Positions 1-31,036 of a DNA stretch of 31,036 nt are shown one piece after another. The stretch is taken from positions 1 through 31,036 of the IMG/VR virus record IMGVR_UViG_3300025771_003930. The stretch is one strand, 5' to 3'. A program made the translations under genes and the position numbers. Positions within the stretch are counted from its first letter, which is position 1; the number at the start of each line of letters is the position of its first letter. Below the pieces are notes generated by a model that searched no databases, was not told the origin of the DNA, and worked only from the letters and a program-made list of their open reading frames with translations. The stretch comes from a virus.

Positions 1-2
1 AA

Positions 3-407
3 ACTGATTATCCTATTGATCTGCTCTCGATATCTCCTAAGTTCTCGAATTCAATACCTATTATCGGAACTCCGACCCCTGAAGGTAGAATCACGGACCA
101 AAGAATGGTAGATCAGCATAATAAGTTTAGATTAAATAAAGAGGCTATGAAAAAATCAATAGCCTATCATAAAGACTATCATATTAAACCTGTATTAGAT
201 AAAAATTTAACAATATATGGGGAGATATGGAAGTTTTTAAATGAAATGGAGATTCCAAACGAAAAAGTTTGGATGATGCCTGCTGGTGATACTAGAGAAG
301 CATTATTTGAAAGTTATCCAGTTGTTATGGATTTTTGTAGAGATAAAGGCTATAGATTTACCGGTAGAGCACATATTATGGCATTTAATGATCAAAGAGA
401 AGTTTAA
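3..407 (+). CDS. queE: 7-carboxy-7-deazaguanine synthase-like radical SAM protein, C-terminal part (N-terminus outside window)
   Basis: The reading frame is open from base 3 to a TAA at 405-407, giving about 134 residues. The first Met in the window (105) is internal, because the family-like segment DLLSISPKFSNS lies before it. The tail carries VWMMPAGDTRE and ends TGRAHIMAFNDQREV, which resembles the C-terminus of QueE-type radical SAM enzymes (a MPxGxTRE segment, then PRxHIxxxDxRxV). The Cys motif that binds the 4Fe-4S cluster would lie upstream of the window and cannot be checked. QueE converts carboxy-tetrahydropterin to 7-carboxy-7-deazaguanine. The role fits FolE, QueF and a DpdA-like protein further along. 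Identification rests on the C-terminal third only; another organic-radical activating enzyme is the main alternative. Confidence 0.68.
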   Translation, partial: TDYPIDLLSISPKFSNSIPIIGTPTPEGRITDQRMVDQHNKFRLNKEAMKKSIAYHKDYHIKPVLDKNLTIYGEIWKFLNEMEIPNEKVWMMPAGDTREALFESYPVVMDFCRDKGYRFTGRAHIMAFNDQREV

Positions 408-422
408 TAAATAAAAATTGAA

Positions 423-1058
423 ATGAGAGTAGGAAGCAAATTCCCAGACATTAGCGTAAAAGCTATTAACGCAGACGGCGATGAGTTAAACGTTAACTTA
501 TCCTCACCACAAACACCAACGGTTCTGTTTTGGTACCCGAAAGATTTTACTTTCGTATGTCCAACAGAAATACACGCTTTCCAGGCTAAACTGAAAGATT
601 TTAACGATAGAGGTTTTCAAGTATTTGGAGCATCTTGTGATACAGCCGAAGTTCATTTTGCTTGGTTAAATACCGCAAAAGACGATGGAGGTATCGAAGG
701 AGTAGAGTTTCCATTACTAGCAGATTCAAGAAGAACACTGTCTAAAAAATTAGGTATTTTAGATTATGAAACTGAGTACTCCTGGGATGAAGAGAACCCA
801 GATATTGAACATAAAGTTATCTTAGACGGTGATAATGTAACTTATAGAGCTACTTATCTAATCGACGGAGACGGTAGAGTATTCCATGAATCAGTTAACG
901 ATATGCCTTTAGGAAGAAATATTGATGAACTATTAAGACTTATTGATGCTAAACTTCACGTAGATAAACACGGAGAAGTATGCCCTGCTAACTGGGAGGA
1001 AGGTAAAGAGGCAATGAATGCAACTAGAGATGGAGTTGCAGAATATTTATCTAAATAA
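423..1058 (+). CDS. Typical 2-Cys peroxiredoxin (AhpC/Prx family)
   Basis: This 211-residue protein has the peroxidatic motif FVCPTE (Cys46) in a thioredoxin fold, and a resolving Cys187 in GEVCPANW near the C-terminus. It is complete and of normal length for a typical 2-Cys peroxiredoxin. Such enzymes reduce hydrogen peroxide and organic peroxides in the cytoplasm using a thiol donor. It opens a tightly packed set (a 70-residue protein, an 84-residue protein, ferredoxin), with the next ATG overlapping its stop (TAATGG). Bacteroidota chromosomes carry close relatives, so it looks host-derived. Protection of the infected cell, or of an oxygen-sensitive enzyme such as QueE upstream, is inference. 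Confidence 0.93.
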   Translation: MRVGSKFPDISVKAINADGDELNVNLSSPQTPTVLFWYPKDFTFVCPTEIHAFQAKLKDFNDRGFQVFGASCDTAEVHFAWLNTAKDDGGIEGVEFPLLADSRRTLSKKLGILDYETEYSWDEENPDIEHKVILDGDNVTYRATYLIDGDGRVFHESVNDMPLGRNIDELLRLIDAKLHVDKHGEVCPANWEEGKEAMNATRDGVAEYLSK

Positions 1059-1270
1059 TGGCACAGTATAGAACAATAACAATGCTTAAAAAGCATTTTG
1101 AAGCTGAAAGAGAAAAAGCACTTTTAACACTTGAACTCTTAACCGACGATAAAGCCGGTATAGGTGATCATTCAACAGAGGACTTTTATAAAAATGCAAT
1201 AGAAGCTATCTCATCACTAGCAGAGGCTGACGATGTATTACAAACCATCCAGAGATATTTTTCAGAATGA
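1058..1270 (+). CDS. Small hypothetical protein in redox cassette
   Basis: This 70-residue, mostly helical, charged protein begins in the stop codon of the peroxiredoxin gene and overlaps the next gene by 4 bases (ATGA). There is no signal peptide, membrane segment or cysteine, so it is not itself a thiol or iron-sulfur protein. I do not recognise the family. In Bacteroidota a thioredoxin-like gene often sits at about this place beside peroxiredoxin, but this protein has no CxxC motif. Translational coupling to its neighbours suggests co-expression with the peroxiredoxin and ferredoxin. Confidence 0.75.
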   Translation: MAQYRTITMLKKHFEAEREKALLTLELLTDDKAGIGDHSTEDFYKNAIEAISSLAEADDVLQTIQRYFSE

Positions 1271-1521
1271 GATTACCAATAATTAAACATGTTTCTAACT
1301 TTATTCAAGAGAACGACCAAGACTGGGTTGTTGAAACTTTAGAGCTTCTTGAAGACTTATGTGATGCTCGGGGGATAAAAGACGAAGAACTCGATGTTAT
1401 AGGGGAGCTTATGTCTAATTTTGAGGGTGCCTTGGAAGTCGAAAACATGATAAAAGAAGGTATGACTCAGAAAGAAGCTTTAAATACTTTTATGAAAAGA
1501 GTAAGTAGTATAGGACAATGA
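1267..1521 (+). CDS. Small acidic protein resembling the Bacteroidota DUF6952 family
   Basis: This 84-residue protein starts MRLPIIKHVSNFIQEND and contains KDEELDVIGELMSNFEGALEV and a tail ending KEALNTFMKRV. From memory this pattern matches the small DUF6952-type proteins encoded next to peroxiredoxin in flavobacteria; no search was run. It has no cysteine or membrane segment and is predicted to be all helix. It overlaps the preceding gene by 4 bases and the ferredoxin by 4 bases. Function is unknown. Preserved order with a peroxiredoxin suggests the cassette was taken from a Bacteroidota host as a block (inference). Confidence 0.7.
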   Translation: MRLPIIKHVSNFIQENDQDWVVETLELLEDLCDARGIKDEELDVIGELMSNFEGALEVENMIKEGMTQKEALNTFMKRVSSIGQ

Positions 1522-1829
1522 GCTATATAATAGGCAGCCCTTGTGAATCAACTTGCGATACTGCCTGTGTTGCAGTATGCCCTGTAGACTGTATAAATGG
1601 CCCAATACAAGTAGACGGTCTCGGACAAGAAGTAGTAGGTATGGAAATAGGACCTAAAGATATGCTTTATATAAACCCTGATGAGTGTATAGATTGTGGT
1701 GCTTGTCTGCCGGAATGCCCAGTCGAAGCTATTTATGAGAGTGAAGAGGATGCTATCGAGAAAGATGGCACCGATGAATACGTAAAACGTAACTATAAAT
1801 TTTATGGACTTGAATTTAAAGGTCTCTAA
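1518..1829 (+). CDS. Bacterial-type ferredoxin with two iron-sulfur cluster motifs
   Basis: This 103-residue protein has cysteines at 9, 13, 17, 21 and 25 in the first half and a clear 4Fe-4S motif CIDCGACLPECP at 57-68. The size and the acidic C-terminus (SEEDAIEKDGTDEY) fit the small 4Fe-4S/7Fe ferredoxins of Bacteroidota. It would carry electrons in the cytoplasm. Within this window QueE is an enzyme that needs a low-potential electron donor, so supply to it is a reasonable guess. The last 26 bases overlap the start of the next gene. Confidence 0.9.
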   Translation: MSYIIGSPCESTCDTACVAVCPVDCINGPIQVDGLGQEVVGMEIGPKDMLYINPDECIDCGACLPECPVEAIYESEEDAIEKDGTDEYVKRNYKFYGLEFKGL

Positions 1830-2427
1830 ATTTAGTTTTCTATTAGCAGTTCTACTTGCTAGTTGTTCTAAGCCGGAAATAACCGTAGCTCAAGAACCCC
1901 GAGAACAAATTGAAATAACCACACCTATCTTTACCGTTCTTTATTCAGAGACAAAAGAACAACCAATCACCTTAACATACAAATCTTCTAATCGACCTAA
2001 AAATGTCGATAGAGGTTCTATGAATTTTTATACCGAAGATGATTATCATACTTCAGATAATAAAGACTATTATAGAAATGTATGGGATAAAGGGCATATT
2101 GCACCTGCTGCAACATTTTCTGACTCTAGAGAAAATCTTAAACAAACATTTTCATACTTAAATTGTGCTCTACAAAATCAGTACCTCAATAGAGGTGAAT
2201 GGAGATTATTAGAGCAAGAAGAAAGAGTTTGGGATGATGCAGAAGAATTAGAAGTAACAGTAGATATAAAATTCTCAGACTCTATTCTACCTACCGGAGC
2301 TACTATTCCTTCACGTTTTATTAAACACATTAAATTTACAAATTCTAATGTATACAAGTGTTACGACTTTCCTAATGAACGCCCAACCAGAGATTGGGAA
2401 GAATATCAAGTACAACATAGTCACTAA
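1804..2427 (+). CDS. Lipoprotein DNA/RNA non-specific endonuclease (DRGH / NUC1 family)
   Basis: This 207-residue protein begins with a short hydrophobic signal and a lipobox LLASC, with Cys21 as the predicted lipidated residue. The nuclease domain shows the family signature as DKGHIAPAATF, where His is the expected general base, and a downstream LNCALQNQYLNRGEWRLLE segment with the Asn expected to bind the metal ion. The family cuts DNA and RNA without sequence preference. The lipid anchor would place it in the periplasm or on the outer membrane, facing incoming or extracellular nucleic acid. The start at 1804 lies inside the ferredoxin gene and is chosen because it gives a complete signal peptide. 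It sits next to the TonB-dependent receptor. Confidence 0.85.
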   Translation: MDLNLKVSKFSFLLAVLLASCSKPEITVAQEPREQIEITTPIFTVLYSETKEQPITLTYKSSNRPKNVDRGSMNFYTEDDYHTSDNKDYYRNVWDKGHIAPAATFSDSRENLKQTFSYLNCALQNQYLNRGEWRLLEQEERVWDDAEELEVTVDIKFSDSILPTGATIPSRFIKHIKFTNSNVYKCYDFPNERPTRDWEEYQVQHSH

Positions 2428-2432
2428 CTGTG

Positions 2433-2537
2433 ATGAAAAATCTAAAAAATCTGTTGGTAATAAAGTTAATTATAACTATATTATCGATGGGCGCTATTGG
2501 ACTACTGATAGGTCCTGAAATGTTATGTATTGTTTAA
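2433..2537 (+). CDS. Single-span membrane microprotein
   Basis: A 34-residue open frame beginning MKNLKNLLVIKL has a basic N-terminus followed by one long hydrophobic helix running nearly to the end. It lies 5 bases after the nuclease stop and 14 bases before the receptor gene, so it fills the gap in the operon. No family is recognised. The position and membrane character argue for a real microprotein, but with so few residues a chance frame is possible. The 72-residue membrane protein at 5893 is a similar small membrane neighbour. Confidence 0.45.
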   Translation: MKNLKNLLVIKLIITILSMGAIGLLIGPEMLCIV

Positions 2538-2551
2538 CTTAATTAAATTAA

Positions 2552-5026
2552 ATGAGAAATCTCGTTGCAATGCTGCTGATGTTTTTAGCAGTAGGAGCTT
2601 ATGCTCAAGAAACCGGTACAGAATCTAAAACGATTCTTACCACAAATCTTGAAGAGGTAGTAGTATCATCTCGTGTAATTGATGTCGCAAAAGAAAGAGA
2701 GACACCGATTGCCGTAAGTACTATTTCTGCTCAAGAAGTTTTGCTTAAAGTAGGAAATCAAGAATTTCCTGAAATCATGAACAAAACACCAGGGGTTTAT
2801 GCTACAAAACAAGGAGGAGGATACGGAGATTCTCGTATCTCACTTCGTGGATTTGATCAGCGTAATACTTCATTCCTTATTAACGGACAGCCAGTCAATG
2901 ATATGGAAAACGGATGGGTGTATTGGTCAAACTGGCAAGGTCTGACAGACGTTACGTCTAACATTCAGATACAACGTGGACTTGGTGCCACATCTCTAGC
3001 AGTTCCTTCAGTCGGTGGAACTGTTTCTATTTTTACTAAAAGTGCTGAAAAAGCCGAAGGTGGTTCTCTAACTCAGATGGTAGGGAATAATGGCTATATC
3101 AAAACTACTGCAGTTTATAATACTGGAGTAAATGATAAAGGATGGTCATCTTCTTTCCTACTAACTAAATGGTCTGGTAACGGATACATTTATAATACGT
3201 CCGGAGCAGGTTGGACATATTTCGGAGCAGTAGGGTACACACCAGAGGGTTCAGCGCATAGTCTGAACCTTTCCTTTTTAGGAGCAGGTCAATGGCATCA
3301 CCAAAGAGATGTTTGGGTATCTATTAGAGATTACCAAAACTTTGGAGAGGATGGAATCGATCGTCGTTGGAATACCAACGGTGGTACATTAAACGGAGAG
3401 GAATTTAACTTACGTAGAAACTTCTACAACAAACCTCTTGCTACATTAAACTGGGATTGGGATATTTCAGATAACGTACAGTTAAACACATCTATTTACG
3501 GTTCAGCCGGTAGAGGTGGAGGAACAGGTCCTCGTGGTAGAAACTACTACAATGCCGGAATCGATATTCTACCTTTTCAAAAAGATCTAACTACACATTA
3601 TCTTGAAGATGGAAGAGGAACTCGTGACGCTCAGGGATTTATCAACTATGATGCTATCGTAGCTCATAACTCTCAGTATTCTATTGGTTCAAATAACGAT
3701 AGAGACTATGCTAGAGACATTTTAGTACGTAGAGCATCTATGAACTCTCATAACTGGATTGGAGCTATATCTAAATTAAACATCCAGAAAGGTAAAATGA
3801 GATATTCATTAGGAGTTGATTTAAGAGACTATACTGGATATCACTACAGAGCATTAGAAAACCTAATGGGTCTTCAGCAATATGCTTCTACTGGAAATGA
3901 CAACTTAGGAACTCAACTTTACGGTTCAAATGATTTAGTAGTTGCTAAGCCATTCCAAGGTACTAACATTGGAGATGACGAAGCTAAAATTGACTATTAT
4001 AATATTGGATTTGTAAAATGGGCCGGATTCAACGGATTAGTTGAGTATGCAGGAGACGATATTACTGCTGTAGTTCAAGTAGGTTTATCTAACCAACAAT
4101 TCCAACGTGAAGACAGATTTAATAACACAGACAATCCTATTTCAGACAAAGCTAACTTAGGTGGTGGATATCTTAAAGGAGGTATCAACTATAACTTTAC
4201 TGAAAAATCTAACGTATTTGTAAATGCTGGATTTATTGATCGTCAACCATTATTTGATGCTGTATTCCCTAATTTTGGAAATGATATCAACGACGACCTA
4301 CAAAATGAGCGTATTGAATCAGTTGAGATTGGATATGGATATGTAGGTAACGGATTAAAGTTTAATATTAACGCCTACTCAACTAACTGGGGTAATAGAT
4401 TTGTATCTCGTAGTTTATCTAACCAGCAAGGTATTGACGGAACAGCTCAGTTTAGAAATATCGATGTAACTCATAAAGGTATTGAATTTGAAGGTACTTA
4501 CACTTTTGGTGCTACTAAACTCAGAGGTATGTTATCAGTCGGAGATTGGAGATATACTAAAGATTTCGAGGCAGAGTTATTTGATGATAACCAACAATCA
4601 GTAGGTACAGGTAAACTATATCTAGAAGGTGCTAAAGTAGGTGATGCAGCACAAACAACAGCATTACTCGGTATTGATCAAAAATTTGGATCTAATTTTA
4701 GAATTGATTTAGATTATAGATTTGTTGATGATCTGTATGCAGATTACAGCATTACAGATTCTGCTTTTACTCAACCAGATAATGATGGAGCGTTAAAACT
4801 ACCTTCATTTGGTTTAGTTGATTTTGGAGCTACATTCTATACTAATAGCGGATGGAGTTTAAGAGCGAACGTAAATAACTTATTAGACACAACGTATATT
4901 GCTGAGTCTAATAGTAACATTCACGCTACTGCAAGTTCACAAACTTGGAATGGTGTAGATGTAAGAAACTCAGTCTGGTTCGGTTTTGGCCGTACTTGGA
5001 ACGTTTCACTAAAATATAAATTTTAG
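2552..5026 (+). CDS. TonB-dependent outer-membrane receptor
   Basis: This 824-residue protein has a cleavable signal peptide (about residues 1-18, ending AYAQ), a TonB-box-like EEVVVSS stretch near 34-40, a plug domain at about 40-165 (ISLRGFDQRNTSFLINGQPV, then VPSVGGTVSIF), and a long beta-barrel ending in an aromatic residue (NVSLKYKF), the usual signal for outer-membrane insertion. It lacks the N-terminal carboxypeptidase-like domain common in SusC proteins and looks more like a siderophore or metal receptor. The substrate cannot be told from sequence. Such receptors import iron chelates, vitamins or glycans with energy from TonB-ExbBD, which would have to come from the host. Finding one amid phage-like genes is unusual. 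A terminator follows immediately. Confidence 0.93.
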   Translation: MRNLVAMLLMFLAVGAYAQETGTESKTILTTNLEEVVVSSRVIDVAKERETPIAVSTISAQEVLLKVGNQEFPEIMNKTPGVYATKQGGGYGDSRISLRGFDQRNTSFLINGQPVNDMENGWVYWSNWQGLTDVTSNIQIQRGLGATSLAVPSVGGTVSIFTKSAEKAEGGSLTQMVGNNGYIKTTAVYNTGVNDKGWSSSFLLTKWSGNGYIYNTSGAGWTYFGAVGYTPEGSAHSLNLSFLGAGQWHHQRDVWVSIRDYQNFGEDGIDRRWNTNGGTLNGEEFNLRRNFYNKPLATLNWDWDISDNVQLNTSIYGSAGRGGGTGPRGRNYYNAGIDILPFQKDLTTHYLEDGRGTRDAQGFINYDAIVAHNSQYSIGSNNDRDYARDILVRRASMNSHNWIGAISKLNIQKGKMRYSLGVDLRDYTGYHYRALENLMGLQQYASTGNDNLGTQLYGSNDLVVAKPFQGTNIGDDEAKIDYYNIGFVKWAGFNGLVEYAGDDITAVVQVGLSNQQFQREDRFNNTDNPISDKANLGGGYLKGGINYNFTEKSNVFVNAGFIDRQPLFDAVFPNFGNDINDDLQNERIESVEIGYGYVGNGLKFNINAYSTNWGNRFVSRSLSNQQGIDGTAQFRNIDVTHKGIEFEGTYTFGATKLRGMLSVGDWRYTKDFEAELFDDNQQSVGTGKLYLEGAKVGDAAQTTALLGIDQKFGSNFRIDLDYRFVDDLYADYSITDSAFTQPDNDGALKLPSFGLVDFGATFYTNSGWSLRANVNNLLDTTYIAESNSNIHATASSQTWNGVDVRNSVWFGFGRTWNVSLKYKF

Positions 5027-5041
5027 TAGTAAAAAAATTAA

Positions 5042-5069
5042 GGGGAGCTTTTTAGCTCCCTTTTTTTTT
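5042..5069 (+). terminator. Rho-independent terminator after the TonB-dependent receptor
   Basis: A perfect 7-bp stem GGGAGCT/AGCTCCC (5043-5049 with 5054-5060) closes a TTTT loop and is followed by nine T residues. It lies 16 bases after the receptor stop and separates the first operon from the S1/P1 nuclease gene. Confidence 0.92.
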
Positions 5070-5083
5070 CTTATATTAATAAT

Positions 5084-5896
5084 ATGAAAACGTTATATAC
5101 TTTACTAAAGATTTATTTGTTTCCAATATTACTTTTGATACTTTTATTAGGAGCAGGAACTGCATTATTTGCAAACGATTGGGGTAAGACAGGACATAGA
5201 GTAGTAGGTGAGATTGCTGAAAGACAATTAACCGATGAAGTTAAAGAGATAGTATATGAAATACTAGATGGAGAATCTCTATCATCAGTCTCTACTTGGG
5301 CAGATGAAATGAGAAGCAATCCAGACTTTGATAAATTTAGTCATTGGCATTATGTTAATCTACCATTAGATAAGGAATACACTGAGATGGAACATACAAA
5401 AGCTAATGTAGTAAATATTATTGAAAGATGTATATTAGTACTTAAATCACCTAGTTCTGACAAGGAAATGAAAAGGTTTTACCTTAAGTACTTAGTACAT
5501 TTAGTTGGTGATTTACATCAACCAATGCACACTGGGAGATACGAGGATTATGGTGGTAGTAAAATACGGTTAAAGTTTAAAGGTAGAAAAGGTTCTGAAA
5601 CTAACACTAATCTACACGTATTATGGGATTCTAATCTTATAGATGATTTTAAGATGTCATTCACAGAATGGTCAAATCATTTAGAAAATAAATTTCGTAA
5701 AAAAGAGGTAAAACAGAGTAACGTTTTAGAATGGACTTTTGAATCACACTGGTGGGCAAGAGACATTTACAAAAATACTAAAGAAGGAGATTACCTTTCT
5801 TATGACTACGTTTACAAGTATCAACCGGTACTTGAAAAAAGGTTATATCAGGCAGGTAAAAGATTAGGTAACTTATTAAACGAAATATTCGGATGA
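5084..5896 (+). CDS. Exported S1/P1-type zinc nuclease
   Basis: This 270-residue protein has a hydrophobic N-terminal signal (residues 8-30) followed by DWGKTGHRVVGEIAE, the start of a mature S1/P1 nuclease, whose N-terminal Trp and nearby His bind zinc. Further zinc ligands are visible in STWADE, HWHYVN, HLVGDLHQPMH and HVLWDSNLI, so the trinuclear zinc site looks intact. The family cleaves single-stranded DNA and RNA and releases 5'-nucleotides, here in the periplasm or outside the cell. It is the second exported nuclease flanking the receptor. TATATTAA at 5072-5079, 4 bases before the ATG, may be a promoter -7 box, but no clear -33 element exists because the terminator occupies that place. 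Confidence 0.92.
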   Translation: MKTLYTLLKIYLFPILLLILLLGAGTALFANDWGKTGHRVVGEIAERQLTDEVKEIVYEILDGESLSSVSTWADEMRSNPDFDKFSHWHYVNLPLDKEYTEMEHTKANVVNIIERCILVLKSPSSDKEMKRFYLKYLVHLVGDLHQPMHTGRYEDYGGSKIRLKFKGRKGSETNTNLHVLWDSNLIDDFKMSFTEWSNHLENKFRKKEVKQSNVLEWTFESHWWARDIYKNTKEGDYLSYDYVYKYQPVLEKRLYQAGKRLGNLLNEIFG

Positions 5897-6111
5897 AAAA
5901 AGAGTTAATTTATAAGATTTTTGTAATTTATATCGGTACAGCATGTATGATGATTGGACCATTTTTCGTAAATTACTTTATAGGTAAAGCATTATCAGTT
6001 GTAGGATTATCTTTACTTACAGTACAGACACAAAAAACTAAATCGTATAACTTATCTCTACTTAATGCCGTAGGTATTTGTGGATATCTTTACAGTATTT
6101 TTACACAATGA
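5893..6111 (+). CDS. Small membrane protein
   Basis: This 72-residue protein has two or three hydrophobic helices (about 8-32, 33-45 and 55-71) joined by short basic loops (QTQKTKSYN). It overlaps the nuclease stop by 4 bases and ends in a TGA that overlaps the next ATG (ATGA), so it is translationally coupled on both sides. No family is recognised. It may be an inner-membrane accessory or a superinfection-type protein, but nothing in the sequence decides this. Confidence 0.7.
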   Translation: MKKELIYKIFVIYIGTACMMIGPFFVNYFIGKALSVVGLSLLTVQTQKTKSYNLSLLNAVGICGYLYSIFTQ

Positions 6112-6641
6112 GTAAACTAATAAATTTATTTGGAGGACCTGGAATCGGTAAAAGTGGAATAGCAGCCGGTTTAACATATGAATTAAAAAAGAAGCATATA
6201 AGCTGTAATAATCCTTATGAGTTTCCTAAAAAATTAGCATGGGATAAAAACTACCCTGCTATACAAGATCAGTTATATGTATTTGCAAACCAGCATAGAG
6301 GTATAGCAGAGTGTTACGGTAAAGTAGACTATATTATAATTGATTCTCCTGTATTATTTTCTACTATCTACCACAGTTACTATACAAAAGGATATCCAGC
6401 AGAATACTATGGAGAAACGTTTCATAACATAGTAGTAGATTTACACAACAAGTACGATAATCTAAACATACTACTTGAAAGAACAAATACGGAAATCAAT
6501 GAGGCTGAAAGATTTCAAGATATGAAACAGTCTATTGAAATCGATGAATTATGTAAAGCTAAACTAGAAGAACATAATCAAGAATATCATACTATTAAAG
6601 TAGATGACAACACAGTAGGTAATATATTAAAATTGTTATAA
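6108..6641 (+). CDS. P-loop ATPase/kinase-like protein
   Basis: The ATG at 6108 is chosen over one at 6078 because it overlaps the upstream TGA in an ATGA junction and places the P-loop at the usual distance. The 177-residue product has a Walker A motif GGPGIGKS at residues 9-16, a Walker B-like YIIIDSP, and Arg-rich lid-like segments (LLERT). It resembles small AAA_28/NadR-type kinases and phage nucleotide kinases. The substrate is unknown. The next gene encodes a phosphoribosyltransferase whose ATG overlaps this stop, so a role in nucleotide salvage is plausible. Confidence 0.75.
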   Translation: MSKLINLFGGPGIGKSGIAAGLTYELKKKHISCNNPYEFPKKLAWDKNYPAIQDQLYVFANQHRGIAECYGKVDYIIIDSPVLFSTIYHSYYTKGYPAEYYGETFHNIVVDLHNKYDNLNILLERTNTEINEAERFQDMKQSIEIDELCKAKLEEHNQEYHTIKVDDNTVGNILKLL

Positions 6642-7054
6642 TGGCACAAAAGGTTTTTTTAAGCTGGAAATGGGTCGACGACCAGCTCAATATAATCGGC
6701 GACAAACTAGAAGGTAAAGATTTAGAATTTGTAGCAGGTATACCTCGAGGAGGTTTAATCCCTGCAGTTATGATGTCTCATGCCTTCGGCATCAAGTATA
6801 TCAGCTACTCTTCAGCTAAACAGCTACCTAAAGAGTTAAGAGCAAAAACAATAGTTATTGACGATATAGCTGATACTGGTCACACTTTAAGAGAAGCTGT
6901 TGAGTTAGGTTTTTTAACTGCAACATTATCTATCAGAATAGGTAGTAAAACTATTCCAATGTACCATGGTGAACATATATTGGACGATAGATGGTTAGTA
7001 TTCCCTTGGGAAAAATTAGATAGCGTTCCCATGCAAGATTATTTGAATAAGTGA
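6641..7054 (+). CDS. Purine-type phosphoribosyltransferase (type I PRTase)
   Basis: This 137-residue protein has the PRPP-binding signature TIVIDDIADTGHTL (residues 70-83) and an upstream VAGIPRGGLIPAVMMS loop typical of short xanthine/hypoxanthine-guanine phosphoribosyltransferases. It would join a purine base to PRPP to give a nucleotide. It is shorter than the usual 150-180 residues, with a brief C-terminal hood (LVFPWEKLD), so the base specificity is uncertain; xanthine or guanine is the best guess. It sits two genes upstream of GTP cyclohydrolase I, which uses GTP. Confidence 0.85.
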   Translation: MAQKVFLSWKWVDDQLNIIGDKLEGKDLEFVAGIPRGGLIPAVMMSHAFGIKYISYSSAKQLPKELRAKTIVIDDIADTGHTLREAVELGFLTATLSIRIGSKTIPMYHGEHILDDRWLVFPWEKLDSVPMQDYLNK

Positions 7055-7797
7055 TAGTACTTACTTCATTTACCAATTATACAAAGGATCAAATTTTTCC
7101 TTTTGTTAGTTCCCTTGACTCTACAAATTTTAACGGTCGAAAGATAATTATATACTATAATCCTGATATTAAAATTATCGAATTTTTAAGGGAATACGGA
7201 TGGGAAGTATATACATACCCTAAACCTAAACTATACATAAACGTACAAAGAAGAGCAGACTTTATTGAACTTATAGAGAAACTGGAGTTACATGACGAAA
7301 CAATTTGTTGCACAGATATAAGAGATGTGTTATTTGCAAAAGATCCTTCAGAAATACCATCTAATTTTTTTCTTGGTTTTGATGATAATGTAACAATCGA
7401 ACACAGCACATGGAATTCAAATTCAATCAAACTAAGGCATCCTCAATATTATGATGAGTTAAAGAATTTTATACCACTGAATGCAGGTGTTATGATCACT
7501 GAGGGTAGTATAATGAAGGATTTTTTTACTGACTACTGTAAAATAATTACCGATAGAAATTACAGTGATACAACCATTCCATGTTCCGGAGTTGATCAAT
7601 CTACCTTCAACCTTCTTGCATACACAAAATATAAAACTTTACTTTCTAATATATCTAACCAGTTTGTTTTACATATGGCTAATATGGATATTGAAGAGAA
7701 TAGTGACATTAAAGGATACCACATATACCACCAGTATGAAAGAAATAAAAAACATTTTGATTATGTTGTTAATTTGAATAAAAAATCATATATTTAA
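7051..7797 (+). CDS. Glycosyltransferase-like protein (GT-A type)
   Basis: The start codon is GTG at 7051, overlapping the preceding stop. The 248-residue product contains TDIRDVLFAKDP (88-99), a DxD-type metal and nucleotide-sugar motif, and downstream NAGVMI and GVDQSTFNLLAY segments. Both are typical of GT-A folded transferases that act on nucleotide-sugars. There is no membrane segment, so it is likely cytoplasmic. The acceptor is unknown: it could be surface glycan, virion protein or modified DNA base. Base composition is richer in A+T than in the flanking folE gene. Confidence 0.65.
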   Translation: MIVLTSFTNYTKDQIFPFVSSLDSTNFNGRKIIIYYNPDIKIIEFLREYGWEVYTYPKPKLYINVQRRADFIELIEKLELHDETICCTDIRDVLFAKDPSEIPSNFFLGFDDNVTIEHSTWNSNSIKLRHPQYYDELKNFIPLNAGVMITEGSIMKDFFTDYCKIITDRNYSDTTIPCSGVDQSTFNLLAYTKYKTLLSNISNQFVLHMANMDIEENSDIKGYHIYHQYERNKKHFDYVVNLNKKSYI

Positions 7798-7800
7798 AGT

Positions 7801-8469
7801 ATGAGTAAAGAATTAGAATTAGTACAAATAGGTTATGCTAACGGAGTAGCTCCTGGCTTTCCTTTAACAGAAAAAGAAAAAGATTCAATGATTGAAGAAG
7901 CAGCTGAAGCTTATGGTAAGTTTTTAGATGCTTTAGGATGTGATTGGAGAAATGATCCTAACTCATCAGATACTCCTCGTAGAGTAGCTAAGGCTTATGT
8001 TAGAGATTTATGGAAAGGTCGTTACGATGCTATGACCGAGATTACAGCATTTCCTTCAGACGGATATGACGGTATTGTACAGGAATCTAATATACCGGTC
8101 ACTTCTATGTGTTCACATCATCACCAGACTATTGGAGGTAAAGTAAGTATTGCTTATGTACCTTCTAAGGACGGTAAAGTAGTTGGACTATCTAAACTAA
8201 ACCGAATCGTCGAACATTTTGGACGTAGAGGAGCTATTCAAGAACAGCTCACTGTAGCTATTCATAATGCTATTGATAAGATATGTGAAGGTAATTTAGG
8301 AGTAGCTGTAATGGTAGATGCGACTCATAACTGTGTTAGCTGTAGAGGAGTTAAGCATCAAGGAGCTTCAATGCAAACAGCTAAACTATCAGGATGCTTC
8401 TTAAACGAGGATTCTGCAAGATCAGAGTTTTATAAAAATATAGAATTAGCAGGTAAATGTCGCTCATAA
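7801..8469 (+). CDS. folE: GTP cyclohydrolase I
   Basis: This 222-residue protein has the zinc ligands in MCSHHHQTIGG (Cys104, His107) and in ATHNCVSCRGV (Cys178), the substrate-binding segment GLSKLNRIVEHFGRR, and the conserved C-terminal GASMQTAKLSGCF. The full catalytic domain is present. The enzyme turns GTP into dihydroneopterin triphosphate, the first step to folate and to 7-deazaguanines. In this window, with queE-like, queF and dpdA-like genes, the second route is more likely. The gene overlaps the cupin gene that follows by 13 bases. Confidence 0.95.
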   Translation: MSKELELVQIGYANGVAPGFPLTEKEKDSMIEEAAEAYGKFLDALGCDWRNDPNSSDTPRRVAKAYVRDLWKGRYDAMTEITAFPSDGYDGIVQESNIPVTSMCSHHHQTIGGKVSIAYVPSKDGKVVGLSKLNRIVEHFGRRGAIQEQLTVAIHNAIDKICEGNLGVAVMVDATHNCVSCRGVKHQGASMQTAKLSGCFLNEDSARSEFYKNIELAGKCRS

Positions 8470-8807
8470 ACGAAGAAGCATTGCGTCCTTGGGGATACTA
8501 TGAAGTACTATTAGATACTCCTTACACTAAGGTAAAAGAAATAACTGTTGAACCAGGACAAAGACTATCATACCAGTCTCATAAACATAGAGAAGAATAT
8601 TGGACTTGTGTTCAAGGAGAATTAACGGTTATTTTAGAGGGAAAGGAGCTACTTATCCCCTACGGTCATTCTATTCATATTCCATTAGGAGCTAAACATA
8701 GAATGGTTAACAAAAGCGAATCTAACGTAAAAGTTGTAGAAGTGCAAGTAGGTTCGTATTTTGGTGAAGAAGATATAATAAGATACGAAGACGATTATGG
8801 AAGGTAA
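8457..8807 (+). CDS. Cupin, mannose-6-phosphate isomerase type II-like
   Basis: This 116-residue protein has the single-domain cupin pattern: RPWGYYEVL, then QRLSYQSHKHREEYW with metal-binding His residues and Glu, then IPLGAKHRMVNKS with the second His motif. It matches the C-terminal isomerase domain of bifunctional ManC/AlgA enzymes as a stand-alone protein. It would interconvert mannose-6-phosphate and fructose-6-phosphate, or act as a related sugar isomerase. It overlaps folE and the MazG-like gene. A sugar role links it to the glycosyltransferase-like proteins in the window. Confidence 0.8.
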   Translation: MSLINEEALRPWGYYEVLLDTPYTKVKEITVEPGQRLSYQSHKHREEYWTCVQGELTVILEGKELLIPYGHSIHIPLGAKHRMVNKSESNVKVVEVQVGSYFGEEDIIRYEDDYGR

Positions 8808-9339
8808 ACAGTTATCATTATTTGAAGGTCTCGAACCTGGAATGGACCCTAGTACTGGGTTAAGTGCTGATGTCCCCTTTGTTAACGAGGTAGAAACTTT
8901 TAACGCAACTTTTGGTAAACCAAACAACTATGTACCAACAATCCCAGAAAAGAAAGAATGGCAATTTGTCTATGACTTCATTCAAGAAGAACTCGAAGAA
9001 TATAGAGAAGCTTGCGAAAGGGGCGACATTGTGGAAGTTCTGGACGCTTTGTGCGATATTACTTATGTTTCCCTTGGGAACGGTACTATGCTACATGGCC
9101 TTAAGAGCAAGATATGGCCGGCATATCTCGAAGTACAAGCAAGTAATATGTCAAAAGCTTGTACAACTGAAGAAGAAGCCATACTTACCGTCAGCAAACG
9201 AAGTGAGGAACAAGGTGAGACCTGCCATTTTGAGAAGATTGAGGAAGGACGGTATATTGTCTACCGTACCAGAGACAGAAAAGTAATGAAATCTATTAAT
9301 TACTTTAGACCAGACCTTAAACAGTTTTTCAATGATTAA
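8797..9339 (+). CDS. MazG-like nucleotide pyrophosphohydrolase
   Basis: This 180-residue protein has a helical core with EELEEYREACERGDIVEVLD followed by ALCDITYVSLG, the EExxE...ExxD pattern of all-alpha NTP pyrophosphohydrolases (MazG/HisE type). The C-terminal half (EKIEEGRYIVYRTRDRKVMK) resembles the extension seen in phage members of the family. Such enzymes hydrolyse (d)NTPs or modified nucleotides to monophosphates; phage copies are linked to nucleotide pool control or to lowering of ppGpp. It overlaps the genes on both sides by 8-11 bases. Confidence 0.8.
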   Translation: MEGKQLSLFEGLEPGMDPSTGLSADVPFVNEVETFNATFGKPNNYVPTIPEKKEWQFVYDFIQEELEEYREACERGDIVEVLDALCDITYVSLGNGTMLHGLKSKIWPAYLEVQASNMSKACTTEEEAILTVSKRSEEQGETCHFEKIEEGRYIVYRTRDRKVMKSINYFRPDLKQFFND

Positions 9340-9511
9340 ACTAGACCAACATATTGTAGAGATTGACGGTGTTAAGTATGTACCACTTAATATTGTAAAT
9401 GAGTTTGTTGCAGAAACATATGTAGACAAGGTTAATGAAATAAATAATGTACTTAACAAAGCCCTTTCTACTTATGACAAAGGCATAAAAGATATTTTGA
9501 ATAATGATTAA
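9332..9511 (+). CDS. Small hypothetical protein (59 residues)
   Basis: The frame begins MIKLDQHIVEIDGVKYVPL and runs to a TAA overlapping the next gene by 8 bases; its ATG overlaps the MazG-like stop. The N-terminal part reads like a short beta-hairpin and the C-terminal half (AETYVDKVNEINNVLNKAL) like a helix or coiled coil. No family is recognised. Without it there would be a 160-base gap in an otherwise gapless operon, which supports it as a real gene. Confidence 0.65.
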   Translation: MIKLDQHIVEIDGVKYVPLNIVNEFVAETYVDKVNEINNVLNKALSTYDKGIKDILNND

Positions 9512-10334
9512 AATAGCACACGAAGCTCCTATTGACATATTTGATGAAATTCAAAGAAGAACTGATTACGACTATGCATTAGTGCACTTATTAGAAGAAA
9601 GCTTTAGATATAGAGAAATTTTTGAAGCAGCAGTTAAAAGAGGTAGAGAAGTTATACTTGATAACTCTATATTTGAGTTAGAAGAAGCTTTTGAAGCAGA
9701 TAGATTTGCTATGTGGGTTGAGAGACTTAAACCAACCTGGTATATTATACCAGATGCTTTAGAGAATGCTGAAAAGACAATGCAACAGGCTGCCGATTGG
9801 ATTAAGAAGTATAGTGATGTACCGGGTAAACGTATAGGAGTTGTACAAGGTAAAACATACGAGGAAATAAGAGACTGTTACAAGGCTATGGATGAAATAG
9901 CTAAGGTTGATATGATTGCTATTTCATTCGATTATTCGTATTACAACAGATCTGTACCCCATCCTAACAAGTATGTTAGCTGGATGCTAGGACGTGTTAA
10001 GCTACTTGGAGATTTACTTAAAGACGGTGTTATTAATAAGGATAAACCTCATCACCTATTAGGTTGCGGTTTACCTCAAGAGTTTAGTTTTTACAGACAT
10101 GCTGATTACAATTTTATTTACAGTCTGGATACTAGTAATCCAGTTGTCCATGGAATAAAAGGTATAGACTATAAACCAGAAGGACTATGGTCTAAGGAAT
10201 CTCAAAAGCTTCATGAACTTATTGACTATCCTTTGGAGGATTTAGATTTAAATCTTATATTAGATAATGTAGATAAGTTTAGAAGATTTGTATCGGGCAA
10301 AAATAGGTTAGAAGTGGTATTTGATAGAGTATGA
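9504..10334 (+). CDS. dpdA: DpdA-like DNA 7-deazaguanine transglycosylase (TGT superfamily)
   Basis: This 276-residue protein resembles the short phage DpdA/queuine tRNA-ribosyltransferase-like family. ILDNSIFELEE (Asp53) and YSLDTSNPV (Asp209) are the likely positions of the two catalytic aspartates (inference from TGT). IIPDALENAEKT, IGVVQGKTYEE, ISFDYS and LLGCGLPQEF complete the expected barrel pattern. The C-terminal part has no cysteines, so the structural zinc site of tRNA-acting TGT is missing, as is usual for DNA-acting relatives. Known DpdA proteins exchange guanine in DNA for a 7-deazaguanine. folE lies upstream and queF two genes downstream. A tRNA-type activity is the alternative but is less likely. 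Confidence 0.75.
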   Translation: MIKIAHEAPIDIFDEIQRRTDYDYALVHLLEESFRYREIFEAAVKRGREVILDNSIFELEEAFEADRFAMWVERLKPTWYIIPDALENAEKTMQQAADWIKKYSDVPGKRIGVVQGKTYEEIRDCYKAMDEIAKVDMIAISFDYSYYNRSVPHPNKYVSWMLGRVKLLGDLLKDGVINKDKPHHLLGCGLPQEFSFYRHADYNFIYSLDTSNPVVHGIKGIDYKPEGLWSKESQKLHELIDYPLEDLDLNLILDNVDKFRRFVSGKNRLEVVFDRV

Positions 10335-11287
10335 AAATAGCAATAACTGGCGCACAATCTACAGGTAAGTCGACATTACTTAATGCTTTAAAAAGGTCAA
10401 ATGACCTGTATGGGTTTGAGTTTATTGACGAATTAACTCGTAAAATTGCAGCTAAAGGTATTAACATTAATGAAGAAGGCAGCAATATGTCTCAGATTTT
10501 TACCATTACTATACATGCAGAAAATATAATGAAAAAGCATTTTATTTCTGATAGATGTGCTCTAGATGGATTAGTTTATACTAAGTGGTTGTACGATCAA
10601 GGTAAGGTAGATAAGTGGATAATGGATTATGCAGTTGGTGTTGCTAAGGAAGTTTTACCTCGTTATGATTATATTTTTTATTTACCTCCAGAAATACCTA
10701 TTGAAGATGATGGAGTTAGAAGTGCAGATATTAAATTTAGAGATGAAATAGTTTCTATTTTTGAAAACTATACTAAAGAGTTTAACTTAAAACTTATTGA
10801 ACTTTCAGGTAATGTTAAGGATAGGGTACAAAAATTTAAAAGAGTTTTAGGACCTAAATTAGCATTACCGGTAAATTTAGATGAAGTAGATATTACAACA
10901 GTATTTGATTTTGCTTTCTCTTGTGGTGATGAATATATGAAATATTTAAGAGATGCAGTTAAATATTGGATTAAAGAAGATTATGCAGATTTAGATAATT
11001 GTAAAATACTACAAACAGAGTATTCTCCTGAAAGTGGAATTGGTACTGCATTTATAAGAGAAGGTGAGGATAATTCTGCACACTTAAGTAGATTTACTGT
11101 TTCTAGAAAAGGTAAAGGATTAGGAAGTAGAATATTGAGCACTTTAAATAGAAAATATAAAAAAGTTACTCTTTGGTCTAACCCAGAAGCAATTCAGTTT
11201 TATAAGAAAAACGGATTTACATTTACCAACGAAACTGTTGATGTTGAAGGGGCTATTTACACATTTGGTTACTATGAGAACTTGTAA
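10331..11287 (+). CDS. Fusion of AAA_28/NadR-like P-loop kinase and GNAT acetyltransferase
   Basis: This 318-residue protein has two parts. Residues 1-180 carry a P-loop GAQSTGKSTL (7-16), FIDELTRKIA and SDRCALDGLVY, as in NadR/AAA_28-type kinases. Residues about 200-318 look like a GNAT N-acetyltransferase, with the acetyl-CoA loop SRKGKGLGSRIL and NPEAIQFYKKNGF. The linker around 180-200 is continuous, and no stop or frameshift separates them. The ATG overlaps the dpdA-like stop by 4 bases. Placed between dpdA-like and queF genes, it could further modify a base or nucleotide (kinase then acetyl transfer), but this is inference. Confidence 0.75.
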   Translation: MKIAITGAQSTGKSTLLNALKRSNDLYGFEFIDELTRKIAAKGININEEGSNMSQIFTITIHAENIMKKHFISDRCALDGLVYTKWLYDQGKVDKWIMDYAVGVAKEVLPRYDYIFYLPPEIPIEDDGVRSADIKFRDEIVSIFENYTKEFNLKLIELSGNVKDRVQKFKRVLGPKLALPVNLDEVDITTVFDFAFSCGDEYMKYLRDAVKYWIKEDYADLDNCKILQTEYSPESGIGTAFIREGEDNSAHLSRFTVSRKGKGLGSRILSTLNRKYKKVTLWSNPEAIQFYKKNGFTFTNETVDVEGAIYTFGYYENL

Positions 11288-11627
11288 CGTTTGCGGTAAA
11301 GAGAAAAAAGACTCTAAGTTTAAGCATGAAGATAAGAAAACTTGCTTAAAATGTGAGACTCGTTGGTATATGAGACTCTTAAGGATGATGGTTGTACAGA
11401 GACAACTTACTCCTATAGAAAGAATCTCTAATAGAGTCGGATATATGGGATCAGCATTTATAATGTCATCTCCTTACTTACTACAGTATGATAATATAGG
11501 TGCTTATACCTACCTTATTGGAGCAGTTTTGTCTATACCTCAAGTATGGATCGCTAAACAGTGGAACATAGTAATTGTAAATTTTAATCTCTTAGTAGGC
11601 TATGGCCTCTATATTTTAAACATGTAA
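11274..11627 (+). CDS. Zinc-ribbon membrane protein
   Basis: The ATG at 11274 is chosen over 11238 because it gives a protein that starts directly with the zinc motif MRTCNVCGKEKK and limits the overlap with the upstream gene to 14 bases. The product is 117 residues. Cys4/Cys7 and Cys24/Cys27 form a zinc ribbon, followed by a basic stretch and about three hydrophobic helices (GYMGSAFIMSS, YTYLIGAVLSI, IVNFNLLVGYGLYIL). No family is recognised. Confidence 0.65.
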   Translation: MRTCNVCGKEKKDSKFKHEDKKTCLKCETRWYMRLLRMMVVQRQLTPIERISNRVGYMGSAFIMSSPYLLQYDNIGAYTYLIGAVLSIPQVWIAKQWNIVIVNFNLLVGYGLYILNM

Positions 11628-11628
11628 T

Positions 11629-12531
11629 ATGAGTGAAGTTAAAAATTATGAAGCAGTAAAAGAAATAGCTGCAAAACATTTAGGTAAAGTTGGCGGTGAC
11701 GGATACTCCGACCAGTATAGCCCTGAACTACTAGTTAAAATACCCCGTTACCTTAACCGAGAAGGTTATAATTTAACTGGAGCAGAATTTAAAGGGGTTG
11801 ATGTATGGAATGCATACGAAGTATCTGCAATTACGACTAAAGGTCAACCTGTTGCCGGAATGCTTAAAATAGTATGCCCATCAGATAGTGAAAATCACGT
11901 AGAATCTAAATCTATAAAGTTATACTTAAATTCTTTTAATATGACTCAAATAGGTGATAATGCTGCTGATTGTATTTCCGGTATTGAAGCAAGAGTTAAA
12001 AGAGATTTAGATGAACTTTTAGATACTAATACTACAGTTACGTTTTTTGCTTCTGAATTTGAAACTGAACCTTTATCTTTCTCAGATGAATATCAGGATA
12101 TAGCAGATATTGCTAAATTAGACGATATAGATTTTACAGCTTTTAAATCAGATGCAGATCAATTAGAAACTGGGGAAGGAGAAGAACTAAAGGTTAGGTC
12201 TAATTTATTGAGATCGAATTGTAGAGTAACTAACCAACCAGATTGGGGTGATGTTTTTATTTATATTAAAGGAGAAAAAGTCCCATCTGCTGAATCGTTG
12301 GCTAAATATATTGTTAGTCATAGAACAGTTAGTCACTTTCATGAAGAGATATGTGAGATGATATTTGCTCATTTAACTGAAAGATTTAAACCAGAACATT
12401 TGATGGTATCATGTTTATATACTAGAAGAGGGGGTATTGATATTAATCCTATTAGAGCAACTCATAAAATGCTTATACCAGATTTCTTTACCAACCCTAA
12501 TTACACAATTCGAAAAACGTTAAGACAGTAG
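11629..12531 (+). CDS. queF: NADPH-dependent 7-cyano-7-deazaguanine reductase, two-domain type
   Basis: This 300-residue protein shows the QueF nitrile-reductase signature. The NADPH-binding motif ESKSIKLYLNSFN is at 92-104. The catalytic segment RSNCRVTNQPDWGD has nucleophile Cys198 and a conserved Asp205. HFHEEICEMIF (His238, Glu239) binds substrate. Length and order match the long E. coli-type enzyme (282 residues). All key residues are present, so it should be active. It reduces preQ0 to preQ1 with two NADPH. Together with the DpdA-like enzyme this points to preQ1 or a derivative as the base placed in DNA. Confidence 0.95.
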   Translation: MSEVKNYEAVKEIAAKHLGKVGGDGYSDQYSPELLVKIPRYLNREGYNLTGAEFKGVDVWNAYEVSAITTKGQPVAGMLKIVCPSDSENHVESKSIKLYLNSFNMTQIGDNAADCISGIEARVKRDLDELLDTNTTVTFFASEFETEPLSFSDEYQDIADIAKLDDIDFTAFKSDADQLETGEGEELKVRSNLLRSNCRVTNQPDWGDVFIYIKGEKVPSAESLAKYIVSHRTVSHFHEEICEMIFAHLTERFKPEHLMVSCLYTRRGGIDINPIRATHKMLIPDFFTNPNYTIRKTLRQ

Positions 12532-12534
12532 GTA

Positions 12535-13245
12535 ATGGGTAATGTTCTTTGGGTTTTTGGGGACAGTTTCTGTGCTTATAATGACAACTGGATCAAACAT
12601 ATACAGACAGAGGGTGGCTTTAGTGAAGTACGTATCAGTGGTTTAGCCGGTTCCAGTCTAACTTATACTCTTGAAAAAATATACCTTAATTTAAATAATA
12701 TTAAAAAATCAGATGGTGTTGTAGTAGGGATGACAGACCATGCAAGACAGTATTTATCCAGTTTTCATCTCAGACCTAGGAGTGGTATAAACTCTAACAG
12801 AATTTTCACCAAACACCCCCGTGAAGTAGATACACTTGGTGAAGTTGATAAAGTTTACAGTGACTATTTAAAATACCTTTATGATGATTTTCAAACACTC
12901 CAACATTTAATACCCACTTACCATTTTGTAAAAAATTACATCCCAGAAGTACTTAAAACAAAAAAGTATGTTAGTTTTTACACAATGTCTTCCAATTTAA
13001 TTTTATCATGTGCTGAAACTCCAAATAGTGAGAGATATATTAATTTTTTACCTGTATACAAAAAATTACACCCATTCTCTGGATACCCAGGTATGTTTGA
13101 AGTAGTTAAGGAATTTGCAAAACTACATAAACTACCTTCTAGTAGTTATGAAGGTACCACTAACCACTGGATAGATCACCCTAGTTACGAGGAATACTTT
13201 TGGAATATTTATACTAAACTATTTAAACCATTATGGCTGAACTAG
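12535..13245 (+). CDS. SGNH/GDSL-like hydrolase family protein
   Basis: This 236-residue protein begins MGNVLWVFGDSFCAY, a GDS block I with Ser11 as the presumed nucleophile, followed by ISGLAGSSLTY (block II-like Gly). VVVGMTDHARQYL takes the place of the oxyanion Asn block, and a C-terminal NHWIDHPSYEEYFW could supply the Asp-His pair. Block III lacks a clean GxND. There is no signal peptide, so it would act in the cytoplasm or as a virion component. SGNH proteins remove or transfer acyl groups on glycans. The specific substrate is unknown. Confidence 0.6.
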   Translation: MGNVLWVFGDSFCAYNDNWIKHIQTEGGFSEVRISGLAGSSLTYTLEKIYLNLNNIKKSDGVVVGMTDHARQYLSSFHLRPRSGINSNRIFTKHPREVDTLGEVDKVYSDYLKYLYDDFQTLQHLIPTYHFVKNYIPEVLKTKKYVSFYTMSSNLILSCAETPNSERYINFLPVYKKLHPFSGYPGMFEVVKEFAKLHKLPSSSYEGTTNHWIDHPSYEEYFWNIYTKLFKPLWLN

Positions 13246-13493
13246 AAATACAAGAAGAAAAAGTACTAATTGCAACCAGAATACCTCCCGGAGACAATTG
13301 GGAGCTAGTAATTGATCAAGGAACTACCATAGAAGGACTAGTAATGGCTCTTACTATGTACATGCGAAAAACTAAATTTAAAGGACATTATAGATTAGAG
13401 CCTTTAGAAGGAAAGTTATACGCCATAGAAACCAACGAAATAGAGATACCAGAAGAAGAGCCAATGAAGTTCGACCTTTATGGTGAGTATTAG
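13233..13493 (+). CDS. Small acidic hypothetical protein
   Basis: This 86-residue soluble protein overlaps the SGNH gene by 13 bases. It is rich in Glu, has no cysteine, and is predicted as a mixed alpha/beta domain (VLIATRIPPGDNWELVIDQG, then a helix LVMALTMYMRKTKFKG). No family is recognised. It is the last gene before a candidate promoter and the polymerase. Confidence 0.7.
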   Translation: MAELEIQEEKVLIATRIPPGDNWELVIDQGTTIEGLVMALTMYMRKTKFKGHYRLEPLEGKLYAIETNEIEIPEEEPMKFDLYGEY

Positions 13494-13524
13494 TTGTAAG
13501 TCTGAAGTATTTTTACTATATTTA
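13494..13524 (+). promoter_or_regulatory. Candidate Bacteroidota-type promoter upstream of the polymerase operon
   Basis: TTG at 13494-13496 is followed after 20 bases by TATATTTA at 13517-13524. This matches the -33 TTG / -7 TAnnTTTG layout of Bacteroidota primary sigma factors. It would drive the 91-residue gene at 13547 and polA. It lies in a 53-base gap, one of few in the window. Confidence 0.5.
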
Positions 13525-13546
13525 GATATACAAAATAATTAAGGTT

Positions 13547-13822
13547 ATGTCTAAAATTAATGAAGATTTTTTACCGATCTATCAAAAGGTAAGCAACTGG
13601 GTTACTACTTTTTATAGAAATAATACCAACAGATGGTTAAATAAAAACCATGCTAATGAAATTTATGAATTTCTATATAACAAAAGTAAGTTTAAAAAAC
13701 AAGATGGTACTGCAGCTATTATTACTAAATTTTTAGAGGCTAGTTTAGAACAAGACTATGTTAAAGTAAGTTGGACAGAAAGCAGCCTTCGTTCAATGGT
13801 TTTTGGTGATAAAGTAAGATAG
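13547..13822 (+). CDS. Small hypothetical protein upstream of DNA polymerase
   Basis: This 91-residue protein is predicted as helical with many aromatic and basic residues (VSNWVTTFYRNNTNRWLNK) and a C-terminal SWTESSLRSMVFGDKVR. It may bind nucleic acid, but there is no recognised motif. It lies 3 bases before polA and behind a candidate promoter, so it is probably co-transcribed with the polymerase and may be a replication accessory protein (inference from position only). Confidence 0.7.
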   Translation: MSKINEDFLPIYQKVSNWVTTFYRNNTNRWLNKNHANEIYEFLYNKSKFKKQDGTAAIITKFLEASLEQDYVKVSWTESSLRSMVFGDKVR

Positions 13823-13825
13823 TAT

Positions 13826-16171
13826 ATGAAGTTAGAAAAAAAGTATTATACAGTTCAAAATTCTGAAACGTTAAACTTAATGTTTCAACATATTAACGAA
13901 TCAGACGTTATTGCAGTAGATACAGAAACATCCGGTCTTAATCCTAGGAAGGATAAAATTGTAGGTTGGTCGTTGTCTGGGGATGAAGGTATCGGTTTCT
14001 ATATTCCAACTCTAGTCTGGAACTTTGATAAAGGTTTACTTGAACTACAGAAGATTGACGGTACCTCTACTGAGACTATTTCTCGTAACCTACTTTCAAT
14101 GTTAGTGGAACAGAAAAAGAAACTAGTATTTCACAATGCTTCTTTCGACGTTCAGTTTATAAAGAATTTTTACGGTGTTGATTTATCTAGGCAAATATGG
14201 GTTGATACTGGACTACTTGTCCATACAGTTTACGAGGAGGGTGCTTTTGGATTCGGTAACCCTTTTGGATTAAAGTCCATAGCGATAATGAATCAACAGG
14301 CTCTTGGACTAAATGTCGAAGAGGCTGCTAACCAAGAACAAATTGAACTAAAAGAAAGTATTAAGAAAAATGGTGGTTCCGTTACTAAAGAAAGTTTTGA
14401 AATTTATAAAGCTGACCTTGACATACTCAGTAAATACGCTGCTGCTGATACTGACCTTACCCTTCGCATTTGTAATCTATATTTGGATAAGCTTAGAGAT
14501 GAAGGACTTGAGAAATTCTTTTTTGAAGATGAAGTAATGCCGATTTATCGAGAAGTTACACTACCTATGGAGATGATGGGTGTAGATCTCGATATGGACC
14601 TACTAAACAAAATTAACGTAGAGATAACTGACGATCTTAAGAAAAATAAGGAGATAGTTATGAAATCTCTGCTTAAAACTTCTGAGGCTAAAGCTTGGGT
14701 ATTAAAAACTGCTGAGGAAAAATTTCCAATTACCCATAAAGGTAATTTTGCTCAAAAATTAGTAGCTAGATATTCTCTTGGTTTACCTAAATCAGAAAAA
14801 ACTGGTAAGTATTCTTTAACTCAATCAAAGATTGAGGAGTTAGAAACTGTCAATGAAATAGAAGAAGGAGTTAAACAGTTTTTACTTGGTGGTAATACTG
14901 AGCATCTCGACATGAAGGAGGCTAGAAGGTTATGTTTAGATATGTGGAGAGAGTATAACGATGGTGATTACATTAATATACAATCTAAGAAACATCTAGG
15001 AGAGATTATTTTTGACTATATGGGTATTAAACCTAAAGTAACAGGCGCTAATACTAAATCAGGTAGAGCTAAGTTTGACATGGATATGGTAGAAGAACTT
15101 GCTAAAGAACACCCATGGGCTGAGAACCTACGAATCTATAATAAATTACTTAAAGTTAAATCAACCTATGTTGATAGGTTTTTAGATAGAAATGAAAATG
15201 GAAGATACTATTTTTACTTTAAGCAAAACGGCACAGTATCTGGTCGTTATGGTTCTGATGCTCAGCAGTTACCTAAACCGTTAGAAGAAGGTCAGGATGC
15301 TCCTATCTTAATGAAGTATATTAATATTGTAAGAGCATTTTTAATTGCTGGTAAAGGTAGAAAAGTAATCGATGCCGATTACGAATCATTAGAGCCTCAC
15401 TGTTTTGCTTCCGTATCAGGAGACAGAGGTTTACAAGAAATTTTTGAAAAAAATTGGGACTTCTACTCAACTGTTGCTATCAAAACTGAAAAGCTTGAAG
15501 GTGTTTCTGCTGACAAATCTGCTGATAACTATCTAAAAAAAGTAGACCCAGTTAAACGTAATACTGCTAAAGCTTATTCACTTGGTATTGCATACGGTAT
15601 GGAGGCTTATGCATTAGGTATGACTTTAGGAGTTACTCAAAAAGAAGCACAAGTGTTAGTTAACGGTTACTTGGATGGGTTCCCTCAACTTAAAGAATGG
15701 AGAGAAAGATCTAGAGAACAGGTTAAGTTGAATGGATTTATAAAGAACTATGTAGGAAGAGTTCGTCATTTACCTAGAGTTAAAAAAACCTATGCTAAGT
15801 TTGGTGATAGAATGATGGACTGGAGATTTAGAAAAGAACTAGAGGTTACCTACGGTAAGGACCAGGTTATGAAAGCATATCGTGACTATCGTAACGGCCT
15901 TAACAACTGTCTTAACTTTCAACTTCAATCTTTAGCAGCAGCTGTAGTTAACAGAGCAGCATTAGCTATTAACCGTAAGGCTGAAGAGTTGGGTATTGAT
16001 GCAAAAGTTCAAGCACAGGTACATGACCAGTTATTAATTAATGTTGATGAAAAAGATGCAGAGATGTTTGCCCCTATAGTGCAACAAATCATGCAAGATA
16101 CCACCAAACTTCCAGGAGTAACTCTTAAAGCTCCACCAGAGATTTCAAATAACTGGAGAGACGGACATTGA
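13826..16171 (+). CDS. polA: Family A DNA polymerase with 3'-5' exonuclease
   Basis: This 781-residue protein has a DEDDy exonuclease domain (VDTETSG with Asp32/Glu34; HNASFDVQF with Asp108; YAAAD with Tyr204/Asp208) and a family A polymerase domain. In the latter, motif A is DADYESLEP (Asp518), motif B is KRNTAKAYSLGIAYG (Lys582) and motif C is QVHDQL (Asp734). There is no 5'-3' exonuclease domain, as in virus-type PolA. Two sequence choices stand out. Leu586 occupies the position of E. coli Phe762, and Gln735 replaces the usual Glu after the catalytic Asp of motif C. It is expected to be the replicative polymerase of the element. Confidence 0.95.
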   Translation: MKLEKKYYTVQNSETLNLMFQHINESDVIAVDTETSGLNPRKDKIVGWSLSGDEGIGFYIPTLVWNFDKGLLELQKIDGTSTETISRNLLSMLVEQKKKLVFHNASFDVQFIKNFYGVDLSRQIWVDTGLLVHTVYEEGAFGFGNPFGLKSIAIMNQQALGLNVEEAANQEQIELKESIKKNGGSVTKESFEIYKADLDILSKYAAADTDLTLRICNLYLDKLRDEGLEKFFFEDEVMPIYREVTLPMEMMGVDLDMDLLNKINVEITDDLKKNKEIVMKSLLKTSEAKAWVLKTAEEKFPITHKGNFAQKLVARYSLGLPKSEKTGKYSLTQSKIEELETVNEIEEGVKQFLLGGNTEHLDMKEARRLCLDMWREYNDGDYINIQSKKHLGEIIFDYMGIKPKVTGANTKSGRAKFDMDMVEELAKEHPWAENLRIYNKLLKVKSTYVDRFLDRNENGRYYFYFKQNGTVSGRYGSDAQQLPKPLEEGQDAPILMKYINIVRAFLIAGKGRKVIDADYESLEPHCFASVSGDRGLQEIFEKNWDFYSTVAIKTEKLEGVSADKSADNYLKKVDPVKRNTAKAYSLGIAYGMEAYALGMTLGVTQKEAQVLVNGYLDGFPQLKEWRERSREQVKLNGFIKNYVGRVRHLPRVKKTYAKFGDRMMDWRFRKELEVTYGKDQVMKAYRDYRNGLNNCLNFQLQSLAAAVVNRAALAINRKAEELGIDAKVQAQVHDQLLINVDEKDAEMFAPIVQQIMQDTTKLPGVTLKAPPEISNNWRDGH

Positions 16172-16190
16172 TATTTATTTAAAAATACTT

Positions 16191-17306
16191 ATGTACACTT
16201 TAGATTTAAAACTTGATAAACACTTTCTGCAAATAGAGTTACTAGATACTCCTGCTGTAAGGAAGTGGGTTGATTCGTATAACACGTATAAAAATTACTA
16301 TAAGGCCAATAATTTAGATCAGGATTTTAAAGCTACACAGTCTAGTATTTTTCCACATAAACATCATTTTAGATCAAAACCTAGTGACTGGGTAAACCCG
16401 GTAATTAATATGACACAGAAAGACTGTGTTGATGAGATTAATAAAGCAATAGACGATGCTAATGACAGTGTGGTTGGTAAAAAATTTCCATATAGAGCTT
16501 TTCTTGGCATGGGGTGGAAACATACAAATTTAATGCACCGTTGTTTTACTATTGCTATGACTTCCGTTACAAATTGGCAACACGAAATTCATAAGGAAGA
16601 TCTTAAACAGTTGAAAAAAGATGTTTATGTAGAAAAAATAGAAAACTTTAGAAAATTTCTTACACCAGAGTACGAGGTTATAGAAGAACACACAGATAAG
16701 TTTTACGGGGCTATAGAACGAATTAACAAGTACATACACTTCTATGAAGGATTTCAAACTAGTGAAAGGAGCTGGTTAATGTACTCTGGAGAAAATTTTG
16801 AGAATTCCTATCTTCAACTTGAGTGGGATAGTTATGATATAACCACCGGAGCTCACAAGTACTTTTTTACAAATAGAATTAATGAGGATGAGTTAAAAGA
16901 ATCACTTCCGGATAATTATTACGAATACGATGTATTTTTTGGCAAATCTATTGCAGGTAAGGATTATGAATTTTGTTATGCTGAATATGACGACCCTTTA
17001 GAATACGATATAACTAATCTTGATAATATTAACGGTAGTTTAAAAGTGTTTTTTGGAAACAGTTTTGAAGAAATATATTCAAACTCAGATTTTACTAGAT
17101 GGTGCGACGGGTATGGTTTAGAAAAACATTTGTACTTACCAATACCTGTAGGTAAAGTTATTAAAAACACTTTTCCTATTACAAGTGAACATTTAAATCA
17201 CTACTCCGAAAACGAAGTCTGGTCAGACCATACACGTAAACTTGCATATCCTTTAAATAATATTACTAGTAAACTAACACGAATTATCCCAGATTACATT
17301 ATTTAG
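16191..17306 (+). CDS. Hypothetical protein, surface-glycan module
   Basis: This 371-residue soluble protein is rich in Tyr, Asn and Asp, as are its unknown neighbours. It contains FLGMGWKHTNLMHRCFTIA near the middle and a long Tyr/Asp-rich C-terminal half (NYYEYDVFFGKSIAGKDYEF) that looks like beta structure. No motif gives a function. It starts 20 bases after polA and ends 5 bases before a sulfotransferase-like gene, so it is probably the first gene of the glycan-like block. Confidence 0.65.
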   Translation: MYTLDLKLDKHFLQIELLDTPAVRKWVDSYNTYKNYYKANNLDQDFKATQSSIFPHKHHFRSKPSDWVNPVINMTQKDCVDEINKAIDDANDSVVGKKFPYRAFLGMGWKHTNLMHRCFTIAMTSVTNWQHEIHKEDLKQLKKDVYVEKIENFRKFLTPEYEVIEEHTDKFYGAIERINKYIHFYEGFQTSERSWLMYSGENFENSYLQLEWDSYDITTGAHKYFFTNRINEDELKESLPDNYYEYDVFFGKSIAGKDYEFCYAEYDDPLEYDITNLDNINGSLKVFFGNSFEEIYSNSDFTRWCDGYGLEKHLYLPIPVGKVIKNTFPITSEHLNHYSENEVWSDHTRKLAYPLNNITSKLTRIIPDYII

Positions 17307-17310
17307 CTTT

Positions 17311-17904
17311 ATGGTTAAAGTATCAGCTGTTTATGGAGAAATAAATAACCTGTACTTTCTCACGACGTACAAAATCGGTGCAAATACTGTTTCAAGTCTA
17401 TCAAAGACCGGGACCTTAAAATTTAAAAACATTACTTTAGACACTAAATTAAATTTTAACCCTACAATACTAGTAAGAGAACCTACTAAAAGGTTCTACT
17501 CTGGTTTAGTGCAAACAGCATTTCATATATACACAAACACCAAACATAAATTATACAAATTTAAAGTTCCTGATGATATATACAAAAGTACATTTTTTAC
17601 AAGACTTCTAAATGAACATTGGGATGTAATTATGTACGATCCTAATCTAGCTCCTTATCATGAGTTTGCATATAAGTTTTCTAAACTTAACAACTTTTAC
17701 ACAATGGACATAGAAGATTGGCACCCAACCGGCCAGACTTCAGAAATGAAACATTCTAACAGTGAAAGATATTCAGAAATAGATAAAGTATTTTCAGGTA
17801 CTAAATTAAATGTAGAAATTATAAAAAAAATAAATAAGTATTTAGAAATAGAGAACTATTACTACAAGTTATGTGTGGGTAAAAACCAGGCTAATTTGAT
17901 TTAA
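17311..17904 (+). CDS. Sulfotransferase-like protein
   Basis: This 197-residue protein has a degenerate 5'-phosphosulfate loop-like LTTYKIGANTVSSLSK near the start and TILVREPTKRFYSGL, which resembles the 3'-phosphate-binding RxPxxRxxSG motif of PAPS sulfotransferases. It is short for the family (usually more than 220 residues). A paralogue lies at 25385, sharing the LT(T/S)YK, R(E/H)P and LKHSNS/MKHSNS segments. It may move sulfate to a sugar or a protein. The loop differs enough from canonical P-loops that activity is uncertain. Confidence 0.55.
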   Translation: MVKVSAVYGEINNLYFLTTYKIGANTVSSLSKTGTLKFKNITLDTKLNFNPTILVREPTKRFYSGLVQTAFHIYTNTKHKLYKFKVPDDIYKSTFFTRLLNEHWDVIMYDPNLAPYHEFAYKFSKLNNFYTMDIEDWHPTGQTSEMKHSNSERYSEIDKVFSGTKLNVEIIKKINKYLEIENYYYKLCVGKNQANLI

Positions 17905-17908
17905 ATAA

Positions 17909-17917
17909 CTATTTATT
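17909..17917 (+). promoter_or_regulatory. CTATTTAT-type intergenic motif
   Basis: CTATTTATT lies in the 35-base gap before the 2OG-oxygenase gene. Near-identical CTATTTATA copies occur in the gaps at 25370, 29828 and 30452. It may be a phage promoter -10-like element; see the finding on this motif. Confidence 0.35.
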
Positions 17918-17939
17918 TTAAAGTTATACTGAAACGTAT

Positions 17940-19073
17940 ATGAACTATCAAGTTTTATTTCCAGAGACAGATCGAAAAATAGTAGATTATGATCTTAAAA
18001 AACATAACTGGCCAGAGTATTGGTTAAACGTCGCCAGAGAGAAATTTCCACAAATAGAAACTTTAGAAACAGTACACAAAGTACTTACACCTTCAGAAAT
18101 TAGTATTTTAGGTAGGCACTGTCAATCCTACTGTGGTTCTGATGAATTCGCAGACAGAGTTGATTCTTATTTCAATGATGTTGTTGGAGAACACATAGGT
18201 TTCGATGAATGGATGATACAACGGTACTTCACAATTCGTATAGTAATACCAGACCAAGCAAAAAAAGGAAGGTTACTTGCTTTTCACCAAGGAATATGGG
18301 TTGGTAACGGATTAGGTTTAAGAACTATTTGGACTCCTTTTACTAAAGTGTACGATACTAACAGTATGTATGTTGCTTCGTTTGATGACAGTGTAAAAAT
18401 CACTCAAAACACGTATGATAACAAATGGGATTACGACACCATACAAGAAGCTTGTGGTAAATATTCTCAACCTATTAAACTGGAACCAGGACAGGCATAC
18501 CTATTTCAACAGCAGCACATACATGGTAATTTCAACAATGAAACTGAGATAACCAGGTGGTCAATGGATGGACGTATTCTACCTAAAGGAGGGCACTACC
18601 ATAGGAAACTACCAGGAGGGTACTTTAGATTTTTAGGTGAAAGAGAATCAGATATTAATATAGACACTACAAAAACGTGGGTAAGTTACGCTAGTTGGAA
18701 CACAAAATTTTCTAATAAAATACCTCTTCCTATGCAAAGAGCGATTATTGAACAATATTGTACCAAATTTAATATTAATATAAATGATTATCAGTTCGAA
18801 AGTGAATATTGCGATTGGCTACCAGGTTTAGAAAAGTTTATTACCGGTCTAGGAATTGAAGGAATTATCTTATGTTCTATTTACAGCTTACCAGATGACA
18901 AAGAAAGAAGGTTGCAAGTACTTAAATTGGCAGTTGACAGAGGAGTAGAATTACATTTTGCCAATGAACTGAGTTATGTAAAAACCGAAAAAGATATAGA
19001 TAAGATAGAAAAAATATTTGAATACGTAAACGATAACCCCGACCCAAACATAACACTTAGATACAAAATATGA
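17940..19073 (+). CDS. 2OG-Fe(II) oxygenase fused to LIC12192-type sporadic carbohydrate cluster domain
   Basis: This 377-residue protein has two parts. In residues about 1-235, AFHQGIWVGNGLGLRTIW (His116) and LFQQQHIHGNFNNET...TRWSMDGRI (His193/His195, Arg206) fit a phytanoyl-CoA dioxygenase-like 2OG-Fe(II) enzyme as found in sporadic carbohydrate clusters. Residues about 260-350 match the LIC12192 family pattern: PMQRAIIEQYC, IILCSIYSLPDD and RGVELHFANEL. In bacteria these are usually separate genes next to each other. The following SDR gene overlaps it by 4 bases, so a role in making or altering a modified sugar is likely. Confidence 0.72.
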   Translation: MNYQVLFPETDRKIVDYDLKKHNWPEYWLNVAREKFPQIETLETVHKVLTPSEISILGRHCQSYCGSDEFADRVDSYFNDVVGEHIGFDEWMIQRYFTIRIVIPDQAKKGRLLAFHQGIWVGNGLGLRTIWTPFTKVYDTNSMYVASFDDSVKITQNTYDNKWDYDTIQEACGKYSQPIKLEPGQAYLFQQQHIHGNFNNETEITRWSMDGRILPKGGHYHRKLPGGYFRFLGERESDINIDTTKTWVSYASWNTKFSNKIPLPMQRAIIEQYCTKFNININDYQFESEYCDWLPGLEKFITGLGIEGIILCSIYSLPDDKERRLQVLKLAVDRGVELHFANELSYVKTEKDIDKIEKIFEYVNDNPDPNITLRYKI

Positions 19074-19999
19074 AAATTTTTATTACAGGATGGCAAGGAT
19101 TTATAGGTAGTCACATTAGAGAAAGATTATCAGAACATAAATTAATTTTACTTCAAAACGATCTCAGAAACCATAAAGAGGTTGCACATGAATTATTAGA
19201 TGCCGACCCTGATATTATAGTACATTTAGCCGCTAGGACTGAAGTAGAACAAAGCTTTTATGAGCAAATCACTTTTTCAGAAGTTAATTACACTGGAACA
19301 GTAAATTTAATTGAAACTGCAAAGAGGTTAAAAAATCTTAAAAATTTCGTATTTGCTTCTACTATGGAAGTGTACGGGTGGCAGCCAATTTCTGATTTAA
19401 TTAAGGAGGGTAAAAACAAAGGTATTGTTGCTTTTAATGAGCAAACACCCCCTAACCCTAATGCTCCTTATGCAGTTGCAAAATATGGGTGTGAGAAATA
19501 CTTAGAGTATGCTCATAGGAGTTACGGACTACCATTTACTGCAATTAGACAAACTAACGCTTTTGGACGTAAAGACAACGACTTTTTTGTCACCGAGCAG
19601 ATTATTACTCAGATGATTAAAAATAAAGATGAGATTAATCTTGGTTATGGAACTCCGTACAGAAACTTTATTTATATAGACGACCTACTAGATGCATGGG
19701 TTGAGGTAATTAATAACCCTGAAAAAGTTGTCGGTGAAATATTTTGTCTTGGACCAGATAATGCTATCAGAATATCAGAATATGTAGATTTAATAGCAAA
19801 AAAACTAAACTGGAACGGTAAAGTCAACTGGGACACTAAACCAGAAAGACCAGGGGAAATCTGGCTTTTAAATTCTACTAATCAAAAAATTACATCAAGA
19901 CTAGGATGGGCTCCAAAGGTTTCATTAGATGAAGGTTTAAACAGAACTATTGAACATTGGAAATGGAAACTTGGAAACACAGAGACAGAGAATTTGTAA
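19070..19999 (+). CDS. NAD-dependent nucleotide-sugar epimerase/dehydratase (extended SDR)
   Basis: This 309-residue protein has the Rossmann motif TGWQGFIG (Gly7, Gly10, Gly13), VHLAARTEV, the catalytic FASTMEVYG and YAVAK (Tyr134, Lys138), RQTNAFGR and a C-terminal RPGEIWLLNSTNQK. This is the full set for an extended SDR acting on UDP-, GDP- or dTDP-sugars. It would epimerise or dehydrate a nucleotide sugar in the cytoplasm. The stop lies inside the start of the next gene. Exact substrate cannot be told. Confidence 0.9.
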   Translation: MKIFITGWQGFIGSHIRERLSEHKLILLQNDLRNHKEVAHELLDADPDIIVHLAARTEVEQSFYEQITFSEVNYTGTVNLIETAKRLKNLKNFVFASTMEVYGWQPISDLIKEGKNKGIVAFNEQTPPNPNAPYAVAKYGCEKYLEYAHRSYGLPFTAIRQTNAFGRKDNDFFVTEQIITQMIKNKDEINLGYGTPYRNFIYIDDLLDAWVEVINNPEKVVGEIFCLGPDNAIRISEYVDLIAKKLNWNGKVNWDTKPERPGEIWLLNSTNQKITSRLGWAPKVSLDEGLNRTIEHWKWKLGNTETENL

Positions 20000-21252
20000 T
20001 TTTTAGATTACCTTATGAACATTATGCTTCAATTCACCTATACTATTCTGAAGAATACATCATTAAGTTCGGTGGTTTAGAGGAAGTTGAGTATCTGAAA
20101 AAAAATCCTAAAGTTGACATATTAATTTTAGAAGAAGGTGAGTGTGACGACTACCAAAGAAACCCTTTAATTGAGACAGTTACTAAGTATCGCAAGACGT
20201 ATAATCTCACAAACCATGTCTACATTTTATATCAAGGGTATGGCCAAGAAAACTATATAGACACGTACCTAAGAACAGTACCAAATTTTATAACATTAGT
20301 TAGAAGTGTGAGTGCATCATACAACTTTTGTATGAACTGGACTAAAGTGCACTCCAATGTACATGATGCAGAAGAAAAACTAAAGACAACCTACACTAAA
20401 AAGTATTTTTTAGAGAATATAAAAATTGAAAAAGCTTTTTTGATCCTTGCTGGAAAATCTAGAGTTAGTAGGTTATTACTTTTAGATAAGTTACTTAAAA
20501 CAGATCTTTTAGACAATACCTACTATTCATTTAATAATGAGTATATAAAGCTAGACAAGGATGTAATTAAAAAGTTTATGGACCAGGGTTGGACCTATAG
20601 AGAAATAATAAACAACCATCATGGTAAATCTGAAGCAGAATTTTTACGTAATCATAAACTATTAATTTCTGATGAGGAACTAACCACTGTTAGACATATA
20701 CACAAAAATATTTTACCCTTATTTAATTTACCTAGAAAAACTGACGACTATTATTACGACCCTTGGTGGATCATCCCAGAGCCTGAACTATATAAATCTA
20801 TAGCTGTTGACATAGTTAATGAGACGTTCCACCATAGAGGCATAGTTGCGAACAACCTATTTAAAAATATTAACTTTTTTACTGAAAAAATTACTAAACC
20901 TATACTGGCATTTAGACCTTTTATGGCGTTGGGTAACAGATTTTACCTCAGAGACTTAAAAAATGAATTTGGATACAAGTCATTTGGAGACTATTGGGAT
21001 GAAGGATACGATGATAGTCATTCTGCACAAGCTGCATACGACATAATAATTGAAAACATGAAATACCTAAATTCATTAACTATTAACCAGTTACAGAATA
21101 TGTTGATTGATATGAAGGATATTTTAGTACACAACAGTAATATTGCTAAACGATACTTTATGAGAGGAGAAGCATGGAAAAGAGACGTTAAAAAGTATTT
21201 AGACGGTAAAGGTGTAGCATGGACAGGCACCAAAGGAAATATGTCATTTTAG
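19963..21252 (+). CDS. Putative glycosyltransferase-like protein, paralogue 1 of tandem pair
   Basis: The ATG at 19963 (the second of two close Met codons, 19957 and 19963) is preferred because from there the protein aligns residue for residue with the start of the next gene (METWKHRDREFV against MELFKADDKEYL). The product is 429 residues. The best conserved segment between the copies is FFTEKITKPILAFRPF, then YLRDLKNEFGYKSFGDYWDE. Its EK...KP...RPF order recalls GT10/exostosin-like transferases that bind a nucleotide sugar. This resemblance is weak. There is no signal or membrane segment. It lies directly behind the epimerase. Confidence 0.6.
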   Translation: METWKHRDREFVIFRLPYEHYASIHLYYSEEYIIKFGGLEEVEYLKKNPKVDILILEEGECDDYQRNPLIETVTKYRKTYNLTNHVYILYQGYGQENYIDTYLRTVPNFITLVRSVSASYNFCMNWTKVHSNVHDAEEKLKTTYTKKYFLENIKIEKAFLILAGKSRVSRLLLLDKLLKTDLLDNTYYSFNNEYIKLDKDVIKKFMDQGWTYREIINNHHGKSEAEFLRNHKLLISDEELTTVRHIHKNILPLFNLPRKTDDYYYDPWWIIPEPELYKSIAVDIVNETFHHRGIVANNLFKNINFFTEKITKPILAFRPFMALGNRFYLRDLKNEFGYKSFGDYWDEGYDDSHSAQAAYDIIIENMKYLNSLTINQLQNMLIDMKDILVHNSNIAKRYFMRGEAWKRDVKKYLDGKGVAWTGTKGNMSF

Positions 21253-21253
21253 T

Positions 21254-22534
21254 ATGGAACTTTTTAAAGCTGATGATAAAGAATATTTGGTAGTTAAATT
21301 TCCTCCGGAATATTACGTTTTAATTAACCTTTATAAGACAGGTAAATACAAACCACAATTTGCAGATACTGAAGGGCTTGAATATTTAAAAACTAATACA
21401 GACTGTGGATTACTTCTTGTAGAAGAAGGAGAAGTAGCAGAAATATTTCGCACAGTACTGTTTCTTGAATTAGAAAAGTTTATCACTAGTAATAAATTAC
21501 AAAATCATGTTTATTTATTTTTTCAAGGAACAGGTCAAGAAACTTTTATAGATGACTACATTAAAAACGTTCCTAAATACGTAACTTTAATACAAAGTCA
21601 CTCAGCAGCATATAATTTTATACACCATTGGAATCAATTTTATTCACCAGCAAGAATAAAATTAAGTGAAACAATACACAACTATACCGAAAAATACGCA
21701 TTTAATAAGTTAAGTTTAGAAAAAAGATTTTTAGTTTATTCAGGGAAAACAAAAAACTATAGAATGTTACTTCTGAATGAACTAATTGAATCTAAACTAT
21801 TAGACCAATGCTATTATAACTTTGGTGAAGAAACACCCAAGAGGTTTTTAAGGTATGTCACTAGTGATTACTATAAGGAGATTTACAAAAATGCAACACC
21901 GTCTGATTTAAGACTAGGTACATTATCTCCTCCCCCTATAATGACTCTTACAAAAAAGGATAATGAGATAATACAAAAGTTACTTCCAAAGTTACCAATG
22001 TACAATATACCAAACCGTGAATCTGACGACTACTACCTTGAACCATACTTTGCATTTCCAGATCATGAATTTTTTAGAAAAATATTTGTAGATATAACAG
22101 TTGAAACATACTGTTTTAGAGGATTGAGCTCTGACCCTCTTATTAGTAATATAAATTTTCATACAGAAAAGTTATTTAAACCTACCCTTACCCATAGACC
22201 TTTTATTGTGTTAGGAAATAAAAATTACCTAAAAGACCTAAAAAACGTATTTGGGTTCAAAACTTTTAACAAATTCTGGGATGAATCGTATGATGATGTT
22301 AATGATGCTAGAGTTGCTATAAAAATTATATTAGATAATTTAAAATATTTAAATTCTTTATCTTTACCTAGATTGGAAAATATGCTTTTTGATATGAAAG
22401 ATATACTAGTACATAACAACAGAGTTGCTTTAGACTACTTAAGTGGAGAAGAACCGTGGAAGCTTGTTATGCAAAATTTTCATAAAGGATTAGCTAAATC
22501 ATGGACAGGGTTAAAAGGAACAATTTTAATATAA
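21254..22534 (+). CDS. Putative glycosyltransferase-like protein, paralogue 2 of tandem pair
   Basis: This 426-residue protein starts one base after the preceding stop and is a diverged copy of it over the whole length. Shared segments include LxxEEGE near residue 55, NHVYxxxQGxGQExxID, the FHTEKLFKPTLTHRPF block, LKNVFGFKTFNKFWDESYDD, and a C-terminal W(T)G(T/L)KG. The two differ most between about 190 and 250. A tandem duplication followed by divergence suggests two transferases using different donors or acceptors, but the enzymatic activity is inferred only from weak motif likeness. Confidence 0.6.
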   Translation: MELFKADDKEYLVVKFPPEYYVLINLYKTGKYKPQFADTEGLEYLKTNTDCGLLLVEEGEVAEIFRTVLFLELEKFITSNKLQNHVYLFFQGTGQETFIDDYIKNVPKYVTLIQSHSAAYNFIHHWNQFYSPARIKLSETIHNYTEKYAFNKLSLEKRFLVYSGKTKNYRMLLLNELIESKLLDQCYYNFGEETPKRFLRYVTSDYYKEIYKNATPSDLRLGTLSPPPIMTLTKKDNEIIQKLLPKLPMYNIPNRESDDYYLEPYFAFPDHEFFRKIFVDITVETYCFRGLSSDPLISNINFHTEKLFKPTLTHRPFIVLGNKNYLKDLKNVFGFKTFNKFWDESYDDVNDARVAIKIILDNLKYLNSLSLPRLENMLFDMKDILVHNNRVALDYLSGEEPWKLVMQNFHKGLAKSWTGLKGTILI

Positions 22535-22537
22535 AAG

Positions 22538-22568
22538 TTGGTTTTTAATTCTAAAAGTTCTATATTTA
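22538..22568 (+). promoter_or_regulatory. Candidate hsp20 promoter
   Basis: TTG at 22538-22540 and TATATTTA at 22561-22568 are separated by 20 bases, the Bacteroidota -33/-7 layout. Transcription would start near 22575, leaving a leader of about 70 bases that holds one arm of an inverted repeat and a GACG/CGTC hairpin. Confidence 0.5.
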
Positions 22569-22579
22569 TAATAAATGAG

Positions 22580-22594
22580 AATCAACCCCAGAGA
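22580..22594 (+). repeat. Left arm of inverted repeat flanking hsp20
   Basis: AATCAACCCCAGAGA here matches the reverse complement of 23067-23082 (AATCAAACCCCAGAGA), with one base inserted. It lies just downstream of the candidate hsp20 promoter. It may be an operator, or pair in RNA with the right arm. Confidence 0.55.
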
Positions 22595-22609
22595 GATTTT
22601 TATTTTGTT

Positions 22610-22633
22610 TAACCGACGATCTTAGGACGTCAC
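22610..22633 (+). promoter_or_regulatory. Stem-loop motif in hsp20 leader
   Basis: TAACCGACGA followed by CGTCAC can fold with GACG (22615-22618) paired to CGTC (22628-22631). The same two blocks occur in the same order at 25301-25319. The hsp20 ATG is at 22648, 15 bases after it, so a heat- or regulator-sensitive leader is possible. Confidence 0.35.
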
Positions 22634-22647
22634 AAATTTTAAATGAT

Positions 22648-23058
22648 ATGAGTACATTATTTTATGAACGTAATCCGTTCGACATTTTAGTTAGAAATTT
22701 TTTCCAAGACGCCAGCCAATTTACTCCGCTGGCAGAAACCAAAGTTCCTCACCCAGTAGACATCTATACGACCGATACCCAATTGGTATTCGACATAGCG
22801 GCTACAGGAATCGCAAAAGAGGACTTAGAGATTCAAACCCAAAACAATACTCTTAGAGTTAATTACAACAAGGCTAAAGAAGAAACAGACGTTGACTATA
22901 TACATAAAGGAATAGCTAAACGTTCGTTTAATCTTGGCTGGAAAATTGATAGTAAGTTCGATTTAACTAAAGCAAATGCTAAGTTTGAAAATGGACTATT
23001 ATCAATTGCAATTCCTTTTGCTAAAGGGTCAGAGTTAAAAACTTTGAAAATTAGCTAA
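22648..23058 (+). CDS. Small heat shock protein, Hsp20/alpha-crystallin family
   Basis: This 136-residue protein has a short N-terminal arm (NPFDILVRNFF) and an alpha-crystallin domain at about 35-125 (HPVDIYTTDTQLVFDIAATG, then FENGLLSIAIPF). ANAKFENGLLSIAIP is the family's A-x-x-x-n-GxL signature. The C-terminal IxI-type tail (LKTLKIS) is reduced. It acts as an ATP-independent holdase. Hsp20 genes are also carried by large phages such as T4-like cyanophages. groES and groEL follow under a separate candidate promoter. Confidence 0.9.
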   Translation: MSTLFYERNPFDILVRNFFQDASQFTPLAETKVPHPVDIYTTDTQLVFDIAATGIAKEDLEIQTQNNTLRVNYNKAKEETDVDYIHKGIAKRSFNLGWKIDSKFDLTKANAKFENGLLSIAIPFAKGSELKTLKIS

Positions 23059-23066
23059 ATTTTTCT

Positions 23067-23082
23067 TCTCTGGGGTTTGATT
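23067..23082 (+). repeat. Right arm of inverted repeat flanking hsp20
   Basis: TCTCTGGGGTTTGATT is the reverse complement, with one inserted base, of 22580-22594. It overlaps the -33 TTTG of the candidate groES promoter, a natural place for a repressor or activator to bind. Confidence 0.55.
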
Positions 23083-23106
23083 TTCAATAGATAAATCATA
23101 TATTAA
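23076..23106 (+). promoter_or_regulatory. Candidate groES-groEL promoter
   Basis: TTTG at 23076-23079, a 19-base spacer and TATATTAA at 23099-23106 form a Bacteroidota-type promoter 18 bases before the groES ATG. The -33 box lies inside the right inverted-repeat arm. Confidence 0.55.
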
Positions 23107-23124
23107 ATAAAACGTTATTATTAA

Positions 23125-23451
23125 ATGGCACAGAAGTTACAACCAACAAACGACCGTATATTAATTAAACCTATTGATGAAGGTGAACAAACATACGGAT
23201 CGATTGTAATCCCTGACATGGGTAAAGAAAGACCGGAAATGGGAGAAGTTATTGCTACCGGACCTGGTAGACTTTCAGAACATGGACAATTAATCACAGT
23301 ACGCTCTTGTAAAGTAGGAGATATAGTATTAGTTCCAAAAATTGGTACTTTAAGAATAGATTTTGAAGGTGAAGAATATTTTATAGCTCAAGACAGAGAA
23401 GTATTAGCTGTAGTAAAAGAATCAAAAAATTTAGATTTAGATTATGACTAA
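23125..23451 (+). CDS. groES: Co-chaperonin GroES
   Basis: This 108-residue protein has the GroES fold pattern: LQPTNDRILIKPID at the start, a mobile-loop region EQTYGSIVIPDMGKERPEMG, GEVIATGPGR, and VGDIVLVPKIGTLRIDFEGEEYFIAQDREVLAVV. It is slightly longer than the usual 95-97 residues because of a C-terminal acidic tail (NLDLDYD). It would cap the GroEL ring encoded next, which it overlaps by 8 bases. Confidence 0.93.
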   Translation: MAQKLQPTNDRILIKPIDEGEQTYGSIVIPDMGKERPEMGEVIATGPGRLSEHGQLITVRSCKVGDIVLVPKIGTLRIDFEGEEYFIAQDREVLAVVKESKNLDLDYD

Positions 23452-25096
23452 AAAGATTACATTTTCAAAAGACGCTAGAAACAAACTAGCAGACGGAGTC
23501 GATAAACTAGCTAATGCAGTTACGGCTACCCTCGGACCTTCCGGCCGAAACGTTATTATTGAACAGGAAATGGGCATGCCGGTATCAACTAAAGATGGTG
23601 TTACTGTAGCAAAGTCCATAGAGTTGAAAGACAAAGTAGAAAATTTAGGAGCTCAAATTGTAAAGCAAGCTTCTATTAAGACAGGAGAACAAGCAGGTGA
23701 CGGTACTACCACATCTACTCTACTTGCTCAATCCATCCTTACAGAAGGATTAGATAGAATGAAGCAAGGTTCTAATGCTGTCGATATAAAGAGAGGAATT
23801 GATGAGGCAGTAAAACACATCACTGGATACCTTTCTACAGAATCGAAAGACATCACGGATGAAGAACAGCTAAAACAGGTTGCCACTATTTCAGCTAATA
23901 ATGATACCGAAGTAGGTGAGTTAATTTCCACTGCCATGGATAAAGTAGGGCAGGATGGGGTGGTTACTATTGAAGAGTCAAAAACAGGAGAAACATATTT
24001 AGAAACGGTCGAAGGTATTCAGTTCGACAGAGGTTATAAGTCTCCATACTTCGTTACCGACAATAATTCGATGCAAGCTGTTCTTCAAGATCCGTTAATA
24101 TTAATTACCGACAAAGGACTAACACAAGTAAAAGAGTTGCTCCCTATTTTAGAAGGTGTCTCTAATCAGAACAAATCTCTATTAATAATTGCTGACAATA
24201 TCGGAGGAGAAGCTCTCTCTACTTTAGTAGTGAATAAAATGAGAGGAATACTAAACTGTGTTGCTGTACAAGCACCTGAGTTTGGGGATAGAAAAAAAGC
24301 TGTCTTAGAGGATATCGCTATATTGACAGGAGGTAAAGTAGTATCATCAGAAAAGGGTATGAGACTTGACAAGTTTGACCCTTCGTGGCTTGGTTCGGCT
24401 AACAAAGTTACCGTTGGTAAAGATACAACCACCATAATTGATGCAAAAGGTTCAGAAGAAGAAATTGAAAATAGAATAGATCAAATTAAAAAACAAATTG
24501 ATGATTCTAATTCTCCTTTTGAAAAAGAGACTCTACAAAGTAGGTTAGCTAAATTTGTAGGAGGAGTTGCTATCGTACATGTTGGTGGTCATACTGAAGT
24601 AGAAATGAAAGAGAAAAAAGACAGAGTTGATGATGCTTTACATGCAACCAAAGCTGCTATTGAAGAAGGAATTTTACCTGGAGGTGGAACTGCTTTACTA
24701 AGAGCTGCTCAATGGTTAACAGACACTCTAACTAATCCATTAGAAGAAGAAAAAGTAGAAGGAGACAAACTTACCGGTTATGATATCGTAATCAACGCTA
24801 TCGAACAACCATTCTACAAGATACTTCAGAATGCCGGATTAGATAATGATACTATAGGTGATATAGAAGAACGTATTAAGAATGAAGATGACTTTTGGTT
24901 TGGTTATAATCCAAGAGAAGAAGATTTCTTTAATATGTTTAAAGAGGGTATTATAGACCCAACTAAAGTAACAAGGCTTGCTTTAGAGAATGCTGCATCT
25001 GTTGCAGGAACTTTATTAATTACAGAAGCAGTAGTTAGTAAAGGTAAAGAGAAAAAGAATACAGCAGGAACAGATCCAAACATGCTGTTAGGTTAA
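23444..25096 (+). CDS. groEL: Chaperonin GroEL
   Basis: This 550-residue protein is a full-length chaperonin. The ATP site is intact: TLGPSGRNV, DGVTVAK (Asp51), GDGTTT (85-90), LPGGGTALLRAA. The apical and intermediate segments (KFVGGVAIVHVGGHTEVEMKEKKDRVDDALHATKAA) are conserved. The C-terminus ends KNTAGTDPNMLLG and lacks the Gly-Gly-Met repeats of most bacterial GroEL. The loop NEDDFWFGYNPREEDFFNMF is aromatic-rich. It forms the folding ring with GroES. Chaperonin genes are known but uncommon in phages and may serve to fold virion proteins. Confidence 0.95.
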   Translation: MTKKITFSKDARNKLADGVDKLANAVTATLGPSGRNVIIEQEMGMPVSTKDGVTVAKSIELKDKVENLGAQIVKQASIKTGEQAGDGTTTSTLLAQSILTEGLDRMKQGSNAVDIKRGIDEAVKHITGYLSTESKDITDEEQLKQVATISANNDTEVGELISTAMDKVGQDGVVTIEESKTGETYLETVEGIQFDRGYKSPYFVTDNNSMQAVLQDPLILITDKGLTQVKELLPILEGVSNQNKSLLIIADNIGGEALSTLVVNKMRGILNCVAVQAPEFGDRKKAVLEDIAILTGGKVVSSEKGMRLDKFDPSWLGSANKVTVGKDTTTIIDAKGSEEEIENRIDQIKKQIDDSNSPFEKETLQSRLAKFVGGVAIVHVGGHTEVEMKEKKDRVDDALHATKAAIEEGILPGGGTALLRAAQWLTDTLTNPLEEEKVEGDKLTGYDIVINAIEQPFYKILQNAGLDNDTIGDIEERIKNEDDFWFGYNPREEDFFNMFKEGIIDPTKVTRLALENAASVAGTLLITEAVVSKGKEKKNTAGTDPNMLLG

Positions 25097-25112
25097 ATTT
25101 AATCAATTAATT

Positions 25113-25286
25113 ATGAGTGCAAAACAAGAATTGTTTGAGCAGATTGCAGAGCAGTTTGCTATTTTAGAGAGTGAAAACGGAGGTACTACTAAAGCTTCTC
25201 AAGCAAGAGCTAGAAAAGCAGCAGGTGAGATCAAGAAGTTAATCACTCCTTACAAAAAGGCGAACATGGATGAAACGAAAGGGTAG
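25113..25286 (+). CDS. Small Hc1-like histone family protein
   Basis: A 57-residue frame begins MSAKQELFEQIAEQF and contains SQARARKAAGEIKKLITPYKK. This agrees in layout with the small histone H1-like (Hc1) proteins of Bacteroidota: an acidic N-terminal helix with a Phe, then an A-x-x-RxRK-hydrophobic helix, near 55-60 residues. These bind DNA. It follows groEL by 16 bases and precedes the terminators, so it is likely the last gene of the chaperone operon. The likeness is by pattern only; another small DNA-binding protein is possible. Confidence 0.6.
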   Translation: MSAKQELFEQIAEQFAILESENGGTTKASQARARKAAGEIKKLITPYKKANMDETKG

Positions 25287-25289
25287 GGG

Positions 25290-25330
25290 GCGTTTCTCTC
25301 TAACCGACGAAGTCGTCACGCGCATTTTTT
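25290..25330 (+). terminator. Probable hairpin/terminator 1 after the chaperone operon
   Basis: GCGT (25290-25293) pairs with ACGC (25318-25321) outside an inner GACG (25306-25309)/CGTC (25314-25317) stem. A run of six T follows at 25325-25330. The 5' side has a 12-base bulge, so the fold is imperfect. TAACCGACGA and CGTCAC here repeat the hsp20 leader motif. Confidence 0.5.
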
Positions 25331-25336
25331 ACAAAG

Positions 25337-25363
25337 ACCCTACCGGAAACGGCGGGGTTTTTT
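25337..25363 (+). terminator. Rho-independent terminator 2 after the chaperone operon
   Basis: CCC(T)(A)CCG and CGG(C)(G)GGG pair around a GAAA tetraloop (25338-25345 with 25350-25357), with one A/C mismatch and one T/G wobble, followed by TTTTTT. It ends the hsp20-groES-groEL block. Confidence 0.82.
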
Positions 25364-25369
25364 ATTAAG

Positions 25370-25378
25370 CTATTTATA
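25370..25378 (+). promoter_or_regulatory. CTATTTATA intergenic motif
   Basis: CTATTTATA lies 15 bases before the next ATG, directly after the terminator, where a new promoter is expected. The overlapping TATATTTA (25375-25382) also resembles a -7 box, but no -33 TTG is present at the right distance. Confidence 0.4.
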
Positions 25379-25384
25379 TTTAAA

Positions 25385-26134
25385 ATGCACCGTATACCTC
25401 ATTTTGGTTTTGCACATAATAAACCAGGTTGGTTTACTTTTTTCAATGTTAAAGACAGGTGGTACCTCACCTCATACAAGCAAGGATTTACTTATTTTTA
25501 TTCTAAATCGCACTTTAAACACTTTATGGATTATAGAGATTTAGATTCATGCCTACCTTCATTTTTTAACGAACCCATTACAGTAGTAACACGCCACCCT
25601 AGACATAAACTATTTTCAGGACTTGTAGAGGATATTTTTAATCCACGTATGAGACAAAAGTGTTTTCCCCAATTAACTCAACAGTTTCCTTTTTTAAAGG
25701 TACATGACAGGTATTATGATGATAATCTTAGTTACGAAGGGGTGACACCCACACCATGGCCGCAGCATTTCTTTGAAAGGCATCACGACGAATTAGTACA
25801 GTTTTTATTATCGTTGTTTAACACTATGTTTGAAAGTTTAGTACACAATAGTCTTCACACACAGATGTTTTATAATATGTTTGATGAGTTTAGACATAAA
25901 CTACCTCATATTAGATTTAACACACTTCCATTAGAGTCGGTGAGTATAACAGATTATAGACATAAACTTAGCTTAAAACACTCAAACAGTCAATTCTATC
26001 CTGCTTTTGAGGAAGTGTTACAAAACCCCCGGCTTTACCCACGTGTTAGAGATCAATTTAATAGTTTAATAGACAGTGAAGTTAAATACTATAAAAAACT
26101 ACTTTCTGTTGTAGATATGGGGAGTATTGACTAA
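25385..26134 (+). CDS. Sulfotransferase-like protein, diverged paralogue
   Basis: This 249-residue protein shares with the protein at 17311 an LTSYKQGFTYFYSKS loop near residue 30, a TVVTRHPRHKLFSGL segment (3'-phosphate-binding-like) and LKHSNSQFYPAFEEV near the C-terminus. The 5' loop has Gly and Lys but no GxxxT/S core, so cofactor binding is doubtful. It is rich in His and Phe. It stands alone between terminator and apt, not in the glycan block. It could be an active transferase of a new type or a structural relative. Confidence 0.55.
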   Translation: MHRIPHFGFAHNKPGWFTFFNVKDRWYLTSYKQGFTYFYSKSHFKHFMDYRDLDSCLPSFFNEPITVVTRHPRHKLFSGLVEDIFNPRMRQKCFPQLTQQFPFLKVHDRYYDDNLSYEGVTPTPWPQHFFERHHDELVQFLLSLFNTMFESLVHNSLHTQMFYNMFDEFRHKLPHIRFNTLPLESVSITDYRHKLSLKHSNSQFYPAFEEVLQNPRLYPRVRDQFNSLIDSEVKYYKKLLSVVDMGSID

Positions 26135-26148
26135 ATTGATAGATAACC

Positions 26149-26310
26149 GTGAAAGACAAAAAGTACATAGGAGATGAAAAATACACCAAAGGTGAGTTAT
26201 CACAATTGGCCAGACGTCGCATGTTACAGAAGGATCATGGAGATAAATCAAAATATTCGCGAAAGCTAAAACATAAGAATGAATCTGAAAAGTTATATAA
26301 AAGAGATTGA
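26149..26310 (+). CDS. Small basic hypothetical protein (GTG start)
   Basis: A 53-residue frame starts at GTG 26149, since no upstream ATG is in frame. It reads MKDKKYIGDEKYTKGELSQ and then LARRRMLQKDHGDKSKYSRK. It is highly basic and Lys/Arg-rich in the second half, as in a nucleic-acid-binding peptide. It overlaps the start of apt by 32 bases. It fills an otherwise empty 144-base gap. No family is recognised. Confidence 0.5.
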   Translation: MKDKKYIGDEKYTKGELSQLARRRMLQKDHGDKSKYSRKLKHKNESEKLYKRD

Positions 26311-26782
26311 AGATTTTCCCAAAACAGGGATATTATTTAGAGACATACAACCTCTACTTGCCGACAATACTGCTTATAATTACGCTGTACGTAATATGTT
26401 GTTTCAATGTAGACACATACCCGATTATTTCTTTGGTATAGAATCAAGGGGATTTATCTTCGCGGCTTCTATGGCAATGATAAGCGGTGCCGGATTTAAA
26501 ATGATACGAAAAGCTGGTAAACTTCCTCCTAATAATCTTCAAACAGTTGAGTACGACTTAGAGTACGGTTCTGCTGTAATTCAATTGGAAAATAAGGTAA
26601 CAGATAACGTTAACGATAGCAAAACGGCAGTAATAGTTGATGACGTGTATGCAACGGGAGGTACGATGGAGGCAGCTAGAAAACTTGCTTTAAAATGTGG
26701 GTACTCTCTTTACGACAACATATGTCTGCTTGATATAGGATTAACAAAACCAAAAGATACAAAATGTCTAATATCTTACTAG
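26279..26782 (+). CDS. apt: Adenine phosphoribosyltransferase
   Basis: This 167-residue protein has the Apt N-terminal signature EDFPKTGILFRDIQPLL, FFGIESRGFIFAA, RKAGKLPP, VEYDLEYG, and the PRPP motif AVIVDDVYATGGTM (Asp121/Asp122). It is complete. It makes AMP from adenine and PRPP. It overlaps the next gene, an MTA/SAH nucleosidase that releases adenine, by 19 bases, so the two form a salvage pair. Confidence 0.93.
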   Translation: MNLKSYIKEIEDFPKTGILFRDIQPLLADNTAYNYAVRNMLFQCRHIPDYFFGIESRGFIFAASMAMISGAGFKMIRKAGKLPPNNLQTVEYDLEYGSAVIQLENKVTDNVNDSKTAVIVDDVYATGGTMEAARKLALKCGYSLYDNICLLDIGLTKPKDTKCLISY

Positions 26783-27309
26783 TATCGGCAACTAAATTAG
26801 AACATCATGATGATGAACTATTTGGCCACCCTATTCACATAGTTGGTATAGGAAAAGTGGAAGCTGCAATTAACACACAAAAGCTCATTGATGAACATAA
26901 TCCAGATATAATTGTAAATTTTGGATCAGTTGGTAGTCTTAAAGATTACAAACCAGGGGAGGTTTTAGAAATTGGAATGGTATACAATGACTTTTATGCC
27001 GGAACTATTCACAATTACAGACCTCTTAAACTTAGTCAAAGCGGCATTAGATGCTTTACCACAGACACTTTTTATGAGTTAGAAGTTGATTATCATCACT
27101 CGTATAACTTTAGAATTGACCACTGTGATGTTGTAGATATGGAGTTATATTCTATAGCGAAAAGTTGTATAGATGCTAAAAAAATCATATATTCATATAA
27201 ATGGGTTAGTGACGACGGTTCCACTGAGGATTGGCAAGCTAATGCAGCGATAGGGTATAACAATTTTAAAGATATTTTTTATGAGCGATTCTGTAAAAAA
27301 ATGGCATGA
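26764..27309 (+). CDS. 5'-methylthioadenosine/S-adenosylhomocysteine nucleosidase-like protein
   Basis: This 181-residue protein has the nucleosidase fold motifs VGIGKVEAAIN, NFGSVGSL, VDMELYSIAKSC (Glu127, the expected ribose-binding Glu) and KWVSDDGSTEDW (Asp150/151, expected general acid). It is short compared with the 230-residue bacterial enzyme, and the N-terminal Glu of the MEEE motif is replaced by VSATKLE. It would cleave MTA, SAH or 5'-deoxyadenosine, giving adenine that Apt upstream can use. Confidence 0.8.
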   Translation: MSNILLVSATKLEHHDDELFGHPIHIVGIGKVEAAINTQKLIDEHNPDIIVNFGSVGSLKDYKPGEVLEIGMVYNDFYAGTIHNYRPLKLSQSGIRCFTTDTFYELEVDYHHSYNFRIDHCDVVDMELYSIAKSCIDAKKIIYSYKWVSDDGSTEDWQANAAIGYNNFKDIFYERFCKKMA

Positions 27310-27553
27310 AATGCAAGAAGAAAAGGAGTTTACTAAAAGAGTTCAAGCTCTAGAAAAAGGTAAAACATTTATCTTTGAATCTCCAGACGGCGGTAAGACT
27401 GTTACTCGTCGACCTTTTTTAGGTGATGTTTCTGAACGTGAAGTTATCCAACATCCTACCTCAGAATTGAAAAAGAAAGCATATAGACTGCTCACTGAGT
27501 ACGATGAAGATGTGATTCGTATGGCTGCTAAAATTCTTGATATAGGAGAGTAA
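27281..27553 (+). CDS. Small hypothetical protein
   Basis: This 90-residue protein overlaps the nucleosidase stop by 29 bases, starting MSDSVKKWHEMQEEKEF. It is charged and helical at both ends, with a beta-like core FIFESPDGGKTVTRRPF. No Cys and no membrane segment. No family is recognised. The next gene starts 1 base after its stop. Confidence 0.7.
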   Translation: MSDSVKKWHEMQEEKEFTKRVQALEKGKTFIFESPDGGKTVTRRPFLGDVSEREVIQHPTSELKKKAYRLLTEYDEDVIRMAAKILDIGE

Positions 27554-27554
27554 A

Positions 27555-28085
27555 ATGATAGATTTATCGTCTACCACACAAATTAGGTTACTTAAAGAAG
27601 ACTACAAACGTTTTCCGGATAAGGCACACTACAGTATGAAGTATGCTGATATTAAAAATGTTGATACATTTGCAAATGACCTTAAAACAGTAGTAGATTT
27701 AATTAATGAAGAACTTACAGATTGGGATGACGTTCCTAATTACGAAACAGTATTGAGACGTTTTGAAGCAAATTCCCACTGTTTACTTTTTTATTACAAC
27801 GATGAATGTATAGGCTGGAATTGGGGAAACAATAACGTATGTTTTGATTGGCAAACTAACATACAGGACCTTCCTGCAGGAGAACTGTACGGAGGAGGTT
27901 GCTTTGTATCAAGAAATGTTAAAAGACCTGCCGATGCTGGGTTGTATAACTATAATAAAATTTTTGACTATTGGATTAATGAGATGGGATACCATACCAT
28001 TTACGGGTATATTGACAACTGGAATAAAGCAGCATTTAGAGTTAATTTTCAAAACGGTTTAACAGTCTATAACTACCTTAAATGA
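27555..28085 (+). CDS. GNAT-like acetyltransferase
   Basis: This 176-residue protein has a C-terminal half consistent with the GNAT fold: GELYGGGCFVSRNVKRPADAGL in the place of the acetyl-CoA-binding loop and YIDNWNKAAFRVNFQNGL, a D-x-x-N-x-AAxR motif B. The N-terminal half (YKRFPDKAHYSMKYADI) is unusual. The typical Q/RxxGxG/A is not clean, so the substrate and even activity are uncertain. It overlaps the next gene by 4 bases. Confidence 0.6.
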   Translation: MIDLSSTTQIRLLKEDYKRFPDKAHYSMKYADIKNVDTFANDLKTVVDLINEELTDWDDVPNYETVLRRFEANSHCLLFYYNDECIGWNWGNNNVCFDWQTNIQDLPAGELYGGGCFVSRNVKRPADAGLYNYNKIFDYWINEMGYHTIYGYIDNWNKAAFRVNFQNGLTVYNYLK

Positions 28086-28738
28086 TATATGCAACTCTCA
28101 TCACAGGTAAAGAGTTCGGTGCAAAGTACACACATCAAGTTCAACGTGAATCTGTTGGAAAAGATGTACATATTTTAACTGATAGACCGGAGTTATTTCC
28201 TAATTGTAAAACAGAAAAATATACAAAAAAGGTTTTTAGTTACTACGATAAATTAATCTTTTTAGTTAAAACAGTTCTTGAAAGAAAACAAAGAGTTACT
28301 TTTATAGACTGCGATTGGTTCACAGGATTACATTTAGGGTTAGACTTACAAAAAGATACCTTCTATACTTACGCTTTATGGAAGTTTGAAGATTTTGCCG
28401 ATAAACCTTTTTCTATGGAGGGTATAAATATGGTTATTAATGCTTTAAAAAGAACAAACTACAAATTAGATAGAGAAATTTATATTGGAGAAGCTATAAT
28501 GTCTCTTCCATACTTACCCAGTACGCAAAATATTTTAGATGATTTACTAGAGCTACAAAGTGAATGGGAAAATACCTTTAATCAAAATCTAGTTACTAAG
28601 AACGGTAAACTTAAAAGGTATTCCTCTTACGGTGTAGGGTATGGTGAAGGTGGAGCACTAACTGCTGTTTTACAAAAACATAAAGTAAATTTGGAAGCTG
28701 TATCTAATAAAAAATTTGTACACAACAATGCAATCTAA
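28082..28738 (+). CDS. Glycosyltransferase-like protein with DxD motif
   Basis: This 218-residue protein has an N-terminal MIYATLITGKEFGAKYTHQV and VHILTDRPELFP, then RVTFIDCDWFTG, with Asp76-x-Asp78 as the metal-binding DxD of GT-A transferases. A C-terminal SYGVGYGEGGALTAVL follows. No membrane segment. It is shorter than most GT-A enzymes, and the acceptor is unknown. Adjacent genes encode a GNAT and a 2OG-oxygenase, another set of modification enzymes. Confidence 0.6.
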   Translation: MIYATLITGKEFGAKYTHQVQRESVGKDVHILTDRPELFPNCKTEKYTKKVFSYYDKLIFLVKTVLERKQRVTFIDCDWFTGLHLGLDLQKDTFYTYALWKFEDFADKPFSMEGINMVINALKRTNYKLDREIYIGEAIMSLPYLPSTQNILDDLLELQSEWENTFNQNLVTKNGKLKRYSSYGVGYGEGGALTAVLQKHKVNLEAVSNKKFVHNNAI

Positions 28739-29265
28739 TGTACCGATTAAAACCTATCACTAAAGAACAACTTAACTCATTAAAGAAGTTAATCGACAAA
28801 GCCCAACCACCAGTAGGTGAACAACTAAGAAAGGTTTTATCGGCTCCTGGTATAGGGAGTAATAAAAGTGGACGTTTTGACAGTTCTTTATTGACATTAA
28901 TTCCATTAGGCACAACTAACAATGTGGAACTTCTAAACTGGCTAGAAGTATACACCGGTATACAAAGTAAGTTTATTACAAACATACACCTTAATTACAT
29001 GAAAGAAGGTGCTTACTTTAAACCTCACTATGACAACTACCACATAGACGTTTCAGAAACATACACATTTCTCTTAGAAGAACCTGAGCAAGGAGGTGAA
29101 TTTATATTAGACAGTAAAACTATCAGTATAGACAATACTAATGTTGTTATATTTAATGGTGGTAAATATCTACACGGTGTTAATAAGGTAAAAAAAGGTA
29201 TAAGAAAGTCCTTTATCGTATTTTACTACGTTCCTTCTAATGAAATATCTAAGGATTTAGTTTGA
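28738..29265 (+). CDS. Prolyl-4-hydroxylase-like 2OG-Fe(II) oxygenase
   Basis: This 175-residue protein has the iron ligands HYD (His97, Asp99) and LHGV (His146), with Arg156 in KGIRKSFIVFYYV for 2-oxoglutarate. The N-terminal LKPITKEQLNSLKKLI is helical. The pattern matches the P4H-type oxygenases common in marine phages. The substrate (protein proline, another residue or a nucleobase) is unknown. It begins at the stop of the preceding gene. Confidence 0.85.
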   Translation: MYRLKPITKEQLNSLKKLIDKAQPPVGEQLRKVLSAPGIGSNKSGRFDSSLLTLIPLGTTNNVELLNWLEVYTGIQSKFITNIHLNYMKEGAYFKPHYDNYHIDVSETYTFLLEEPEQGGEFILDSKTISIDNTNVVIFNGGKYLHGVNKVKKGIRKSFIVFYYVPSNEISKDLV

Positions 29266-29291
29266 ATTTTGTAAAATTAATCCTATCTTTA
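29261..29291 (+). promoter_or_regulatory. Candidate promoter before the gene at 29296
   Basis: TTTG at 29261-29264, a 19-base spacer and TATCTTTA at 29284-29291 agree with the Bacteroidota consensus. The predicted start lies at about the ATG (29296), so the transcript would have almost no leader. Confidence 0.5.
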
Positions 29292-29295
29292 TAGT

Positions 29296-29823
29296 ATGAA
29301 TTTACCTTATAGTCCAATTCACTCTCAAGCATGGCTTGAAAAATATTTATCAACTAACTATTACAAGAAAAAGTATGACCGTTTTATGTGGTGGCGTTCT
29401 TATACACTTCGGAATAATCCCCTGTCCAACAAGCATCCATTACGCGATAGGATTGCTAACGGAGACTTCGACTTGGGGTCTTATATATTCGAGATTGAAC
29501 TTGTTGAACATCGTATTAACGAAAAGTTTAAACAAATTGGTCACGACGAAGTTCAATACCAAGAAGCTATATCAGTAGATAAAGCACGCCGTAAACGTCT
29601 CCAGGAAGACAGAGACAAAGATGAAAAAAGTAAGTTAGAAGAGCTCAAAAGAGCTTTCCTGTTCGAATTTAGAATGACTAAAGAACAGTATGATAAAGAA
29701 GTAATTAAGTCTCATAAAGATTTGCTTACGTTCTATTTTAAGATGGAAGAAAAATATGGTAAAAGAGGATTTATTTCTTCTAATATACCTAAAGGCCTTA
29801 GATTAGCCTCAGAACGCTGTTAA
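29296..29823 (+). CDS. Hypothetical protein with coiled-coil segment
   Basis: This 175-residue protein begins MNLPYSPIHSQAWLEKYL and contains a strongly charged helix (KARRKRLQEDRDKDEKSKLEELKR, about residues 95-120) likely to form a coiled coil. The N-terminal part is rich in Trp, Tyr and Arg (RFMWWRSYTLRN). No family is recognised. It may be a structural or scaffold-type phage protein. Confidence 0.65.
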   Translation: MNLPYSPIHSQAWLEKYLSTNYYKKKYDRFMWWRSYTLRNNPLSNKHPLRDRIANGDFDLGSYIFEIELVEHRINEKFKQIGHDEVQYQEAISVDKARRKRLQEDRDKDEKSKLEELKRAFLFEFRMTKEQYDKEVIKSHKDLLTFYFKMEEKYGKRGFISSNIPKGLRLASERC

Positions 29824-29827
29824 TAGT

Positions 29828-29836
29828 CTATTTATA
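29828..29836 (+). promoter_or_regulatory. CTATTTATA intergenic motif
   Basis: CTATTTATA follows 5 bases after the stop of the preceding gene and lies 40 bases before the next ATG. TATATTAA (29839-29846) sits just after it. See the finding on this motif. Confidence 0.4.
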
Positions 29837-29867
29837 AGTATATTAACGTTAATTTAAATTTTATTAC

Positions 29868-30161
29868 ATGAAAACAATTTTAATTATTGTACTGGTTGTG
29901 GCGGTTATTGCTGGAGCCATTTGGGTAGGTACGAAGTTTTTCGGACTAGCCAAAGATGAAGACAAAGACGGTATTCCTGATAAGGTAGAAGATACCGCAA
30001 AAGAAGTAAAACGTAGAGCTAAAAGAGTAAAAGAAGAGCTAAAGGACGTAGCTGATGCCGCAAAAGATGTGGTTAATCAAGCCGGAGATGTTGTAGAAGC
30101 CGCTAAAGGTGGTCCACGAAAAGGTAGAAAACCTCGTCGTAAGTCTAACAAGAACCAATAA
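29868..30161 (+). CDS. Membrane-anchored acidic/basic helical protein with calcium-loop-like motif
   Basis: This 97-residue protein has one N-terminal membrane helix (residues 3-26), then DEDKDGIPDKVED (30-42), like a thrombospondin type 3/EF-hand calcium loop. An amphipathic helix follows with repeating D/E, A and V/K residues (VKEELKDVADAAKDVVNQAG). The tail (GPRKGRKPRRKSNKNQ) is very basic and could bind nucleic acid or phosphate-rich surfaces. Orientation and function are unknown. Confidence 0.7.
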   Translation: MKTILIIVLVVAVIAGAIWVGTKFFGLAKDEDKDGIPDKVEDTAKEVKRRAKRVKEELKDVADAAKDVVNQAGDVVEAAKGGPRKGRKPRRKSNKNQ

Positions 30162-30162
30162 T

Positions 30163-30384
30163 ATGCAGCAGAGTTTGAATGTCGACATTTCACAAACCAC
30201 TCCAGTTACATGCGACGAATGCCAAGGAACCTATTTCGACCAGGCTCTCGTTATCAGAAAGGCTTCAGGACTCCTTACAGGTCAGTCCAAACCTTCTTAT
30301 ATTCCAATCCCAGTCTTTAAGTGTACCAAATGTGGAAACGTCAACGGAGAATTTATCCCAAAGGAAATTCAATCCATTGACTGA
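30163..30384 (+). CDS. Zinc-ribbon small protein
   Basis: The ATG at 30163 is chosen over 30109 because it lies directly after the upstream stop and gives a protein starting MQQSLNVDISQTTPVTCDEC. The product is 73 residues. Cys17/Cys20 and Cys54/Cys57 (KCTKCGNVNGEFIP) form a zinc ribbon. The sequence is like small zinc-ribbon proteins I associate with marine T4-like phages, from memory. A structural or regulatory role is possible. A terminator follows. Confidence 0.7.
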   Translation: MQQSLNVDISQTTPVTCDECQGTYFDQALVIRKASGLLTGQSKPSYIPIPVFKCTKCGNVNGEFIPKEIQSID

Positions 30385-30420
30385 CACCTACTGCGGTTTA
30401 CACAATTATGATGAGTAATA

Positions 30421-30449
30421 AGAGAGGCCCTTACGGCCTCTTTTTTTTT
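30421..30449 (+). terminator. Rho-independent terminator after the zinc-ribbon gene
   Basis: AGAGGCC (30423-30429) pairs with GGCCTCT (30435-30441) across a CTTAC loop, and a long T run follows. It is perfect and strong. Confidence 0.92.
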
Positions 30450-30451
30450 GA

Positions 30452-30460
30452 CTATTTATA
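30452..30460 (+). promoter_or_regulatory. CTATTTATA intergenic motif
   Basis: CTATTTATA follows the terminator directly and precedes the gene at 30547 by 95 bases. TATATTAA (30457-30464) overlaps it. A promoter is expected here because the terminator ends the upstream transcript. Confidence 0.45.
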
Positions 30461-30481
30461 TTAAATAAGTTTCATATAACT

Positions 30482-30525
30482 GTTTTACAATCGTTTTACA
30501 ATCGTCTTGTAATTGTTTTTTACGG
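30482..30525 (+). repeat. Four 11-bp tandem repeat units in the leader of the gene at 30547
   Basis: GTTTTACAATC occurs twice exactly (30482-30492, 30493-30503), followed by GTCTTGTAATT (30504-30514) and GTTTTTTACGG (30515-30525), which are degenerate. The 11-base spacing is close to one helical turn, as in operator arrays. Confidence 0.6.
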
Positions 30526-30546
30526 TTGACATAAGCAGTAATTAAT

Positions 30547-31017
30547 ATGAAACTTTTATTATTTTTATTAAGTTTCTTATTTGGGTTCAGTGTAGTTGCA
30601 CAAGAGGTTCAAATAGGAACAGTAGAGAATAAAATCGTTATCGGAGACTTAGCCGGTAACAGAAATTTTGCATTCGGTGTAAAGAACGTTCTGGAAGAAG
30701 TAGTTCAAGACGCCGGATACGATCTCAATCCAAATTCAACAACAATAATTAACGTAGAGCTGTTATTTTTCGACGTAAAGAAGACTAGCGTTCAAATTGG
30801 TATATACGGTAAAAATACCGATACCTATATGCTAGCAGCTCAAGCATACATTATAAAAGATGGAAAGAAAAAAAAGCCCGTCAAAGCAACTGGTGAGGCT
30901 AAATCTATATCAACAGCTACTCTTATTATAGATGAGGGCGGCAAGTTTTCCCAGGCAAACGTTTCAACAGCAATTAAAAAGTTGTGCGAAGACCTAATTG
31001 ATAAACTTAATCTTTAA
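30547..31017 (+). CDS. Exported hypothetical protein
   Basis: This 156-residue protein has a signal peptide (MKLLLFLLSFLFGFSVVAQ, predicted cut after AQ or before it) and a mature alpha/beta domain with GNRNFAFGVKNVLEEVVQDAGYDL, IINVELLFFDVKKTSVQIGIYG and a C-terminal helix VSTAIKKLCEDLIDKL. The layout recalls small periplasmic lipid- or peptide-binding proteins, but I do not recognise the family. It is the first gene after a terminator and an 11-bp repeat array, so it is likely under its own control. Confidence 0.7.
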   Translation: MKLLLFLLSFLFGFSVVAQEVQIGTVENKIVIGDLAGNRNFAFGVKNVLEEVVQDAGYDLNPNSTTIINVELLFFDVKKTSVQIGIYGKNTDTYMLAAQAYIIKDGKKKKPVKATGEAKSISTATLIIDEGGKFSQANVSTAIKKLCEDLIDKLNL

Positions 31018-31036
31018 TGAAAAAATTATTACTATT
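31017..31036 (+). CDS. Start of next gene (truncated by window end)
   Basis: An ATG overlaps the preceding TAA and opens MKKLLL before the window ends. The beginning looks like a signal peptide, which would suit a second exported protein in the same operon. Too short to identify. Confidence 0.45.

Follow-up and report, generated by a model that had tools for sequence, protein, structure and literature searches.

The hsp20 locus and its inverted repeat

The window analysed here is a stretch of 31,036 bases from a viral record, in which hsp20, a gene for a small heat shock protein, is followed downstream by groES and groEL (Table 1). The GroEL/GroES region of the window has 68% DNA identity to Flavobacterium phage immuto, and the same phage contig carries genes for an S1/P1 nuclease (5084-5896), a 1-Cys peroxiredoxin (423-1058) and QueF (11629-12531). 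A 23-nt direct repeat (22476-22498 and 22898-22920, 87% identical) is translated as HKG(L/I)AK in hsp20 as well as in the upstream ORF.

An inverted repeat around hsp20 had been noticed in the original prediction, and it is real: CCCCAGAGA has exactly two copies in the window, at 22586-22594 (plus strand) and 23067-23075 (minus strand), against a mean of 0.10 per window in dinucleotide shuffles. When up to two mismatches are allowed, the longer AATCAAACCCCAGAGA has a single reverse match in the window (23067-23082); the 5' copy of this 16-mer is short by one A. Transcribed into RNA, 22576-22595 can pair with 23066-23086 over 20 base pairs, leaving a single U bulged out at 23076. The energy of this duplex is -31.8 kcal/mol (z = -7.3, hsp20 leader against the 45 nt past the stop codon), and the same pairing test, applied to 38 ORFs, gave no z below -1.8 for the other ORFs of the window. 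The RNA from 22576 to 23090 is 5.4 s.d. more stable than shuffles, and in its minimum free energy (MFE) fold the arms form the outermost helix, a panhandle.

Table 1 Features of the hsp20 locus in the window
Feature	Position	Strand	Basis
Promoter-like box TATTTATAATAAA, putatively for the hsp20 transcript	22563-22575	+	TATNTATAATA matches in relatives
Local hairpin H1, stem 22573-22583 / 22595-22605, arm core in loop	22573-22605	+	Local folding
Panhandle 5' arm in the hsp20 5' UTR, outer TGAGAATCAA, inner CCCCAGAGAG	22576-22595	+	Full-length MFE fold, covariation
Hairpin H2: GACG, bulged A (22619), TC, loop TTAG, GA, CGTC	22615-22631	+	Covariation
Minimal ORF ATG-ATA-TGA (two codons), overlapping the hsp20 start codon	22643-22651	+	Kept in 91/99 loci
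hsp20 (small heat shock protein, 136 aa)	22648-23058	+	PHROG 432, E = 1.1e-19; Pfam PF00011, E = 1.9e-12
Panhandle 3' arm: TTCTCTGGGG, bulged T 23076, TTGATTTTCA; begins 8 nt past the hsp20 stop codon	23066-23086	+	Sequence, fold, covariation
Candidate groES promoter: TTTG 23076-23079, 19 nt, TATATT 23099-23104; overlaps 3' arm	23076-23104	+	Sequence
groES (23125-23451) and groEL (23444-25096), downstream neighbours	23125-25096	+	PHROG/Pfam profile matches

The 3' arm had also been proposed to cover a groES promoter box. The TTTG does lie 19 nt upstream of TATATT in the window, in a candidate promoter recognised by its consensus, but relatives have not kept the TTTG, and we regard the overlap as incidental to the RNA element. 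AAACNGTTAT, a motif found before downstream genes, has 26 matches in the window against 19 expected and was set aside. As a promoter used throughout the window, TATNTATAATAAA was a weak candidate (6 matches against 2.3 expected) and was rejected. No terminator was seen between hsp20 and groES, so that the panhandle helix may sit away from the true 3' end of the mRNA.

Covariation of the arms

The original prediction had staked itself on the arms recurring at the same gene in relatives, and they are present at all 99 distinct hsp20 loci of our comparative sample, which comes from viral contigs. Scans for relatives of GroEL and of hsp20 covered 80 loci each. The 48 best hsp20 loci gave 34 distinct full pairs of leader and 3' sequence after duplicates and one locus with its upstream end missing (L109) were dropped; a partial gene (L131) was also excluded. 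A covariance model of H2 run on the GroEL loci gave 35 matches and 17 new loci, and a scan with a diverged hsp20 as query gave 80 loci, of which 48 were added after the removal of five without flanks, one whose match starts at residue 4 (L237) and duplicates.

The arms differ widely between loci (for example, CCCCAGAG, CTCGAGAG, ACCCTAGAGC, CTCTAGGGCGA, GCTAGGGCAC and ACTTGAGAGCG), and still each 3' arm matches its own 5' arm. Across the 99 loci there are 30 different 5' and 36 different 3' arm cores, in 48 distinct core pairs. Two-sided changes occur among these pairs at 10 of the 12 core positions, the other two being invariant. Two-sided cells number 104 against 35.5 in shuffles, with none of 500 shuffles as high; anchoring the core at the best-pairing register biases such pair counts upward. 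Slid registers gave 6-23 two-sided cells. Parsimony on a rough FastTree tree of hsp20, with recombination treated as substitution, yields approximately 83 two-sided compensatory steps over 97 of the 99 loci; the two mis-anchored loci left out of this count (L032 and L080) enter the core-pair covariation counts as anchored.

Each arm also prefers its own partner. The pairing energy averages -29.5 kcal/mol for own arms against -17.7 kcal/mol for swapped arms (n = 34), and own-arm pairing ranks between 1 and 9 of 34, not always first because relatives have arms in common. The pairing z over the 99 loci has a mean of -6.1 and lies below -4 in 96, the weakest pairers being L089 (-3.6) and L193 and L203 (both about -4.0). 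The full-length RNA is predicted to fold as a panhandle at every one of the 99 loci, and the ensemble probability of the panhandle exceeds 0.9 in 97 and 0.5 in all 99.

Pairing is stronger in plus-strand RNA (-30.5 kcal/mol) than in minus-strand RNA (-26.8 kcal/mol; n = 51). The difference of -3.67 compares with -1.74 (s.d. 0.42) in shuffles; about half of it is compositional. At the inner nine core positions, G-U combinations outnumber A-C combinations 16 to 6 (48 haplotypes), whereas over all 12 positions an earlier set of 23 haplotypes had 14 of each, an equality that arises because the end positions dominate.

By comparison of sequences, the compensatory changes on both sides support the view that arm complementarity is conserved by selection in related marine phages. 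The option offered beside protein binding, that RNA pairs over a long range across the hsp20 transcript, thus gains strong support from the covariation, the predicted panhandles at all 99 loci and the plus-strand bias. As far as the pairing alone is concerned, we are nearly certain that the two arms pair with each other as a long-range RNA helix. It is likely that this panhandle joins the 5' UTR to the sequence past the stop codon as a functional element, enclosing the whole hsp20 coding region.

Distribution of the pairing

With a cut at z < -3.5, the pairing is specific to hsp20: among 274 ORFs at 25 loci, every hsp20 gene (25 of 25) passes, and one of the 249 others does. It is absent from the 51 cellular hsp20 genes tested (of 54 loci). 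A host or prophage copy of the element was likewise rejected: a scan of cellular genome contigs with the hsp20 of L080 turned up nothing but distant cellular genes (21-45% identity). It is also absent from 29 of 30 distant phage hsp20 genes (31 loci, of which L153 was too short). Among isolated phages, 302 records match the window hsp20, and none of the four isolates tested has the element (z from -1.3 to 0.0); the hsp20 of the L041 type matches only HTVC008M among isolates, under two accessions.

The exception among the distant phage genes, L159, carries a 13-bp pair of its own, set in an unrelated context. The same locus appears as L163, in which the leader and 3' strands are GCCCGGATGCCTAC and GTAGGCATTCGGG (L163:2810-2824 and 3324-3336). 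This hsp20 belongs to an unrelated clade (33% identity) and has a Shine-Dalgarno-like leader. No relatives of the pair were found, and it is possibly a separate origin of the same architecture.

The arms follow hsp20 and not groES. By loose k-mer grouping of the gene after hsp20 at the 99 loci, groES stands there in 30, one other gene group in 61 and others in 8, which speaks against the suggestion that the repeat controls hsp20 and groESL jointly. The small gene of one loose group that replaces groES in 61 of the 99 relatives (for example, L095) begins with M..(K)GRPxGxxKxTFI in several members.

Leader elements

A box resembling TATNTATAATA lies 4-16 nt upstream of the arm core in 97 of the 99 loci, and matches at 10 or more of its 11 positions occur in 76 of 99 loci against 2 of 99 shuffled ones. 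Because the box sits just upstream, the hsp20 mRNA probably starts at the outer strand of the 5' arm. The 5' core lies inside the local hairpin H1 in 98 of 99 loci, with an energy z that averages only -1.27. H1 and the full panhandle are mutually exclusive, and local folding suggests that the H1 loop may nucleate the long-range pairing.

Between the 5' arm and the gene lies a second hairpin, H2, which ends 16 nt before the hsp20 AUG. At each of the 99 loci an A is bulged and the stems, of 12 types, pair fully, with two pairs above the bulged A and a loop of 3-4 nt (3 nt in 2 of 99); among the 13 loop sequences many are UNCG, and UUAG, UUCG and UACG are the chief ones. In 29 sequences, 95.2% of H2 cells are paired, 38 changes are two-sided and the covariation score is 0.58 against 0.13 in shuffles. 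An H2 model (R1) has a strong match in 20 of 23 whole viral records, 19 of them single-copy, and three records that had been retrieved through groEL lack a strong match (the best E values are 0.87 and 0.92, and the third has no match at all). Strong matches within loci sit at the hsp20 start. The record with two copies, G012 (167,696 bases, the record behind L128), has H2 matches of identical score at 2393-2440 and 167628-167675, which suggests that the genome is complete or circular, with repeated ends.

The coat-protein operator of MS2 has a tetraloop with an A bulged out two base pairs beneath it, and covers the start codon; operator loops of this type read ANYA, with the A last. H2 resembles it in its stem, bulged A and two upper pairs at 99 of 99 loci, near the start codon, although two of the loops have three nucleotides. 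The loops differ, however (UUAG, UNCG and others in place of ANYA), and H2 stands before the AUG, not over the start. We know of no coat-protein relative for H2 and, because its loop sequence is unlike that of MS2, we do not claim membership of that class. Most probably, H2 is bound by a protein that controls translation.

Relation to known systems

Searches of Rfam returned six matches in the window, all far below gathering scores and none at the element, and no match at gathering score in nine relatives. We found no published description of the hsp20 RNA element in searches of an open-licence paper library or in Rfam. Few bacterial mRNAs are documented to pair end to end: passages of a review name three messages and leave the generality of such pairing open (PMC7821165). 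What the 99 loci have in kind with hbs, icaR and RNAIII is selected complementarity between the 5' UTR and the 3' UTR of the same predicted mRNA.

One close likeness is the hbs mRNA of Bacillus subtilis, in which a short helix of 14 nt joins the 5' and 3' UTRs of one mRNA and is described as protection from RNase Y (Braun et al. 2017, via PMC7821165). The hbs case is 14 nt in one mRNA, whereas the phage hsp20 helix has 20 bp, covaries deeply and is accompanied by a second hairpin; protection would carry over only by analogy. RNAIII of Staphylococcus aureus is alike in that its ends pair over a long range and enclose a small coding region, but differs as a regulatory RNA with many trans targets and an unrelated sequence (PMC7821165). 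In icaR of S. aureus, a long 3' UTR pairs with the Shine-Dalgarno sequence and blocks translation, and the helix is a substrate of RNase III (PMC3868564). In hsp20, by contrast, the 5' arm core lies about 50 nt from the AUG, the start is not occluded and the 3' arm begins no more than about 25 nt past the stop codon in most loci. Nor is an icaR-type block, in which 3' UTR pairing hides the ribosome site, seen at the 99 loci, where the unpaired value of the start region is 0.617 with the 3' arm and 0.623 without it (a small shift towards closing, p = 0.008). We file the element as 5'-3' UTR pairing of a kind known before, which in these phage hsp20 genes covaries and is accompanied by a hairpin with a bulged A.

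Alternative explanations

The flanking stems of rRNA precursors are cut sites for RNase III. By the same analogy, the panhandle might be a site of processing or decay, at which the host RNase III cuts the helix and either excises hsp20 from longer transcripts or starts decay. A 20-bp helix around a gene that has no terminator before groES would suit such cleavage, as would the RNase III substrate created by 5'-3' pairing in icaR (PMC3868564). The helix nevertheless carries a bulge, and internal loops in other clades, and the box directly upstream suggests a promoter of its own, not excision from a read-through transcript. We consider RNase III-type cleavage unlikely, though far from negligible.

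A direct block of the ribosome site or an RNA thermometer, in which pairing hides the hsp20 start, is very unlikely. RNA thermometers often govern cellular hsp20 genes, but the start region here is almost as open with the 3' arm as without it, and neither it nor a Shine-Dalgarno sequence is sequestered in a meltable stem. No thermometer family scored above the Rfam gathering threshold, and, at about -30 kcal/mol, the helix would be too stable to melt near growth temperature.

The idea that one protein binds both arms as DNA, by looping or by governing the hsp20 and groES promoters together, drew on near-identical inverted 16-mers that adjoin two promoter-like sites in the window. It now has very little to recommend it. 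Such a protein would keep the sequence constant, with no need for the arms to stay complementary, which is the reverse of what is seen: the arms drift through 48 distinct core pairs at the 99 loci, and no binding sequence is conserved in both arms, as it would be in an operator pair of the CIRCE kind. The arms also persist at the 69 of 99 loci in which the downstream gene is not groES, the overlap with TTTG is not conserved, and the pairing is strand-biased. We give equally little credence to an inverted repeat maintained at the DNA level (an invertible segment, cassette ends or correction by template switching): the arms do travel with hsp20 through 6 downstream and 11 upstream neighbour groups across the 99 loci, but the excess of G-U over A-C at the inner core and the better pairing of plus-strand RNA are unexpected under DNA identity, and the order arm, H2, gene, arm holds in 99 of 99 hsp20 copies. 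None of these copies is inverted between its arms, in a sample gathered by gene and then by its own flanks and so not aimed at inverted copies.

A model for hsp20 regulation

We return to the RNA panhandle. Because a direct block of the start is unlikely, an effect on stability or processing is the better guess, and by analogy with hbs and icaR the joined ends most likely control the lifetime or processing of hsp20 mRNA. In the model that we propose, the nascent 5' arm would be held in the loop of H1, the 3' arm would pair with this loop after the gene had been fully transcribed, and the resulting 20-bp helix would tie the ends of the mRNA together and set its lifetime or processing during infection. 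That the panhandle stabilises the message, as the analogy would have it, is plausible, although we stop a little short of expecting it.

A more speculative extension, which we hold to be improbable, is a two-part quality control shared by a large group of phages. The 5' arm would wait in its loop until the 3' arm was made, so that only complete hsp20 messages became end-joined and long-lived, and a protein, phage-encoded and perhaps Hsp20 itself, would read the bulged-A hairpin and set translation. If this were true, an end-joined mRNA architecture would have been selected across a whole phage gene family.

The same end-pairing architecture appears to have been selected across a large and diverse family of phage genes, in which the arms have changed together dozens of times, and the natural arm variants are ready-made arm-swap experiments. 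H2, a further RNA hairpin whose bulged A never varies, is likely to be a site for a protein. The element suggests regulation of the phage small heat shock protein at the level of RNA, rather than through a shared chaperone operator.
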